From: Pandoraea sputorum
GTDB taxonomy: Bacteria; Pseudomonadota; Gammaproteobacteria; Burkholderiales; Burkholderiaceae
Length of the DNA: 64,000 bases
Assembly: GCF_000814845.2 (NCBI RefSeq)
Contig: NZ_CP010431.2
Location: forward strand, 3,534,001-3,598,000
Direction: 5' to 3'
The position numbers and the translations under genes are program-made. This document shows positions 1-64,000 of the stretch, piece after piece; the first letter of the stretch is position 1; each line of letters begins with the position of its first letter. The notes under the pieces were generated by a model. It was not told where the DNA came from. It did no database searches and saw nothing but the letters and a program-made list of their open reading frames with translations.

Positions 1-638
1 CCGGACTCGCCCGTCGCAATGGCCATACGGCGTGCGTCCGGCACGTCAAAACCCAGCGATACCATCGACGGCACCTCTCCAGCCCCATGCGACGGCTTCG
101 CTAACCGGTGCCAATCCGCCTTCCGGCCATGCGGTGCAAGGTCGACCGGACGCACCTGCTTCAGCCACGCGCGCGAGTATGGTGTGAAGACACTGTACGG
201 CTCACCCTGCGCCGTGAGAATCTCGCTCGTGTCGAAAATCACCTGGTCCTTGACCGTCTCGAAGGCGATGTCCAGAGCCTCCAGCGAGCGTGCGACCGAA
301 CGGTCCCGTTTGACAGCGTCCGGTTCGTAATCCCGCCCGGTAAAGACAGCCTGCACGCCGAGCGACTTCGCCAGTGCGGGAATCTCCTCGGTCGGGTCGC
401 CGTGCCGAACGATCAGCCCGCCCCCCATATCCGCCAACGTCTGCGCCAATTCGCTCACGCTGTCGTGGATGAACGCGACGCGCCGATCGTCTCGCGGCAA
501 TCCGCCGAGAATCGTCGTATCGAAGACGAACACGACGGACACTTCACCGCAGGTCGCAAGCGCCTGTGCCAGCGTCGCGTTGTCGGTACAGCGCAGATCG
601 CGCCGCAGCCATACCAGCCCTTTTTGAAATTCGCTCAT
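1..638 (-). CDS. phrB: Deoxyribodipyrimidine photolyase, N-terminal part (cut by window edge)
   Basis: The minus strand is open from an ATG at 638 to the window edge, giving 212 codons of a photolyase/cryptochrome. The N-terminus reads LVWLRRDLRCTDNATL, the family hallmark of the alpha/beta domain that binds the antenna chromophore. Further on are VVFVFDTTIL, RVAFIHDSV and YSVFTPYSRAW, all in the usual order. The C-terminal FAD and DNA-lesion domain lies beyond base 1. By family knowledge the enzyme reverses UV cyclobutane pyrimidine dimers with blue light. It is divergent from the lipoprotein gene at 730. The family call is firm; only the C-terminal half is unseen, so photolyase versus cryptochrome-like variant rests on the N-terminus. 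Confidence 0.92.
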   Translation of the reverse strand, partial: MSEFQKGLVWLRRDLRCTDNATLAQALATCGEVSVVFVFDTTILGGLPRDDRRVAFIHDSVSELAQTLADMGGGLIVRHGDPTEEIPALAKSLGVQAVFTGRDYEPDAVKRDRSVARSLEALDIAFETVKDQVIFDTSEILTAQGEPYSVFTPYSRAWLKQVRPVDLAPHGRKADWHRLAKPSHGAGEVPSMVSLGFDVPDARRMAIATGES

Positions 639-729
639 GTCTGATTGGCGCCGCAGGGACGCGCCGGATCTATCAAATCCCGTACCATAGCGAGATCGTG
701 GACTTTACGCCATCGGCCTCGATTACCTC

Positions 730-1194
730 ATGACTCGGAAGTTTCCGATTTTGGCTTTTCCCCGCCGCACATCCCCGGTGTTGTGTACCCTTGCCATGGT
801 CGCGATGCTCGCTGCTTGCGCCTCCCCCTCGGGCCCTCATGCGAACGCGAACACCTCGTCGGCACAACGCCCGGCGGCGGTCGATCCAGCCACGTTGCGC
901 GAGCGTCATCTGGCCGCTGCAGACGCGGCGGCGGATCAGTACCGCACCTGTTTGTACGGCCACGTCGCGCGCTACGTGAATCTCGTCCCTGACCCGATTC
1001 GGCTGGCCGACGAAGCCGCCACCGAATGCGCCCCGATTACGCAGCGATTCCATCGTGAACGTCAGGCGGCCATCGTGACGTACACCTCCCCTGCAGATGC
1101 CGCTCAGCAGGCCGACGCTGCGACGCTCTCCCTACAGGCTGACGGGTTGCGAGTGGCCCGTGCCCGGGCGACAGAGTTGCGCGCGCTTCAATGA
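730..1194 (+). CDS. Small putative lipoprotein, function unknown
   Basis: This 154-residue protein starts with a basic segment, then a hydrophobic stretch ending in the lipobox LAAC with Cys30, so it is probably a lipid-anchored envelope protein. The mature part is Ala-rich and helical, with two further cysteines in the segments RTCLYGHV and ATECAPI that could form a disulfide. I recognise no domain. It is divergent from phrB with a 91-bp gap. An intrinsic terminator on the same strand lies about 190 bases downstream, after a structured stretch. Codon use is GC-rich like its neighbours, which supports a real gene. Confidence 0.7.
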   Translation: MTRKFPILAFPRRTSPVLCTLAMVAMLAACASPSGPHANANTSSAQRPAAVDPATLRERHLAAADAAADQYRTCLYGHVARYVNLVPDPIRLADEAATECAPITQRFHRERQAAIVTYTSPADAAQQADAATLSLQADGLRVARARATELRALQ

Positions 1195-1266
1195 CGCGAC
1201 GCGCGCGGCTTCACGCTTCAAACACCTGGAAGAAAATTAGTGGCGGGAGCGGCCGTCGATTACGTA

Positions 1267-1405
1267 GTCACCCGAACGTGCTTTCCCTAATCGGGCAAGC
1301 CCCGATTGGCGAAAGATGGTCCGGTGACCAAAATGAAATCGCCCTCTTACGTCCTTTTGGGGGTACTGCGACAACGTCATTTGCCCGCTTCGGCGGGCAT
1401 TTTTC
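1267..1405 (+). ncRNA. Candidate structured RNA (sRNA or 3'-UTR element) ending in an intrinsic terminator
   Basis: No credible gene covers 1195-1486, but the plus strand folds strongly. CTTTC at 1281-1285 pairs with GAAAG at 1311-1315, continuing through ATCGGG 1290-1295 with CCCGAT 1301-1306 to give a near-continuous stem. GTCACC at 1267-1272 pairs with GGTGAC at 1323-1328 as an outer helix. A terminator follows at 1382-1405. I see no obvious promoter, so it may be the 3' end of the lipoprotein mRNA instead of an independent sRNA. No known RNA family was recognised. Confidence 0.3.
1382..1405 (+). terminator. Intrinsic terminator
   Basis: A 7-bp stem TGCCCGC/GCGGGCA with a TTCG tetraloop is followed by a run of T on the plus strand. 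On the minus strand no T-run follows, so it does not serve the gene ending at 1487. Confidence 0.8.
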
Positions 1406-1486
1406 TTCGGTATCCGCAGGAATTTGCCCATGACGTCGAGGGCGAGGAGGCAGCGATGTGTGTCTTCTGCATCAACTGCGTGGATG

Positions 1487-1996
1487 TCACTTGCCGTCGT
1501 GCCCATGCCGCGCCGACGCGTCCTCGTCCTGCGAGTCCTTCGCCGGTTCGTCGTGCCCAAGCCAGCGGTGCGCGAGCGATTCGATACGCCCGCCGATTGC
1601 CAGCACGATAAGTAGCAATACCATCGCGACAAGGGCGATATGCCAGCGGCCCAGCCCACAAATGATGCCAATGCCTGTGGTGCTCCACAGCGCCGCCGCC
1701 GTGGTGAAGCCGTGCACGGACGAACCGCGACTCGGCCGGATGATGCACCCGGCCCCAAGGAACCCGATCCCCGCCACAATGCCCTGCACAACCCGGCTCA
1801 CGGACGAGCCGTCATAAGGCAACGCCGTTCCCGGAAACGGTACGACGGCGAGCACGAACAGCGCGGATCCGAACGACACAATGGCGAGCGTTCGCAAACC
1901 GACCGACTTGTGGTGCAAATTGCGATTGAGCCCGACCAGTCCGCCGAGAATCAATGCCGCGGTGAGCCGCAATGTGACTTCGATGATCTCCGCCAT
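1487..1996 (-). CDS. MgtC/SapB family membrane protein
   Basis: This 169-residue protein has four or five predicted membrane helices. It carries MgtC family signatures: GGLVGLNRN near the N-terminus, GLRTLAIVSFGSALF, and GIVAGIGFLGAGCIIR around residues 70-87. The tail is short, charged and His/Asp-rich, and the protein lacks the C-terminal ACT-like domain of Salmonella MgtC. By family knowledge such proteins support growth in low magnesium and in macrophages, partly by restraining the F-type ATP synthase; many short members are uncharacterised. The gene lies 25 bp downstream of dinB on the same strand, so it may be read from the SOS promoter. No Mg-sensing leader is visible. Confidence 0.88.
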   Translation of the reverse strand: MAEIIEVTLRLTAALILGGLVGLNRNLHHKSVGLRTLAIVSFGSALFVLAVVPFPGTALPYDGSSVSRVVQGIVAGIGFLGAGCIIRPSRGSSVHGFTTAAALWSTTGIGIICGLGRWHIALVAMVLLLIVLAIGGRIESLAHRWLGHDEPAKDSQDEDASARHGHDGK

Positions 1997-2021
1997 CCCT
2001 CACCTCGCTCGTCTAAGCGAT

Positions 2022-3152
2022 CTAAGCCTCCGATGGCGCATTATCACCTGATGCAGGCGTTGTGAGCGACGCCCCGTCGTCCCAGTCGTCAAACAGGCGC
2101 AACTGACGCGTCGCCTGCGCTTCGAGCAAACGCACCCCGACCCCCATCAATCGCACCGCACGCCGCTTGCGTCCAACGGCTTCTGCCAGCAGCTCACGGC
2201 ATTGCGCCGGATCGACGCCCAATGCGCCTGCCTCGGCCGTCGTCCGTGAGAAATCGGCAAATCGAATCTTCACGAAGACCTTCGCGATCGCCAACGGCTC
2301 GCTGCGGCGCGCGCGTCCGATTCGCTCGGACAACTGATGAAGCAGCGGCTCCAGTGCCGTTTCGCATTCCGCCAACGTGCGCAGGTCGCGCGTGTAAGTC
2401 GTCTCGACGCTGATCGATTTTCGCTCGCGATCCGGGCTGACCTCCCGGGTGTCGATACCGCGGCAGCGCTCGAACAGCCGCTGCCCGAACACGCCGAAAC
2501 GCTCGGTCAGATCGGCCATCGTGTGGCTGCGCAGATCACCGCAGGAATCGACGCCCAGCGCCCTCAACTTTTCCGCCGTTACCTTGCCCACGCCAAACAA
2601 ACGCTCGACCGGCAGTACGGCGACAAAGGCATCGACCTCGGCGGGCTTCACGACGAACATGCCGTCAGGTTTACGCCAGTCGCTGGCGATTTTGGCAATG
2701 AACTTGTTGGGCGCGACACCAGCCGACACGGTCAACCCAACTTCATCTGCGATACGCGCACGGATCTCGCGCGCAATCAAGGTGGCCGAGCCCCCGCAGT
2801 GTTCACTGTCGGTTACGTCGAGATACGCCTCGTCGAGCGACAACGGCTCGACCAGATCCGTGTAATCGCGATAGATCGCCATGATCCGCTTCGACGCTTC
2901 CTGATACCGATGCATCGACGGCGGGATGATACGCAAGTCGGGACACAGTTTCACGGCCTGCGCGGACGGCATGGCCGAGCGCACCCCAAAGGCACGCGCT
3001 TCGTAATTGCACGTTGCCACCACACCCCGCTGATCCGGCTGGCCGCCGACGGCAAGCGGTATCCCGCGCAACGACGGGTCGTCCCGCATCTCGACGGAGG
3101 CGTAGAAACAGTCTGCATCGCAGTGGATGATCTTGCGCTGAGAGGAGGTCAT
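2022..3152 (-). CDS. dinB: DNA polymerase IV (Y-family, SOS translesion polymerase)
   Basis: At 376 residues it has the full Y-family set. HCDADCFYASVE at residues 10-21 carries a catalytic Asp and the steric gate, and SLDEAYLDVT carries the catalytic Asp-Glu pair. The fingers include GVAPNKFIAKIASDWRKPDG, followed by the helix-hairpin-helix FGVGKVTAEKLRALG. Near the C-terminus QLRLF is a beta-clamp binding motif. An in-frame ATG at 3188 exists, but that start would place the LexA box at 3170-3185 inside the coding region. The ATG at 3152 puts the box 17 bp upstream and begins MTSSQRKIIH, as in homologues. It copies past damaged bases with low fidelity under SOS induction. Confidence 0.95.
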   Translation of the reverse strand: MTSSQRKIIHCDADCFYASVEMRDDPSLRGIPLAVGGQPDQRGVVATCNYEARAFGVRSAMPSAQAVKLCPDLRIIPPSMHRYQEASKRIMAIYRDYTDLVEPLSLDEAYLDVTDSEHCGGSATLIAREIRARIADEVGLTVSAGVAPNKFIAKIASDWRKPDGMFVVKPAEVDAFVAVLPVERLFGVGKVTAEKLRALGVDSCGDLRSHTMADLTERFGVFGQRLFERCRGIDTREVSPDRERKSISVETTYTRDLRTLAECETALEPLLHQLSERIGRARRSEPLAIAKVFVKIRFADFSRTTAEAGALGVDPAQCRELLAEAVGRKRRAVRLMGVGVRLLEAQATRQLRLFDDWDDGASLTTPASGDNAPSEA

Positions 3153-3169
3153 GGTGGCGGGCGAAAACA

Positions 3170-3185
3170 CTGTGCAAATATACAG
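3170..3185 (-). promoter_or_regulatory. LexA (SOS) box of dinB
   Basis: CTGTGCAAATATACAG fits CTGT-N8-ACAG exactly. It lies 17 bp before the chosen dinB start and fixes that start. Confidence 0.88.
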
Positions 3186-3226
3186 CATTTGCGCATTTTT
3201 CGCGCTCTAACCGTCACACGACCGCA

Positions 3227-3850
3227 TCAACGCACCGGCAAAAACTGGAGGAACTGCGCCCCCAGCAAGTTCTGCACGTAGCCGATCCCTGCCCGCCGAT
3301 ACTTCTCGTCCAGCATCTCGGCCAACAGATCCAGTCGTCCGATGATCTTGCCGAACTCTCGTTCGAAGCTCACGTTACGCACGTCAGCCATTTCATTGGC
3401 CAGCAGCAACGGCTTGCCTGCCATGTCCCGGCGACTCGCCAGCAGCCACGCGGCGATCTCCACGTTCCGCGCAGCGTTGTAGATACGCTGCGCGTCGAGT
3501 CCGTCGCTCAGATAGAACACTGTCGTGCCGCCGTGCGCCGTGATGATCGTGTCCGAGAGGCTAAAGACGAAGGCAGCAACACGGTCGCCGGTGAATGTCG
3601 GATCCAGCGACGACGACAGGGCGCGCACATCGCGCAAGTCTTTCAGATCGGCGAGCGTGCGATGCCCCTCAATCGCAGCACGCAACTGCGCCATGGCTTC
3701 GGTTTGCGTGGCCGCGCCACCCTTGCGCCACTCCCGGGGATTGCGCTTATAGAGCTTGTCGGCCAGGAGATACAAGCTCTCCAGATTCGCCCGCATGCCC
3801 AGCGTCGCCATGCGATTGATATCCGTTTGCGCGAGATCCGCCGTCGTCAT
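3227..3850 (-). CDS. Conserved hypothetical protein, probable body of a frameshifted lipoprotein
   Basis: The frame 3227-3850 encodes about 207 residues starting MTTADLAQTDINRMATL. It is soluble and helical, with the recognisable segments LYKRNPREWR, LSDTIITAHGG and NVEIAAWLLASRR. I do not know its function. Its ATG overlaps the TGA of the upstream lipoprotein leader (ATGA, 3847-3850), which could mean translational coupling. Read without a start, the same frame continues upstream as KVRSTSMTTADL. Inserting one base into the GAAAGG run at about 3865-3871 would join it to the leader as a single lipoprotein. I favour that reading: a real or sequencing frameshift in one gene. Confidence 0.6.
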   Translation of the reverse strand: MTTADLAQTDINRMATLGMRANLESLYLLADKLYKRNPREWRKGGAATQTEAMAQLRAAIEGHRTLADLKDLRDVRALSSSLDPTFTGDRVAAFVFSLSDTIITAHGGTTVFYLSDGLDAQRIYNAARNVEIAAWLLASRRDMAGKPLLLANEMADVRNVSFEREFGKIIGRLDLLAEMLDEKYRRAGIGYVQNLLGAQFLQFLPVR

Positions 3851-4026
3851 CGACGTCGAGCGGACCTTTCCGTGGTCCACGGGGCGTCTTGATACGACAC
3901 GCATCCGGTAAGGATCGCGATCGTCGGCACGGCACAAAGCGCGGCAGCAGCCGCGAGCCGTCGTCGCACGAGTGGGCGACTCTGAGTCAGTGGTTGGGGC
4001 AAGTCGAACCGTCGGGTCATGGGCAT
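3847..4026 (-). CDS. Lipoprotein leader peptide, N-terminal part of the split gene
   Basis: From ATG 4026 or 4020 the frame encodes 59 or 57 residues: a basic start, a hydrophobic Ala/Leu core and the lipobox LTGC (Cys40 counted from ATG 4020). VSYQDAPWT follows, then a short Arg-rich end at TGA 3847. A lipidated protein with only 17 mature residues is possible but unusual. The abrupt Arg-rich tail and the ATGA overlap with the next frame suggest it is the signal region of the 3227-3850 product, separated by a one-base deletion. It lies 127 bp downstream of the CoA-transferase gene and may be transcribed separately. Confidence 0.5.
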   Translation of the reverse strand: MPMTRRFDLPQPLTQSRPLVRRRLAAAAALCAVPTIAILTGCVSYQDAPWTTERSARRR

Positions 4027-4153
4027 GTCGTAATCGATCAGCAACGACTCTACGCGATGGGCCTCCGGACTTCGCGTCTCCCGACGTCGAAAAATTGTGA
4101 CATTCGGTAACGTGCTCGCAGTCGGCGAGTCATTCGCCTCGCGGCAATCGACG

Positions 4154-5272
4154 TCATGGAAGCAGCGCCCCGCGCAATTGCGCAAACAGCGGGTGCATCA
4201 TCGCCTCCTCCAACCGGAGTACCGGTGTCACGCAGCAATCGGCATCGGCGAAACGCGCGACCCAGTCAGCTTGCGTAGCGCCCGCAAACACCGCCATCAG
4301 TTCAGCACGCAACGCGAGCGCATCATCTCCGCCGACCTCCTGTCCAAGCGCCCAGTGCCGCGCCTTCCAGTCGTCTCGGCCAAGCACATCGCACAGCGAC
4401 TCCCAGAACTTCAGCTCGAGCGCACCGACCGCCATGTATCGGCCGTCCTTCGTGCGATAGACCTGATAGCAGGGCACGCCGCCGTTAAGGAGATCCTTTC
4501 CGGCCCGCGACACGTGCCCCTGACGATGCATCGCTACCGCCGGCACAATGTTCGAGCGGAACACCTCGTGCGTCATCGAAATGTCCAGCCAGCGCCCGCG
4601 CCCGGTGCGTTGCGCCGCGACCAGCGCAGCCAGCACCTCCTGAACCGCAGCCTGGGCGCCGCCGTACAGATCGCCGATCTGAAAGTTGGGAACGATGGGG
4701 GCGTCCCCCGCATCGCAAAGCTGATCGAGTACGCCCGCGTACCCGATGTAGTTGATGTCGTGCCCGGCCGCTTGCGCCATCAACCCTTGCTGGCCGTAAC
4801 CGGAAATCGACGCCATTACCAACGATGGCCGCACACTTGCCAGCACCTCATATCCGAACCCCAGACGCGCCATCACACCCGGGCGAAACCCCTCAAGCAG
4901 TACATCGGCATGAGCAACGTGTTCGAGGAAGGCCTTCCGATCCGCGTCGCTTTTGAGATCGAGGCGGTCGACCGTCTTACCGCGATTGAGTAGTCGCCAG
5001 AAAGCGCTGGGGGGCGATTCGTCATCGCCCAGCATCATTTCCCGGGCGTAGTCGCCGGCGCCCTTGTCTTCGATCTTGATGACGCGCGCTCCCATTTCCG
5101 CAAGACGCAACCCGGCAAGCGGGCCGGGCAGAAGACGCGTGAGATCGAGCACCGTCACGCCCGATAACGGCTTATCAGGCTGCTGGGACTGCGACGACAG
5201 TGGCGACGAGGAAGACGAAGCAGACAATACAGACGTTTCGCGTGAGTGGGCAGCGTCGAGCGGTTCAGTCAT
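4154..5272 (-). CDS. Class III CoA-transferase / alpha-methylacyl-CoA racemase-like protein
   Basis: This 372-residue CaiB/BaiF-fold protein was given the start MTEPLDAAHS at 5272; upstream in-frame codons look non-coding. It has a Ser-rich extension of about 36 residues, then LDLTRLLPGPLAG, the nucleotide-CoA pocket motif. GHDINY (His171) and PNFQIGDLYGG (Asp201) match the His/Asp acid-base pair of alpha-methylacyl-CoA racemases, whereas the neighbour at 5377 looks like a plain CoA-transferase. It may epimerise or transfer CoA to a branched acid. It is the last gene of the 4-11 kb cluster, 104 bp after its neighbour. The substrate cannot be read from sequence. Confidence 0.85.
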   Translation of the reverse strand: MTEPLDAAHSRETSVLSASSSSSPLSSQSQQPDKPLSGVTVLDLTRLLPGPLAGLRLAEMGARVIKIEDKGAGDYAREMMLGDDESPPSAFWRLLNRGKTVDRLDLKSDADRKAFLEHVAHADVLLEGFRPGVMARLGFGYEVLASVRPSLVMASISGYGQQGLMAQAAGHDINYIGYAGVLDQLCDAGDAPIVPNFQIGDLYGGAQAAVQEVLAALVAAQRTGRGRWLDISMTHEVFRSNIVPAVAMHRQGHVSRAGKDLLNGGVPCYQVYRTKDGRYMAVGALELKFWESLCDVLGRDDWKARHWALGQEVGGDDALALRAELMAVFAGATQADWVARFADADCCVTPVLRLEEAMMHPLFAQLRGALLP

Positions 5273-5376
5273 GACAGTCCGGGTAGCGTGTTGGCGGTAG
5301 ACGTCCATACCGTACCGCGCCCCGACCGGTGCCCGCAAGCAGACAACACGCCGAACTCTTTCGGAAAACGCTTATT

Positions 5377-6669
5377 TCAGCGCGTTCCGCGTCGACTTGC
5401 GCTGTCCTTCCAAAAAACGGGACCGGCGGTTTCGCCCGCGCCGGATGCATCGTCCGGCGTCGATCCGTCCTCCGGTCCCGCCACCACCCCCTCGTTCAAC
5501 AGGCGTTCGATCTGGTTATCGGGATACCCCAGATCTCTCAGAATTTCGCTTGTGTGCTCACCCGCCATCGGCAACGCGCGACGCGCGGGCAATCGTTGCC
5601 CCGCCATCGTAATCGGTAGCAACGGCACTTTCGTTTGCTCACCCGTTTCCGTCGTCAGGTCGCCCAGGCCGCCGCTAGCGAGCAAATGCGGGTCATCGAA
5701 CAACGCGGCAGGCTGCACGATCGGTGCAAAAGGCAAACCATGACGCTCGAACGCCGCCGCAAGATAGCTGGCGTCAAAACCCTGCATCATTTCGCGCAAC
5801 AACGGGAGCAACCAGTCGCGAGCCCTCACGCGGTCATTGTTAGTGGAAAGTCGCGGGTCTTCCGTCAGATCGTGACGGCCAAACACGTCGCAGAAAATGC
5901 GCCACTGCGTATCGCTGACGACGGCGAGGAAAATCTGCACGCCGTCGCGCGCGGTAAAGACATCGTAAATACCCCAAGCGGACACACGCGCGGGCATCGG
6001 ATCGGGCGCTACACCGGTCACTGCATACTGTTGCATGTGCTGCGCCGCGAGCAGTACGCAATTCTCGAAGAGCGCGCCCTGTACTTCCTGCCCGCGTCCC
6101 GTGGTCTTTCGCTCGTAGAGTGCGGCCAACGCAGCAAGCGCACCGAACACACCGCCCATGATGTCATTGACCGATGTCCCGGCACGCAACGGTTGGCCTG
6201 GAGGTCCCGTCATGTACGCAAGTCCCGCCATCATCTGCACGACCTCGTCCAACGCAGTGCGCGTAGCGTATGGCCCCGGCAGAAAACCCTTCAGCGAGAC
6301 GTACACCAGCGCCGGATTCAGCCGTGACAACGTGGCGTAATCCAGTCCGATTTGCCTCATCCGCCCGGGCTTGAAATTCTCCGTCACCACATCCGACGTG
6401 CTGATGAGCCGCAGTATCAACTCTCGGCCTTCGGGTCGCGTGACATCCACGACCAGACTCCGCTTGTTGCGATTGAAGGCACGGAAAAAGCCAGCGCCAG
6501 TGCCCAGCAGATGACGCGTGGCGTCGCCACCGATCGGCTCGACTTTGATGACATCGGCCCCGAGGTCGCCCAGCACCATGCCGCATGCCGGCCCCATGAC
6601 CATGTGTGAGAATTCCACGACACGAATGCCTTGTAACGGCATCGGTGCCGCAGAAGTGACATCCGGCAT
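5377..6669 (-). CDS. Class III (CaiB/BaiF) CoA-transferase
   Basis: This 430-residue protein begins with PLQGIRVVEFSHMVMGP and GDLGADVIKVEP, followed by FRAFNRNKRSLVVDV, all typical of formyl-CoA/succinyl-CoA-dependent transferases. The segment GTSVNDIMGG carries the Asp that forms the acyl anhydride intermediate in this family. The last 35 or so residues are a low-complexity Gly/Asp/Ser tail beyond the conserved fold. It starts 3 bp after the dehydratase large subunit, so translation is probably coupled. By inference it activates the organic acid handled by the dehydratase as a CoA thioester; the acid itself is unknown. Confidence 0.87.
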   Translation of the reverse strand: MPDVTSAAPMPLQGIRVVEFSHMVMGPACGMVLGDLGADVIKVEPIGGDATRHLLGTGAGFFRAFNRNKRSLVVDVTRPEGRELILRLISTSDVVTENFKPGRMRQIGLDYATLSRLNPALVYVSLKGFLPGPYATRTALDEVVQMMAGLAYMTGPPGQPLRAGTSVNDIMGGVFGALAALAALYERKTTGRGQEVQGALFENCVLLAAQHMQQYAVTGVAPDPMPARVSAWGIYDVFTARDGVQIFLAVVSDTQWRIFCDVFGRHDLTEDPRLSTNNDRVRARDWLLPLLREMMQGFDASYLAAAFERHGLPFAPIVQPAALFDDPHLLASGGLGDLTTETGEQTKVPLLPITMAGQRLPARRALPMAGEHTSEILRDLGYPDNQIERLLNEGVVAGPEDGSTPDDASGAGETAGPVFWKDSASRRGTR

Positions 6670-6672
6670 CTG

Positions 6673-8106
6673 CTACCCTCCCCTGCCCGCGTGCGACGCC
6701 CCACCGCCCCCTCGCCCCGGCGCTGCAAGCGCTGCAGGGTGAGAGACCGGATGAGACGCAAATCCATCGCGCTGTAATTGATCGAAACCCACGATATAAC
6801 CCGCCAAAGCGCTCGCGGCCACGGTGGCCGGGCTGCCGAGCCACATCTGCCCAGGCCCCGAACGCCCGGGGAAATTGCGATTCTGGGCGCTGATGACCAC
6901 CTCCTCGGACGTTGTGGAGACGCCCGGTCCGGCATTGACGCACGCACCGCATCCGGGCGAGAGCATCGTCACACCTGCTGCCTTGAAAACGTCCGCATAC
7001 CCCTGCGCCTCGCACCATGCGCGCACGTCTTCACTGCCGTATTGCAGGTAGAAGCGCACGCCGTCTGCGACGCGATGCCCTTGCTTCAATCCCCAGGCAA
7101 GGACGTCATGACAGGCCCGCAGATCGTCGCGCTTGCTGCCGGTGCACGACCCGCCGTAAGCGATATCGATGGCGACCTCTGCCGACAAATCGGCCAGCGC
7201 AATGCCGTTGCCCGGATCTCCGGGACTCGCCACCATCGCGCCCAGCGACGCGCAATCGATCTCGATGACATGGGCGTACGACGCTTGCGGATCGCTTTCC
7301 ATCCATGCGTCAAGCGTGAAGTCGATGCCGCGCCGCTCACGCAGGTAGCGGACAGTCTCTGCGTCTGGCACCACCAGTCCGGTGAGCCCGCCGATTTCGG
7401 CCACCATGTTGGTGAGCGTCGCGCGCTCGTCGGTCGACAGGTGCGCAACGGCTTCGCCTGCGAACTCAATGATCTGCCCGATGGCACGTCCGTCCCGAAT
7501 ATAGGGAAGATGAAGCAGGTGCAACGCCAGATCTTTCGCGCCGACACCCGCAGGCAAGCGCGAGCGCAGATGGACAAGGCAAGTACCGGGCACAGCGAGT
7601 CGTGCGTCCCCGGTGAGCCATGCATTGGCCATTTCGGTCGCACCGACGCCGAAGGCGAACGCACCGATGGCACCACAATGTGGCGTGTGAGAATCGGTGC
7701 CAACAATCACCTGCCCCGGCAACGCATAGCGCTCGAGCATCAATGCATGGCAGATGCCCTCAGAACCGCCGGCTGCGGCGCGTCCGTGCAGACGCAGCCC
7801 ATGCTGGGCGCAAAACTCGCGCTGTACCGTGCCAAGACGTTGTGCTGCGTCCACGATCTGCGGGGGCCGACTGCCATCGGCGGAGACGGCATCGAGATGC
7901 GTCAGATGGTCTTCAAAGCACAGCACCGACGCGACGTCGCGTAGCGCAGGTATCTCGTCGCCATAGGCGTGGCGCAGGAAACTCACGGCCATTGGCGTCA
8001 CGTACTCATGAGAGAAGCGCCAGTCTGCGGGGACGAACACTGCATCTCCCGCCCTTACCCGCGGGACGCCCAGCGCTCGCGCAATGATCGATTCTCCGTA
8101 AGTCAT
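6673..8106 (-). CDS. LeuC/homoaconitase-like dehydratase, large subunit
   Basis: At 477 residues this is an aconitase-superfamily large subunit. It shows VGTDSHTPHCGAIGAFAFGVGATE at about 136-157 (quoted in two overlapping halves: VGTDSHTPHCGAIG and AFAFGVGATE), and the three cysteines for the 4Fe-4S cluster: Cys321 in GGSCTGSKRDD, and Cys386 and Cys389 in SPGCGACVNAG. PGRSGPGQMWLGSPATVAASA near the end is the standard closing motif (residues about 413-433). A Gly/Ala-rich tail of about 25 residues follows. It overlaps the small-subunit gene by ATGA. It lacks leuA/leuB neighbours and sits with two CoA-transferases, so it is probably not leucine biosynthesis; a citramalate, 2-methylmalate or dimethylmalate type dehydratase is more likely. 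Confidence 0.85.
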   Translation of the reverse strand: MTYGESIIARALGVPRVRAGDAVFVPADWRFSHEYVTPMAVSFLRHAYGDEIPALRDVASVLCFEDHLTHLDAVSADGSRPPQIVDAAQRLGTVQREFCAQHGLRLHGRAAAGGSEGICHALMLERYALPGQVIVGTDSHTPHCGAIGAFAFGVGATEMANAWLTGDARLAVPGTCLVHLRSRLPAGVGAKDLALHLLHLPYIRDGRAIGQIIEFAGEAVAHLSTDERATLTNMVAEIGGLTGLVVPDAETVRYLRERRGIDFTLDAWMESDPQASYAHVIEIDCASLGAMVASPGDPGNGIALADLSAEVAIDIAYGGSCTGSKRDDLRACHDVLAWGLKQGHRVADGVRFYLQYGSEDVRAWCEAQGYADVFKAAGVTMLSPGCGACVNAGPGVSTTSEEVVISAQNRNFPGRSGPGQMWLGSPATVAASALAGYIVGFDQLQRDGFASHPVSHPAALAAPGRGGGGASHAGRGG

Positions 8107-8717
8107 CGGGCCGGGGCATGCGCAGGCTGCGGCGGTACGATATCTCCGGACAACCTTCTCTGCGTATAGCCGAATAGCCCACCGCTACGCACGATGGCCT
8201 CGGCCAGTGGATCGCAATCTTCGAGAAACGCTTCGATGGGGATCGTCTCGCCGTCTTGCAAGCGCTCAGCCAACGTAAGATCCGTCGACATCAGCAGACC
8301 GAGGTTCTGACAGTTCTGCGCGTAGATGCGCTCGAAGCTCTCGGCGATCACGATGCGGATACCGGCGCACCGTTCCGCGAACGGGCTGGCTTCACGCGAC
8401 GATCCCTTGCCACGTCGCAGCCCAGCCACGGACAACGCGAAGCCGCCTTCGCGCACTGCCCTCTGCGTGACAGGAAACACGCCTGCGGCATCGCTCGAAT
8501 CGTCATGACATCGCAACCCTACGTAGACGTAGTCGCCGAGCGATTCGTCGAACGCCAGGCAAGCGCGCGCCGGTGTCATTTCGTCGGTGGAAATCTGGTC
8601 GCGCAGCATGCCGGCTTCGGCACGCGTCAGCGTTTCCCCCGTCAATTGACGGGTCATGGCTTCGGCGCTGGCGCTCAACCACAGCACACGGCCGTTCAGT
8701 CGCACGGTGGCTTGCAT
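8103..8717 (-). CDS. LeuD-like dehydratase, small subunit
   Basis: This 204-residue swivel-domain subunit pairs with the next gene. ISTDEMTPARAC lies near residue 40 and GIRIVIAESFERIYAQNCQN at about 117-136; the latter is the LeuD substrate-loop and Ser/Arg region. GAGGAG sits seven bases before ATG 8717, so this start is preferred over the in-frame ATG at 8756. The stop overlaps the large-subunit start by 4 bp. The N-terminal part between residues 5 and 35 is longer than in short LeuD proteins. By inference the pair hydrates and dehydrates a C4-C7 hydroxy diacid. Confidence 0.85.
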   Translation of the reverse strand: MQATVRLNGRVLWLSASAEAMTRQLTGETLTRAEAGMLRDQISTDEMTPARACLAFDESLGDYVYVGLRCHDDSSDAAGVFPVTQRAVREGGFALSVAGLRRGKGSSREASPFAERCAGIRIVIAESFERIYAQNCQNLGLLMSTDLTLAERLQDGETIPIEAFLEDCDPLAEAIVRSGGLFGYTQRRLSGDIVPPQPAHAPAR

Positions 8718-8845
8718 GAGATCGCTCCTCGAATGTTCCCGCATGGGTTCACCCATTTCGATCGCAAGTTACGTGCCGACGCAGCATGCGGCAGCGTGGA
8801 AAAAGTGAAGTCATTTCGTCCAAACGCACGTTCGTCCGATAGCGC

Positions 8846-9922
8846 TCAGGGATACTGGCGATTCGCCTGCGTGGCGAACGTGTTGGTCCAGGTGTCGCCT
8901 AACCGGATCTGCGACGGCTTGACCTCCGGCGAGAACGACGCCAGCGCTTTCAGTGCGGTCGCAGGACCATCGGTGGGCATGATGCCGTCCGGGGAAAAGG
9001 CTTCGCGACAGTTCGCGAAGGCCTTCAGATAAAGCGTCTTGTCACCGAGGAGATAAGGCTCCGGAACCGTTTTGAGCAATTGCGCTGCCGTTGCGTGTTG
9101 CAGCCATTTGTCCGCACGTACGATCGCGTTGGCCAGTGCCTGCACCGTACGCGGGTTCTTCTGGATGAAGCTCTGCGGTGCGTACATCACCGCCGCAGGC
9201 ATCGGACCTCCGAACATTGCGCGGGTGCCAGCCTGCGTACGTGTGTCGATGAGCACCTTCACGTCGCCGGACTCCTGCAACAACGTCATCATCGGGTCTA
9301 CGTTGGAAACGGCATCGATCTGTCCGTTGCGGGCCGCCGCGATCACCGTTGCGTTGCTACCCACGCCGACGATAGAGACGTCGGTGGGTTTGAGACCTGC
9401 TTTGGTCAGGGCCACGCTCACCAGCATGTGCGTACTCGATCCCGGCGCGCTGACACCGACACGCATCCCTTTCAGATCCTTCACGGAATTCACTTCGCTT
9501 GCCTTGGTCTTGACGACGCCGAGGACCAGTTGCGGCGCAGCGCCCAGCACAACGAACGATTGGTAAATCAGCCCCTTGGTCTGCATGAGCAGCGTGTGTT
9601 CGAACGCCCCCGTGCCGACGTCCGCGCTTCCGCCAACGACCGCCTGCAGCGCCTTGGAGCCCCCGGCGAAGTCGTCGATCGTGACGTCGAGGCCTTCGTC
9701 TTTGAAGTAGCCTAGTTGTTCGGCAATCGTCAGGGGCAGATAGTAGAGGCCGGGTTTTCCGCCCACGGCGATGGTGATCTTCGGTTTTTCGAGGGGTTGC
9801 GCCGGCGCAGCGGAGGCTCCCCCGCTCAGGCTGAGTGCTATGAGGCCCAGCGCCATCAGCGTGAGAACAAGAATCAAACGTCCCACGGCTTCGCGCACAC
9901 GGCGCGCGTCGGCATGTGTCAT
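8846..9922 (-). CDS. NitT/TauT-type ABC substrate-binding protein (orphan)
   Basis: A 358-residue periplasmic binding protein. ATG 9922 has AGAGGAG upstream and is preferred over 9943. A signal peptide with a Leu/Ala core ends near SAAPAQP. GGKPGLYYLPLTIAEQLGYF and VGGSADVGTGAFEH are typical of the SsuA/TauA/THI5 group. No permease or ATPase gene is near, although the protein heads the dehydratase/CoA-transferase cluster behind a LysR gene. It may borrow membrane components encoded elsewhere, or act as a sensor. The ligand is probably the acid consumed by the downstream enzymes. Confidence 0.85.
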   Translation of the reverse strand: MTHADARRVREAVGRLILVLTLMALGLIALSLSGGASAAPAQPLEKPKITIAVGGKPGLYYLPLTIAEQLGYFKDEGLDVTIDDFAGGSKALQAVVGGSADVGTGAFEHTLLMQTKGLIYQSFVVLGAAPQLVLGVVKTKASEVNSVKDLKGMRVGVSAPGSSTHMLVSVALTKAGLKPTDVSIVGVGSNATVIAAARNGQIDAVSNVDPMMTLLQESGDVKVLIDTRTQAGTRAMFGGPMPAAVMYAPQSFIQKNPRTVQALANAIVRADKWLQHATAAQLLKTVPEPYLLGDKTLYLKAFANCREAFSPDGIMPTDGPATALKALASFSPEVKPSQIRLGDTWTNTFATQANRQYP

Positions 9923-10040
9923 CGCGTGTCTCCTCTCGCACAATGCGAGATACGGCGCGCCCCGGCTCGTCGGCCGGAATCGCTATCGGCCCCCAGAGCA
10001 TCCGTCGGCCCAGAGGCAACGGCAAGAGGTGTTTCGGCAT

Positions 10041-10069
10041 GCCAGACATCGCGGTTCACGATGTTTGCC
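10041..10069. promoter_or_regulatory. Candidate LysR-type operator
   Basis: ACATCG-N7-CGATGT (10046-10064) is a perfect inverted repeat extended imperfectly to 11-bp arms. It lies in the 222-bp gap between the LysR gene and the substrate-binding-protein gene, about 120 bp upstream of the latter, where a LysR activator would bind. Confidence 0.45.
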
Positions 10070-10144
10070 GCATCAGCGTCCCCTTTGACGCGGTCCGATG
10101 AGGGTTTGCACCGACCATCGGGCGCGTCCTCCTCGCGCAGCTGT

Positions 10145-11119
10145 TCAGGAGCGCTCTGCCCCCTCCTTATTTCCGCAATCATCAGCTAGCCGCGTTCCCC
10201 CCGATGTTCCCGTTACGTTACGTGCGCACAGGTGGTCGACCAGCATGCGCGACGCAACGGGCAACGCATCGTACCGGCGGACGCAGACAACCAGCCGCCG
10301 CTCCGCCCAGGGATCTGTGAGCGGTACGATACGCAACGCTTCTCCGTCAGGCACCTGCGAATAGATGCCGACGGCCTCGCGCGGCGCAATCGCCAGGCCA
10401 AGCTGCGCCCTCACCATGCGGCACACCGCTTCGAACGTTGAGACGTGGATTCGGAATTTGACCGTCTTGCCCTGTTCGGCGGCAAGGCGTCTGAAAACGG
10501 TGTACATCGCGCTATCCGGATGCACGCCGATCTGATCGAAGTCGAGGGTTTCGATGAACGCGAGCTGCTCGGCGCAGGCGAGCGGATGATCCCGGTGAAG
10601 GACCGTGACGATCTGATCGTGGCGATAAGGGAAGACTTCGACGTCGCGGGTGTCGACCGCATCCCAGCAGATACCGATGTCGGTCGCCCCGTCCGCCACA
10701 CCGCGCACCACTTGCGCGCTCGTATGTTCTTCGAGGTCGACCTTCACCCCTTCGTGGCGACGCAGGAATGCGCCCAGTTCGTCGGGTAATGTTTCGACAA
10801 TCGAGGAAACGTTGGCGAAGATGCGGATGTGACCGCGTACGCCACTTGTGTACTCGGACAGGTCTCCCTGCATCTTCTCAAGACTGCGGAGTACGTTGCG
10901 TGCGTGATGCAGTAGCGCCTCACCCGCCGGCGTCGCCCGCACCCCCCACTTATGGCGTTGGAGGAGCGCCGATCCGACCAGCGATTCGAGATCGTTGATC
11001 CGTTTGCTGACGGCCGAGGGCGCGATGAACTCACGCTCGGCTGCCCGGGCAATGCTGCTCTCTTCACAGACAGCGACAAACAGCCGCAACGAGACAAGAT
11101 CGATCCGCCATAGCGCCAT
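10145..11119 (-). CDS. LysR-family transcriptional regulator
   Basis: From ATG 11119 (GGAG ten bases upstream) the protein has 324 residues and begins MALWRIDLVSLRLFVAVCEE. The winged HTH includes SIARAAEREFIAPSAVSKR at about residues 22-40. The C-terminal co-inducer domain follows from about residue 90, with a second lobe near GVHPDSAMYTVFRRL. It precedes, on the same strand, the binding protein, dehydratase and CoA-transferase genes, so it probably controls them in response to their substrate. Unlike the classic LysR layout it is not divergent from its presumed target. Confidence 0.88.
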   Translation of the reverse strand: MALWRIDLVSLRLFVAVCEESSIARAAEREFIAPSAVSKRINDLESLVGSALLQRHKWGVRATPAGEALLHHARNVLRSLEKMQGDLSEYTSGVRGHIRIFANVSSIVETLPDELGAFLRRHEGVKVDLEEHTSAQVVRGVADGATDIGICWDAVDTRDVEVFPYRHDQIVTVLHRDHPLACAEQLAFIETLDFDQIGVHPDSAMYTVFRRLAAEQGKTVKFRIHVSTFEAVCRMVRAQLGLAIAPREAVGIYSQVPDGEALRIVPLTDPWAERRLVVCVRRYDALPVASRMLVDHLCARNVTGTSGGTRLADDCGNKEGAERS

Positions 11120-11772
11120 GCCTGTCTCCCGAAGGCACTGCATTGCCAGCGATTTTGCGGTGCGGGTGACAAAAATGCCACTCGGGGCCGCCCCTGACGA
11201 CACCGGAAAACAACACTTATCCAGCGACCAACGTCCGCCAATCCACGTCTACCTGCGTCAACCTATGCGCTCGACGCCATCGAGGCGAATGCCGAAGCGT
11301 TCGATAGGGTGCGCAGATATCTGGGGGAAAGGATATCGGGCATGCAGCGGTGTGTGACGTCAATGACACAAAACCGACACCGGACCAGAAGGTTGCACGC
11401 CACCATCGGACGTCCTGCGTCCGGTGAAATGTCCTCGCGTCGGTCCCTCCCAGGACAACCGCCTAGCGCATCCCTCCGGTCAGTAGCACGGCACTCCAGC
11501 CGCCATCAGCCGTATTGAGCGGTGCGACCTCGGGCGGTGGTGCCAACGCCAAGGCCATGAACAGCCAACATTTGCAAATGACGATCGCAATCATTTTTGT
11601 TGACGCTCAATCATCCCGGCTTAGTTGCCGAGATGATTTGACTATAGTGCGGCGCTATCGGGGCGGCAACTGTGAAACGTCTCTAGATTTGATAAAACGC
11701 AGGGCGGATGATCGTTCCCCCCTGTCTTCGAAGTGGCATTTTGCTTGAAGAAACCGGCAGACCGGTCGCCCC
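11120..11772. other. 653-bp intergenic region with two hairpins and a Fur-like palindrome
   Basis: No convincing gene is visible. CGGACG-TCCTG-CGTCCG (11407-11423) and TCATCCCGGC-TTAGTT-GCCGAGATGA (11611-11636, one mismatch) can form hairpins; neither has a clean T-run. AAATGA-N9-TCATTT (11576-11596) resembles a weak Fur box. The region separates the LysR gene from the 3' end of the ABC permease gene. Confidence 0.5.
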
Positions 11773-13572
11773 TCAGGCGCGCCGCGCAATGGCCCGGGCC
11801 AGCACCAGCACCGGCAGCAAGCCCACCAGCACCAGCGTCAGGGCCGGGACAGCGGCTTCGGCGAGCCGTTCGTCGGCGGCGAGATGGCTGGTCACCACGG
11901 CGAGCGTATCCATGTTGAATGGCCGCAACGCGAGCGTGGCCGGCAATTCCTTCATGACGTCGACGAACACCAGCAGGGCTGCCGTCAGTACGCTGCCCCG
12001 CAATAGCGGCAAGTGCACGCGACGCAGCATTGACCAGCCGCCCACACCGAGACTGCGCGCGCTGGCGTCCAGATTGGGCGCGATACGGGCAAATCCTGCA
12101 TCGACGCTTTGCAGCGCCGCAGGCAGAAAGCGCACGAGGTAAGCGTAGATCAGGACGCCGCCCGTACCGGCCAATACCAGCCCGTTTGCCCCGAATACGT
12201 TCCCCATCCATGTGTCGAGATGCAGCACAGGGGTGAGAATGCCTAGCGCGATGACCGCCCCGGGAATTGCGTAGCCGACCCCTACGAGGCGTACGGCAAT
12301 ACGTGTGATGCGTCCGGGCGCAAGTCGCTGGGCGTAGCCAAGCACAACGGCGAACGCGCACGCGACCACCGCCGCTACCGCCGCCAACCGCACCGTGTTG
12401 TAGACCCACTCGCCATAGCGAGGCCAAGGCACCTGATCCAGTTCCGAGACAGCCAGGCGCAGCATGATGATCGCGGGCAGTGCAAACCCCACGATCAACG
12501 GCAGGGCGCAACCGGCGGCAGCCAGCACGCCACGCCACCCGCGCAGTGCCGTTCGGCGTGATGTCGTCGGCGCGCGCCCCGGTGCCCCGTAAAACCGCAA
12601 TCGCGTACGGCTGCGCGCTTCTGCCATCAGTAGGAGTAAGACAGCGAATAGCAGGCATGCCGACAGTTGGGCCGCCGCGATGCGGTCGCCCATCGACAGC
12701 CACGCACGGTAGATGCCCGTTGTGAACGTCGGTACCCCGAAGTAGGCGACTGCGCCATAGTCCGCCAGCGTCTCCATGAGGACGAGTGCGATGCCTGCGA
12801 CCAGCGCCGGGCGCGCTAGCGGCAGCGCCACTCGGAAGAACGCCTGCAACGGCGTGCACCCCAGCGTACGTGCCGCCTCAAAGAAGCGCTGGCTGTGTTC
12901 CGCAAATGCCGTACGCGCCAACAGATAGACGTACGGATAGAACGCTCCCGCGAAGACCCAGGCAGCCCCGTACCACGAACGAATCTCGGGAAACCACGTC
13001 ACGCGGTCAACGGCCAGCGCGCGACGAAGCGCGCTTTGCACTGGCCCGGCAAATTGAAGGAAATCGGTATATGCGTAGGCCGTAACATAAGCGGGCATCG
13101 CCAGCGGCAGAATCAGCGCCCACTCCAGCACGCGACGACCGGGAAATGCGTAGTGAACGACAAGCCACGCGGTACCGACGCCCATTACTAGCACGCCGCC
13201 GCTCACAGCCAGCGAGATGCGCAGTGAGTTGAGCGCGTATTCGGGCAGCACTGTGTCGAGCATATGGGCAAGCACGGCGCGTGTGTCGGCATCGCCCACC
13301 CCCAGCGCCGCCACGATGCCGAACATGGGCACAAGCACGATCAGCGCAGGAATCCATGCCACGAGCCGCCAGCCGAAGACACCGGCAGAGCGCCAGCCTC
13401 GTCTACGTCCGCCAGAATTCGACGATCTGCCGGACGACGCCGTCTGTGAGTGCCCGACGGCGACTTTGGCGACCGTCGTGGCAAATGCCTGCGAATCTCC
13501 GAAGCTCCGGTCAGAAGACAAGTCGGGAGGAACAGAATCGGTTGCGGCGCGTGACTGGGGCGTCGATGACAT
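11773..13572 (-). CDS. Iron(III)-type ABC transporter permease with two fused permease domains
   Basis: The 599-residue protein has two BPD permease domains in tandem with about 12 membrane helices. This architecture is typical of FbpB/SfuB/AfuB ferric-ion permeases. The EAA-type loops that contact the ATPase are visible as FFEAARTLGCTPLQAFFRVALP in the first half and DASARSLGVGGWSMLRRVHLP in the second (each given with its conserved Gly). A Ser-rich cytoplasmic N-terminus of about 60 residues precedes the first helix, and its start is poorly supported by a ribosome site. It is divergent from the matching ATPase gene at 13871. No binding-protein gene is in the window. Confidence 0.87.
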   Translation of the reverse strand: MSSTPQSRAATDSVPPDLSSDRSFGDSQAFATTVAKVAVGHSQTASSGRSSNSGGRRRGWRSAGVFGWRLVAWIPALIVLVPMFGIVAALGVGDADTRAVLAHMLDTVLPEYALNSLRISLAVSGGVLVMGVGTAWLVVHYAFPGRRVLEWALILPLAMPAYVTAYAYTDFLQFAGPVQSALRRALAVDRVTWFPEIRSWYGAAWVFAGAFYPYVYLLARTAFAEHSQRFFEAARTLGCTPLQAFFRVALPLARPALVAGIALVLMETLADYGAVAYFGVPTFTTGIYRAWLSMGDRIAAAQLSACLLFAVLLLLMAEARSRTRLRFYGAPGRAPTTSRRTALRGWRGVLAAAGCALPLIVGFALPAIIMLRLAVSELDQVPWPRYGEWVYNTVRLAAVAAVVACAFAVVLGYAQRLAPGRITRIAVRLVGVGYAIPGAVIALGILTPVLHLDTWMGNVFGANGLVLAGTGGVLIYAYLVRFLPAALQSVDAGFARIAPNLDASARSLGVGGWSMLRRVHLPLLRGSVLTAALLVFVDVMKELPATLALRPFNMDTLAVVTSHLAADERLAEAAVPALTLVLVGLLPVLVLARAIARRA

Positions 13573-13722
13573 TGGAAGAGGTCGGGATCAGAATGAAGAA
13601 ATGCGGTGAATGCGTGGAAGATGGAAAGTGAATCTACGTCGTCAGGCGTCGTCCTCAAGCCCCAGGCTACTTAATGTACGTATTGCCTGAGGGAACCGCG
13701 AGGTATTCTCCGGTCTAATGCG

Positions 13723-13756
13723 TTGCCAATGCGTTGTAAATTATACGCATTCGCAA
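13723..13756. promoter_or_regulatory. 34-bp palindrome between the divergent ABC transporter genes
   Basis: TTGCCAATGCGT and ACGCATTCGCAA form 12-bp arms with one mismatch around an AT-rich 10-bp centre. AATGCGTTG is also repeated directly at 13717 and 13728. The position in the shared 298-bp promoter region suggests an operator for both genes; an iron or other metal regulator is a guess from the transporter type. Confidence 0.5.
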
Positions 13757-13870
13757 CTGCGACTCTGACGCGGCCACTCAAGGAAAGTGCCCGCGCTTTG
13801 CGCAAAGCCGCCGTTCGCTTGCCTGAATTTCCCCGCAGCCCCATCTCGACCTACATTCGTTCCGACACCC

Positions 13871-14980
13871 ATGCCACTGCCTTATCTCCTGCTCGACCAT
13901 ATCTGCGTCAGTTACGACACAACAGGCCAGACGCATATAGCTGTCCGGGATCTGTCGCTGTCCTTGGCGCGCGGCGAGATCGGTTGCCTGCTGGGTCCGT
14001 CGGGATGCGGGAAGACGACGGTGCTCCGTGCGGTGTGCGGTTTCGAGCCGCTGGCCGGCGGCCGGATCGTGCTTGACGGCCACGAAGTCGCCAACGCGCA
14101 GTTGAGCGAGCCGCCTGAGCGGCGTCACGTCGGCGTGGTGTTCCAGGACTACGCGTTATTTCCGCACCTGAACGTCGCGCAAAACATCGGCTTTGGCATT
14201 AGCCGCATGGCCCGAGTAGAGCGTCAGACTCGCGTCGAAATGCTGGCCGAGCGGGTCGGTCTGGCGGGCACGTTAAAGAAGTACCCGCATGAACTGTCCG
14301 GGGGGCAACAACAACGCGTCGCACTTGCCCGCGCCTTGGCCCCCGCGCCTGCACTGCTTCTCCTCGACGAGCCCTTCTCGAACCTCGACCTCGACCTGCG
14401 CGAGCGTCTGGCCGTGGAGGTTCGGGAGATCATTCGAGCCAGCGGTGCGACGGCCATTCTCGTCACGCACGATCAGCACGAAGCCTTCGCGATGGCCGAC
14501 CGCATTGGCGTCATGCACGCGGGCGCCATCGCGCAGTGGTCTGCGGCACGTGAGCTCTGGCGGTCCCCGGCCAATCGGATCGTCGCAGACTTTATCGGGC
14601 GCGGCGCGCTCATTCCCGGCACCTTCCGGGGCAACGCCGAAGGCGGTGGCATCTCGCTCGAAATCGGAGAAATCTCCGTCTCGTCCGCGCTCGCCGACAA
14701 ACTGATCCGAAGCGCCGCCCGTGACACTTATCCCGTGAGTGTCGACGTCCTGCTTCGCGCAGACGACATTGCCCATGACCCCGCAAGTCCGTTCGAAGGC
14801 ACGCTCGTGCGTCGCGCATTTCGCGGGGCCGATCAGTTGTACACGCTGCGTCTCGCGTCCGGCATCGAAGTGGTCGCGCGAGTCGATGGCGAATTGGCGC
14901 ACGAGGCTGGCGACCGTGTTGGACTGCGCCTGACGGTGCAACATCCGGTGGCATTCGCCGCTGCTCAGGCCGCCGTCTGA
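13871..14980 (+). CDS. Iron(III)-type ABC transporter ATP-binding protein
   Basis: From ATG 13871 the protein has 369 residues and starts [15 protein letters not shown]. It has Walker [10 protein letters not shown], the Q-loop in [18 protein letters not shown], signature LSGGQQQR, Walker [13 protein letters not shown] and the switch His in [10 protein letters not shown]-terminal TOBE-like regulatory domain follows from about residue 240. It matches FbpC/AfuC/PotA-type importer ATPases. The upstream in-frame extension to 13787 crosses promoter sequence and lacks homologous character. It should pair with the divergent permease; the metal or solute is inferred from the permease type only. Confidence 0.88.
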
Positions 14981-15039
14981 CGGCAGGCAAGTACCACGTC
15001 ACCCGGAGGCTGGTAAAATCCCGCAAAACGGATGGGCCT

Positions 15040-15834
15040 ATGAAACAGTACCTAGACTTCATGCGCCATGTACTCGAACATGGCACAGACAAAACCGACC
15101 GCACGGGCACAGGCACGCGCTCGGTGTTCGGCTATCAGATGCGCTTCGACCTGCAGGAAGGGTTCCCGCTCGTCACCACGAAAAAAGTGCACATCAAATC
15201 GATCGTGCACGAACTGCTGTGGTTCCTGCAAGGCAGCACCAACGTGCGCTATTTGCAGGAAAACGGCGTCTCCATCTGGAACGAATGGGCGGATGCCGAA
15301 GGTGAACTCGGGCCCGTCTACGGCGCGCAATGGCGCTCGTGGCCAACACCCGATGGCGGTCACATCGACCAGATTACGCAGATCGTGGAGCAGATCCGCT
15401 CGACACCGGACTCGCGTCGCCTGATCGTGTCCGCATGGAATGTCGGCGAGATTCCGCGTATGGCGCTGCCCCCGTGCCATGCGTTCTTCCAGTTCTACGT
15501 TGCCGACGGCAAGTTGTCCTGCCAGCTTTATCAACGTAGTGCGGACATCTTCCTCGGGGTGCCGTTCAACATCGCCAGCTACGCATTGTTGACGCATATG
15601 GTGGCGCAGCAAACCGGCCTGGATGTGGGCGACTTCATCTGGACCGGTGGCGACTGCCATCTGTACAACAATCACCTCGAACAGGTGCAAACGCAGCTCG
15701 CGCGCGCGCCGTTCCCGCTGCCGAAGCTTGAGATCGCGCGCAAGCCCGATTCGATCTTCGATTACACGTTCGAGGACTTCCATATCACCGGATACGAAGC
15801 GCATCCGCACATCAAGGCGCCGGTGGCCGTATGA
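15040..15834 (+). CDS. thyA: Thymidylate synthase
   Basis: The 264-residue protein has the same length as E. coli ThyA. Catalytic Cys146 lies in [12 protein letters not shown]; the phosphate-binding RRLIVSAWN and the folate/dUMP region [15 protein letters not shown] are present, and [12 protein letters not shown] lies near the N-terminus. It methylates dUMP to dTMP using methylene-tetrahydrofolate and yields dihydrofolate, which the next gene product recycles. The stop overlaps the folA start by 4 bp (ATGA), so the two genes form a coupled operon. No feature is unusual. Confidence 0.98.
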
Positions 15835-16319
15835 CGATTCTGACGCTTGTGGTCGCCCGCGCCGAAAATGGCGTGATCGGGCGTGACAATCAATTGCCGT
15901 GGCGTCTGCCGGAAGACCTTGCACACTTCAAGCGCACCACGCTGGGCAAGCCCATCGTCATGGGACGTAAGACGTTCGACTCGATTGGACGTCCGCTGCC
16001 CGGACGTCGCAACATTGTCGTTTCCCGCAATCCCGACCTGAAAATCGACGGCTGCGAAGTCGCTGGCTCGTTGGTGGATGCGATGCGGCTTTGCGTCGGT
16101 GTGGAGGAAATTTGTCTGATCGGCGGTGCACAGCTGTATGCCGAATCGCTTGCCAGTGCAGACAAGGTCGTCGTGACGGAGATCGCCAAAGCGTTCGAGG
16201 GCGATGCGCACTTCCCCGACCTCCCCGCCGCCCAATGGCGTGAGACGGCACGCGAAACGCATCACTCCCCTGCGCCGAACGATTTCGATTATTCGTTTGT
16301 CACATACGAGCGCGTCTGA
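15831..16319 (+). CDS. folA: Dihydrofolate reductase
   Basis: The 162-residue protein carries [15 protein letters not shown] with the catalytic Asp29, [17 protein letters not shown] for NADPH binding, and [11 protein letters not shown] near residue 100. It reduces dihydrofolate to tetrahydrofolate with NADPH and is the usual trimethoprim target. Translation is coupled to thyA through the ATGA overlap, placing dTMP synthesis and folate recycling together. It converges on the diguanylate cyclase gene across 56 bp with no clear terminator. Confidence 0.97.
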
Positions 16320-16375
16320 CGCGACTCGCTGCGGCGTCTGCGCCGATCGGCTCAGGCACCGACCCACGCACTAGC

Positions 16376-17815
16376 TCACGCACTCAGATTGGCACGCGGC
16401 GCATCAGCAGCCGCGCCGCCAACGTTCTCACCATCGGATGGCACCCCCTGCGCAACCTGAATACGATCGCGGCCAAGACGTTTGGCTGCGTAGAGTGCTT
16501 CGTCCGCTAGCGCAATCAACCGGTCAGGTGTGTCGCTGGCATTCCCCTGCTGCGGTACGTGGGTTGCGCAGCCGACACTGACGGTGACACGTCCTTGCGG
16601 CCCCGGGCAGGGCTTCGCCAACGCGCGCACGCTCTCCGTGACCCGTGTCGCCACGAACATCGCGCCACGCTCGTCCGTATCGGGCAGCACGATAACGAAC
16701 TCCTCGCCACCGTAGCGGGCGACGAGATCGGCCGGTCGATGCGTCGCCCGCATCAGCGCAAGCGCGACGTGCTCAAGGCACTCGTCGCCTATCGGGTGCC
16801 CGTAGGCGTCGTTGTAGCGTTTGAAATGGTCGACGTCGATCATCAGCAGCGAAAGCGGTCGCCCCGCACGGCGCGCCTGCTCGTAATCACCGGGGAACCG
16901 GTCATTGAAATACCGGCGATTGTAGATGCCGGTCAGCGCGTCGCGATTGCTGTATTCGATGAGGCGCAGGTGCGCCCGGGTGAGTTCGCGATACAGCCGC
17001 GTCACTTCCCACACGAGCACGCAGACCAGCAGCCCCGGTGCCGACATACTGAAAAAGCGCGCGAGATACCACCCCAGCGAGAAGCGAACCGTACTCATCA
17101 GACTGAGTACCGTGTCCGTCACACAGGCGAGCACAGCGAGCGCCACCCAGAGGTCGAGTACCGTGCGCAGCCTTCCGATGCCTAGCACGGCCCCCAGCGC
17201 AACGAGATTTAGCACCAGCAGCACGATGCCGACACCGCCGCTGGAGAAATCGCCCGGAGACGTGGCAGGCTGGAGCGCGGGCGGGAGGGGGACGGTCAAT
17301 GCCGCAAGGCAAAGCAGGATGCCGACGGCAAGCGGAATGCCGACGTAGATACCTACGCCTTTACCCGGTGAGGGAAATTGTGTGATGGATTGGGGCGCAA
17401 ACTGGCGTCGCGAGATCATGGCGATCAGGACGAGCGTAGGGAAACCAGCATGCCAGAAAACCCAGATCCAGCCGGAGGTCGTTGGCCTTGCGCCGAATAG
17501 CCCGCCCGGCGCGAAGAGTCCCGGAAAGGTGAGCAACTGCATGGCGACGGTGAGCGCTGTAAAGGCGTAAGCGCCCGCCAGCAAGCCGAAGACGGGCAGA
17601 CGCGACACCCGGAACTGTCCGCAAAGCAAGTACGCCACAATGGTGGCCGTCGTAAACACCGTCAGCCCGCACATCGGCAGGAACGGTGCCACCGCAGGCA
17701 GCACCGAGGTGGCTTGCGGCGCCGCGAGTATCAAGGCAGCGAGGATGGCGATCGCCAGACAGCCGGCAAACGCCCGCTGTCCTCGCGATGCACGCTCCAT
17801 CAGAAAGCCGTCCAT
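16376..17815 (-). CDS. Membrane-bound diguanylate cyclase (GGDEF)
   Basis: ATG 17815 preceded by GAGGGA gives 479 residues. The N-terminal half has about eight membrane helices and resembles MASE4-type sensory domains. The GGDEF domain begins near SNRDALTGIYNRRYF. The active site reads GGEEF and is preceded five residues earlier by RPAD, an intact RxxD inhibitory site, so the enzyme should make c-di-GMP with product feedback. There is no EAL domain. The signal sensed is unknown. It stands alone, converging with folA, with 329 bp of non-coding DNA upstream. Confidence 0.92.
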   Translation of the reverse strand: MDGFLMERASRGQRAFAGCLAIAILAALILAAPQATSVLPAVAPFLPMCGLTVFTTATIVAYLLCGQFRVSRLPVFGLLAGAYAFTALTVAMQLLTFPGLFAPGGLFGARPTTSGWIWVFWHAGFPTLVLIAMISRRQFAPQSITQFPSPGKGVGIYVGIPLAVGILLCLAALTVPLPPALQPATSPGDFSSGGVGIVLLVLNLVALGAVLGIGRLRTVLDLWVALAVLACVTDTVLSLMSTVRFSLGWYLARFFSMSAPGLLVCVLVWEVTRLYRELTRAHLRLIEYSNRDALTGIYNRRYFNDRFPGDYEQARRAGRPLSLLMIDVDHFKRYNDAYGHPIGDECLEHVALALMRATHRPADLVARYGGEEFVIVLPDTDERGAMFVATRVTESVRALAKPCPGPQGRVTVSVGCATHVPQQGNASDTPDRLIALADEALYAAKRLGRDRIQVAQGVPSDGENVGGAAADAPRANLSA

Positions 17816-18144
17816 GGAATCCCTCTTGCTTAGCCGAGCAGGATGCCGGTATGGCATAGCCTAAAACGACGCCGCGCAGACATCTCGCACACATCTTGCG
17901 GGCAATTAGCGGCAGCATGCACCAATTCCGACTGACTGCCAATCTGTGGACGCGAAAGCACCCGTGCCGTCCGCATTGAGCCAGCGATACACCGCGTCCG
18001 CCACCAACAAAATCGGCGTCGACAAGGTATCCGCAGATCCCCCGCCGACGCCGTTAGCGTCACATCGTCTGGTACGCAGACGGCCCCTAATCTCAAACGC
18101 GCGTACGGTCGTACGCCCGTTTCAAAGACGCCGTTGCATGGAAC
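17816..18144. other. Intergenic region between liv operon end and cyclase gene
   Basis: No gene is supported. A perfect inverted repeat GCGTACG-GT-CGTACGC at 18101-18116 lies just past the livF stop and may help end the liv transcript, though it has no T-run. The remainder should hold the cyclase promoter; I cannot place it confidently. Confidence 0.5.
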
Positions 18145-18858
18145 TCAACCGCCCAGATACGCCTCCAGCACGCGCGGATTGCCCAGCAGATTCCGGCCAG
18201 TGTCGTCGAGCACGACCTTGCCCGTCTCCAGCACATAGCCGTGCTGCGCAATCTTCAGTGCCTGCCGCACGTTCTGCTCGACCAGGAAGATGGTCAGGCC
18301 GTCGGCGTTGATTTCTTTGAGCGTAGCGAAAATCCCCTGGACGATGATCGGCGCGAGGCCCATCGAAGGTTCATCGAGCAGCAACAGTTTCGGGCGCGCC
18401 ATCAACGCCCGACCGATCGCCAGCATCTGCTGCTCGCCACCCGACAGGTTCCCGGCCATCTGGTCGATTCGTTCGGCGAGTCGCGGAAAGCGCTCGAGCA
18501 CCTTGTCCAGATCGGGCTTCACGTTCTGCTTGTCGCGACGCGTGTAGGCCCCGAGTTCGAGGTTCTCGCGAACGGACATCGTCGTGAGCGTGGCACGTCC
18601 CTCGGCCACCTGCACCAGCCCGCGTTGCACGATCTTGTTGGGCGCCAGCCCGCCAATATCCTCGCCTTCGAAGAGAATCGTGCCAGCCTGCTTCTTGATG
18701 AGGCCGGACAACGCCAGCAGCGTGGTGGACTTACCGGCGCCGTTCGCGCCCACGAGCGAGGTGATTTCGTGCTCGCGCAATGCAAAATCGACGCCCTTCA
18801 CAGCCTCGATATGCCCATAGGCCACTTTCAGGCCCTTCACTTCGAGCAGCGCGCTCAT
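18145..18858 (-). CDS. livF: Branched-chain amino acid ABC transporter ATPase LivF
   Basis: The 237-residue ATPase has Walker A GANGAGKST, signature LSGGEQQM, Walker B LLLLDEPSMGLAP and the switch region FLVEQNVRQAL, the usual LivF pattern. It is the last gene of the five-gene importer and overlaps livG by 4 bp. With LivG it powers uptake of leucine, isoleucine and valine or related amides through LivHM. No unusual residue is seen. Confidence 0.95.
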   Translation of the reverse strand: MSALLEVKGLKVAYGHIEAVKGVDFALREHEITSLVGANGAGKSTTLLALSGLIKKQAGTILFEGEDIGGLAPNKIVQRGLVQVAEGRATLTTMSVRENLELGAYTRRDKQNVKPDLDKVLERFPRLAERIDQMAGNLSGGEQQMLAIGRALMARPKLLLLDEPSMGLAPIIVQGIFATLKEINADGLTIFLVEQNVRQALKIAQHGYVLETGKVVLDDTGRNLLGNPRVLEAYLGG

Positions 18859-19655
18859 GCCTTGTCCTCCGCGCCAGCCGCCAACGCAGCCACATCGTCG
18901 TCGTCATCGCGGCCCAGATAGGCTTCGATAACCTGCGGGTTGTTCTTGATCTCGTCCGGCTTGCCCTCGGCGATGATGCGTCCGAAGTTCAGCACCGCGA
19001 TACGCTCGCACAAGCCCATCACGAAACGCATGTCGTGCTCGATCATAAAGATCGTGTAACCGCGCGCCTTGATGTTCTCAATCTCGCTCATGAGATCGAC
19101 TTTCTCGCCGGTATTCATGCCCGCGACCGGCTCGTCGAGCAGCAACAGCTTGGGCTCGGTCGCCAGCGCACGCGCCAGTTCGAGCTTGCGCTGATCGCCG
19201 TACGAAAGATTGTCGGCAATGTCGTACGCCTTGTGGTCGAGCTTGACCCACGACAGCAGTTCGTGGGCTCGCTCGCGAGAACGTTTCTCCATGTCGCGAA
19301 AGCCCGGCAGCGAGAGCAACAAGCCCGCCGGACCATACGAGAGGTGACGGTGCATGCCAACCACCACGTTCTCGATCAGCGTCATCTCTTTAAAGATGCG
19401 GATGTTCTGGAACGTGCGAGCAATACCGCGCTGCGTAATTCGGTGCGGCTTTTCGCCGATCAGACTCTCACCGTTGAACGTGATGCTGCCGCCGGTAGGC
19501 TGCAACAATCCCGTGATCAGGTTGAAGACGGTCGTCTTGCCCGCACCGTTCGGGCCGATCAGGCCGAAGATGGTGCCTTGCGGCACCTCGATATTGACGT
19601 CCTGCAGCACGTGCAGACCGCCGAATCGCTTGGAAATATTGGAAAGCTTAAGCAT
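18855..19655 (-). CDS. livG: Branched-chain amino acid ABC transporter ATPase LivG
   Basis: The 266-residue ATPase has GPNGAGKTT, LSYGDQRKLELARAL as a LivG-type signature, LLLLDEPVAGMN and MIEHDMRFVMGL. A short Asp-rich and Ala-rich tail (residues about 248-266) extends past the usual end. It overlaps livF by ATGA and follows livM by 18 bp, so it is co-transcribed with the permeases. Confidence 0.95.
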   Translation of the reverse strand: MLKLSNISKRFGGLHVLQDVNIEVPQGTIFGLIGPNGAGKTTVFNLITGLLQPTGGSITFNGESLIGEKPHRITQRGIARTFQNIRIFKEMTLIENVVVGMHRHLSYGPAGLLLSLPGFRDMEKRSRERAHELLSWVKLDHKAYDIADNLSYGDQRKLELARALATEPKLLLLDEPVAGMNTGEKVDLMSEIENIKARGYTIFMIEHDMRFVMGLCERIAVLNFGRIIAEGKPDEIKNNPQVIEAYLGRDDDDDVAALAAGAEDKA

Positions 19656-19673
19656 GTCGTGTTCCCCGTCCGC

Positions 19674-20549
19674 TTACGTGGAAGACGCCGAACGCGTCTT
19701 GCTGGCACGGAACCAACGGCGAAAACGCATCGGATCCCAGATGCCCTTGGGCAGGAACAACACGATCAGCACCAGAATCAGGCCGTTGACCACCAGACGG
19801 AAGTCGTTGAATGCGCGCAGCAATTCGGGCAGGAGCGTCAGAATCGTGCTGCCGAGCACCGGACCCACAAGGCCATTGATACCGCCGAGGATCGCCATCG
19901 TCAGAATCTCGACGCCGCGATCGAACCCGAACTCATTCGGTCCGATGAAGAACGTCAGATGCGCATTGAGGGCACCGGCAAGACCGGCCAGCACCGCGCC
20001 GAGCACGAACGCCAGCATCTTGTAACCCGTCACGTTAATGCCCATCAGCCCGGCGGCCGTCTCGTCTTCCTTGATCGCCTCGAACGCACGGCCAACCTTG
20101 GAGCGACGCAGACGCCACAGCACTGCAAGCACGATCACGACGGCAGCAGCCACATGCCACCACTGCGTGAGTTGCGGAATGCCGTTCAGACCGAGCGCAC
20201 CGCCCGTCAGATCTTCCGTATTGAGGATCAACACACGCACAACTTCGCCGAAACCGAGCGTCGCCATCGCCAGATACACGCCCGACAGGCGCAGCGTCGG
20301 CTTGCCGATGATGAACGCGACCAGCGCAGGTGCGGCCATGCCGCCCGCCAACGACACCGCAAACGGCGTGTCGTAGTTCATCGTCAGCAATGCCGCGGTG
20401 TACGCACCTATACCCATGAACGCGGCGTTGGCCATCGCCAGCATGCCGCACGAGAGCGTGAGATAAATCGACAGGGCCAGCAGCGCATTGGTGCCGAGAG
20501 TCAGCACCAGATTGCTATATACCGCCCAGAAATTATTGAACCAGTCCAT
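19674..20549 (-). CDS. livM: Branched-chain amino acid ABC transporter permease LivM
   Basis: The 291-residue protein has eight or nine membrane helices. It carries AFEAIKEDETAAGLMGINV, the cytoplasmic coupling loop of LivM proteins, and AILGGINGLVGPVLGS near residue 220. It is shorter than E. coli LivM because it lacks the long N-terminal extension, as is common in betaproteobacteria. It forms the inner-membrane channel with LivH. Confidence 0.94.
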   Translation of the reverse strand: MDWFNNFWAVYSNLVLTLGTNALLALSIYLTLSCGMLAMANAAFMGIGAYTAALLTMNYDTPFAVSLAGGMAAPALVAFIIGKPTLRLSGVYLAMATLGFGEVVRVLILNTEDLTGGALGLNGIPQLTQWWHVAAAVVIVLAVLWRLRRSKVGRAFEAIKEDETAAGLMGINVTGYKMLAFVLGAVLAGLAGALNAHLTFFIGPNEFGFDRGVEILTMAILGGINGLVGPVLGSTILTLLPELLRAFNDFRLVVNGLILVLIVLFLPKGIWDPMRFRRWFRASKTRSASST

Positions 20550-20562
20550 TGCGCCCCCGTGA

Positions 20563-21444
20563 TTACGCTTTGCGTTCGAGCACTTTGCCGAACAACCCCT
20601 GCGGACGCACCAGCAGGATCAGGAACAAGAGGCCAAACGCCACGGCGTCGCGCATGTTCGAGCCGATGTAAGCCACCGACAACACTTCGGCAAAGCCGAG
20701 GAACAAGCCGCCGATCATCGCGCCGCGAATATCGCCCATGCCACCGAGAATGATCACCGCAATGCCCTTGTGCAGCATGGGCTGCCCCATGAGCGGGAAC
20801 ACTGCGTTGGAGTACAGGCCGATCAGCACACCGGCCATGCCCCCCAGACCCGCTGCCGCGAACGACGTGGCGAGGAACAGTCCTTCGACGTTGATGCCGA
20901 GCAGGTACGCCGCTTTCGGCGACTCCGCGATCGCGCGCAGCGCGCGTCCCAGTTGCGTCTTCTTGATCGTGGTGATGAGTACGGCCATCAGCGCGAACGA
21001 AATGAAGATGATCGCAAGTTCGAGCACGGTCATGTGGACGCCCGCCACGGTCAGGGTGTCCTGCGAGACGAGGTCGTACGGGAAGCGCAGGTTCTCTGCA
21101 CCGAAGATGCCCTGCACGCCGTTGTTGAGCAAAATGCCCACGCCAATGGTGGCAATCATCGGAATCAGGTGAGGCGCACCGCGCTTGCGCAACGGTTTGA
21201 GCACGAGCACGTCGATGACCAGGCCGAGCAGGCCCGAGACGATCACGGCCGTCACAATGGCCGCCCACAGCGGCAGATGCAGATGCACGACGGCTTGCAA
21301 TGCCGCGTAGGCACCGACCATGAAGACCGCGCCGTGCGAGAGATTGATAACGCCGAGGATGCCGAACACGAGTGTGAACCCGAGCGCGAACAAGGCGTAC
21401 ACGCACCCGAGGGAGAGCGCGTTGACGAGTTGCTGTTCCAGCAT
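20563..21444 (-). CDS. livH: Branched-chain amino acid ABC transporter permease LivH
   Basis: The 293-residue protein has about eight helices. GCVYALFALGFTLVFGILGVINLSHG spans residues about 14-39 (core LGFTLVFGILGVINLSHG), the LivH hallmark. The coupling loop is GRALRAIAESPKAAYLLGIN and the closing motif GGMGDIRGAMIGG. It is 13 bp upstream of livM and 127 bp downstream of the binding-protein gene. Confidence 0.95.
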   Translation of the reverse strand: MLEQQLVNALSLGCVYALFALGFTLVFGILGVINLSHGAVFMVGAYAALQAVVHLHLPLWAAIVTAVIVSGLLGLVIDVLVLKPLRKRGAPHLIPMIATIGVGILLNNGVQGIFGAENLRFPYDLVSQDTLTVAGVHMTVLELAIIFISFALMAVLITTIKKTQLGRALRAIAESPKAAYLLGINVEGLFLATSFAAAGLGGMAGVLIGLYSNAVFPLMGQPMLHKGIAVIILGGMGDIRGAMIGGLFLGFAEVLSVAYIGSNMRDAVAFGLLFLILLVRPQGLFGKVLERKA

Positions 21445-21571
21445 GGTGTGTATTCCAGCCTGAGGGACGGAGGCACGCGTCGCAAGGGGGCGCGACGTGT
21501 ACCAGAAACGCCGATGGGCGTAGCGCCTTTCGGCCCTACGCCCATGCGGACTTCTTCAAGTACTGCCGGGC

Positions 21572-22723
21572 TTACTTCTCGATGACGTACTTGCCGCCCT
21601 TCGTCACGCTGACGATCGGCGCTTGTTGTGCATCGTAGCCCGCCGGCTTGCCGCCCTTGCCCATTGCCTGACGGAACGCGAACTTGCCGGTAGCGCCATC
21701 ATGCGTGACCTTCGGCAGCGCATCGCGCAGTGCCTTGCGGTCGGCATCGAGGTTGCCGGAGATCTTCACGTTCTTGATCGCGCCGGCAGCGATATACATC
21801 GCGTCGTACGACTGTGCGGCGAACTGATCCGGCGCCACGTTGTACTTCGCCTTGTAGGCAGCGATGAACTTCGTGTTGGCCGGCGTGTTGTTCTCGATCG
21901 ACCACGGGCTACCCACCCACAGGCCATCCGAGCTGCCCTTGGCCAGATCGAAGATCTTGACCGAGTTCATGCCGTTGCCGCCGATGAACGGCACATTGAT
22001 ACCCAGTTGACGGGCTTGCACCATGATCGGTGCGCCTTCGGCGATCAGCGCCGACAGCACGATGGCGTCCGGGTTCGAGGCCTTGATCTTCGTGAGCTGC
22101 GCCTTGAAGTCCACGTCGCCCTTGGCAAACGTTTCGGTCGTCGTGACCGGGATCTTCAGGTCTTCGAGCGCCTTCTTGAAGTTGTCGTAGCCGCTCTTGG
22201 TGAAGACATCGTCGTTACCGTACAGCACGGCAACCTTCTTGATGCCCGTGTGCTTGGCCGCAACCTTGATGGTCTCCGGCAGCACGTCGGCTTCGGTCAC
22301 CGAATTGCGGAAGATGAAATCGCCGATGGAGGTAATGCCGTCAGCCGTGTTGGACGTGCCGAACGCGACCGTCTTGCCGGCTTGCGCGATCGGATCGGCG
22401 GCCTGGGCCGAGTTCGACAGCGTCGGGCCGAAGACCATGAGCACCTTGTCCTGGAAGATCAGCTTCTTGAAGACGTTGATCGCCTCTTCCTTCTTGCCCT
22501 GCTCATCTTCGATCTGAAGCACGAGCTTGTTGCCGTTGATGCCACCTGAGGCATTGATCTCGTCAGCGGCAAGCTGGAAACCGTTCTTGATGGCCGCGCC
22601 GTATTGCGCAGCGCCACCCGACAGTGCTTCGGCCACACCGATCTTCAGATCGGCTGCGTGGGCCGCAGCCACCATCCCCGTCGCGACAAGTGCGCTCAGC
22701 AACTTGGTCATGGTGCTTTTCAT
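21572..22723 (-). CDS. livK: Branched-chain amino acid ABC transporter, periplasmic binding protein
   Basis: At 383 residues this is a type I periplasmic binding protein of the Leu/Ile/Val group. The signal peptide ends at AAHA-ADLKIG (about residue 23). GGAAQYGAAIKNGFQLAADEIN and FGPTLSNSAQAADPIAQAG are the typical ligand-site and hinge segments. GGAGGAAGAGG precedes ATG 22723. It opens the liv operon and delivers the ligand to LivHMGF. Ligand choice among aliphatic amino acids, amides or other small acids cannot be set from sequence. Confidence 0.92.
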   Translation of the reverse strand: MKSTMTKLLSALVATGMVAAAHAADLKIGVAEALSGGAAQYGAAIKNGFQLAADEINASGGINGNKLVLQIEDEQGKKEEAINVFKKLIFQDKVLMVFGPTLSNSAQAADPIAQAGKTVAFGTSNTADGITSIGDFIFRNSVTEADVLPETIKVAAKHTGIKKVAVLYGNDDVFTKSGYDNFKKALEDLKIPVTTTETFAKGDVDFKAQLTKIKASNPDAIVLSALIAEGAPIMVQARQLGINVPFIGGNGMNSVKIFDLAKGSSDGLWVGSPWSIENNTPANTKFIAAYKAKYNVAPDQFAAQSYDAMYIAAGAIKNVKISGNLDADRKALRDALPKVTHDGATGKFAFRQAMGKGGKPAGYDAQQAPIVSVTKGGKYVIEK

Positions 22724-22763
22724 GAGTCCTCTTCCTCCAATACCTAGTCTCTAGTTATGAGAA

Positions 22764-22784
22764 GGCGCGCCTTATGAGCGCGCC
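22764..22784 (-). promoter_or_regulatory. Hairpin in the livK leader region
   Basis: GGCGCG-N9-CGCGCC lies about 40 bp upstream of livK and could form a hairpin in its 5' untranslated RNA. No known attenuator or riboswitch class is recognised. Confidence 0.3.
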
Positions 22785-22807
22785 CATTACCCTAACTACC
22801 GTGTACG

Positions 22808-22829
22808 TTCTTAAGCCACGGCTTAAGAA
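22808..22829. promoter_or_regulatory. Perfect 10-bp-arm palindrome upstream of livK
   Basis: TTCTTAAGCC-AC-GGCTTAAGAA is a perfect inverted repeat 85 bp upstream of livK. No T-run follows on the minus strand, so an operator is more likely than a terminator of pmbA. Confidence 0.45.
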
Positions 22830-22941
22830 AACTCCTAAGCATATCGCAAACTGCTTGTGACGGACACGATAATCGAGCATTTGCCCCGCAATGGCGCACA
22901 AATGCAACGCGTTTGTGGCGCCATAACGGATTTTGGCAGCA

Positions 22942-24300
22942 TCAATGACCGGCGATGGTCATTTGTTCAATCAGGATTGACCCGACCTCCTTCGTGCCGC
23001 GCACCAGCGTGTCCGCGCCGATGGCCACGATCTGCCGGAACATGTCGGTCAGGTTGCCTGCGAGCGTGATTTCCTCGACCGCGTACTGAATCTCGCCGTT
23101 CTCGACCCAGAAACCGGACGCGCCGCGCGAATAGTCGCCCGTCACATAGTTCACACCCTGCCCCATCAGTTCGGTCACCAGCAGGCCGGTGCCGAGCTTG
23201 CGCAGCATGGCGCGGAAGTCGTCCGTCGGCGCCGTGAGCTTGCTGTACATGCGCAGGTTGTGCGATCCGCCCGCGTTACCCGTGGTCTGCATGCCGAGCT
23301 TGCGAGCCGAATAGGTCGACAGGAAGTAGCCTTGCACCACGCCGTCGCTGACCACGTCGCGAGCACGCGTTTTCACACCCTCTTCGTCGTATGGCGCGCT
23401 GCCCATGGCACGCGGCACGTGCGGATCTTCATGGATACCGACGTGATCGGCAAATACCGGCTTACCCAACGTGTCGACGAGGAACGTCGCCTTGCGGTAC
23501 AGCGCGCCACCGCTGACGCCCTGCACGAATGCGCCGAGCAGCCCGGCCGCCAGCGGCGCTTCGAACAGCACTGCGCACTTGCGCGTCGACAGCTTGCGGG
23601 CGTGCAGGCGCGCCAGTGCGCGTTCCGCAGCGTATCGGCCCACGGCCTCGGGCGACGCCAGGTCGCCAGCCGCGCGCTTCGACGAATACCAGTCGTCGCG
23701 CTGCATATGGCTGCCCGAACCCGCAATAGGCGAAACGGAGAGGTAATGGCGCGAATACGGATATCCGGAGAGGAAGCCGCGCGTCGTACCGAGCAGGAAT
23801 TGGGAATGCTGGGCGGAGACCCCCGCACCTTCGGAATTCTTGATCTTCGGGCTGACGTCAAGCGCCGCTTTCTCGGCGCGACGGGCCAGCTCGACCGCTT
23901 CGTCGGCGGTGATATCCCACGGATGGAAGAGCGACAGGTCCTGCGGGTGCATTTCGAGCAGCTCGGACTCCGCAAGCCCTGCGCAGTCGTCTTCCGCCGT
24001 GAAACGGGCGATGTTGTAGGCTGCATCGACCGTGTCGTGCAGCGCCTTGCGGGAGAAATCGGACGTGCTTGCGTTACCACGGCGCTGACCGATGAAAACC
24101 GTCACGCCGACCAGCTTGTCGCGATTGCGCTCGATGGTCTCGACCTTACCGCGCCGCACCGAGACCGACAGACCGTCGCCCTCGGAGATCTCCGCCGCAG
24201 CGTCCGTTGCGCCAAGCGAACGGGCGTACTGCAACACGTCGCTGACGATTTCCTTGAGTTGATCCTGGGTATGCGTGAAGTGCTGGGTCGCTTGGGACAT
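22942..24300 (-). CDS. pmbA: TldD/PmbA-family metalloprotease subunit PmbA (TldE)
   Basis: The 452-residue protein has the PmbA layout: an N-terminal domain with AAAEISEGDGLSVSVRRGKVETIE at residues about 34-57 (core GDGLSVSVRRGKVE) and a C-terminal domain containing GVNYVTGDYSRGASGFWVENG (core VTGDYSRGASGF). In the TldD/TldE heterodimer TldD carries the zinc site, and PmbA lacks the HExxxH motif, as seen here. The complex degrades unfolded peptides and matures some modified peptides. tldD is not in this window. The gene is divergent from darP. Confidence 0.94.
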   Translation of the reverse strand: MSQATQHFTHTQDQLKEIVSDVLQYARSLGATDAAAEISEGDGLSVSVRRGKVETIERNRDKLVGVTVFIGQRRGNASTSDFSRKALHDTVDAAYNIARFTAEDDCAGLAESELLEMHPQDLSLFHPWDITADEAVELARRAEKAALDVSPKIKNSEGAGVSAQHSQFLLGTTRGFLSGYPYSRHYLSVSPIAGSGSHMQRDDWYSSKRAAGDLASPEAVGRYAAERALARLHARKLSTRKCAVLFEAPLAAGLLGAFVQGVSGGALYRKATFLVDTLGKPVFADHVGIHEDPHVPRAMGSAPYDEEGVKTRARDVVSDGVVQGYFLSTYSARKLGMQTTGNAGGSHNLRMYSKLTAPTDDFRAMLRKLGTGLLVTELMGQGVNYVTGDYSRGASGFWVENGEIQYAVEEITLAGNLTDMFRQIVAIGADTLVRGTKEVGSILIEQMTIAGH

Positions 24301-24415
24301 CGGCGCGATTCGGTCAGTGGCTAAATAGGAACCGCCATCTTAGCGCGAGTTGCGCGCCGTCGTGCGGAGGCCGGGCAACTATTTGGACGCCGCGCGTCGC
24401 GTTACAATAGCGGCT

Positions 24416-25021
24416 ATGACGCACATTCATCGCTTTAACCGTATCGCCCACAGCGAGCTTTCCGACGAAGGCCCGAGCAAATCCCAGCGCAAGCGCGAGT
24501 CGCATGCCCTGCAGGATCTGGGTGAAGAACTGGTCAACCTGGCCAAGGACGCGCTCGCCCGCGTGCCGATGCCCGAAAACCTCGAACGCGCTGTCCGGGA
24601 CTGTCGCACGATCACCGCCCACGAAGGCCGACGCCGTCAAATGCAGTACGTGGGCAAGCAAATGCGCACGCTGGACGAGCAGGAAATCGAGGCCATTCAA
24701 CGCGCGCTGGACGTGATCAAGGGCGTATCGAAGGCGGAAACGGCCAAGCTGCACGCCCTGGAACGCTGGCGCGAACGCCTGCTGGCCAAGGACGAGGCAC
24801 TGACTGAACTGCTCACCCAGCATCCGGATGCCGATGGCCAGCAGCTTCGCACGCTCATTCGCAATGCGCGCCGCGAACAGGCTGCGCAAAAGCCGCCCAA
24901 GGCCTTCCGCGAACTCTTCCAGGTGCTCAAGGATCTGCTCGGCACGGGATCCGCAGCGTCCGAAACTTCGGACGATGCCGATAACGATCTGCCGGAATTC
25001 CCAACCCGTGAGGATTATTGA
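24416..25021 (+). CDS. darP: Ribosome biogenesis factor DarP (YjgA family)
   Basis: ATG 24416 gives 201 residues beginning MTHIHRFNRIAHSEL. The protein is almost wholly helical and charged; SKSQRKRESHALQDLGEEL and RRRQMQYVGKQMR are family-conserved. DarP/YjgA (formerly DUF615) binds pre-50S particles and promotes peptidyl-transferase centre maturation. An in-frame ATG at 24350 would add 22 residues unlike homologues and was rejected. The stop TGA overlaps the ATG of mog by one base. The C-terminus is acidic. Confidence 0.93.
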   Translation: MTHIHRFNRIAHSELSDEGPSKSQRKRESHALQDLGEELVNLAKDALARVPMPENLERAVRDCRTITAHEGRRRQMQYVGKQMRTLDEQEIEAIQRALDVIKGVSKAETAKLHALERWRERLLAKDEALTELLTQHPDADGQQLRTLIRNARREQAAQKPPKAFRELFQVLKDLLGTGSAASETSDDADNDLPEFPTREDY

Positions 25022-25641
25022 TGGTCGCCCGCTCACATCCGGACGAACTTCGCGTAGGTCTCGTCTCGATCAGCGATCGGGCGAGCCAGGGCACCTATGA
25101 GGATCAGGGCATCCCTGCCCTTGAGGCCTGGCTCGGCAGCGCGCTCACCTCGCCCTGGGTGACGGAAACACGTCTGATCCCCGACGATGCCGACGGCATC
25201 ACCGCGACGTTGATCGAACTTGTCGACACGATGCAGTGCGATCTGGTCCTCACGACTGGCGGCACGGGTCCGGCACGCCGTGACGTCACGCCGGAAGCGA
25301 CGCTGCGCGCGGGCACCAAGGAAATGCCCGGATTTGGCGAGCAGATGCGTCAGATCAGCCTGCGCTTCGTGCCGACGGCGATTCTGTCGCGTCAGGTCGC
25401 CGTGATTCGTGAGACGGCGGATCACGCCGCACTCATCGTCAATCTCCCCGGCCAGCCAAAGTCGATCAAGGAAACGCTCGAAGGTCTGCGTGATGCCGAC
25501 GGCAAGTCGATCGTCCCCGGCATTTTTGCTGCCGTGCCGTACTGCGTCGATCTGATCGGCGGCCCCTATATCGAGACGAACGAGACCGTTTGCAAAGCTT
25601 TCCGTCCCAAGAACGCGATTCGAGCACCGAAATCCGTCTAA
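25021..25641 (+). CDS. mog: Molybdopterin adenylyltransferase Mog
   Basis: The 206-residue protein starts at ATG 25021, in a TGATG overlap with darP; a TTG three bases earlier is less likely. VGLVSISDRASQGTYEDQGIP (core VSISDRASQGTYEDQG) and LVLTTGGTGPARRDVTPEAT (core TTGGTGPARRDVTPE) are the MoaB/Mog motifs that bind MPT and ATP. It adenylates molybdopterin ahead of metal insertion by MoeA. It lies apart from other moa/moe genes, which is common in Burkholderiales. A perfect palindromic terminator follows. Confidence 0.94.
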   Translation: MVARSHPDELRVGLVSISDRASQGTYEDQGIPALEAWLGSALTSPWVTETRLIPDDADGITATLIELVDTMQCDLVLTTGGTGPARRDVTPEATLRAGTKEMPGFGEQMRQISLRFVPTAILSRQVAVIRETADHAALIVNLPGQPKSIKETLEGLRDADGKSIVPGIFAAVPYCVDLIGGPYIETNETVCKAFRPKNAIRAPKSV

Positions 25642-25701
25642 TTGGCTAATTAGGCGGCTTGATCCGCCGGGGTGCCCCTTCTTTCTGCGAGTCAAAACAA
25701 A

Positions 25702-25727
25702 ACGCCAGCGAATTCGCTGGCGTTTGT
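25702..25727. terminator. Bidirectional intrinsic terminator between mog and orn
   Basis: A perfect 26-bp palindrome, AAACGCCAGCGAA and its complement, is bordered by A- and T-rich sequence. It lies between two convergent genes and can end both transcripts. Confidence 0.8.
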
Positions 25728-25745
25728 GTTTGGATACCGCGTCAA

Positions 25746-26363
25746 TCAGGTCGAAGCGCCGGGCACCGCCGTCTTCAGGAAGTGCTCACGGTAATACACG
25801 AGCTCGTCGATCGACTCGTGAATATCTGCCAGCGCCGTATGGGCGGCACGCTTGGTGAAGCCTTTGTACACCGTGGGTTCCCAGCGACGGCACAGTTCCT
25901 TGAGCGTGCTGACGTCCAGATTCCGGTAGTGGAAAAACGCTTCAAGCTTGGGCATGTAGCGCGCCATGAAACGACGATCCTGGCAAATCGAATTGCCGCA
26001 CATCGGCGACTTGTTCGGCGGCACATACTGGTTCAGGAACTCGATCAGTTGCGCCTCGGCGGACGCCTCATCCACAGGCGATGCCTTCACGCGGTCGATC
26101 AGTCCCGAGCGGCCATGGGTCGATTTGTTCCAGTCGTCCATGCCGTCGAGCACGGCGTCCGACTGGTGGATCGCGAAAACCGGGCCCTCGATACGACGCG
26201 TCAGCGCAGAATCGGTGACGACAACCGCCACTTCGATAATGCGGTCGCTGTCAGGCTGCAAACCCGTCATTTCCATGTCGAGCCAGACCAAATTGAATTC
26301 GGCGCGCGCGAGCGTCTTCTCGGCGTCGGCAGGCGTAGGATTTTGGGATGGAATGGAGGACAT
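25746..26363 (-). CDS. orn: Oligoribonuclease
   Basis: From ATG 26363 the protein has 205 residues. It is a DEDDh exonuclease: [20 protein letters not shown] (Asp and Glu of Exo I), [15 protein letters not shown] (Exo II) and [18 protein letters not shown] (Exo III with the catalytic His). It degrades 2-5-nt RNAs and pGpG, the c-di-GMP breakdown product, so it also affects signalling by cyclases such as that at 16376. The frame stays open to 26609, but that segment is antisense to the protease gene and is not coding. Confidence 0.96.
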
Positions 26364-26465
26364 AATCGGAAGACTCTGGAAAACGCATCGTATGGCGACC
26401 GGCTCGGCGCCCCGACGGTCGAAAGAACTTATAATTCTCGCATACTTCAGATTCTTCTTAAGCGC

Positions 26466-27713
26466 ATGTTCACTTATCTCTTCGTGATCTTCCTGCTGGC
26501 GATGGTCATGACCAAGCTCTGGCTCGCGGCCCGACAGGTCCGCTACGTGGTCGCCCATCGCGCCGCCGTCCCCGAGCGCTTCGCCGACACGATCACGCTG
26601 ACCGATCATCAGCGGGCGGCCGATTACACCGTCGCCCGCACCCGCCTCGGCATGGCGGAGATTTTCGCGCAGGCGGTTCTACTGGTCGCATTTACGTTGC
26701 TCGGCGGCCTGAATCTGCTGCACATCGGCATCTCCGAATGGCTTGGCGATGGCTACGTCGGGCAAATTGCCCTGATCGCTGCTGTGCTCCTCATCTCGGG
26801 CGTCGTCGACCTGCCCTTCACCTACATTCGTCAATTCGTCATCGAGCAACGTTTCGGCTTTAACCGCATGTCGCTCGGGCTGTTCGTTGCGGATATGGTC
26901 AAGGGCACCGCAGTGGGTGTGGCGCTGGGATTGCCGCTGCTGTTCGTCGTACTGTGGTTGATGGACCGCGCAGGCCCCCTGTGGTGGGTGTACACGTGGG
27001 TCGTGTGGGTCGCGTTCAATTTGTTCGTTCAGTTCATCTTCCCGCATGTGATCGCGCCGATTTTCAACAAATTCGAACCCTTGTCCGATGCCTCACTGGC
27101 ACAACGTATCGAAGGGCTGATGCAGCGTTGCGGCTTTGCGGCTCGTGGTCTTTTTGTGATGGACGGGTCGAAGCGTTCGGCGCACGGCAACGCCTATTTC
27201 AGCGGCTTTGGTCGCGCGAAACGCATCGTCTTCTTCGACACACTGATCGAGCGTCTCTCCCCGGCCGAGATCGAAGCCGTACTGGCGCACGAACTGGGGC
27301 ACTTCAAGCGTCGTCACATCACCAAGCGCCTGGTCGTCGCCTTCGCACTATCGCTTGCCTTCCTCGCGCTACTTGGCTGGCTTATTGGACGCACATGGTT
27401 CTACACCGAACTGGGCGTCATGCCGTCGATGACCGGCAGCAACAATGCGCTCGCGCTTGTGCTCTTCTTCCTTGTGCTGCCCGTATTCGGGTTCTTTGCC
27501 AGCCCGCTGAACAGTCTGACGTCGCGCAAGCATGAGTTCGAGGCGGACGCCTTCGCTGCGAGCCAAACGCAAGCAGGCGATCTGGTGAATGCCCTCGTGA
27601 AGCTGTATCAGGACAACGCGTCGACGCTCACGCCGGACCCCGTCTACACAGCGTTTTACTACTCGCATCCTCCCGCGTCGCAACGCATCGACCGTTTGCT
27701 GGGGCATGCATGA
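26466..27713 (+). CDS. M48 family CAAX-protease/STE24-like membrane metallopeptidase
   Basis: ATG 26466 gives 415 residues starting [15 protein letters not shown]. The frame is open far upstream but that part is antisense to orn. About seven membrane helices are predicted. The zinc motif HELGH is at 275-279, and the third ligand lies in [10 protein letters not shown] near residue 358. [21 protein letters not shown] is the STE24-type N-terminal signature (core [10 protein letters not shown]). Bacterial members likely take part in membrane protein quality control; the physiological substrate is unknown. Its stop overlaps the rsgA start by ATGA. Confidence 0.93.
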
Positions 27714-28651
27714 AGCGCGGCGTGAAAGGTAAGGCTGCGCCCGTCGAAACGACCGCGCAGGAACGACGCCACGGCCGTGTTGCCGCAGCGCATGGCCGCC
27801 ACTACGTCGTAGAAGCCGCCGACGGAGAAACGGTGCTGTGTTTCCCGCGCGGCAAGAAGAGCGAGATCGCCGTCGGCGATGAGGTGGCATGGGCGCGCAC
27901 AGGCGACCAGGGTGTCATCGAGGAGATTCTGCCGCGTCGCAACCTGCTCTACCGTTCGGACCAGTTCAAGAGCAAGCTGTTTGCCGCCAACATCGACCAG
28001 TTGGTGATCATGCTGGCGACGGAGCCCTATTTCAGCGAAGACCTGCTCGGGCGCGCGCTCGTGGCTGCCGAGGCGAACGAATTGCGTCCGCTTATCGTGC
28101 TGAACAAGACTGACGTCACAGCGGCACTGCCTGCGGCGCGGGAACGTCTTGCGCCGTATCGCGCGCTGGGCTACGAAGTGCTGGAACTCTCCGTTCGCGC
28201 CGACCCCGACGCCGCCACGGCACTTCTGTTACCGCGACTGGCCCATCAGTCGTCGCTGTTGCTCGGTCAGTCCGGCATGGGGAAGTCGAGTCTTGTGAAT
28301 CTCGTCGTCCCGAATGCCGACGCGGCAACGCGCGAAATCTCCACGGTGTTGAACTCGGGCAAGCACACGACGACGTTCACGCGAATCTTCCATCTGCCCG
28401 AAGGCGGATTACTCATCGACTCACCGGGTTTTCAGGAGTTTGGGCTGCATCACCTGAAGGAAGGGGCACTTGAACGTGCGTTTCCCGAGTTTCGTCCACT
28501 GCTCACCGGATGCCGGTTCTACAACTGCCATCACTTAAAGGAACCGGGCTGCGCGATTCTCGAGGCCGTGGAGGACGGGCGCATTTCTCGTCAGCGTCAC
28601 GCCCTCTACGCGCAACTCGTTCACGAGTCGGAGCAGCAGATTCCCTATTGA
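27710..28651 (+). CDS. rsgA: Ribosome small-subunit GTPase RsgA
   Basis: The 313-residue protein is a circularly permuted GTPase. An N-terminal OB-fold is followed by G4 NKTD, then G1 GQSGMGKSS and G3 DSPGFQEFG in the permuted order. The C-terminal zinc domain includes [14 protein letters not shown]. It helps late 30S maturation by displacing RbfA. Translation is coupled to the upstream protease gene. A strong terminator follows after 40 bp. Confidence 0.96.
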
Positions 28652-28690
28652 GACGGCGTGCGCTCGCGCGTCGTATCTGCCAGCAACAAG

Positions 28691-28717
28691 AAACCCCGCC
28701 GAAGCGGGGTTTTCTTT
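28691..28717 (+). terminator. Intrinsic terminator after rsgA
   Basis: AAACCCCGC-CGAA-GCGGGGTTT forms a 9-bp stem running into a T-rich tract, 39 bp after the rsgA stop. Confidence 0.88.
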
Positions 28718-28762
28718 TGCTCTATTGCGATTCGCGCCTCAACGTCAGCGCAATCGGCCCGA

Positions 28763-29701
28763 TCAGCCCAGCCATACAGCAAGCGTCAGCAGAAGCAACA
28801 ACAGCATCCACAGCAGCACTGCGCGCCAGACGAGTCCGACGGCTGCTTGCAAGGTCCGCGGCGTGCATTCGCTGCCGACCGGCAGAACGGCGTCGTCCCC
28901 TTGGTTGAGCGCGTCGACGCTGGAGACCTCGGCAAGCGGGCCAGTCAGACGTGCGCCGAGCGCACCGCTACCTGCCGCCAGCAAAATGCCTTCGTTCTCG
29001 TTCGGCCACTGCTTGGCATAGTGACGCCACGCGTAGATGGCATCTTCGAAGTTACCGACAATCGCGAAGCCAATCGCCGTCAGACGCGCCGGCACCCAGT
29101 CGATCACGTAGAAAGCCTTGCGCGCAAACGCACCGAAGGCCGGGCTGCGATCGGGTGCCGCTTCCGTCCATCGGCGGGAGAGATACTCAGCGAGACGATA
29201 CAACACGGCCCCGGCGGGACCCACAGGCATCAGGAACCAGAAAAACACACCGAACACGTGCCGATGCGAGGCAATCACAGCATGCAGCAGCGTGTGACGC
29301 ACGATCTCGTCCACCGGCATATCGACGGTGTCGATGCCAATCCATTGACGCAGAATTTCGCGCGCTTCGTTGACGTTGTCGTTATTCAGCGCAACGTGGA
29401 TATCCGTGAAATAGTGGCTGAACTGCCGAAACCCCATCGTCAGGTAGACGATGAGCACGTTCCAGGCAAAGCCAAGAAAAATATTGACCCGCATGAGCAG
29501 GTAATAGACGACGCCGACAACCAGGACGAATGGCACCACTACGACCAGCCACGCGAGGACACCATGGCGCGGCTGCCCGGCGTCAAACGATTGCGACGTA
29601 TGGGTCGCGTGGGAGCGGATCAGGTTGTAGATCGGGTTTTGCGTGGAGAGGGCACGCACCTGCTCAAAGATCAGCGCGAGGAGTACCGAGAAGAATGTCA
29701 T
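28763..29701 (-). CDS. CobD/CbiB-family membrane protein
   Basis: From ATG 29701 the protein has 312 residues and begins MTFFSVLLALIFEQVR; the longer frame to 29797 is not homologue-like. Helices lie near both ends and at about 55-95. KAFYVIDWVPARLTAIGFAIVGNFEDA (core DWVPARLTAIGFAIVGNFED) is the CbiB-like segment. No other cobalamin genes are present. In betaproteobacteria this gene is a stand-alone neighbour of rsgA and the Nudix gene, so a role other than adenosylcobinamide synthesis, for example AmpE-like, is possible. Confidence 0.8.
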   Translation of the reverse strand: MTFFSVLLALIFEQVRALSTQNPIYNLIRSHATHTSQSFDAGQPRHGVLAWLVVVVPFVLVVGVVYYLLMRVNIFLGFAWNVLIVYLTMGFRQFSHYFTDIHVALNNDNVNEAREILRQWIGIDTVDMPVDEIVRHTLLHAVIASHRHVFGVFFWFLMPVGPAGAVLYRLAEYLSRRWTEAAPDRSPAFGAFARKAFYVIDWVPARLTAIGFAIVGNFEDAIYAWRHYAKQWPNENEGILLAAGSGALGARLTGPLAEVSSVDALNQGDDAVLPVGSECTPRTLQAAVGLVWRAVLLWMLLLLLLTLAVWLG

Positions 29702-29860
29702 GCGTGCGATCAGATCACCGGACGGAATGGTGTAACGATAGCACAGCTTCTCGCAAATGCCCGCCCCGCGTGCCTTCGCGACGCACCTGTCTGTCAATTC
29801 AAGCAGGCAATTTGCAGAATCTGATCAACTTTCGCATTGCGTCCGCAGCTAGGTCCGCGG

Positions 29861-30544
29861 TTAGGCCCGCAGAAGTTGATAGAAATTTCTGAGCATGCCC
29901 GCCGTCGCACCCCAGATGAAATATTCGCCACCTGCGGCCTTCGGATAGGGCATCGCATAAAAACGACGCTCACCGACCTGATAGTTGAAGACGCGAATCT
30001 GATGATGTGCGGGATTCATCAGGAAATCGAGCGGCACCTCGAAGATTTCGTCGACCTCGCCCGTATCCGCGACCAGATCGAACGGCGGCTTGACCAGGCC
30101 AACGACCGGCGCGACGCGAAACCCCGTCCCCGTCACATAATCCGGCAAGCTGCCGATGACCTCGACGGCACCGGCGTCCAGTCCGATTTCCTCGCGCGAT
30201 TCGCGCAACGCGGTCGCAATCGGTGTCGGATCGTCGGGCTCACGGCTCCCGCCCGGGAAACTGACTTGTCCGGCGTGCGTACTCAAATGCTGCGTGCGCT
30301 TCGTGAGCAGCACGGTGGTGCCGTTCGGTCGCATCACTAACGGCACCAACACCGCGGCGGCTCGTGGCGTAAACATCGAGGGGGACACCAGATCGCCGAC
30401 ACCCGACTCAGGTGTCCAGATTGGCGGACTGGCAAGACGGTCACGCAACGCCGAGGGGGTCAACCGCTCTGCCGGCACCGGCTCCCCTTCCCCCGTCGAG
30501 ACGATGGGTAAGGCTTCAGGATGCAGGATGAGAGGTGGCGCCAC
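29861..30544 (-). CDS. Nudix hydrolase, CoA pyrophosphatase type
   Basis: The 227-residue protein shows VLLTKRTQHLSTHAGQVSFP, the UPF0035 signature of CoA-specific Nudix enzymes, followed by the Nudix box GGSREPDDPTPIATALRESR and EEIGLD. By family it hydrolyses CoA and acyl-CoA to phosphopantetheine and adenosine 3',5'-bisphosphate. It lies between the CobD-like gene and rplS on the same strand, each with its own spacing, so co-transcription is uncertain. The first 50 residues are variable. Confidence 0.9.
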   Translation of the reverse strand: MAPPLILHPEALPIVSTGEGEPVPAERLTPSALRDRLASPPIWTPESGVGDLVSPSMFTPRAAAVLVPLVMRPNGTTVLLTKRTQHLSTHAGQVSFPGGSREPDDPTPIATALRESREEIGLDAGAVEVIGSLPDYVTGTGFRVAPVVGLVKPPFDLVADTGEVDEIFEVPLDFLMNPAHHQIRVFNYQVGERRFYAMPYPKAAGGEYFIWGATAGMLRNFYQLLRA

Positions 30545-30693
30545 GTAGACCTTTGGAGATGAAGAATTTTGCTATTTTAGCGAGGATGCGTAAAGCGCGT
30601 GCGCGCAAAGAAAATGCCATTCCCCCGGCAATTCGCGGGATACCGTAGTTATGACGCAGCGCCGCATCGCAAGCAACGCGCCGCACTGAAACG

Positions 30694-30720
30694 AAAAAAG
30701 CACCCCGAGGGGTGCTTTTT
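30694..30720 (-). terminator. Intrinsic terminator of the rpsP-rimM-trmD-rplS operon
   Basis: GCACCCC and GGGGTGC form a tight hairpin flanked by A6 and T5. On the minus strand it lies 55 bp past the rplS stop and ends in a T-run. Confidence 0.88.
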
Positions 30721-30775
30721 CCATGCGGCTTTGCTGCGCCCGGCCACGAGGTCGCCAGGCGAAGCGGCGTCCGAC

Positions 30776-31165
30776 TTACTCGGCAGCAGCGACGGTCTTG
30801 CTCTTGAACGTGAGCTTTTCCTTGATACGTGCCGACTTGCCCGAACGCTCACGCAGGTAGTACAGCTTAGCGCGACGAACGTCACCACGACGCTTGACTT
30901 CGATGCTGGCGATCAGCGGCGAGTACGTCTGGAACGTACGCTCAACGCCTTCACCCGACGAAATCTTACGAACGATGAAGCCCGAGTTCAGACCACGGTT
31001 ACGCTTGGCGATCACGACACCTTCGTAAGCCTGAACACGCTTGCGGGTACCTTCAACCACGTTCACGTTAACGATCACGGTGTCGCCCGGGGCGAATTCG
31101 GGGATCGTCTTGTTCGCGGTCAAACGCGCGATTTCTTCTTGCTCGATCTTAGCGATCAGATTCAT
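30776..31165 (-). CDS. rplS: 50S ribosomal protein L19
   Basis: The 129-residue protein has [39 protein letters not shown] and [20 protein letters not shown], all standard L19. It is the last gene of the four-gene ribosomal operon. GGAG precedes ATG 31165. It sits at the 30S-50S interface. Confidence 0.98.
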
Positions 31166-31268
31166 TTACTACTCCTTGTGCCATCGTGTCGGCGTTATAT
31201 ACCGGCGGGCCGGCCCCGACAGAGGATGGGTTCAAACCGAATGCCGTCCCCATGACGACATCCGCTGC

Positions 31269-32039
31269 CTACTTGGCCGAGGTATCGGCCCGCAGGCTTG
31301 TCAGCCAAGCCTCGTCGGCACGGCTGAGCAATCCGTTGGCACGCGCACTCTCGATCAGATCGGGACGCTTGTGCCATGTATTGGCCAACGCCTCACGGCG
31401 TCGCCACTTTTCAATCTCTGCATGATGCCCACCCAACAGCACATCGGGCACACGCACGCCTTCATATTCTTCAGGCCGCGTGTAGTGAGGGCAATCCAGC
31501 AAGCCATTCACGAAGCTGTCTTGCTCCGCCGACTGTTCGTCGTTCAGCGCGCCCGGCAGCAGCCGGATCAGCGAATCCATCAGCGCCATGGCGGGCAACT
31601 CCCCACCTGACAGCACAAAATCGCCGACGCTGACTTCTTCGTCGACCACACGATCGATCAAGCGCTGATCGATTGCCTCATAACGGCCGCAAAGCAGAAT
31701 CAAGCCTTGCTCCTGCTCGCGCAGCTCGACCACCCGGCGATGCGTCAACGGCTTACCTTGCGGCGACATCAGCAACACGCGACCACGCGGGACACCGGCT
31801 TGCGCCTGAGCGGCCTTTGCGGCGGCAATCGCATCATCCAGCGGCTTGGCCAGCATCACCATGCCCGGACCACCACCATAGGGACGATCGTCGATCGTGC
31901 GGTAATTGTTATGCGTGAAGTCACGCGGATTCCAAAACCGCAGACCGTAGCGCGACTGCTTAAGCGCCCGGCTGGTGACGCCCCAGTCGGTCAGTGCCCG
32001 AAACATCTCGGGAAAGAGCGTGACGACGTCAAACTGCAT
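31269..32039 (-). CDS. trmD: tRNA (guanine37-N1)-methyltransferase
   Basis: The 256-residue protein begins [13 protein letters not shown]. It has [34 protein letters not shown] (core [10 protein letters not shown]) and [20 protein letters not shown], the SPOUT knot that binds S-adenosylmethionine. It makes m1G37 in tRNAs reading CNN codons and prevents frameshifting. It lies between rimM and rplS in the conserved order. Confidence 0.98.
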
Positions 32040-32099
32040 CAGACCGTTTCCGTCCAGAGGTGCCCGGACGCAATAACGGCCAGGCGGTCAATCGGTATC

Positions 32100-32741
32100 T
32101 CAGTAATCGAGACCCCAGTCAGCCACAATGCGTCCCGCCTCGGTGTCGACGGTCTGGACGTACTGGCCAACAAACGGGATCAACCGCTCAGCGGTCTTCG
32201 CCGGATTGCCATCGGTAGCCGGTATGTCGTACACCACCCGCAAAACGGTGTGTACGCCGTTGTCCAGCAAACCGACAACCTTGCCGAGCGATTCATCCTG
32301 CAAATTCGTCACCTGGGCGCCGATCAGGTCGACCCAGTAAAACTCGTCCTCGCCAGCCGATGGGAATGCACTGCGCGGCACCCAGACCTGAAGGCCCTTG
32401 AGCGCCTCGGCAGACGTCCGGTTCTCACTGCCGCGCAATTGTGCGACAACGGTTCCCGAATGCCCCCGACTGTGGAGCACGTTAGCCTTGGTGTAGGCCG
32501 ATTCGCCTGGACGACGGAAATACCAGCAATCTGCGGATAACAGGCCTTCGCCGTCACCCGTGTGCGGCTGCACCTTTATCCAGCCGCGAATCCCGTAGGC
32601 ATCGCCGATATAACCGAGCTCGACGAGATCGTCGGGCACCTCGGTTACCGGGGCGAGCACCTGCTCGGCGCGCATGCCGGAGGCGCGACGCGCTTCTGCA
32701 CCGATTTTCAGCGGCACACGCTCACGTGCGGAACGAACCAT
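32100..32741 (-). CDS. rimM: 16S rRNA processing protein RimM
   Basis: From ATG 32741 the protein has 213 residues. LVELGYIGDAYGIRGWIKVQ is the RimM N-terminal signature, and EFYWVDLIGAQVTN begins the PRC barrel. It helps mature the 30S head and binds S19. The frame opens upstream at 32813, but MVRSARERV is the better start because only a short gap then remains to rpsP. The N-terminus before residue 40 is longer than in E. coli. Confidence 0.96.
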   Translation of the reverse strand: MVRSARERVPLKIGAEARRASGMRAEQVLAPVTEVPDDLVELGYIGDAYGIRGWIKVQPHTGDGEGLLSADCWYFRRPGESAYTKANVLHSRGHSGTVVAQLRGSENRTSAEALKGLQVWVPRSAFPSAGEDEFYWVDLIGAQVTNLQDESLGKVVGLLDNGVHTVLRVVYDIPATDGNPAKTAERLIPFVGQYVQTVDTEAGRIVADWGLDY

Positions 32742-32868
32742 GCAATCCAACCTTGTGACGAACACACGGCGATGCTTGCCCCAGATTGCTCTGGAGCATG
32801 CACCGCCGTTCAATTCTCATGCCATCGGCAAACCGATAGCAATGCGTACCACTCGACTATCTGAAAGC

Positions 32869-33120
32869 TTAGGCAGCAGCCTTGGCGCCTTGCTTGATCA
32901 GACGAGCCACGGTCGGCGACAGTTGTGCGCCAACGCCTTGCCAGTACGTCAGACGGTCTTGAGCAATGCGCAGACCTTCCGTGCCTTCGGCAGCGACCGG
33001 GTTGTAGAAGCCAATACGCTCGATGAAGCGGCCATCGCGACGGTTACGCGAGTCGGTTGCAACGATGTTGTAGAACGGGCGCTTCTTCGCGCCGCCGCGA
33101 GCCAGGCGGATAACGACCAT
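32869..33120 (-). CDS. rpsP: 30S ribosomal protein S16
   Basis: ATG 33120 gives 83 residues starting [20 protein letters not shown], the S16 signature. An in-frame codon at 33219 lies upstream of the predicted promoter and cannot be the start. It is the first gene of the operon. The Ala-rich C-terminus is usual. Confidence 0.98.
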
Positions 33121-33165
33121 ATTAAATCCTTGTGAATCCAGAAGTGTTCGGACAGAAAACGCGTG

Positions 33166-33194
33166 ATTATAGCGCAAAACCCTCGTCAAAACAA
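33166..33194 (-). promoter_or_regulatory. Sigma-70 promoter of the rpsP operon
   Basis: On the minus strand TTGTTT and a perfect TATAAT are spaced by 17 bp. The -10 lies 45 bp upstream of the rpsP ATG, a normal position for this strongly expressed operon. Confidence 0.75.
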
Positions 33195-33321
33195 ACACTT
33201 CGCCAAAGGCAAAGTACACCCCGTATAGGCACGCCTATATTAGAGGGCTTGTACGCCGGTGCCGCGCCCCGATAACCGCTGGTCTACAATGCACGCATCC
33301 TTTGTGTGAAGCGAGTCCTGC

Positions 33322-34497
33322 ATGCGGCGATTTCCCGATGGATACTCATTCTCCTTCCTCCTGCCATGGCCCACGCGGATTGCCGCGCGGGTGGTCATCC
33401 TCATCGGCGCCGCGCTGACGTGCGCCCCGCAATTGGCGACGGCGCGTGACGCCCTTCCCATCGAGCGTCTCTCGTTACCTCAGGGCTTCTACGTCGAAGT
33501 CCTTTCCGATCAGGTCCCCGGGGCCCGAGGCATGGCATTAGGTCCGAAAGGCACGCTGTTTGTCGGCAGCCGGGCGCAAGGCAACGTCTACGCCATCACG
33601 CTCGATCCATCGCGCGCCTATGCCGCCAAGGTCCGCACGGTAGCGTCAGGCCTGAACATGCCCGTCGGAGTCGCGATGCGCAATGGCGCTTTGTATATCT
33701 CGGCCGTGTCGCGCATCGTCAGACTCGACGACATCGAAAACCATCTCGACAACCCAGGCAAGCCCACCGTCGTCTACGACAAACTTCCCACCGAAAGCCA
33801 CCACGGCTGGCGATATATCGCCTTTGGCCCGGACCAGCGTTTGTATGTGGGTGTCGGCGCCCCCTGCAATGTTTGCAAGCGCGACGAAAATCGGTACGCG
33901 ATGATTGGCAGCATTAAACCCGACGGTACGGACTGGCGAGTCGTTGCCCGAGGCGTACGCAACACCGTGGGATTCGACTGGCAACCCGGCACCAAAACGC
34001 TATGGTTCACCGATAACGGGCGCGATCTGCTCGGCGACGATGTTCCCGACGACGAGCTCAACCGTCTGACGCGGATGGGGGAGCATTTTGGGTTCCCGTA
34101 CTGTCACGCCGGCGATGTCCCCGACCCCGACTTCGGCGGCGAAAAGGCGTGCCGCAATTATTCGCCGCCTATGGCCAAACTGGGTGCCCACGTGGCCGCC
34201 CTTGGCATGCGCTTCTATACAGGCAAGCAATTCCCGGACGATTATCGCGGCAGTATCTTTATTGCTGAGCACGGTTCGTGGAACCGCAGCAGCAAAGTGG
34301 GATACCGGGTCGTTCGTGTGGTTCTGGATGCGAAAGGCAATGTCAGCAAGCAGGAAGTTTTTGCACAGGGGTGGTTAGGTGACGGCGACGCCGTGTGGGG
34401 TCGCCCCGTCGACCTGCTGACCCTGCCGGACGGATCACTCCTGATCAGCGACGACCACGCCGGAGCAATATATCGAATCACGTACCGAAAGCCATGA
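33322..34497 (+). CDS. PQQ-type sugar dehydrogenase-like beta-propeller (sorbosone dehydrogenase family)
   Basis: The 391-residue protein has a signal peptide ending near TARDALP, about residue 43. The mature protein is a beta-propeller with LPQGFYVEVLSDQVPGARGM, HHGWRYIAFGPDQRLYVGVG, RNTVGFDWQPGTKTLWFTDN and GDAVWGRPVDLLTLPDGSLLISDDHAGA (each quoted within its conserved core). These match the glucose/sorbosone dehydrogenase fold. A CxxC pair in APCNVCKRDE may be a disulfide. Soluble quinoproteins of this kind oxidise aldoses in the periplasm, but many family members lack a proven substrate. It stands alone on the plus strand. Confidence 0.85.
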   Translation: MRRFPDGYSFSFLLPWPTRIAARVVILIGAALTCAPQLATARDALPIERLSLPQGFYVEVLSDQVPGARGMALGPKGTLFVGSRAQGNVYAITLDPSRAYAAKVRTVASGLNMPVGVAMRNGALYISAVSRIVRLDDIENHLDNPGKPTVVYDKLPTESHHGWRYIAFGPDQRLYVGVGAPCNVCKRDENRYAMIGSIKPDGTDWRVVARGVRNTVGFDWQPGTKTLWFTDNGRDLLGDDVPDDELNRLTRMGEHFGFPYCHAGDVPDPDFGGEKACRNYSPPMAKLGAHVAALGMRFYTGKQFPDDYRGSIFIAEHGSWNRSSKVGYRVVRVVLDAKGNVSKQEVFAQGWLGDGDAVWGRPVDLLTLPDGSLLISDDHAGAIYRITYRKP

Positions 34498-34680
34498 GGC
34501 CCCGCGATGAAACATTTCACGCCAATGGGAAACGTCATCGGGCCTGCGCAGGGAACTGCCCCCAGGCTCGCCCGGTCAACGATGAATGGTACTCACGGCA
34601 CCGCTGGAACACATCGCCCCACGTTCAGCGCGACGTTTTCGCCGTCCCTGCCCTCTCCGCAACTACTTCCAGACAACATC

Positions 34681-35493
34681 ATGACTCAACGCCTACTCTC
34701 GTTCCTGCCCTCCTCGTTGACTTCGTATCTGGTGACGCTCCTCGTGCCTGCCGCCATGCTGGCCGGTTGTGCAGCGCCGTCTGGCGGAGGTGCCAATCCC
34801 GCATCGGGCACGTCGGATAACACCGCAGCTGCGACCGCCCCTGCCGACATTCTCGGCACCTGGCAGTTGATGAAATGGGAAGGCACGAGCGACGCGCCAA
34901 ACCTGCCGGAAGGCCGCGCCATCAATCTGACGTTCAATGACAAGGGGGCTTACTCGGGCACTGGTGGCTGCAATCGCATCTTTGGGCAATACACGATCGG
35001 CCCCGGCAAAGGACAACTCAGCATCCAACCCCCTGCCGCCACACGCATGGCCTGCCCGGATTCGATGGCTTTCGAAGATCGCTACCTCAAGACGCTCGCC
35101 AGCATGACCCGCTTCGAACGCCGTGACACGCAATTGATTCTGAGCGCACCGAACGGCCCGACACTCACCTATGCGTCCCAAACGTTGCTTAACCGCACGG
35201 TGGCAGGCGCGAGCGGGGCAGCGACGACGGAAGATCGAATTCTCGACGTCGATTCCCAGATGGCGGACTGTGTAGGCGTGGCACCGCGCAAGTGCTTGCG
35301 TGTGCGCGCCGCCGACGACTCCGGAAAATCGCAATGGGAACTCTGGTATGCCCACATCGATGGCTTCGAGTGGAAGCCCGGCGTAGAATACCGCGTGAAA
35401 ATTCACGGCGAACCTGTCGCCAATCCGCCCGCTGACGCGTCGAGCATGCGCTGGACGCTCGTCGAAGTCATTCGGGAAACGCCTGCTCGATAA
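34681..35493 (+). CDS. META/HslJ-domain lipoprotein with DUF4377-like C-terminus
   Basis: ATG 34681 gives 270 residues with the lipobox LAGC (Cys30). A META domain begins ILGTWQLMKWEG and carries GGCNRIFGQYTI and ATRMACPDSMAFEDRYL, so the domain cysteines are conserved. The last third, from about residue 185, has CVGVAPRKCLRVRA and WYAHIDGFEWKPGVEYRV, matching a DUF4377-type stress-protein domain. HslJ-like proteins are linked to heat and novobiocin tolerance in the envelope. The in-frame region to 34507 has no signal peptide at its start and is not used. Confidence 0.85.
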   Translation: MTQRLLSFLPSSLTSYLVTLLVPAAMLAGCAAPSGGGANPASGTSDNTAAATAPADILGTWQLMKWEGTSDAPNLPEGRAINLTFNDKGAYSGTGGCNRIFGQYTIGPGKGQLSIQPPAATRMACPDSMAFEDRYLKTLASMTRFERRDTQLILSAPNGPTLTYASQTLLNRTVAGASGAATTEDRILDVDSQMADCVGVAPRKCLRVRAADDSGKSQWELWYAHIDGFEWKPGVEYRVKIHGEPVANPPADASSMRWTLVEVIRETPAR

Positions 35494-35502
35494 CCATTTC
35501 AA

Positions 35503-35952
35503 ATGAACGCAGTCGCTTATAAATCCAAGACCCTGACCGCCGGTCTCGCGATGCTGTTCGGCACGCTTGGCCTGCATCGCTTCTATCTGTATGGCATGCG
35601 CGACCGCTTCGGCTGGGCCCACATTGTGGGCTCGGCGTGCGGGGTGGCGGGCTGGGGACTTCTGGTCACGAGCGAACTGCATTCCCTCGCCGGTTGGATA
35701 CTCACGATTCTGGGTGCCATTTCGCTGTTTTCGGCGTTTCTCACGGCGATTGTCTACGGCTTGCGTCCCGACGAGCGCTGGAACGCGCAGTTCAACACCC
35801 ACGTCTCGAATAAGTCGAAGTCGGGCTGGATCGCGGTCATCATCGTCAGCGTGTCGCTGTTTGTGGGCGCCATGCTGATGATGGTCGGTTTGGCCGTCGC
35901 ATTTCAGACCTACTTTGAAATCCACGACACACCGAATCGCCTGTCGCAGTAA
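35503..35952 (+). CDS. TM2-domain membrane protein
   Basis: The 149-residue protein has KSKTLTAGLAMLFGTLGLHR and FYLYGMRDRFGWAHIVGSA, the TM2-domain pattern with the conserved GLHRFYLG-like turn. Helices lie at about 10-30, 38-56, 63-86 and 108-133. Function is unknown for bacterial TM2 proteins. It starts 9 bp after the META lipoprotein and ends 9 bp before the DUF2520 gene, so the three form an operon. Confidence 0.82.
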   Translation: MNAVAYKSKTLTAGLAMLFGTLGLHRFYLYGMRDRFGWAHIVGSACGVAGWGLLVTSELHSLAGWILTILGAISLFSAFLTAIVYGLRPDERWNAQFNTHVSNKSKSGWIAVIIVSVSLFVGAMLMMVGLAVAFQTYFEIHDTPNRLSQ

Positions 35953-35961
35953 AAACCGATC

Positions 35962-36897
35962 GTGACGCCCACTCCCACCGCCCCTTCCCATCGTCCGACG
36001 CTGGGCTTCATCGGCGCCGGGCGTGTGGCTCGTGCGCTCGCGCAGGCCGCGACCCGCGCCGGATACGAAGTGACGATCGTTGCTAGCCGGAGTGTCGAAA
36101 GTTCGAGGCGCATTGCGACGGCCTTGCCCAATTGCGAGGCCATCGCCATTGAACGTTCGGAGGACATGAGCGACGTCTTTTCGCGAGCCGATCTGGTCTT
36201 CCTGACGGTGCCTGACGACGCAATAGCGACTTGTGCTACGTACCTCACGCCGCGAACAGGCCAGGCGCTGGTCCATTGCAGCGGCGCATCCGAGGTTGGG
36301 TTGCTCACGCCCGCGACACGTCACGGCGGGCAAATTGGCGGCTTCCATCCACTTTTTCTTTTCGCAGGACTCGACGACGACGCGACCCGCATGCAAGGGT
36401 GCGCCATCACCATCGAGGCAGAAGCGCCGCTGAACGACATCCTTCAGCGTCTCACGAGCGATATTGGCTGCCACCCCTTGTCGATTCCGGCGGGCGAACG
36501 CATGCGATACCACGCGGGGGCCAACTACGCAGCCAGCTTTCTGCTCTGCCTGCTCGACGAGGCGACTCACCTCTGGAAGTCCATCGGCATGCCCGAGGGC
36601 GCTGCGCAAGATGCAATGTGGCCGCTGGTCATGGGCACGCTCAACGCAGCGCGCGAACGCGGGCTCCCCGGTGCGCTTGCCGGACCGGTGTCGCGCGGCG
36701 ACGCCAATATCGTTGCCCGCCACGTCGAAGCGCTCGCAGCCATGGGGGGCAATCACGCGACGCTTTACTCGCTGCTGACCCTGCGCGCCATTCATCTGGC
36801 CCGTCAGCGTTCGAACCCGGACAATGCCTCCCTCGACGACATTGCGCGAGCGATCGCGCCCTTCATCCCTCCGGTCACGCCCGGAAGTCACGGATAG
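35962..36897 (+). CDS. DUF2520 Rossmann-fold protein (F420/NADP-oxidoreductase-like)
   Basis: A GTG at 35962 starts a 311-residue protein. The Rossmann motif LGFIGAGRVARALAQAA is at 14-30. GGFHPLFLFAG precedes the DUF2520 helical domain, with RYHAGANYAASFLLCLLDEA (core YHAGANYAASFL). The fold resembles ProC and 3-hydroxyisobutyrate dehydrogenases, but the substrate is unknown. It is the last gene of the operon with the TM2 protein. Its 3' end meets, tail to tail, a possible small ORF coming from the LexA-controlled region. Confidence 0.87.
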   Translation: MTPTPTAPSHRPTLGFIGAGRVARALAQAATRAGYEVTIVASRSVESSRRIATALPNCEAIAIERSEDMSDVFSRADLVFLTVPDDAIATCATYLTPRTGQALVHCSGASEVGLLTPATRHGGQIGGFHPLFLFAGLDDDATRMQGCAITIEAEAPLNDILQRLTSDIGCHPLSIPAGERMRYHAGANYAASFLLCLLDEATHLWKSIGMPEGAAQDAMWPLVMGTLNAARERGLPGALAGPVSRGDANIVARHVEALAAMGGNHATLYSLLTLRAIHLARQRSNPDNASLDDIARAIAPFIPPVTPGSHG

Positions 36898-37011
36898 ATT
36901 CAGCCACGCCTCGTAAAAGGCCCACCCTATCGCCGCGCCCCGGATCGCCAGCGCCGCCGCGCCGACGAGTGCCAGCGGGATGGCGCTCACCCCGCTCCCC
37001 TCATTCTTCAT
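36898..37011 (-). CDS. Possible LexA-controlled small membrane ORF (3' end unresolved)
   Basis: On the minus strand GGAGG sits six bases before ATG 37011, directly downstream of a LexA box. The first 38 codons encode MKNEGSGVSAIPLALVG, then a hydrophobic Ala/Gly-rich helix ending near WAFYEAWLNLS. Third codon positions are strongly GC-rich through codon 37, as expected for a gene here. The problem is the end: the frame has no stop before it runs antisense into the DUF2520 gene and beyond (to 34693). The coordinates given stop where that gene begins. It may be a short gene that lost its stop, or chance. Confidence 0.3.
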
Positions 37012-37024
37012 ATCTCTCCTCCAC

Positions 37025-37058
37025 CCTGATACTGTATAAAAACACAGTATAATGACAA
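37025..37058. promoter_or_regulatory. LexA box with divergent promoters
   Basis: CTGTATAAAAACACAG at 37032-37047 fits CTGT-N8-ACAG exactly. On the plus strand a perfect TATAAT (37048-37053) abuts the box, 63 bp before the radical SAM gene. On the minus strand TTGTCA (37053-37058), 16 bp and TACAGT (37031-37036) form a second promoter across the box, leading to the small ORF. One LexA dimer could silence both. Confidence 0.8.
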
Positions 37059-37115
37059 GCATTCCCTGCGGCCGTCCGATGGCCGTGACAGGGACAGCTA
37101 TTCAGGAGATGAGTC

Positions 37116-38294
37116 ATGGCATCCTCATTCGCGCCGCCCCCGTCGCGCAAGGGCCGAGGCGCCACAGCCAATCTCGAATCGCGCTTTTCAGCGTTTCGTC
37201 GCGAGATCGATGAGACCCGTCATGAATCGGACGCTGCCCAAGAATGCGAAGTCAAATTCGTGACACAGGTCGCACTGGAAAATGCGCGAACGATCATCTC
37301 GCGCAACACCTCGGCGGACATTCCCTTCGACCGCTCGATCAATCCCTACCGTGGATGTGAGCACGGCTGCACCTATTGCTTCGCGCGCCCCACGCACGCC
37401 TACCTGGGACTCTCTCCAGGTCTGGACTTCGAGACACGTTTGTACGCGAAACACAATGCGGCAGAGCGTCTCGACGCCGAATTGCGCAAGCGCGGTTACC
37501 AACCTGCACTACTTGCGCTGGGCGCAAACACGGATCCTTATCAGCCAATCGAGCGGGAATACGGGATCACACGCAGTGTCCTGGAAGTGCTGGAGCGTTT
37601 TGGGCACCCCGTCGGCATCACCACCAAGTCGGCGCTCGTCACGCGCGATATCGACATTCTTTCGCGCATGGCCGCGCGCGGTCTGGCCCGGGTCTTCATT
37701 TCGGTGGGAACGCTCGATGCGGATATCGCCCGCAAGATGGAACCGCGAGCGAATACGCCGTCGCGACGCATCGACGCCATACGCAAGCTCACGGACGCGG
37801 GCATTCCGACAGGCGTCATCGTCGCGCCGATCGTGCCTGCGCTGACCGATTTCGATATCGAGCGAGTGTTGACGACCGCAGCCGAGGCTGGCGCAACGTA
37901 CGCCGCGTACGTGATGTTGCGACTCCCCAGAGAAGTGCATGACGTCTTCGTTGAATGGCTGGAGGCCAATTACCCGTTGCGGGCTCGCCACGTCATGAGT
38001 CTGATCGAGCAGGTGCGTGACGGAAAGCACAACAGCTCAGAGTTCGGTACACGGATGAAAGGCACCGGGTTACACGCCGAATTGATTCGGCAGCGCTTTC
38101 ACCTGGCCGCCCGCAAGTTGGGACTCAATCAGGCCAGGCCCCCATTGAGAAACGATCAGTTCTGCGTCCCGGAATTGCCGCCACAGGCCAGTGATAGGAA
38201 CGGGCCCAATAGCGGTCACCACGCGCGTCCCGACCGGCAAACCGCGAACAGCGGACCGGCGACTGCGGCAGATCCGCAGATGCATCTTTTTTAG
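37116..38294 (+). CDS. SplB-like (PA0069-family) radical SAM protein, probably SOS-regulated
   Basis: The 392-residue protein has the radical SAM cluster motif in NPYRGCEHGCTYCFARPTHA (Cys-x3-Cys-x2-Cys), followed by a TIM-barrel with LLALGANTDPYQPIER and GHPVGITTKSALVTRDID. The C-terminal 60 residues are low-complexity. It belongs to the group annotated as DNA repair photolyase-like (COG1533, related to spore photoproduct lyase), whose role outside spore-formers is unknown. GGAGATGA precedes ATG 37116. The LexA box 68 bp upstream suggests damage-induced expression, which fits a repair role. Confidence 0.88.
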   Translation: MASSFAPPPSRKGRGATANLESRFSAFRREIDETRHESDAAQECEVKFVTQVALENARTIISRNTSADIPFDRSINPYRGCEHGCTYCFARPTHAYLGLSPGLDFETRLYAKHNAAERLDAELRKRGYQPALLALGANTDPYQPIEREYGITRSVLEVLERFGHPVGITTKSALVTRDIDILSRMAARGLARVFISVGTLDADIARKMEPRANTPSRRIDAIRKLTDAGIPTGVIVAPIVPALTDFDIERVLTTAAEAGATYAAYVMLRLPREVHDVFVEWLEANYPLRARHVMSLIEQVRDGKHNSSEFGTRMKGTGLHAELIRQRFHLAARKLGLNQARPPLRNDQFCVPELPPQASDRNGPNSGHHARPDRQTANSGPATAADPQMHLF

Positions 38295-38303
38295 GCAACG
38301 CGC

Positions 38304-38792
38304 TCACTCGTCGACATGAACAGTGAGCGTTTCCTTGATTTCCTCCATGACGACGTAGCTTTTCGACTGCACGGCGCCGGGCAGTTGAAGAAGAATGTCG
38401 CCCAGCAATTTCCGGTATTCAGACATCTCGCGGATGCGTGCCTTGATCAGATAGTCGAAATCCCCCGAAATCAGGTGGCATTCCATGACCTCCGGAATAC
38501 GCAGCACCTCCCTGCGGAACTGGTCGAACATGTTGCCCGACTTGTGGTCGAGCGTGATTTCGACGAACACCAGCAGTGCCGCGCCCAGCGCAGCCGGATT
38601 GACGCGGGCGAAGTAGCCCATGATCACGCCGTCCCGCTCCATGCGTTTCACGCGCTCGATGCACGGCGTGATGGACAGACCGACCTGCTCCGATAGGTCC
38701 TTCATCGACATCCGACCGTCCTGTTGGAGCAACGTCAGGATGCGTCGATCGAGCCGATCCAGTGTCCGGACGGATTGCTGCTGAACTCTCAT
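38304..38792 (-). CDS. Lrp/AsnC-family regulator, probably of alanine catabolism
   Basis: The 162-residue protein has the AsnC-type HTH RTLDRLDRRILTLLQQDGRM and MKDLSEQVGLSITPCIERVK, then the RAM effector domain with VFVEITLDHKSG and ECHLISGDFDYLIKARI. It is divergent from dadA, as DadR/BkdR-like regulators are, so L-alanine is a likely effector by analogy. The 104-bp shared promoter region holds a 12-bp palindrome. The downstream end converges closely on the radical SAM gene with 9 bp between stops. Confidence 0.92.
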   Translation of the reverse strand: MRVQQQSVRTLDRLDRRILTLLQQDGRMSMKDLSEQVGLSITPCIERVKRMERDGVIMGYFARVNPAALGAALLVFVEITLDHKSGNMFDQFRREVLRIPEVMECHLISGDFDYLIKARIREMSEYRKLLGDILLQLPGAVQSKSYVVMEEIKETLTVHVDE

Positions 38793-38800
38793 GATTTTTT

Positions 38801-38812
38801 CCTGAATTCAGG
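38801..38812. promoter_or_regulatory. Candidate Lrp-type operator
   Basis: CCTGAATTCAGG is a perfect 12-bp palindrome 9 bp upstream of the regulator ATG and 84 bp upstream of dadA, suited to autoregulation or control of dadA. Confidence 0.35.
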
Positions 38813-38896
38813 CCATATACATTAACTAAACCTACGATTCCGAGAATAGCATGCGAATTATTACTGCATAACTATGGTTTTACAGGAGTCAACGCA

Positions 38897-40183
38897 ATGA
38901 AGGTCATCGTTCTCGGCAGCGGCGTCATCGGCGTAACCAGCGCCTACTACCTGGCAAAGGCCGGGCATGACGTCACGGTGCTCGACCGTCAGGCAGGACC
39001 GGCGCTCGAAACCAGCTTCGGCAACGCTGGTCAGATTTCGCCCGGATACGCGTCCCCGTGGGCCGCGCCGGGGATTCCGGCGAAGGCCGTCAAGTGGCTG
39101 TTCCAGAAACACGCCCCGCTCGCCATTCGTCCGGACGGCACCCTGACGCAACTGAAGTGGCTCTATCAGATGCTGCGCAATTGCACGCCCGAGCGCTATT
39201 CCGTCAATAAGGAACGCATGGTGCGGATCGCCGAATACAGCCGCGACTGCTTCCGCGAGCTGCGCGCAGAAACCGGCATCGCCTACGAAGGCCGTCAGGC
39301 GGGCACGCTGCAATTGTTCCGCACCGAAGATCAACTCGAGAACGCGGCACGCGATATCGCCGTGCTCGAAGAGGCGGGCGTGCCGTTCGAACTCCTGGAC
39401 AGCAAGGCGCTCGCGAGCGCAGAACCGGCATTGGCAGCCGTTTCGCACAAGCTGACGGGCGGTCTGCGCCTGCCTAACGACGAGACCGGCGACTGCCAGA
39501 TGTTTACGACGCGTCTGGCGGCCATGGCTGAAGCGCTGGGCGTGAAATTCCGCTATGACATGCCGATCGACGGCCTGAACGTGGTCGGCGACAAGATCGA
39601 GGGCGTGGTTTGCGCCGGGTCGCTGCAACGTGCGGACGCCTATGTCGTTGCGCTTGGTTCGTACTCCACGCCGTTCCTTCGCGGAATCGTCGATATTCCG
39701 GTGTATCCGCTCAAGGGCTACTCGATTACCGTACCCATCGTCGACGCATCTCGCGCCCCGGTTTCCACCATCCTGGACGAAACCTACAAGATCGCCGTGA
39801 CGCGCTTCGACGACCGTATCCGCGTCGGCGGCATGGCAGAAGTCGTGGGTTACAACAAGCGCCTCAACCCGGCGCGTCGCGCCACGCTGGAGATGGTCGT
39901 GAACGATCTGTATCCGGGTGCAGGCAACACGGCGGAAGCGTCATTCTGGACGGGCCTGCGTCCGATGACACCGGACGGCACGCCGATCGTCGGCGCGACG
40001 GCGTTGCGTAACCTGTTCCTGAATACCGGACACGGCACGCTCGGTTGGACGATGTCCTGTGGTTCGGGTCAGTTGCTGGCCGACCTGATGTCTGGACGCC
40101 GCCCGGCCATTCTGGCCGACGATCTATCGGTGGCGCGTTACAGTGGCGCGTCCCATGCGCAGGCCGAACCGGCCTTCGCTTGA
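38897..40183 (+). CDS. dadA: D-amino acid dehydrogenase
   Basis: The 428-residue flavoprotein begins [20 protein letters not shown], the FAD-binding Rossmann motif. [20 protein letters not shown] is the DadA signature near residue 43, and [20 protein letters not shown] lies near the C-terminus. It oxidises D-alanine and other D-amino acids to keto acids at the inner membrane, passing electrons to quinone. ACAGGAG precedes the ATG. The Lrp regulator is divergent. A terminator separates it from ald, so ald has its own promoter or depends on read-through. Confidence 0.96.
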
Positions 40184-40191
40184 CCTTCCAG

Positions 40192-40217
40192 ACGGCACCT
40201 TCGGGTGCCGTTTTTGT
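40192..40217 (+). terminator. Intrinsic terminator after dadA
   Basis: ACGGCACC-TTCG-GGTGCCGT gives an 8-bp stem with a TTCG loop and T5, 8 bp after the dadA stop. Confidence 0.9.
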
Positions 40218-40279
40218 TTGGGCATCACGTGTTGTCGAATTCGCTGTTCGTAGTCACATCACAACAAAGGAGACGCATC

Positions 40280-41413
40280 ATGAAGATCGGTGTACCCAAG
40301 GAGATCAAGAACCACGAGTATCGCGTAGGCATGACGCCCGCAGCTGTACGCGAAGTGGTAGCACGCGGGCACGAGGTCTGGATCGAGACCCAAGCCGGTG
40401 AAGGCATCGGGATGGACGACACGGCCTATGCCGCTGCGGGCGCCCGTATCGCCGCCAACGCCGTCGACGTCTTCGATCGCGCCGAACTCATCGTCAAGGT
40501 CAAAGAGCCGCAGGCTGTCGAGCGCGCCAGATTGCGGCCTCATCACACGCTCTTCACGTATCTCCACCTTGCCCCCGATCCCGAGCAAACCAACGATCTG
40601 ATCAAAAGCGGCGCCACGTGCATCGCGTACGAAACTGTGACGTCCGCAAATGGGGGCCTTCCGCTGCTCGCGCCCATGTCCGAAGTCGCGGGACGCATGT
40701 CCATCCAGGCTGGCGCAACCGCGCTCGAAAAGACGCACGGCGGGCTTGGCTTGCTGCTCTCAGGTGTGCCCGGCGTCGAAGCGGGCAAGGTCGTCATTCT
40801 CGGCGGCGGTGTCGTCGGGACGAACGCCGCGACCGTTGCCGTCGGCATCGGGGCACAGGTCACGGTCATCGACAAATCGGTCGACGCGTTGCGACGCCTG
40901 AGCGCCCAGTTCGGAGGGCGCGTGCAAACGGTCTATTCGACGCAGCACGCGATCGAAACGCATTTGCGCGATGCCGATCTGGTCATCGGTGGTGTCCTGA
41001 TCCCGGGCGCCGCCGCACCCAAGCTCATTACACGGGCGATGTTGGGCCTGATGCGCAAGGGTGCCGTCATCGTGGACGTCGCCATCGATCAGGGCGGTTG
41101 CTGCGAAACGTCGCATGCGACCACGCACGCCGACCCGGTCTACGTAGTCGAAGGCGTGGTGCACTACTGCGTCGCCAACATGCCGGGGGGCGTGCCGCGC
41201 ACGTCGACCTTTGCACTGAACAACGTGACACTTCCGTTCATTCTGCAACTGGCCGATCACGGGGCAATCGCCGCCATGCGCGCCGATCCGCATTTGCTGG
41301 CCGGACTGAACGTAGCGCGCGGCATGGTGACCAACCGCGGGGTAGCCGACGCGCTCGGACTCGTCTACCACGATCCGCACGCCGTACTGGCGAACCTGCC
41401 GGCCGCAGCCTGA
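40280..41413 (+). CDS. ald: Alanine dehydrogenase
   Basis: From ATG 40280 (AAAGGAGA upstream) the protein has 377 residues beginning [20 protein letters not shown]. It carries LIVKVKEPQ with the substrate Lys, [12 protein letters not shown] with the catalytic His, and [21 protein letters not shown] (core [10 protein letters not shown]) for NAD. It interconverts L-alanine and pyruvate plus ammonia. Next to dadA it completes alanine catabolism for both enantiomers without a racemase. The upstream codons to 40205 include terminator sequence and were rejected. Confidence 0.95.
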
Positions 41414-41432
41414 GCCAGATGATGAGAGCCAT

Positions 41433-41471
41433 CGGGGTGACACGCGATGCTCGTCATCGGGCGTCACCCCG
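41433..41471 (+). other. Stem-loop after ald
   Basis: CGGGGTGAC and GTCACCCCG form a 9-bp stem 20 bp after the ald stop. There is no T-run, so it may stabilise the mRNA end or mark a Rho-dependent stop. Confidence 0.45.
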
Positions 41472-41660
41472 GCCCGGCTCAAATCCACCGCCACGCCGCT
41501 GACCGTCCAGCCCCGCCACGCCTTGCGCTTTGGACATGGGCGCACTCACTTCGTTATACTGCCTCCATCTCGACGGCGCCCGCCGACCAACCGGCATGGA
41601 GGGCACGCTCAGCCACTCGGTATTTCGCCTGCCCGAGCCGTCAACGTCTATGAGCAAGTG

Positions 41661-42356
41661 ATGAACGCCGACCCGCAAGAACTCAATAAATTCAGTGAAT
41701 TGGCCCACCGCTGGTGGGATCCGCACAGCGAATTCAAGCCGCTGCACGAGATCAACCCGTTGCGCCTCGACTGGATAGAACAGCATGTCCAACTGCAAGG
41801 CAAGCGCGTGCTCGACATCGGCTGCGGTGGCGGCATTCTGTCGGAATCGATGGCGCGTCAGGGTGCGCGCGTCAAAGGCATCGATCTGTCGAAAAAGGCG
41901 CTCGGGGTTGCCGATTTGCATAGCCTTGAAGCGGGCCTTTCCATTGAGTACGAAGAAATCGCCGCCGAAGCGCTCGCTGCGCGTGACGCGGGTACGTATG
42001 ACGTGGTGACCTGCATGGAAATGCTCGAACACGTGCCGTCGCCGGCTTCGATCGTCGCTGCATGCGCAACGCTCGTGAAACCGGGTGGTCATGTGTTCTT
42101 TTCCACGCTCAACCGCAATCCGAAGGCATGGCTGCTCGCCGTGGTCGGTGCAGAGTACGTACTGCGGATGCTGCCGCGCGGCACGCACGATTACGCCAAG
42201 TTCATCCGCCCGTCGGAGCTGGCATCGTTCACCCGTGCGAGCGGCCTGACAATCCGCGATATGCGTGGCCTGACCTACAATCCGATCAGCAAACGTTACG
42301 CGATCAATCGCGATACCGACGTCAACTACATGGTCGCTTGTACTCGCGACGCCTGA
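41661..42356 (+). CDS. ubiG: Ubiquinone biosynthesis O-methyltransferase UbiG
   Basis: ATG 41661 gives 231 residues beginning [20 protein letters not shown], the UbiG hallmark. The SAM site is [16 protein letters not shown], and MEMLEHVP and [12 protein letters not shown] are conserved. It performs both O-methylations in ubiquinone synthesis. The ribosome site is weak; an in-frame extension to 41523 has Arg/Pro-rich non-homologous sequence. gph starts one base after the stop, so the two are coupled, as in many betaproteobacteria. Confidence 0.96.
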
Positions 42357-42357
42357 T

Positions 42358-43080
42358 ATGTTCGAGCCCCCCGTGCGCGCCCCCTCCTCTCTCGACACCA
42401 CGTCAACACTGTTGCACGGCGAGATCCGCGCTGTCCTGTTCGATCTGGATGGCACCCTCGCCGACACGGCCCCCGATCTCGTCGCTGCGGTCAACAAGGT
42501 GCGTACCGATCGTGGTCTGCCGCCAGGCCCTTACGAGACGCTTCGAATGCAAGCGTCGCACGGTGCGCGCGGATTGATCGGCAGTGCATTCGGCGTAACC
42601 CCCGACGATGCCGCTTTCCCGGCGCTGAGAGACGCATTCCTTGCCAACTACGAAGCGGCCTTGTGCGTGCAAAGCCGCTTGTTCGAAGGCATTCCAGGCT
42701 TGCTTGCTGCCTTGCGCGAACGTGGCATGCCGTGGGGCATTGTGACGAACAAGGCTGCGCGCCTGACCAATCCGCTCGTCAAGCTGATCGGGCTCGCGGA
42801 CGGCGCAGCCTGCGTTGTCTCGGGCGACACGACGCCGCATAGCAAGCCGCACCCTGCGCCCCTGCTCTACGCAGCCGAGTGTATTGGCATTGCGCCTGCC
42901 CACATCGTGTACGTTGGCGACGACCTTCGCGATGTGCAGGCCGGCAAGGCCGCCGGAATGGCGACGATTGCTGCGGCCTACGGTTATTGCGGCGACTCGC
43001 TCGCGCCTGCTCAGTGGCGGGCGGATGCGGTCGTCGAACGCGCGGGCGCGATCGCCCCGCTGGTGATGTCGCTGGCCTAA
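42358..43080 (+). CDS. gph: Phosphoglycolate phosphatase
   Basis: The 240-residue HAD hydrolase has AVLFDLDGTLADTAPDLVAA (motif I, DxDGT), GIVTNKAARLTNPLV (motif II), SKPHPAPLLYAAE (motif III) and YVGDDLRDVQAGKAAGMATI (motif IV). It removes phosphate from 2-phosphoglycolate formed during DNA 3'-end repair. The position after ubiG is typical. The first 20 residues are an extension not needed for the fold; an internal start is possible but none has a better ribosome site. Confidence 0.92.
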   Translation: MFEPPVRAPSSLDTTSTLLHGEIRAVLFDLDGTLADTAPDLVAAVNKVRTDRGLPPGPYETLRMQASHGARGLIGSAFGVTPDDAAFPALRDAFLANYEAALCVQSRLFEGIPGLLAALRERGMPWGIVTNKAARLTNPLVKLIGLADGAACVVSGDTTPHSKPHPAPLLYAAECIGIAPAHIVYVGDDLRDVQAGKAAGMATIAAAYGYCGDSLAPAQWRADAVVERAGAIAPLVMSLA

Positions 43081-43197
43081 GCCACCGAACCATCGCCTGC
43101 CAGGACGCTGTCGCGACACTCGCGGCGCGTTCTGGGAATGTCCCGCCGCGCCCCAGTGGCGCTGCGTATGCTTCATAGGCTACTTCCGGGAGACCGC

Positions 43198-46100
43198 ATG
43201 GCCGAACAAGCGAACGATCGCGAATCCTCAAAAACCTCCTCCGCGGACGGCAACCGCCTGCAGCAAGGCGTCGCCCGCGCACAAGCCCTTGGGCGCGACC
43301 CGGAAGTGCGCCGCCGCGCACGCAAGACCGGGCTGTGGGCCGCGGGGATCATTGCCGTGTTTGGCGTGGTCGGCTACTTCACGGTACCGGCCGTGCTCAA
43401 GCATTACGCGGTCGACAAACTCTCCGCCTATCTCGAACGACCGGTGAGCGTGGGCGACGTCAGTTTCAACCCATACACGCTGCGTCTCGATCTGCATCAG
43501 GTGCATATCGGCGACAAGACACCCGGCCAACCGTTCGTCGATATCGGCGAATTGCGGGTGAACGCCTCGTGGAGTTCGCTATTTCGCTTTGCCCCGGTGA
43601 TCGGCGAGTTGTACGTCGACACGCCCGTCGTGAACATCGTGCGCACCGCGCCGCAGCGGTTCAATTTCTCGGACATCATCGATCGCGCGACGTCCGGCCC
43701 GCCTTCGCCCGAACCATCGAAGCCTGCGCGCTTTGCACTGAACAATGTGCAGATCAAGAACGGCACGATTCGCATCGACGATGCCTATCAGAACGAGAAG
43801 CACGTTGTCGACAATCTGCAGGTCGGCGTGCCATTCATTGCCAACCTGCCTGCCGACACCGATATCTTCGTACAACCGCTGCTGCAGGCATCCATCGACG
43901 GCTCGCCGCTGCATATCTCCGGACAGACCAAACCGTTTGCCGACTCGCTGGAGTCGACCGTCGACATCAAGCTCGACCGGCTCGACGTGCCGAAGTACCT
44001 CGGTTACGCGCCCATGACCGTTCCCGCGCAAATCAAGAGCGGTGCGATCAGCACCGATCTGAAACTGCGCTTTACGCGAGACAAGGACGGGAACCACGTA
44101 GTCCTGACGGGAACTGCGGGGTTGGCTGACGCCGTGATCAACGAAGCTAACGGCTCACCGCTCGTTGCGGTTAAACAGATCGACGTCAAGCTGGGCAAGG
44201 TCGAGCCGCTGAGCAACATCTATCACGTCGACAGCGTACGGATCGATGGACTCGATCAGCATGTCACGATGGAAAAGGACGGGTCGATCAACGTCGTAAA
44301 AGCCCTGCTGCCGCAACGGCCAGTGCTGAAGGCTGTCGGCAAAGCGGTCGACGAAGCGGCGGCATCGCCCAAGGCGAGCGAAGCGGCCAAGTCCGCGCCG
44401 AAGGTCGCTGCCGAACAAACGGCACGCCCTGCTACGCCCGCATCGGCTGCTGAAGCCGCGCAGGCGAAGGCTGCGGCCGCGGCGCAACCGTTGCCGCTCG
44501 ACCTGCTCGTCGGCGAGGTTTCGCTGGTGAACAGCAAGGTGCGTTTCACCGATGAACGCGGCGCAAAGCCCGCGAGCATTGCGCTGGAGAACATGCAGCT
44601 CGGTGTCAAACAGTTTTCTACGTTGGGTAAGGACCCCGCAACTTTCGATGCTTCGCTAGGCATTCAAAGCGGTGGGTCGCTCAAGGCCCGCGGTCAGTTC
44701 AGCCTGCCTGCGTATAACGCCAGCGGGGAACTGGAAGCACAGTCGATCGCGCTCGCGCCGCTGCTGCCGTTTGCACAAGGCGCGCTCGCAGGCGACCTGA
44801 AAAGCGGCACGGTCGGTGCGCAAGCAACGTTCAATGCGGCGTTTGCCCCCGACAAGCAGCCCAACGTGCAGGTCGCACCCGCCACGGCAACACTGGAAAA
44901 GATCGAGTGGCTGACCGGTCAGAAGGGCGATGCCCCGGTGAAACTGGCCAAGGCCCAGGCGAAGCTCTCGCACTTCGATCTCGGTGCCCGTCAGGCGGTC
45001 GTGGACGAGGTGACGATCAGCGGTCTGGACGTAGCGGCACGCCGCGACAAGGACGGCAAGATCAACCTGCTGGCGCTGACCGGCGACGGCCAGCCGAAGG
45101 CGTCCGCAAGCAGCGGCCGTGGGGTCAACACTCGCGTCGGCACCGAACGCGGTCGACGTACTTCTGCCAAAGCCCCTGCATCGAGCACGCAAGCCGCGGG
45201 CGGATGGCAGTGGAAGGTCGGCAAGGTCTCGGTCGAGAACGCGAGCATCGGGTTTGAAGATCGCGCGGTCAAAGGCCGTCCTATCAATGCGAAGTTCGCG
45301 CCCCTCAACATTAAGGTCCAGGGCGCGTCGCAAGACATGACCAAGCCGCTACAGCTCGAAGTGAACGGCACGCTAAACAAAAAGGGCTCGCTCAACGCGA
45401 CAGGCAGCGTCACGCCGCAGCCTTTGTCCGGCGATCTTCAGGTCAAAACCCAGCAACTCGATCTGGCTGCGTTCGATTCGTACATGAGCGACGAACTGAA
45501 CGCGAGCATTGCGAGCGCCCTGCTCTCCAGCAACGGACGCGCCACCTTCGCGATGAAGGGCGACACCCCGCAAGCGACATATCGCGGTGACGCCACGCTC
45601 GGCAACGTACGCCTGCTCGACAAGGTGACGACGGACGACTTCGTGCGTTGGAATGCGTTGGCGGTGCAGCAGATCAATCTGGCAGTGGGCTCAGGTAAGC
45701 CGAACGTCCAACTGGGCAGCATTGCGCTGTCGCGCTTTTACGCGCGTCTGATCATCAATGCGAACGGCCGCCTGAATCTGGCCGATGTGGTGGGCAATAA
45801 CCAGGCACCCCGCTCGCTCACGCGCGCCAACGAAGGCATACCGCTGGATGCGGCGTCCGCAGCGAAGCCCCCGCTGGATGCGGCGGCTTCGGCGGTAGAA
45901 GCCGGGCAGCCGACGGAGGTCGAGAAGAAGGAGCAATCGCCCGGCAAGACAACGGCCGAACGGGGCCCCGGCTACGGAACGGGCAAGGCGCTACCTGCGG
46001 ACGTCCACATCGGGCGTATCACCCTGCAAGGCGGCAACATCAACTTCACGGACAACTTCGTCAAGCCGAACTACACGGCCAATCTGACGGATATCGGCGG

Positions 46101-47184
46101 ACGGATCGGCGCTTTTGGCACCGCCACCACCGAGCCTGCCGAAGTGGCGTTGCAGGGCAAGGTGAACCGCAACGCGCCGATCAATATCAACGGCAAGATC
46201 AACCCGCTGGCGCCGATGGCGTTCGTGGATCTCGGTGCGAAGGCGGACGGCATCGAACTGACCAACCTCACGCCGTACTCCACGAAATACGCGGGCTATC
46301 CCATCGAAAAGGGCAAGCTCACGGTCGACGTGCACTATCTGCTCGATCAGGCGAAGCTCACCGCGAACAACCACATCTTCATCGACCAGTTGACGTTCGG
46401 CGACCATGTGGACAGCCCGACGGCGACCAACCTGCCGGTGCGTCTGGCTGTGTCGTTGCTGAAGAATTCGCGCGGTGAAATCGATGTCGACATTCCGATT
46501 TCCGGCTCGCTGGACGATCCGCAGTTCAGTCTCGGCGGCGTGATTTTCCGGGCGTTCGTGAATCTGATCGTCAAGGCGGCCACAGCACCGTTCAGCTTAT
46601 TGGCGTCCGCATTCGGCGGTGGCGAGCAGGAACTGGGGTACGTTGAATTCGCCCCGGGGAGTGCGCGTCTGTCGCCTGCCGACGAAAAGCGTCTCGAAAC
46701 GCTGGTCAAGGCACTGAACGATCGCGAGGCGCTGAAGCTGGACATCGTAGGCCGCGTAGACCCGGCCAAAGACACCGATGGCCTGCGTAGCGTGGCGGTC
46801 GAGCGCGCCATCAAGGCGCAGAAGGTCAAGGCGATGGTCGGCAAAGGCGAGAGCGTCGACGTCGACGGCATGACGGTGACGCCGGAGGAACGTAGCAAAT
46901 ACCTCACTGCTGCCTACAAAGCGGCCGACTTCGCGAAGCCGCGCAACATGATCGGTCTCACCAAGTCGCTGCCGGATGACGAGATGGAGAAGCTCATGGA
47001 GACGAACGTCAAGGTGGGCGACGACGATCTGCGGGCGCTGGCCGAGCGCCGTGCTCAGCGGGTGCGGTCCTGGCTGGATGGCAAGATCGCGTCCGACCGG
47101 CTATTCGTGGTGGCGCCGAAGCTGAACGCAGACGGCATCAAGGACAAGGGCGCGACAACCCGAGTGGACTTCGCACTGAAGTGA
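43198..47184 (+). CDS. Giant AsmA-like DUF748 envelope protein
   Basis: ATG 43198 after GGGAG gives 1328 residues. A cytoplasmic charged start precedes one membrane helix at about 44-63. The periplasmic part begins with the AsmA-like segment RPVSVGDVSFNPYTLRLDLH and repeats beta-rich DUF748 units. An Ala-rich linker lies near 380-445, and a second Pro/Ala/Lys-rich linker near 900-930. The end (from about residue 1140) has YVEFAPGSARLSPADEKRLE, an OmpA-like peptidoglycan-binding pattern. By analogy with AsmA/TamB/YhdP proteins it may carry lipid across the periplasm. Which lipid, and whether it reaches the outer membrane, is unknown. It stands alone, 30 bp before tmRNA. Confidence 0.88.
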   Translation: MAEQANDRESSKTSSADGNRLQQGVARAQALGRDPEVRRRARKTGLWAAGIIAVFGVVGYFTVPAVLKHYAVDKLSAYLERPVSVGDVSFNPYTLRLDLHQVHIGDKTPGQPFVDIGELRVNASWSSLFRFAPVIGELYVDTPVVNIVRTAPQRFNFSDIIDRATSGPPSPEPSKPARFALNNVQIKNGTIRIDDAYQNEKHVVDNLQVGVPFIANLPADTDIFVQPLLQASIDGSPLHISGQTKPFADSLESTVDIKLDRLDVPKYLGYAPMTVPAQIKSGAISTDLKLRFTRDKDGNHVVLTGTAGLADAVINEANGSPLVAVKQIDVKLGKVEPLSNIYHVDSVRIDGLDQHVTMEKDGSINVVKALLPQRPVLKAVGKAVDEAAASPKASEAAKSAPKVAAEQTARPATPASAAEAAQAKAAAAAQPLPLDLLVGEVSLVNSKVRFTDERGAKPASIALENMQLGVKQFSTLGKDPATFDASLGIQSGGSLKARGQFSLPAYNASGELEAQSIALAPLLPFAQGALAGDLKSGTVGAQATFNAAFAPDKQPNVQVAPATATLEKIEWLTGQKGDAPVKLAKAQAKLSHFDLGARQAVVDEVTISGLDVAARRDKDGKINLLALTGDGQPKASASSGRGVNTRVGTERGRRTSAKAPASSTQAAGGWQWKVGKVSVENASIGFEDRAVKGRPINAKFAPLNIKVQGASQDMTKPLQLEVNGTLNKKGSLNATGSVTPQPLSGDLQVKTQQLDLAAFDSYMSDELNASIASALLSSNGRATFAMKGDTPQATYRGDATLGNVRLLDKVTTDDFVRWNALAVQQINLAVGSGKPNVQLGSIALSRFYARLIINANGRLNLADVVGNNQAPRSLTRANEGIPLDAASAAKPPLDAAASAVEAGQPTEVEKKEQSPGKTTAERGPGYGTGKALPADVHIGRITLQGGNINFTDNFVKPNYTANLTDIGGRIGAFGTATTEPAEVALQGKVNRNAPININGKINPLAPMAFVDLGAKADGIELTNLTPYSTKYAGYPIEKGKLTVDVHYLLDQAKLTANNHIFIDQLTFGDHVDSPTATNLPVRLAVSLLKNSRGEIDVDIPISGSLDDPQFSLGGVIFRAFVNLIVKAATAPFSLLASAFGGGEQELGYVEFAPGSARLSPADEKRLETLVKALNDREALKLDIVGRVDPAKDTDGLRSVAVERAIKAQKVKAMVGKGESVDVDGMTVTPEERSKYLTAAYKAADFAKPRNMIGLTKSLPDDEMEKLMETNVKVGDDDLRALAERRAQRVRSWLDGKIASDRLFVVAPKLNADGIKDKGATTRVDFALK

Positions 47185-47214
47185 GGCATTTGTGTCATAA
47201 TCGATCATTCCACT

Positions 47215-47584
47215 GGGGCCGACATGGTTTCGACGTGGGTATAAAGCGATGCAGGGCATACCGAGGACCCGTCACCTCGTTAATCAATGGGAAAAACGTA
47301 ACTGCAAACGACGAAACGTTCGCACTGGCAGCCTAAGGGCCGCCGTCCTCTGCCTAGTTCACTGACGGACTAGTGTCGCAAGACCGGTAGCAATACCGCC
47401 AGAGGTCATATACGTCAGTTAAGCCTTGGTGGCGTCACGACGCCAAGGTCGAAAATTTAGTGAATCGCTGTTGCGTAGCGTGTTCGTCCGCGACAAAACA
47501 GTTAAATCAAATGACAGAACTAAGTATGTAGAACTGGTCGTAGAGTGCTTGCGGACGCGGGTTCGATCCCCGCCGGCTCCACCA
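47215..47584 (+). ncRNA. ssrA: Transfer-messenger RNA
   Basis: The 370-nt RNA starts GGGGCCGACATGG and ends CCGGCTCCACCA; the 5' GGGGCCG pairs with CGGCTCC to form the acceptor stem. The T-arm reads CGGGTTCGATCCCCG. The tag frame at 47304-47333 encodes ANDETFALAA, followed by TAA. With SmpB it rescues stalled ribosomes and marks nascent peptides for ClpXP. A CATAAT -10 element at 47196-47201 probably starts it. A bidirectional terminator follows. There is no integrase next to it, although ssrA ends are common island insertion sites. Confidence 0.98.
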
Positions 47585-47628
47585 ATATTCTGATCGTCGA
47601 CGACAACGAAAGACGTTCAACCCCAAGT

Positions 47629-47655
47629 AAAAAATGGGCCCTCGGGCCCGTTTTT
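47629..47655. terminator. Bidirectional terminator between ssrA and the amide hydrolase
   Basis: GGGCC-CTCG-GGCCC is bordered by A6 on one side and T5 on the other, so it can end both the plus-strand tmRNA and the minus-strand hydrolase transcript. Confidence 0.85.
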
Positions 47656-47681
47656 CATTTCTGCCATCACTTCAGCGGATT

Positions 47682-48761
47682 TCACCCCGCCTTCCCCGAC
47701 TTCAACCCAAGAAACGGGAACGGCGGTGCGGCCTTGAAACTAGCGGAAACTTCGCCACTGAAAGTGTTGCGCTGGTCTTTCCCGAGATCGAGACGCAAGA
47801 CCGGCGCACCGACCGAAAAGTCGACCTTGTTGAGATCCACCCAGAACGTATTCGGTGTGAGCGCCGACTCGAAAAAATAGAGCATGCGCTTGTGATCGAC
47901 GACGGTTCGCCAGCGCGTCGACGAGATATTCGGCTGCCCCGGGGTCGTAATGCCGAACGGCACCGACGCATTGCGAATCACGCCAAACATGCTCGCCAGC
48001 GCCTCCACAGGATCTTCGCTCTTCGGAATTGCGTTGACGTAAAACGACGCCCGCGCAAAACGGTCCGACGCGCGGTTGGTCCCCGGCAGGAACGTCGTGC
48101 CGCCGATCTGCGTCCAGTACGCATTGAGCGCAAGCTGCTCGTCGAACGTCGGCGAGTTCGTCATCACCTGATACTGCTTGCCGTGGTGAATCACCTGCCG
48201 ACCATTGATGTATTCGACGATAGCGCTGTCGCCTGTCTTGTCCGACATCGACAAATGCAGCGTCGTGAGCCGATCCTCGCCCGGCACGTTATCCGTCACG
48301 ACCGTGAAAGGCTGCTTCTCCAACGCCGAGACGGCCTCGGCGACCGTCGCGAAATTGTCCAGGACGTACTGCGCCCATGCGGCAATCGTCAAACCCGGCT
48401 TGGAATCCTTGTCGAACTTCGGATATTGCGACTCCACGAGCCACAACAGTTGCGCGGACAAGCCCTTCTCATTGACGCCATCGGTCGTCGAAACGTCGTA
48501 ACCGGTCGCCACCACACTGCCGTACTTCGCCGTCCAGCGGATGGAATTGGGCCCAGCCTCGCCCGTGCGCGCAATACCCCGGGGCAGCACATACAGATTG
48601 GTCGCGACGTCCTTCTTCCAGTCCATCGAGCGCGCTGTAATGACATCGTCGTTCGCCCCCAGATACACCACGCGAGTGCAGGCTAGCGACGACAGTGGAG
48701 AAAAGGCGAGCGTTGCCGCAGCAACGAGACACGGCAATGTCCTGACAAACTTACGGGGCAT
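47682..48761 (-). CDS. Secreted linear amide C-N hydrolase (choloylglycine hydrolase/penicillin V acylase family)
   Basis: The 359-residue protein has a signal peptide ending at LSSLA, with Cys28 immediately after it in ACTRVVYLGAND. In Ntn hydrolases of this family the cysteine must be N-terminal and is the nucleophile, so signal cleavage itself would expose it. ITARSMDWKKD carries the conserved Arg/Asp, and MTNSPTFDEQLALNAYW and TRWRTVVDHKRMLYFF the substrate-pocket residues. It could cleave bile-salt conjugates, penicillin V or N-acyl homoserine lactones; sequence alone does not decide. The sequence before the cysteine is not a proper lipobox. Confidence 0.88.
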   Translation of the reverse strand: MPRKFVRTLPCLVAAATLAFSPLSSLACTRVVYLGANDDVITARSMDWKKDVATNLYVLPRGIARTGEAGPNSIRWTAKYGSVVATGYDVSTTDGVNEKGLSAQLLWLVESQYPKFDKDSKPGLTIAAWAQYVLDNFATVAEAVSALEKQPFTVVTDNVPGEDRLTTLHLSMSDKTGDSAIVEYINGRQVIHHGKQYQVMTNSPTFDEQLALNAYWTQIGGTTFLPGTNRASDRFARASFYVNAIPKSEDPVEALASMFGVIRNASVPFGITTPGQPNISSTRWRTVVDHKRMLYFFESALTPNTFWVDLNKVDFSVGAPVLRLDLGKDQRNTFSGEVSASFKAAPPFPFLGLKSGKAG

Positions 48762-48840
48762 GGCGACACCTCACATTGGGGGAAGGGTACGCAAGAACCG
48801 TCAGTATAACGACTGAATTCCGTCACGCCCCTGCTTCCGT

Positions 48841-48900
48841 GCCATACCCACCCATACCCACCCATACCCACCCATATCCGCCCATACCACCCCATACCCC
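48841..48900. repeat. 10-bp tandem repeat, G-rich on the minus strand
   Basis: Six units of CCCATACCCA or close variants run in tandem between the start of the hydrolase gene and the end of the LysE-type gene. On the minus strand, the sense strand of the hydrolase transcript, this gives repeated GGG tracts able to form a G-quadruplex about 80-140 bp upstream of the hydrolase ATG. Confidence 0.9.
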
Positions 48901-48930
48901 CCTACCCGGCCGTGCCAGCCACGTCGGGCG

Positions 48931-49530
48931 TCACTCGACCAGAATCGGATACAGCGAAGCAACGAGCAGCGCCGCCGCCACACCGTTGAAGATACGCACC
49001 GAACGCGCGTCGGTCAGCACGCGGCGCATCGCCACGCCGAATCCAGCCCACAGCCCAATGCACGGCGCGCCGAGCACGCCGTAGATCACAGCGAGCAAAG
49101 CGACGTCGGGCAAGTGCGACGCGTTGGGCAGGTACGTGCTGATAGCGCCCACGGCCATCACCCACGCTTTCGGATTCACCCACTGGAATGCCGCCGCGCC
49201 GACGAAGCCCATCGGGCGCTCGCGCCCCCGCCGCTCGTCGTCCATCGGCCCCGAGCGCGCCAGATGCCACGCCAGCCACAGCAGATACGCCGCACCAACG
49301 TACTTCAGCACCGTGTGGATGACCGGGAAACGCACGAAAACCGTATGCAGGCCAGCACCGGTCAGGAACACCATCAGCGCGAAACCGAAGGCGATACCCG
49401 CGAGATGCGGCAGCGTGCGCACGAAGCCGTAATTCAGCCCCGAGGCGAGCACCATCATGTTGTTGGGTCCGGGTGTCACCAGCGTGATGACAGCGAAGGC
49501 GCAGAAGGCCAGAAGTTGTTCGGTCGTCAT
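48931..49530 (-). CDS. LysE/RhtB-family exporter
   Basis: From ATG 49530 the protein has 199 residues and about six helices, starting MTTEQLLAFCAFAVITLVTP. GPNNMMVLASGLNYGF is the family signature, and FQWVNPKAWVMAVGAIS lies near residue 110. Such proteins export amino acids or homoserine-type metabolites. A LysR gene is divergent across 329 bp and may control it. The frame is open to 49704 but the added part is not membrane-like. Confidence 0.9.
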   Translation of the reverse strand: MTTEQLLAFCAFAVITLVTPGPNNMMVLASGLNYGFVRTLPHLAGIAFGFALMVFLTGAGLHTVFVRFPVIHTVLKYVGAAYLLWLAWHLARSGPMDDERRGRERPMGFVGAAAFQWVNPKAWVMAVGAISTYLPNASHLPDVALLAVIYGVLGAPCIGLWAGFGVAMRRVLTDARSVRIFNGVAAALLVASLYPILVE

Positions 49531-49859
49531 AATCGTCCATCTGAAACGCCGCGCCGGTGTCGCACTCTGCGAACACGCGAAAAAGACGCGGTGTGACAGC
49601 ATAGTCACGCGTACCAGAGCACACCCGATACACTTCAATGAATCCGCACGGGCCTGTACCGGTCGTACACCATGACAGTTGGGCCACGCCGTGCGTCGCG
49701 GCACATCGATCGACGTCAGGCGATACGGTGAATTGTCGGTAGCCGCCCCACGCGCGCCAACGTCGTGCGAAAATCGGCGGCATCCGAACGACCTATCGAA
49801 GCCGTCGCCCTACGCTCCAGGTGCGCCAGGGCGCCTATCGAACGCTCGACACTCAATCC
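49531..49859. other. Divergent intergenic region between exporter and LysR gene
   Basis: No gene is supported. TGTAC-CGGTC-GTACA at 49655-49669 is a perfect inverted repeat of LysR-box shape, 125 bp upstream of the exporter and 190 bp upstream of the regulator. Confidence 0.45.
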
Positions 49860-50759
49860 ATGCCGCCACGTCTGCCACCGTTGTCCGCCCTGCGCCTGTT
49901 CGAAGCGGCGGGACGCCATCAGAGTTTCAAACGTGCTGCCGCCGAATTGCATCTCACGCCAAGCGCTGTCAGCCACGGCATTGTCGGACTGGAGCAGACG
50001 CTGGGCGTGGCGCTTTTCACGCGCTCGCCGCAAGGACTGACCCTCACGCCGGAAGGCGTGGACTATCTCGCGTACGTGACCGAAGCGTTCTCTCTGCTGC
50101 TCACCGGTACGCGACGTCTACCGACCCCGGACGCCTCGCGCGCCATCGCCATCACCTGCGCCCCGACCCTCGCCTCACGCTGGCTGCTGCCGCGTCTGGA
50201 CATGTTCATGCGTCGCATGCCGGGCGTCGACATCACGGTCGACACCTCGCGCCGCCAGGTCGGCTTTCCCACCGACGGCTTCGACTTCGCCATCCGTCTC
50301 TCGCGCGCGCCCGTCGCCAGCGACACGTGGCACCGCCTGTTCGGCGAACGGTTCGTTCCCGTATGCAGCCCCGCCTATCTCGCAATGCACGCGCGCGAGG
50401 ACGGCACTGTCGATCTGCGCGAAGCGACCCGCATTCATGTGAGCAGTGCCAGCGAAGACTGGCAGGTCTGGGCCGAAGGCGCAGGCATCGACGACTTCGA
50501 CACCCGGGGCGGGCTGAGTTTCGACAGCATTCAACTGGCCTTCGAGGCCGCCATGGCGGGCCTTGGCATCGTGATCGGACGTCGCCCGCTGGTCGACGAG
50601 TATCTCGCGACCGGGACCCTCGTCCCCGCGCACGACGTCACCACGCAATCGCAAGGCGCGTACTGGCTAATCAGCGCCCCCGACATCGAGCCGCACCCAG
50701 AATGCGTGGCGTTTCGCAACTGGGTCATCGAACAGGCGGGCACCCACCAAGGTGAATAA
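49860..50759 (+). CDS. LysR-family regulator, GcvA-like
   Basis: ATG 49860 gives 299 residues beginning MPPRLPPLSALRLFEAAGRH, with HTH segment SFKRAAAELHLTPSAVSHGI. The effector domain starts with IAITCAPTLASRWLLPRLDM, the GcvA-type opening. It is divergent from the LysE-type exporter and 79 bp upstream of an MFS transporter on the same strand, so either or both may be targets. The effector is unknown. Confidence 0.92.
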   Translation: MPPRLPPLSALRLFEAAGRHQSFKRAAAELHLTPSAVSHGIVGLEQTLGVALFTRSPQGLTLTPEGVDYLAYVTEAFSLLLTGTRRLPTPDASRAIAITCAPTLASRWLLPRLDMFMRRMPGVDITVDTSRRQVGFPTDGFDFAIRLSRAPVASDTWHRLFGERFVPVCSPAYLAMHAREDGTVDLREATRIHVSSASEDWQVWAEGAGIDDFDTRGGLSFDSIQLAFEAAMAGLGIVIGRRPLVDEYLATGTLVPAHDVTTQSQGAYWLISAPDIEPHPECVAFRNWVIEQAGTHQGE

Positions 50760-50838
50760 AATTCACCTGCACGCTTACACAACTCCTTTGCCAGACGGAG
50801 ACTTCATTGCGACACTTCGGTGAGGAGGATTCACCATC

Positions 50839-52122
50839 ATGTCGCAAACTACCCCACCCCCATCGGCGTCGCTACAGGGACGCGTCACCCTCATCATTCT
50901 CGCCGGCGCGCTCGTACTCAGCGCCGCAATGGGCACGCGCCAGACGTTCGGTCTCTTCATCAATCCGTTTTCCTACGACCGCGGCGTGCCCGTCACGCTG
51001 GTCGCGTTCGCCATCGCCCTGCACAACCTCGTGTGGGGCTTCGCGCAGCCGTTTGCGGGGGCGATGGCAGACCGTCATGGTCCTGCACCGGTCGTCGCGT
51101 TCGGTGCGTTTGCCTTCGCCGCCGGACTCGCGATGGCCGCCCTCGCACCGTCCGGCATCTGGCTCGTGATCGGGCTAGGCGTGCTCGTCGGTCTCGGCAT
51201 CAGTTGCACGACGTTCGGTGTGGTGCTGCCTGCCGTGAGCCGGGCCGTCACGCCCGAGCGGCGCACGATGGCCATGGGCCTCGTCAGTGCGGGCGGCTCG
51301 CTCGGACAGGTCGCGCTCGTGCCCGTCGCGCAGGGGTTGCGCGAAACCTACGGCGTCTCGACCTCGCTCTTCGTACTCGCTCTGGTGTTGTGCTGCGCAG
51401 CGCCGCTCGGCTTGTTCATGACCATGTCACGTCGCAGTAAGCCCATGCACAGCAGCACCGCCCCCGCCCCGACGGCCAAATCGGTTGACGACGAGCACGT
51501 GTCCCTTCGCGCAGTCCTTCGGCAAGCCCGTTCGCATCGTGGCTACCAACTGCTCACGCTCGGCTTTTTCACCTGCGGCTTCCAGCTCGCCTTCATCGCA
51601 ACGCACTTGCCGGGCTATCTGCTGATGTGTCACATGCCAGTCGGGCTTGGCGCGACGGCGCTCGCGCTGATCGGTCTGTTCAACATGCTGGGAAGCTGGG
51701 CGTGCGGCTGGCTCGGCGGACGATATCGTCAGCACCATGTGCTCGGCTGGCTCTATCTCGTGCGTGGCGCGGCCATCGCCCTGTTTTTCGTGCTGCCGAA
51801 AACCGACACAAGCGTCGTGATCTTTGCCGCCGTGATGGGCCTGACATGGCTGGGCACCGTGCCGCTCACCAGCGGTCTGGTGGCGAAGGTGTTCGGTACG
51901 CGGCATCTGGGCACGCTCTTCGGCGTGTGCTTCATGAGCCATCAGGTCGGCTCGTTCCTCGGGGCGTGGTTGGGCGGATTCGTGCTCGATGTCACCGGGT
52001 CGTACAACCTGATCTGGGCGGCGACGGCGATTCTCGGCGCGGTAGCCGCTGCGCTTCACTTCCCGATCAATGACGAAAGTGTCGTGCCGCCGCTGCGCCC
52101 GCCGATGCCCGCGAACGCATAA
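50839..52122 (+). CDS. MFS transporter
   Basis: The 427-residue protein has 12 predicted helices and the MFS loop motif GAMADRHGPAPVV between helices 2 and 3. SAAMGTRQTFGLFINPFSYD near the start is typical of the oxalate/formate- or monocarboxylate-like subgroup. GAGGAGG precedes ATG 50839 at about eight bases. Substrate is not readable. It follows the LysR gene on the same strand. Confidence 0.88.
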   Translation: MSQTTPPPSASLQGRVTLIILAGALVLSAAMGTRQTFGLFINPFSYDRGVPVTLVAFAIALHNLVWGFAQPFAGAMADRHGPAPVVAFGAFAFAAGLAMAALAPSGIWLVIGLGVLVGLGISCTTFGVVLPAVSRAVTPERRTMAMGLVSAGGSLGQVALVPVAQGLRETYGVSTSLFVLALVLCCAAPLGLFMTMSRRSKPMHSSTAPAPTAKSVDDEHVSLRAVLRQARSHRGYQLLTLGFFTCGFQLAFIATHLPGYLLMCHMPVGLGATALALIGLFNMLGSWACGWLGGRYRQHHVLGWLYLVRGAAIALFFVLPKTDTSVVIFAAVMGLTWLGTVPLTSGLVAKVFGTRHLGTLFGVCFMSHQVGSFLGAWLGGFVLDVTGSYNLIWAATAILGAVAAALHFPINDESVVPPLRPPMPANA

Positions 52123-52138
52123 CCGCCCGCGCGAAGCC

Positions 52139-52606
52139 TTAGAGCCGGTGCGCGTTCGCGAGGCGGAAAATCTTCGTCCAGCGTTGCGCGAGCGCGCGGC
52201 CCGGCATCGGCACACGCCAGCTCGGCTGCGCGTTGTGCGCAAGTTCGAGCGTCAGCGACCAGCGTCCGCCCTCGTTCACCGGATGGGCGGACGTCACGTC
52301 CGAAAACACGAAGCGCGTCTCATGACCGTCCACGCGTAGCGTTCCCATCTTGCGGTCTGCGTCGAGCGTAAGTTCACCCCACTCGCCCGACACGCTCACC
52401 AGACGCTTGCCGTCACGCCGCACGCCATGCACCGCGCGATAGCGACAGACCGCGTCGACCACCAACCACACCACGATCAGAACGCAGACGACGATCGTCG
52501 CCACCGCTGCGAGCGTCCCGAAGCGCAGCGCTACGGCCCCATACAGTCGCACTGCCCCATACACAATGCCCGCCAATACGACGAGCGCCAAAAGAATAAA
52601 CGGCAC
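52139..52606 (-). CDS. Small membrane protein of unknown function
   Basis: The 155-residue protein has two N-terminal helices (about 2-22 and 30-52) and a soluble C-terminal half with beta-like segments such as VSGEWGELTLDADRKMGTLR and ETRFVFSDVTSAHP, reminiscent of a PH-like domain. No family is recognised with confidence. It converges with the MFS gene and lies past the terminator of the dehydrogenase operon, so it has its own transcript. Confidence 0.65.
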   Translation of the reverse strand: MPFILLALVVLAGIVYGAVRLYGAVALRFGTLAAVATIVVCVLIVVWLVVDAVCRYRAVHGVRRDGKRLVSVSGEWGELTLDADRKMGTLRVDGHETRFVFSDVTSAHPVNEGGRWSLTLELAHNAQPSWRVPMPGRALAQRWTKIFRLANAHRL

Positions 52607-52641
52607 GCGTGCCTCCCGGCGTCGATAACCGCATCCAAAAC

Positions 52642-52676
52642 AAAAAGCCCCACCGGCAGATTTGCGCGGTGGGGCT
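52642..52676 (-). terminator. Intrinsic terminator of the dehydrogenase operon
   Basis: AGCCCCACCG and CGGTGGGGCT form a 10-bp stem. On the minus strand it ends in TTTTTG, 65 bp after the cytochrome gene stop. Confidence 0.87.
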
Positions 52677-52740
52677 CCATCTCATCACAGGCGCGGTATC
52701 GGTGCCGACGTGAATCGGCACATCACCGCAACCGTCACCG

Positions 52741-54147
52741 TCAACGCTGCGGTTGCGGCGCGGCGGCGACGTCCTTACGCACCTTGGCCACTTGCGCGGC
52801 CGTCACCGCCGGGGCCTTGTTGCCCCAGCTCGAACGCACGAACGTGAGCACGTCGGCCACATCCTGATCGGTCAGACGGTCGTCGAAGCCCGGCATCGCG
52901 TAGTGCGTCGGTGCCGACTTCGTCGAGGGCATCTCCGCCCCACGCAGCACGATGTGGATGAGCGAGGTCGGATCGACCGAGTTCACCGTCGAGCTGAGCG
53001 CCAGCGTCGGGAAGGTCTGCGTGTAGCCCTTGCCCGTACTCCGGTGGCATGCCGCGCAGTTGTCGAGGAACGTGAGCGCCCCGTTGCTCTTGTCCGACCC
53101 CACACGCAACGCCTTGGCCGCGGTGTCGTCGTACGCGAGCGCCTTGGCGTTCGGATCGACCGGCTTAAGCGTCTTCAGATACTTCGCAATCGCTGCAAGA
53201 TCGTCGTCGCTCATGTGCTGCGTGCTGTGCTGCACCACGTCCGTCATACCGCCGAAAACGGCCGAATGGTCGTTACGTCCCGACTTGAGGAACGCCGTGA
53301 TGTCGCCTTCGCTCCAGTTGCCCAGACCGTCTGTGACATCGCCACGCAGGTTCTTCGCGAGGAAGTTGTCGACCACGCCGCCCGACAGGAACGCCGTGCT
53401 GTCGTCGGTCAGCGCCTTCTCCTGCAACGCGAAGCCACGCGGCGTGTGGCAGGCGCTGCAATGCGCGAGGCCTTCGACGAGATAGCGTCCGCGTGAGATC
53501 GGATCGTTATCGGTCGATGCCACATCGGCGACCACCGCCGGGGCAAACATCTTGCGCCAGAGCGACAACGGCCAGCGCATCGACATCGGCCACGGGATAT
53601 CCGTCGCCTTGTTCGCCTGCGCGACCGGTTGCACGCCGTTCATGAAGTACGCATACAACGCCTTCACGTCTGCCGGACGCACCTTCGCATACGACGTGTA
53701 CGGCATGGCGGGATACAACGTCGAGCCATTCTTCGCGATCCCGTGACGCACCGCTTTGTCGAAGTCTTCGAGGCTATAGTTGCCGATACCCGTGTCTTTG
53801 TCCGGCGTGATGTTCGTCGAATAGATCGTGCCGATCGGCGACGCGATCGGCAGACCACCTGCGAACGGCTTGCCTTTGGGTGCCGTGTGACACGCCGCGC
53901 AATCTGCTGCGCGCGCGAGATATTCCCCCTGCTTGAGCAATTGCGCCTGCGGATCGTTAGCAGCCGCTGTCTGCGGCGCGCTACCGCCTTCCACCGTCAC
54001 AGCGGGCACGGCAGGCGTGGGCACCGGCGAGACGGCTGCGCCCGAGGGCGCGGCCGCGTTCTGCGCCCAGACGGCAACGGCCGCGAGCGCCAGCGTACCG
54101 GCAGCGAACAAGCCAGCGGAGCGTTTCATCATCGTTTTGCGGATCAT
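52741..54147 (-). CDS. Triheme cytochrome c subunit of a membrane sugar/alcohol dehydrogenase
   Basis: ATG 54147 with GAGGAG upstream gives 468 residues. After a signal peptide to about residue 29 there is an Ala/Pro/Val linker, then three heme motifs: CAACH at 83-87, CSACH at 230-234 and CAACH at 364-368. Axial Met candidates follow each. This is the pattern of gluconate 2-dehydrogenase and FAD-glucose dehydrogenase cytochrome subunits, which pass electrons from the flavoprotein to ubiquinone. It starts 11 bp after the large-subunit gene. The frame open to 54684 is antisense-like and rejected. Confidence 0.93.
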   Translation of the reverse strand: MIRKTMMKRSAGLFAAGTLALAAVAVWAQNAAAPSGAAVSPVPTPAVPAVTVEGGSAPQTAAANDPQAQLLKQGEYLARAADCAACHTAPKGKPFAGGLPIASPIGTIYSTNITPDKDTGIGNYSLEDFDKAVRHGIAKNGSTLYPAMPYTSYAKVRPADVKALYAYFMNGVQPVAQANKATDIPWPMSMRWPLSLWRKMFAPAVVADVASTDNDPISRGRYLVEGLAHCSACHTPRGFALQEKALTDDSTAFLSGGVVDNFLAKNLRGDVTDGLGNWSEGDITAFLKSGRNDHSAVFGGMTDVVQHSTQHMSDDDLAAIAKYLKTLKPVDPNAKALAYDDTAAKALRVGSDKSNGALTFLDNCAACHRSTGKGYTQTFPTLALSSTVNSVDPTSLIHIVLRGAEMPSTKSAPTHYAMPGFDDRLTDQDVADVLTFVRSSWGNKAPAVTAAQVAKVRKDVAAAPQPQR

Positions 54148-54158
54148 GGTTGCGCTCC

Positions 54159-55934
54159 TCAGGCCTGGACCAGCGGGCCGGCGTTCTTGAGGTACTGCTC
54201 GCGAATTGCCTTCGCGGACCAGTACGCCAGCGCCGCCACCACGCCCGTGGGGTTGTAACCCATGTTCTGCGGGAACGCCGAAGCCCCCATCACGAACACG
54301 TTGGAGACGTCCCAGCTCTGCAGATACTTGTTGACCACGCTGTTCGAGGGATTCGTGCCCATGATGGCGCCGCCCGTCGTGTGCGTGCTCTGATAGATCC
54401 GCGTGTCGTAATGCGTGCCCTTCTTGCGAATGGCGCGGAACACCTTCTCGGGATTCATCGCGCGGCCGACTTCCTCCATCCGGTCGCCCATGTAGCCGAG
54501 CATGTTGTATTCGTTGTCGTGCCAGTCGAACGTCATGCGCAGCAGCGGCACGCCATAGGCGTCCTTGTAGGTCGGGTCGAGGTCGAGGCACGCATCGCGA
54601 TACGACATGACCGAACCGGAAATCCCGATCGTCATGTAACGCTGATATGCGTCGGCAATGCCCGCCTTCCACTTGCTGCCCCATGCCGGTGTGCCCGGCA
54701 CGGTCGGCGTCATCTTGATCGGACGTCCACCGTAGCGAATGTGACGAATGCTCGCACCGCCGACGAAGCCGAGCGGTCCGTGATCGAACTGGTCGCCGTT
54801 CAGGTCGTCCATCGACACGCCGCCTGCGCCCGTGCCGACGAACGGGTTGAGCTGCGTGCCCTTGGGCAGCAGCACGTTCACCGCGCCGTTCATCTGGTAA
54901 GCGTAGTTCTTACCGACCACGCCCTCGCCTGTCTTCGGGTCGTATGGCTTACCGATACCCGAGAGCAGCAGCAAACGCACGTTATGCATCTGATATGCCG
55001 CCATGATCACGAGATCGGCAGGCTGTTCGACTTCACGGCCCTGCGCGTCGATGTAGGTCACGCCGGTGGCCTTCTTACCGTCGCTGTCGAGATTGACCTT
55101 GATGACGTACGAGTGCGTGCGCAATTCGAAATTCGGCTTCTTGAGCAGCACCGGCAGAATGGTCGTCTGCGGCGATGCCTTCGAATACATGTAGCAACCG
55201 TAGTTCTCGCAGAAGCCGCAGAAGTTGCACGGCCCGAGGCGTACGCCGTACGGATTCGTATACGGCTCGGACGTGTTCGCTGCCGGTGCGGGGTACGGAT
55301 TGAAACCCACTTCGCGTGCGGCCTTCTCAAAGAGCTGCGCACCGTAGGTGTTTTGCAGCGGCGGCGTCGGGAACTCGCTCGAGCGCGCACCTTCGCGCGG
55401 ATTGCCGCCCGGCACGATCTTGCCGTTCAGGTTGCCAGCTTTGCCCGATGTGCCGAACACTTTTTCGGCGAAGTCGAAGTGCGGCTCCAGTTCTTCGTAG
55501 CTCACGCCGAAGTCCTGGATCGTCATGCCTTCGGGGATGAACTTCTTGCCGTAGCGCTCTTCGTAATGACTGCGCAGCTTGAGCTCTTCCGGCAAGATCC
55601 GGTAGTGCATGCCGTTCCAGTGAAAACCTGCCCCGCCCACACCGTTGCCCAGCAAGAACGAGCCGTTTTGACGGTACGGCACAGCGAGATCGTCGGGTGT
55701 GTGGCGAATCGTGACGGTCTCACGCGCAAGCTCCTGAAAGAGCTTGCCGCGCACAGAGTATTCGAGTTCGTCGATGACCTTCGGGTATTGCGCGTCGGTG
55801 GGCGTGTCGCGCATCGCGCCACGCTCAAGTGCGACCACATTGAGTCCGGCGTCGGTCAGTTCCTGGCCGAGAATCGCCCCGGTCCAGCCGAAGCCCACGA
55901 TGACGGCGTCGACCTTATCTTTCTTGATTGCCAT
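54159..55934 (-). CDS. GMC-type FAD dehydrogenase, large subunit (gluconate 2-dehydrogenase-like)
   Basis: The 591-residue flavoprotein has FAD motif VIVGFGWTGAILGQELTDAG at 11-30 and LLGNGVGGAGFHWNGMHYRI near residue 100. Four cysteines in CNFCGFCENYGC (236, 239, 242, 247) are placed as in gluconate 2-dehydrogenase large subunits and may hold an Fe-S cluster. The C-terminal active-site region includes STHTTGGAIMGT and NVFVMGASAFPQNMGYNPTG. It has no signal peptide; it is probably co-exported with the Tat-targeted small subunit upstream. The substrate could be gluconate, 2-ketogluconate, glucose or a polyol. Confidence 0.92.
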   Translation of the reverse strand: MAIKKDKVDAVIVGFGWTGAILGQELTDAGLNVVALERGAMRDTPTDAQYPKVIDELEYSVRGKLFQELARETVTIRHTPDDLAVPYRQNGSFLLGNGVGGAGFHWNGMHYRILPEELKLRSHYEERYGKKFIPEGMTIQDFGVSYEELEPHFDFAEKVFGTSGKAGNLNGKIVPGGNPREGARSSEFPTPPLQNTYGAQLFEKAAREVGFNPYPAPAANTSEPYTNPYGVRLGPCNFCGFCENYGCYMYSKASPQTTILPVLLKKPNFELRTHSYVIKVNLDSDGKKATGVTYIDAQGREVEQPADLVIMAAYQMHNVRLLLLSGIGKPYDPKTGEGVVGKNYAYQMNGAVNVLLPKGTQLNPFVGTGAGGVSMDDLNGDQFDHGPLGFVGGASIRHIRYGGRPIKMTPTVPGTPAWGSKWKAGIADAYQRYMTIGISGSVMSYRDACLDLDPTYKDAYGVPLLRMTFDWHDNEYNMLGYMGDRMEEVGRAMNPEKVFRAIRKKGTHYDTRIYQSTHTTGGAIMGTNPSNSVVNKYLQSWDVSNVFVMGASAFPQNMGYNPTGVVAALAYWSAKAIREQYLKNAGPLVQA

Positions 55935-55937
55935 GAA

Positions 55938-56657
55938 TTAGCCCCGCTTTCCGGAAATCGACACGGGCCCGTACGGGTATTTGACGTTGGGCTGATCCGC
56001 CCAGTCCATGAAGTCGGCGCGTGCGCCCGGGAAACCCACGAGCTTCCAGCCGACCATGTCCTTGTTGCCGCCGTGGATCGGGTCCGAGAGGAACCCTTCC
56101 TTCGTGTTGGCCAGCAAGTAGGAGAAGAACGTGCGCGCGGGCACTGCGTCGAATTCGATCTTCGCGTGCTCCAGATCCCCGAGCACGGCTTCCTGCGTCG
56201 CGTGGTCGAGATCGGCAAACGCTTTGTTGTACTGCTTCTTGCAGTGAGCGTCGCAGGCAGCAATGCCGTGGCGATAGATGTCGCGCGGCACGAGGCTCAG
56301 TTGGTAACCCATCTCGGGTGGCTGATCGGTGTGGAACGGCCCCTGCATGTACCAGAGCTTGCCGTGACCGAACGGCGTTTCCATCTGGCCGTCGATGAAC
56401 TTCGGCACGTCCGCCTGCAACGCGCCGGGGCCGAGATCGTCAGCGGGAATCAGACGGTCGACGGCTGCGTTGACGAAACGCCATTCGTCGGCAGTGAAGT
56501 ATTTGGGTTCGTAAGCTTGGCCTGAGGCGGCGGGCGCAGCGGACTGACTGCTGCAGGCGGACTGTGTGAGCGTCGCACCGGTGGCGAGGGTCGTGGCAGG
56601 CACGATCGCCAGCACCTGGCGCAAAAAGCGCCGGCGCGGTTCCTTGTCCTGTGACAT
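55938..56657 (-). CDS. Gluconate 2-dehydrogenase subunit 3-like protein with Tat signal
   Basis: The 239-residue protein starts MSQDKEPRRRFLRQVLAIVP, a twin-arginine signal with RRRFL. The mature domain has YFTADEWRFVNAAVDRLIPA, GPFHTDQPPEMGYQ and GFLSDPIHGGNKDMVGWKLV, all characteristic of subunit 3. By family knowledge it acts as an escort that carries the flavoprotein through the Tat pathway. It is the first gene of the operon, 3 bp before the large subunit, giving the order small-large-cytochrome seen in Burkholderia. Confidence 0.93.
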   Translation of the reverse strand: MSQDKEPRRRFLRQVLAIVPATTLATGATLTQSACSSQSAAPAASGQAYEPKYFTADEWRFVNAAVDRLIPADDLGPGALQADVPKFIDGQMETPFGHGKLWYMQGPFHTDQPPEMGYQLSLVPRDIYRHGIAACDAHCKKQYNKAFADLDHATQEAVLGDLEHAKIEFDAVPARTFFSYLLANTKEGFLSDPIHGGNKDMVGWKLVGFPGARADFMDWADQPNVKYPYGPVSISGKRG

Positions 56658-57040
56658 GGAGTTCTCCGTTTTGTGGGGGACGAATCACGCATGACAGTCA
56701 AGCGGGGGCGAGCCATGCGTGAAGAAAACCTGACAGGCTATTCACCTCGCGTAGCGCTATTAACGACGCGGCCATTCTACTGACAAGTTCCCTACATGGC
56801 AAAGAAAGAGATTGTTGCGTCAATCGCGCAACTTATTGATTGAAAAGGCTTGCAGATAATTAAAATATTTACTATTACGCGTGCGCGCAGGGTTTCGCCA
56901 AGCAAAATATGTGGCGAAATTCGTATGCGATCCGAGAGGATTCACAAGGCCTAAATTTGGTGAATACGATGCGATCGAACAAAAAAAACGCCACCGGAAA
57001 CCGATGGCGACGAGTCGTCCTTTGACGGCCGGGAGGTGAC
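56658..57040. other. AT-rich 383-bp intergenic region
   Basis: No gene is visible. On the minus strand TTGTCA, 18 bp and TAATAG (56757-56786) are a plausible promoter for the dehydrogenase operon. Inverted repeats occur at GTTGCG-N7-CGCAAC (about 56814-56832) and TTTCGCCA-N11-TGGCGAAA (56893-56919). The stretch 56800-56980 is clearly richer in A and T than its surroundings. Confidence 0.6.
56981..57009 (-). terminator. Intrinsic terminator after the 518-residue unknown gene
   Basis: CGCCATCGG-TTT-CCGGTGGCG (8 of 9 pairs) is followed by T8 on the minus strand, 32 bp past the stop. Confidence 0.87.
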
Positions 57041-58597
57041 TTATTCCTGGTCGGGCGGCGGCGTCATGGGCAAGGCAGGCGCTTGCGTATCCGACGGATT
57101 CGCAACAGGTGGCAGCGCACCATACGTCTTCGGACGCGCCCCCGTTCGCAATGCCATTTGCTCAGGCGTTTCGTTGATCCAGTCCACCGTGGGACCGGCA
57201 GGACGATGGACCGGCCGCGACATCGAACGGCCCACCTCTGCGGAGAGGCGTCGCACGCGTGGATGTGCGCGTTGGGCCTCACGGTCCCGGTCATCCTGCT
57301 GCTCGGCCAGCCGCTCGACCGACGGGTTCCCTTCGAGGATGACGCTCAAACGCCCCGCTCGCCCCGAATGGGCACCGATGAACTGCTCGACAAATTGTTC
57401 GCGTCGTGAGGTCGGTGGGGCTTTCGGCTGCACGGATTTCGTCATGGGTGCTAGCCCGGACACATCTTGCGATGTTTCGACTTCGTCGAACTGAGCGTCG
57501 TCATGCGACGACTCGGACGGCGCACCGATCATCCGCCCGCCATCCGTTTGCCGGAGGTCGTCCCGCAATGCACGCGCAGCGTGCTTCCATTGATCGATCT
57601 CCAGCGCACGCGCACCAAGCCACGACGCCGTCGTCCGCGGTGCCGAGGCTTTGGCATCCGCCAACACCGCCGAATACTCATACAAGCCGAGTCCTCTCGC
57701 GCGGATGTCGTTCAACGTCACCGGCCGGTCGGCCGGATAGCCGAGCAGCAACGCGAGCCGCGCCGAATCGTTACGGGCGCGAATGTGATTCTTCTGGAAA
57801 CGCGACTTCGACGTCGCTGGCTTGAGCACGACTTTGCCGCCACGAACCTTCAATCGAAGCGGCACGTCGGCACCGCCCCTGGACATTTCGCGCTGCGCCT
57901 CACGCGTCATGTCGTTCAGCGCGATCAGCAGATTTCGCTCGACCGTCAGCTCGTTGAATTTCCGCTCATGGCTGTTGACGGTGAGCGCAAGCATGATATC
58001 GCGCATCCTCGTCATGTCGGCGAGGTGTTGCAGTCCCATCGACCTGGCCGGGCCCTTCGGCAGACGGCCGGTCGCATGGCTCATCCGATCAAGTTCGTCG
58101 TTCACATGCGCGATTTCGACCAACTGATCGACCACCGGTGTCGAATCGAAGCTACGCACGAACGCCTTGTTTTCCGGTGGAATGCCGTAGCGCACCTGCC
58201 GCATGGCTTCGGTTCGTTTGTCTTCGAATGAGATGTCGCGCTCGACGCAGAACTGAAAGAGCGTGTGCCAGTTTTCGACGCGCGTGCGTATGGGGTCGGC
58301 AACGAGCGGCTGGGCCATCAGATCGTCGGCCCTCACTCTCTCGATCTCGCGATACGCTTGCCACCGGCCGATCGATATGCCGCCGCTGTCCTCGACCGTT
58401 CTAGTGCGCTGCGGATAGGTCTGCCACGCCTTGCTGAGCGAACCCGCCACTGTCGGCGGCGCGGCGCCCAGCCGCGCGAAGTCCGAGCCGAAGCTGTGAC
58501 CGCATTCGCACGAAAGCGGTTGGCCTGACAGTAGTACGGGCACGGACGATACCGACGGCCCTCGCTGCGAATAGTCCCCGAAAGGTGCTCCCATCAT
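57041..58597 (-). CDS. Unknown 518-residue protein
   Basis: ATG 58597 follows GGGAGATGA. The product has no signal peptide or membrane helix. A C-x-C-G-H sequence (SCECGHSF) lies near residue 30. The middle (about 100-380) is charged and helical, with VERNLLIALNDMTREAQREM and RFQKNHIRARNDSARLALLL. The C-terminal 120 residues are low-complexity and basic, ending in Pro-rich PALPMTPPPDQE. I recognise no family. Its own terminator, AT-rich surroundings and unusual upstream repeats suggest a stand-alone, perhaps acquired gene. A secreted effector is conceivable from the soluble, disordered-ended layout but not shown. Confidence 0.7.
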   Translation of the reverse strand: MMGAPFGDYSQRGPSVSSVPVLLSGQPLSCECGHSFGSDFARLGAAPPTVAGSLSKAWQTYPQRTRTVEDSGGISIGRWQAYREIERVRADDLMAQPLVADPIRTRVENWHTLFQFCVERDISFEDKRTEAMRQVRYGIPPENKAFVRSFDSTPVVDQLVEIAHVNDELDRMSHATGRLPKGPARSMGLQHLADMTRMRDIMLALTVNSHERKFNELTVERNLLIALNDMTREAQREMSRGGADVPLRLKVRGGKVVLKPATSKSRFQKNHIRARNDSARLALLLGYPADRPVTLNDIRARGLGLYEYSAVLADAKASAPRTTASWLGARALEIDQWKHAARALRDDLRQTDGGRMIGAPSESSHDDAQFDEVETSQDVSGLAPMTKSVQPKAPPTSRREQFVEQFIGAHSGRAGRLSVILEGNPSVERLAEQQDDRDREAQRAHPRVRRLSAEVGRSMSRPVHRPAGPTVDWINETPEQMALRTGARPKTYGALPPVANPSDTQAPALPMTPPPDQE

Positions 58598-58611
58598 TCA
58601 TCTCCCGTTCT

Positions 58612-58649
58612 TAAGGTGAGTAAGGTGACGTGTAAGGTCGGTTGACCTT
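58612..58649 (-). promoter_or_regulatory. Triple ACCTTA repeats and palindrome upstream of the unknown gene
   Basis: On the minus strand ACCTTA occurs three times with starts 12 and 9 bp apart, and the first overlaps the perfect palindrome AAGGTC-N4-GACCTT (58634-58649). All lie within 52 bp upstream of ATG 58597, a natural place for a transcription regulator to bind. Confidence 0.45.
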
Positions 58650-58795
58650 CGGGCTGGGAGACTAGACAGGATGACTGCGAGCAGATTTCGATTTCGTGGG
58701 AAATCTTCGCTTTGTGGCACCTATTGAGAGTGCGCCGGTACGCGACTACCGTCGTTATCGACGCATCATGCGTGATCAGCGTATGAAGCCGACCG

Positions 58796-59767
58796 TCAGA
58801 ACCGCGCGAGCAACTGGCCGAGTAATGCGGCCCCTTCCTTGCCCTTGGCGGAATCGGCCCACAGACGGTCGATCATGGCGCGATACATGCCCACGCCGTC
58901 GGGCGAAGTAGTGATGGTAGCGATACCCGTGCGTAGATTCGGCAACTCGCCGAGACGGAACGGCGACACCGCGACGTACGCCTCGCCCTGTGCTTCGAAA
59001 ATCTGAAACGTCTCGTTGGGCATGTTGTCGCTGACGATGCCAATCTGCACACCCGCCGTATCGGCTTCGAGGAATTCGACGATACGTGCCACTTCGCGAC
59101 GGGCAGCCATCTTGCGCTCCAACTGCACGCCTGGCGGCAACCCCAGCCGCCCGACCAGCCCGTGATGCAGAAACTGCTCGATCTGACGTAGACCGATCAG
59201 GCTGGTCACCGCCAGTCGTTGACGCGAGAAGCTCGACTTACGCTCCTGCAAGATGCCCAATACGCGATCGATCGTGTTTTCCCAATGGCGGTCGGCGAGT
59301 GTCGGCGGAATGCTCTCATCGAGCATGTGACGCAACCAGACGTCGTAGTCGTCGGACGTCAGCAGAAACGAAATCGGATCGAAGTGCGCGACGATGCGCT
59401 CGGAACGGCTTTCCAGTTGACGCATGCGCTCGAAGTAGCTCACGGCCGAGTCGTGATACTCGACTTCCACCCCGAGCAGGTTCGCGAGCGATACGCCCAG
59501 CAATGCGGCGAGCCGCTCGAGCGTATCGATCTTGACGATCTCGCCGCGCTCCAGCTTGTAGATGGCGGCGCGCGAGATATCGAGTTGCTCGGCGACATCT
59601 TCACTACGTAATTCCGCTGCCAGCCGATAGGCGCGCAAGCGTTCGCCGATGGCGCGGAAATTGAAGCGCGCGCCTCGCGGCGCTCGGGATGTCGTTGCAG
59701 CTCGAGTCAAATCGCCCCCTGTTGGATACCTCGTAGAACCGCCCTCGTGCGAGACATTGCGGCACAT
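58796..59767 (-). CDS. XRE-family regulator with long C-terminal effector domain
   Basis: As drawn from ATG 59767 the protein has 323 residues. A TTG at 59710 preceded by AGGGGG is an alternative start that removes 19 residues. The HTH_3 domain is at about 38-95: IGERLRAYRLAAELRSEDVA, LDISRAAIYKLERGE. The 230-residue C-terminal part, with SYFERMRQLESRSERIVAHF and PNETFQIFEAQGEAYVAVSP, probably binds a ligand but matches no domain I can name. It is divergent from the porin gene, and the GTCTA-N6-TAGAC sites at 59949, 61367 and 61746 are likely its operators. Confidence 0.85.
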   Translation of the reverse strand: MCRNVSHEGGSTRYPTGGDLTRAATTSRAPRGARFNFRAIGERLRAYRLAAELRSEDVAEQLDISRAAIYKLERGEIVKIDTLERLAALLGVSLANLLGVEVEYHDSAVSYFERMRQLESRSERIVAHFDPISFLLTSDDYDVWLRHMLDESIPPTLADRHWENTIDRVLGILQERKSSFSRQRLAVTSLIGLRQIEQFLHHGLVGRLGLPPGVQLERKMAARREVARIVEFLEADTAGVQIGIVSDNMPNETFQIFEAQGEAYVAVSPFRLGELPNLRTGIATITTSPDGVGMYRAMIDRLWADSAKGKEGAALLGQLLARF

Positions 59768-59948
59768 TGCGAAACATCCAAATGCCGCAGATCGCGTCGT
59801 GCCCGTGTGGCAGTGCCGGGATTATACCGGTCGCCTCGCGCGCCTGACGGACTGTGCGTCGACTGTCCAAACGAAATCCTTCCCCGAGCAAGCGGCCCTT
59901 GCCGTGCCGCCTACGCCACACATCGGTCAGCCGAATATTTTTCCGATT

Positions 59949-59964
59949 GTCTAATTTTTTAGAT
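59949..59964. promoter_or_regulatory. Operator copy 1 (GTCTA-N6-TAGAY)
   Basis: GTCTAATTTTTTAGAT matches the two perfect copies at 61367 and 61746 in nine of ten arm bases. It lies in the 343-bp divergent gap, 182 bp from the XRE start and 147 bp from the porin start. Confidence 0.65.
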
Positions 59965-60110
59965 TTACGCACGATTCGGGACACGGCACCCCCATGCCGT
60001 GAGAATGCCGTCACTCGCAGACGGCCTGACAGCTTTCGGGGGATGACCCAACGCGCGGGCGGTGATAGCCTGCGCGCCGTCCATAAATTTATACAAACAA
60101 AGAGGGAATG

Positions 60111-61205
60111 ATGAAGACCTGGCAAAAGGTGTTTGGGACCACCCGGGCTGCGCGCAAGGCCAGCGCCGTCGCGTTGGGTTCGGTTGCATTGGGTGCTGCG
60201 GCACTCGCCAGCACGGCACATGCACAGTCGAGCGTGAGCTTTTACGGCCTGGCAGACGCCTACGTCGGCTCGGTGAAGAATCCCGGCGGCAACGCGGCCG
60301 CCGTGCAGCAAGGCGGCGGCATGACCACGTCGTACTGGGGCTTGTCGGGCACGGAAGACCTCGGCGGCGGCAATAGCGCGCTCTTCGTGCTGGAGAGCTA
60401 CTTTCAGCCGAACAACGGCACCTACGGCCGTTTTGCAGGCGACAGCTTCTTCTCGCGCAATGCCTACGTCGGGTTGTCCAACACACGACTGGGCACCTTC
60501 CGTATCGGCCGCATCACCACGCCGATGTACCTGGCGACGATCCAGTTCAATCCGTTCAACAACTCGTACACCTTCTCGCCGATGATCTTCCACACCTACA
60601 AGGGTCTGGGGACCCAGGGCGTGGTGGGTGACTCGGCCTGGAACAATGCGGTGGCCTACACCACGCCGTCCTACGCAGGACTGGCGGGCACGTTGCTCTA
60701 CGCCACCGGCAACAGCGCCACGGACCATAGCGCGAAGAAGTGGGCCGCTGCGCTCACGTACGCCAACGGCCCGTTCGCCGCCGCCGTGAACTACCAGTAC
60801 GTGAACTTTAGCGCCACGCCGGGCGACTTCGGCGCGCAACTGCCGGGCGTAACCGGGTTAACGAATCAGAACACCGTGCAGGTCGGCCTCTCGTACGATC
60901 TGGCCGTGGTGAAGTTCTTCGCGCAGTACATGCTCGTCGCGAGTCAGGCCGCCAGCGGCAACTTCCATGCGAACACGGGGCAGCTCGGCGCGTCGGTGCC
61001 GCTCGGTCTGGGCAGCGTGCTGGCGTCCGTGGCCTACACCGGCTCGAACGGGTCCGGCGACAATCAGCGCCGCACCACGTGGGCACTCGGCTACGACTAC
61101 CCGCTGTCCAAGCGGACCGACATCTACGTCGCGTACAAGTACGACCACATGAGCGATATGTCGACGGGCCAGACGTACGGCGCAGGCATGCGTGTGCGCT
61201 TCTGA
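60111..61205 (+). CDS. Outer-membrane porin (Burkholderia OpcP/Omp38 type)
   Basis: ATG 60111 sits about four bases after GAGGGA; the ATG at 60108 is too close to it. The 364-residue protein has a long signal peptide cleaved after AHA (about residue 38), then SSVSFYGLADAYVGS, the usual start of Burkholderiales trimeric porins. SGTEDLGGGNSALFVLES and RNAYVGLSNTRLGTFRIGR follow, and the last residue is Phe, as required for BAM insertion. It gives passive entry to small solutes, here presumably those used by the regulon that includes the MFS and PyrK-like genes. Confidence 0.95.
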   Translation: MKTWQKVFGTTRAARKASAVALGSVALGAAALASTAHAQSSVSFYGLADAYVGSVKNPGGNAAAVQQGGGMTTSYWGLSGTEDLGGGNSALFVLESYFQPNNGTYGRFAGDSFFSRNAYVGLSNTRLGTFRIGRITTPMYLATIQFNPFNNSYTFSPMIFHTYKGLGTQGVVGDSAWNNAVAYTTPSYAGLAGTLLYATGNSATDHSAKKWAAALTYANGPFAAAVNYQYVNFSATPGDFGAQLPGVTGLTNQNTVQVGLSYDLAVVKFFAQYMLVASQAASGNFHANTGQLGASVPLGLGSVLASVAYTGSNGSGDNQRRTTWALGYDYPLSKRTDIYVAYKYDHMSDMSTGQTYGAGMRVRF

Positions 61206-61224
61206 CGCGACGCAGCGAAACTGT

Positions 61225-61256
61225 CGGCACTGTCGAGCCCCCGCTCGTCAGTGCCG
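61225..61256 (+). terminator. Stem-loop after the porin gene
   Basis: CGGCACTG and CAGTGCCG form an 8-bp stem with an inner CGAG/CTCG extension, 20 bp after the stop. The T-run is missing, so termination may be partial. Confidence 0.45.
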
Positions 61257-61366
61257 CCCCTCCTCCGCCCGGCGCGCAAACGACTCGCCCGCCGTCGCCG
61301 CACCCTCCTTCGCCTCAGGGTTAGCCCCGATTATTTTCGTCTTGCCTGCCTTTTGATGTTCGATTA

Positions 61367-61382
61367 GTCTAAATATTTAGAC
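61367..61382. promoter_or_regulatory. Operator copy 2 (perfect GTCTA-N6-TAGAC)
   Basis: GTCTAAATATTTAGAC is a perfect 16-bp palindrome ending 14 bp before ATG 61397, where bound repressor would block transcription start or elongation. Confidence 0.75.
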
Positions 61383-61396
61383 GGATGGAGAACACG

Positions 61397-61720
61397 ATGG
61401 ATCTGCAACTCGCATGCGCCTGGTTACAGCGCGACACGGTCGGTCTGTCCGACATCGAAGATTTCGCAGCACGGTGCCTGAATGCGTCGCGCGCTGCCAC
61501 GCGCGAATCCGCCGCGTTACTGCTGCTGGCACAAGCCGCTCAGGCTTTCGTAGAAAGGCAGTCCGGTATTGCCACCAACGGCGAAACGTTCCACGCCTTT
61601 CTGACCCGCTGTAAAACGTACGCGACGATGTTGCGCGACGCTGCCGCCGCTTCCGACGCCAGCTTTCTCGCTTCGCTCAATCAGTTCGCGGCCCAGCTGA
61701 CGACCGAGGTCTACGCGTGA
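61397..61720 (+). CDS. 107-residue orphan protein under the GTCTA operator
   Basis: GGAG lies six bases before ATG 61397, so this start is chosen over 61385. The product is small, all-helical and without signal peptide or membrane helix: DTVGLSDIEDFAARCLNASR, then an Ala/Leu-rich helix and CKTYATMLRDAAAASDASFL. I know no family. It has its own operator upstream and its own terminator overlapping the stop, so it is a monocistron within the regulon. Roles such as small regulator, chaperone or enzyme partner are open. Confidence 0.72.
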   Translation: MDLQLACAWLQRDTVGLSDIEDFAARCLNASRAATRESAALLLLAQAAQAFVERQSGIATNGETFHAFLTRCKTYATMLRDAAAASDASFLASLNQFAAQLTTEVYA

Positions 61721-61736
61721 CGTCACGCGTTTTTTT
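61713..61736 (+). terminator. Intrinsic terminator overlapping the orphan's stop codon
   Basis: ACGCGTG-ACGT-CACGCGT is a perfect 18-bp palindrome followed by T-run. The TGA stop lies inside the stem. Confidence 0.8.
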
Positions 61737-61745
61737 CACCTGATC

Positions 61746-61761
61746 GTCTAAAAATATAGAC
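61746..61761. promoter_or_regulatory. Operator copy 3 (perfect arms GTCTA/TAGAC)
   Basis: GTCTAAAAATATAGAC has perfect 5-bp arms like copy 2. It lies 62 bp before the MFS gene and 10 bp after the terminator, so it should control the MFS-PyrK-like operon. Confidence 0.75.
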
Positions 61762-61823
61762 AATTTGACGAATGCGACGGCGCAATCGATCGCCACGGCA
61801 TTCGCCTCCCACGGGAACCGATC

Positions 61824-63092
61824 ATGGAAGCCAACCTGAATTCATCGCGTAGACAACACGCGAGCACCACGCTCAACGCCGGTGACGACACCGTCACCCC
61901 TTATGCATGGAAAGCGTTGGCGGGCTCCGCCATCGGCTATGCGATGGACGGCTTCGACCTGCTGATTCTCGGCTTCATGCTGCCAGCGATCACGATCGGT
62001 CTGCACCTCACGGCGGGGCAAGCCGGTGCGCTCGTCACGTGGACGCTGATCGGCGCTGTGGCAGGTGGCATTCTGTTCGGCGCGTTATCGGATCGTTACG
62101 GCCGCGTGCGCATGCTGACGTGGACGATTCTGTTGTTCGCGGTCTTCACCGGCCTGTGCGCGCTGGCGCAGGGCTTCTGGGATCTGCTGGTGTATCGCAC
62201 GATTGCAGGTATCGGCCTTGGCGGCGAGTTCGGCATTGGCATGGCGCTCGCGGCGGAGGCATGGCCCGCGTCCAAACGGGCGCGCGTTTCGTCTTACGTC
62301 GCACTTGGCTGGCAGACGGGCGTGCTTGCTGCCGCGTTGCTCACGCCGCTGTTGCTGATGTACATCGGCTGGCGCGGCATGTTCGTCGTGGGTGTTCTGC
62401 CTGCGCTTGTCGCCTGGGTGCTGCGCAACAAGCTGCATGAGCCGGAAGTGTTCGTGCGCCGCACGGACAAGACGCAAAAGCATGGCAGCTCGAATGCGTT
62501 TCGTCTGCTCGTGAAGGATGCCCGCACCACGCGCGTGAGCCTCGGCATTGTCATTCTGTGTTCGGTTCAGAACTTCGGCTACTACGGCATCATGATCTGG
62601 CTGCCGACGTTCCTCTCGCAGAAGCTCGGTTTCTCGCTGACGAAGTCCGGTCTTTGGACCGCCGCGACGGTCATCGGCATGATGTTCGGCGTGTGGGCCT
62701 TCGGGCAACTGGCCGACCGCATCGGACGCCGTCCCACGTTCCTGCTATATCAGGCCGGCGCCGTGGTCATGGTGATCGTCTATTCGCAGCTGACCGATCC
62801 GGGCGTGATGCTCTTCGCCGGTGCGTTCATGGGGATGTTCGTCAACGGGATGGTCGGCGGCTATGGCACGCTGATGTCCGAGGCGTATCCCACGGCAGCA
62901 CGCGCGACTGCGCAGAACGTACTGTGGAACATCGGACGCGCCATCGGCGGCCTCGGCCCACTCGTGGTCGGCGCGCTCGCCGCACGTTACTCCTTCCAGA
63001 TCGCCATCGCGCTGCTCGCGAGCCTGTATGTGCTCGACATGATCGCCACGCGCTTCCTGATTCCCGAACTCAAAGGCACCGAACTCGAATAA
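61824..63092 (+). CDS. MFS transporter of the aromatic/organic acid:H+ symporter (AAHS) type
   Basis: The 422-residue protein has 12 helices. GYAMDGFDLLILGFMLPAIT at about 34-53 and LSDRYGRVRMLTWTILLFAV are AAHS-type signatures with the Asp used for proton coupling. GIGLGGEFGIGMALAAEAWP and LADRIGRRPTFLLYQAGAVV follow. It probably imports an anionic organic acid. It lies 75 bp upstream of the PyrK-like gene and downstream of operator copy 3, so both should be co-regulated. Confidence 0.92.
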   Translation: MEANLNSSRRQHASTTLNAGDDTVTPYAWKALAGSAIGYAMDGFDLLILGFMLPAITIGLHLTAGQAGALVTWTLIGAVAGGILFGALSDRYGRVRMLTWTILLFAVFTGLCALAQGFWDLLVYRTIAGIGLGGEFGIGMALAAEAWPASKRARVSSYVALGWQTGVLAAALLTPLLLMYIGWRGMFVVGVLPALVAWVLRNKLHEPEVFVRRTDKTQKHGSSNAFRLLVKDARTTRVSLGIVILCSVQNFGYYGIMIWLPTFLSQKLGFSLTKSGLWTAATVIGMMFGVWAFGQLADRIGRRPTFLLYQAGAVVMVIVYSQLTDPGVMLFAGAFMGMFVNGMVGGYGTLMSEAYPTAARATAQNVLWNIGRAIGGLGPLVVGALAARYSFQIAIALLASLYVLDMIATRFLIPELKGTELE

Positions 63093-63167
63093 CGCGTGCC
63101 TCGTACTCCATACGCACTCGATACGCACTCGGCAAGCCCTCGCCCCCACTATCCGGAGCCCCCATCC

Positions 63168-64000
63168 ATGTCCGTCGTCTCTCTGACGCCCAACAACGTC
63201 GCCCGCCCATTGGCGCGGGTGCCTTCGCCAGCGCGCCATTCGCATGATGGGCACGAAGCGCAGCCGGACGCTGCCGCGTGCGCATCGTCCGCCGGGCACA
63301 TCGTCGCCACACATCACTGCCGGGTGCTCACGCATCACGCCGTCAACGCACGCTATCGCTATCTGCGGTTGCAGGCGGATGCCCCCGTCGCGCTCACCAC
63401 GCGCCCCGGGCAGTTCTATCAGTTGAAGTGCCCCGTGACCGAGAGCGAAGCGCCGTTCCTGCTGCGACCGATGAGCGTCTACGGCACCGGCCCCGAGCCG
63501 GATACCATCGAGTTTCTCTACAACGTGACGGGCGTCGGTACCCGCGCGCTCGCCACGTTGACCGAAGGCGCATCGCTCGACATCGTCGGCCCGCTTGGCA
63601 ATACGTTCACGTTGAACACGCAATGGCAGCGCGTAATGGTCGTCGCCCGTGGCGTCGGTCTGGCGACGATGGCCCCGCTGGTGCAACGCGCCGCTGCGGC
63701 CGGTCTGCGACTCACGGTCGTGATGTCGGCGCGCAGCGAAGCCGATCTGATGCGCGACGAATTTCTGCGCTCGCCTGACGCTCGCGCGCTGGCTGACGTC
63801 CATTGCGTGTTCGACAGCGACGGCTCATCGGCAGTCGCGACGCTTGAGCCGCGCATCCGCGCACTGCTCGCCGCGACACCCCACGATGCGGTGTACACCT
63901 GCGGTTCCCATCGTCTGCTGATGCTGCTCCAGCGTGTTCTGGCCGCGCACCCGGAGATCACGGGCGAAGTCGCAATGGAGCAGCGCATGGCCTGCGGCAT
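63168..64000 (+). CDS. PyrK-like flavin/Fe-S electron-transfer subunit (cut by window edge)
   Basis: From ATG 63168 the open frame runs 277 codons to the edge. After a 45-residue extension, HIVATHHCRVLTHHAVNARY opens an FAD-binding reductase domain; GQFYQLKC and PFLLRPMSVYG are the FAD-binding core, VGTRALATLTEGASLDIVGP the NAD lobe entry, and VAMEQRMACG the start of the 2Fe-2S cysteine motif of dihydroorotate dehydrogenase B electron-transfer subunits. It probably passes electrons between NAD and a partner dehydrogenase encoded further on. Its place in a porin/MFS regulon suggests catabolism of a dihydroorotate-like compound, not pyrimidine synthesis. Confidence 0.85.
   Translation, partial: MSVVSLTPNNVARPLARVPSPARHSHDGHEAQPDAAACASSAGHIVATHHCRVLTHHAVNARYRYLRLQADAPVALTTRPGQFYQLKCPVTESEAPFLLRPMSVYGTGPEPDTIEFLYNVTGVGTRALATLTEGASLDIVGPLGNTFTLNTQWQRVMVVARGVGLATMAPLVQRAAAAGLRLTVVMSARSEADLMRDEFLRSPDARALADVHCVFDSDGSSAVATLEPRIRALLAATPHDAVYTCGSHRLLMLLQRVLAAHPEITGEVAMEQRMACG

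Follow-up and report, generated by a model that had tools for sequence, protein, structure and literature searches.

Conserved palindromes beside an XRE-type regulator accompany a probable orotate-catabolism cluster in Pandoraea and related bacteria

The breakdown of orotate is known from classical biochemistry: Clostridium (Zymobacterium) oroticum ferments it by reduction with NADH to dihydroorotate, which is converted to N-carbamoyl-L-aspartate and then to aspartate, CO2 and ammonia. The reductive catabolism of uracil and thymine (PydABC, PreTA) likewise comprises a reductase, ring opening and carbamoyl hydrolysis, and the dihydroorotate dehydrogenase B of L. lactis is a biosynthetic enzyme. 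The locus described here, from Pandoraea sputorum, would follow the reaction order of C. oroticum, but it lies in a betaproteobacterium and forms a gene cluster with a porin, an MFS transporter and a candidate regulator–operator pair. With PydABC and PreTA it shares step types and related enzyme families; unlike those systems, its reductase is a class 1B dihydroorotate dehydrogenase with PyrK, and the operons of its relatives contain a dihydroorotase (TIGR00856) and no dihydropyrimidinase. The PyrD–PyrK pair is that of the L. lactis enzyme (PDB 1ep1–1ep3), with a strong PyrD sequence match; unlike in L. lactis, this PyrD is an extra copy beside the housekeeping PyrD, in an operon with a carbamoyl hydrolase. 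Turning to regulation, the archaeal transcriptional regulator TrmB carries a sugar-binding domain and differs from the regulator found here, which has an XRE-type helix-turn-helix (HTH). In the XRE-cupin repressors reported for Pseudomonas metabolic genes, an XRE HTH is likewise joined to a signal-sensing domain; unlike in those proteins, the sensor domain predicted here is not a cupin (PMC7901475). In the literature searched, including passages of PMC4016543, we found no paper assigning genes or regulation to such an orotate pathway in such bacteria.

The window, the whole stretch of DNA analyzed, comprises 64,000 nucleotides of the P. sputorum genome (contig NZ_CP010431.2, positions 3,534,001–3,598,000), and coordinates below refer to it. 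A gene for a 304-residue XRE regulator (58796..59710, minus strand), with a TTG start and a conserved ribosome-binding site, diverges from genes on the plus strand that encode a porin (60108..61205, by profile match to the Porin_4 family), a small helical protein of 107 residues (61397..61720, starting at the second ATG), an MFS transporter nearest to the aromatic-acid:H+ symporter type (61824..63092) and a PyrK-like subunit with FAD/NAD and 2Fe-2S domains (63162..64000, running past the window end to 64124). Beyond the window end, PyrK is followed by a class 1B PyrD (L038:6121–7068) and, after it, an M20 carbamoyl-amino-acid hydrolase (L038:7131–8378). The first-pass annotation had proposed an uptake and oxidation system, a description that was not borne out: the PyrK-like protein provides the electron-transfer part of an NAD-type dihydroorotate dehydrogenase, with the catalytic part and then a carbamoyl hydrolase encoded directly after it. 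From the gene families, the function of the locus should better be named orotate catabolism.

Several family assignments underlie this name. PyrD is placed among class 1B dihydroorotate dehydrogenases by NF005574 (365.8 bits; cut-off 269) and TIGR01037 (313; cut-off 270), and its three best PDB matches include the L. lactis enzyme (1ep1, E 1.3e-77). PyrK matches the DHODB Fe-S domain PF10418 (46.8; cut-off 23.9) and falls below the NCBIfam PyrK equivalog cut-offs (120 vs 219). The M20 hydrolase belongs to the hydantoinase/carbamoylase family (TIGR01879, 265; cut-off 204), a statement of family membership and not of substrate. The MFS protein matches PF07690 (MFS_1) above its threshold; it scores 342.4 against the AAHS model TIGR00895, below the cut-off of 418.55, yet this is still its best-scoring NCBIfam model. 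We propose this protein as the orotate importer. Among 32 Pandoraea genomes, exactly the 25 with the cluster have its PyrD as an additional copy, and two of them have a third; the housekeeping PyrD occurs in 31 and is missing from one genome that is 89% complete, and each of the 32 has one unlinked PyrC scoring above the cut-off.

The dihydroorotase gene pyrC is absent from the window's own cluster and from the Burkholderia loci, so that ring opening in Pandoraea must use the housekeeping PyrC or another enzyme; this is a gap in the orotate case for the genus. PyrC is encoded within the cluster in loci of Paraburkholderia, Trinickia, Caballeronia, Cupriavidus, Massilia, Hydrogenophaga and Variovorax, and many relatives' operons also encode aspartate ammonia-lyase (AspA) and orotate phosphoribosyltransferase (PyrE). 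Of each of these three enzymes one protein from the relatives was scored: PyrC reached 438 (cut-off 293), AspA 691 (cut-off 681) and PyrE 245.3 (cut-off 245), but the last only 95.5 against 106.8 for TIGR00336. Together, PyrDK and the carbamoyl hydrolase, with PyrC, AspA and PyrE in relatives, read as reductive orotate catabolism in the order orotate, dihydroorotate, N-carbamoyl-L-aspartate, aspartate and fumarate. Judged by gene content, the set in the 25 Pandoraea genomes very probably serves the uptake and breakdown of orotate as food, with part of pyrimidine synthesis run in reverse.

A pattern search of the window located three GTCTA-N6-TAGAC palindromes, at 59949, 61367 and 61746, reproducing the positions given by the first-pass annotation and the single mismatch it had noted in the first. 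Copy 1 (GTCTAATTTTTTAGAT, 59949–59964) lies 143 bp 5' of the porin start, and its sequence is exact in several Pandoraea relatives. Copies 2 (GTCTAAATATTTAGAC, 61367–61382) and 3 (GTCTAAAAATATAGAC, 61746–61761) are exact and lie 14 bp 5' of the small gene and 62 bp 5' of the MFS gene, respectively; both spacings agree with the earlier ones, provided that the small gene starts at the second ATG, 61397. A further sequence with two mismatches (GTCCATAAATTTATAC, 60079–60094), 13 bp 5' of the porin ATG, may be a weaker fourth site. None of the four is assigned a strand. A weak terminator-like hairpin with a T run lies between the small gene and the MFS gene (61713..61730, plus strand), and terminator-like sites in the region number 2, against 2.4 expected by chance. 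A promoter scan of the region recognized no sigma-70 promoter at the palindromes, and repression therefore cannot be read from site geometry.

The specificity of the palindrome lies in its A/T-only core. With up to two mismatches, GTCTA-N6-TAGAC as written gave 10 matches in the window against 8.3 expected, and is thus not significant there, whereas the A/T-core form GTCTAAWWWWTTAGAC gave 3 against 0.01 expected, a number reached in none of 100 shuffles. Across the whole genome, a single contig of 5.74 Mb, GTCTA-N6-TAGAC with up to one mismatch occurs at 12 places, against 69 for a reversed-pattern control; three are exact, two of them in the locus, and nine have one mismatch, one of these being the site at 59949. 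Exact A/T-core matches number two, both within the locus. Many copies at unrelated sites, named beforehand as evidence against an operator, were therefore absent from the genome-wide count. The third exact place, C1:616725 (GTCTAGTCGTATAGAC), has a mixed core and lies just 5' of a gene that by eye resembles a GntR-type regulator; its half-sites match through chance or a similar operator code.

The same arrangement recurs throughout Pandoraea. A search of 61 genomes returned an orthologue of the small gene in 25, all Pandoraea (25 of the 32, the window's own included), and all 25 loci share one gene order: XRE (divergent), porin, small gene, MFS, PyrK, PyrD, M20 hydrolase and, on the other strand, an M20 dipeptidase-like gene. 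The XRE proteins of these loci are about 94–99% identical. Exact GTCTA[AT]6TAGAC occurs 62 times in the 32 genomes, every copy inside the 25 cluster loci; there are none in the seven genomes lacking the cluster, and the reversed-pattern control gave no match in the same 32. All three sites are kept in every one of the 25 loci. The site before the small gene is letter-identical in all of them, at a spacing of 14 bp (13 in one locus); none of its 16 columns varies, whereas conservation of the intergenic sequence averages 0.67. Of the 88 windows of 16 bp in the intergenic region that holds the MFS site, this site is the most conserved. The porin site (copy 1) takes rank 17 of 382 windows and the fourth copy only rank 66 of 382. 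This fourth copy occurs 12–15 bp 5' of the porin start in 18–19 of the 25 loci, with two mismatches, or one in a single locus. For Pandoraea, then, the original observation is right, and stronger than it was first put. A near-invariant block at 59813–59830 (conservation up to 0.99 over the 25 loci) contains a TATAAT on the minus strand (59821..59826) that likely serves the XRE gene as its -10 box, and none of the operator copies in the window overlaps this likely promoter.

The regulator has an N-terminal Cro/C1-type HTH (PF13560, 46.6 bits, cut-off 27; PF01381, 42.1, cut-off 23), and its residues about 80–300 are predicted to adopt a phospholipase-D-like fold. The domain is likely non-catalytic; the catalytic HKD motif, HxK(x)4D, occurs in none of 40 XRE homologs (alignment A2). 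Three Pandoraea genomes (G004, G028, G015) retain an XRE 83–93% identical without the cluster or the motif, and the protein may therefore have other targets. At two loci, in genomes matching P. cepalis and P. eparura (L093, L094), the porin-to-hydrolase block is absent between the XRE gene and the M20 dipeptidase gene; here the regulator, 92–93% identical, is kept without its known targets. XRE homologs about 50% identical were also found in Orbus and Gilliamella (L213, L215–L222, L224–L230, L232–L236) with no pathway genes near, and the four of these loci that were inspected adjoin an aroA-like gene: the same regulator family in another use.

Beyond the genus, XRE matches at E <= 1e-30 occur in 59 of 398 family genomes, spread over 8 of 25 genera, and 34 XRE loci outside the 25 Pandoraea cluster loci were compared (L102 was left out of every count). 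Twenty-two of these carry either a PyrDK cluster (19) or a DASS-like transporter (3), and all 22 have a copy of the palindrome with at most one mismatch; at one of the three transporter loci, the transporter lies 8 kb from the XRE gene, beyond duplicated sequence. The 12 loci with neither have no copy with at most one mismatch, and comprise three Pandoraea (matching P. cepalis, P. eparura and P. terrae), five of the Cupriavidus genus, three with a distant XRE (33–34%) and one partial match. The search at orthologous loci suggested at the outset therefore yielded such copies at all 19 PyrDK clusters of other genera, whose XRE proteins are 52–80% identical. In seven Burkholderia and Paraburkholderia loci (g35, g44), copies precede the porin and the small gene, as in Pandoraea. 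In nine Cupriavidus-genus loci (L115–L123), the copies occupy three fixed positions. The first, with two mismatches, overlaps the XRE start; the second, with one or two, lies 74–75 or 200 bp 5' of the MFS start; and the third, with one, is found either at the MFS start or 107 bp 5' of it. The two-mismatch copy at a constant place over the XRE start suggests self-regulation in these loci, unlike in Pandoraea. Four of the 19 (L106, L117, L118, L121) have just one copy with no more than one mismatch, and it overlaps the MFS start; their upstream copies have two mismatches, so that the case there is weaker than in Pandoraea.

The exact motif is present in 40 of the 398 family genomes. Besides the 25 Pandoraea these are 15 further genomes, and in 10 of the 15 there is an XRE match. 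It occurs in 35 of the 59 genomes with a match at E <= 1e-30, and in 35 of the 41 whose XRE is at least 66% identical over most of the protein, against 5 of the 357 outside these 41 (Fisher p 1e-38, ignoring kinship and with a cut chosen after seeing the data). One further XRE match (G421, 60%) falls below this cut and lacks the motif. The five stray genomes are at chance level, since the reversed control pattern also occurs in 5 of 398, and no XRE or pathway gene lies in the 2.2–3 kb around each stray. Apart from these strays, the motif is confined to loci that carry the regulator. The initial proposal thus gains support: the palindromes behave as an operator of the locus, preceding the porin, small and MFS genes and tracking the XRE gene and the cluster across species. 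In a genome matching Caballeronia cordobensis (G285), the exact motif occurs a second time, between the genes for a porin of the same type and a paralog of the same MFS type. Separately, an exact or one-mismatch palindrome lies 5' of a gene for a Rieske-oxygenase-like protein, followed by a DASS-like transporter gene, in Paraburkholderia and Burkholderia (L096 12777, L099 11557, L173 19194, L175 18058). The oxygenase-like protein reaches 75 bits with its nearest NCBIfam model, whose cut-off is 600, and these genes are perhaps a second operon of the same regulon.

The small protein, with five predicted helices, had been labeled an orphan, which is wrong: it has homologs at XRE loci of many genera. 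A large protein database contains 29 homologs of the 107-residue form, the named species being Pandoraea or Paraburkholderia, and a 108-residue homolog occurs at XRE loci of Cupriavidus, Pigmentiphaga and Variovorax; an hhalign comparison of these two families gives an alignment of 99 columns (probability 87.5, E 3.6e-6). Among 80 named XRE loci, 25 have the 107-residue protein, 25 the 108-residue protein and 30 neither, the last including all 21 Orbus/Gilliamella loci, so that one or the other is present at 50 of the 59 loci outside those two genera. Two loci whose XRE is distant (33%), and which by eye contain ABC-transporter genes, encode the small protein directly 3' of the hydrolase. Its presence at XRE loci and directly after the hydrolase ties it to both the regulator and the hydrolase.

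From the observed sites, their conservation and confinement to the locus, the gene families, the gene order and the presence of PyrC, AspA and PyrE in relatives, we infer a single mechanism, to which we assign a probability of roughly three in four. The palindrome is very likely the operator of the adjacent XRE protein. A dimer of this protein would bind GTCTA-(A/T)6-TAGAC at the promoters of the porin gene, the small gene and the MFS–PyrK–PyrD–hydrolase operon, and would repress these three units when no pathway compound is present. Orotate or an early product, the most likely ligand, would bind the C-terminal phospholipase-D-like sensor domain and lift repression. The porin and MFS transporter would then import orotate, PyrD–PyrK would reduce it with NADH to dihydroorotate, a dihydroorotase (the housekeeping PyrC in Pandoraea, operon-encoded in many relatives) would open the ring, and the hydrolase would turn N-carbamoyl-L-aspartate into aspartate, CO2 and ammonia. 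All of these regulatory and enzymatic assignments rest on sequence.

Among the points at which this scheme might fail, the direction of control is the most exposed. The XRE protein could activate instead of repress, or the small helical protein could be a required co-regulatory partner; the latter is encoded directly 3' of the XRE gene, on the same strand, in several Cupriavidus loci, its association with XRE loci is broad (50 of 80), and no promoter geometry decides the matter. Most XRE regulators with a sensor domain act as repressors, however, and a site 14 bp before the small gene would suit blocking, so that we regard activation or obligate partnership as fairly unlikely. The substrate could also be another pyrimidine or N-heterocyclic acid; examples are uracil, dihydrouracil and substituted orotates. 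Enzymes of the PyrD-like and M20 carbamoylase types also take part in the breakdown of uracil and hydantoin, and the Rieske-oxygenase-like gene and DASS-like transporter stand under the same motif in Burkholderia and Paraburkholderia. Nevertheless, PyrD matches dihydropyrimidine dehydrogenase much less well than it does dihydroorotate dehydrogenase (PDB E 1.4e-20 vs 4e-79; 130 vs 366 bits) and relatives add dihydroorotase, aspartate lyase and orotate phosphoribosyltransferase, making a different substrate unlikely.

It is quite unlikely that the palindromes are an operator of the locus bound by a regulator encoded elsewhere, with the XRE neighbor kept for another task. The XRE genes without the motif in three Pandoraea genomes, and the homologs in an unrelated neighborhood in Gilliamella and Orbus, would fit such an arrangement; against it, the motif accompanies the XRE gene and the cluster in seven genera of the family (g1, g3, g34, g35, g37, g44, g49), and the conserved block from XRE to hydrolase contains no other regulator. 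Chance A/T-rich palindromes, to which the unenriched loose pattern in the window might point, are ruled out by conservation and confinement in the 25 genomes, leaving this explanation a negligible probability.

There may be a second operator type. The GTCTA site is absent from loci in which the XRE gene lies inside the operon, 3' of the hydrolase or PyrC (Variovorax, Hydrogenophaga, Polaromonas and a Bordetella MAG); at six of these seven loci (L196, L198, L200, L204, L205, L209), a GATACTNNTATC palindrome precedes the MFS gene. The recognition helix of the seven XRE proteins reads SRAVVYRMEKG in six and SRAAVYRMEKG in L204, and that of GTCTA-type proteins SRAA[IV]Y[KNS]LERG or SRAAVYRMEKG. 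That GATACTNNTATC takes the operator's place in Variovorax-type loci is a lead rather than a result. Tentatively, and with somewhat less than even confidence, these loci might together represent a widespread, unnamed regulatory system for orotate catabolism in betaproteobacteria, built on an XRE protein with a degenerate phospholipase-D-like sensor and a small helical partner. Its operator would be GTCTA-N6-TAGAC in Pandoraea, Burkholderia, Paraburkholderia, Cupriavidus and relatives, and would have changed from this form, along with the recognition helix, to GATACTNNTATC in Variovorax, Hydrogenophaga and Polaromonas. In some Burkholderia and Paraburkholderia the system would also control an operon of Rieske-oxygenase and transporter genes that feeds into this pathway. 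Between them, this locus and its relatives offer a candidate gene for each step, among them those of a ureidosuccinase (a hydrolase of carbamoyl-aspartate), an importer of orotate and a repressor responsive to it; substrate, inducer and operator are therefore directly testable. A regulon with few operators and an apparent natural switch of operator sequence between clades would also be a good case for studying the evolution of repressor specificity.

Beside the XRE gene, the window encodes a 518-residue protein (57041–58597, minus strand) with no Pfam match at E <= 1; it is 30–77% conserved among relatives, far below its neighbors.
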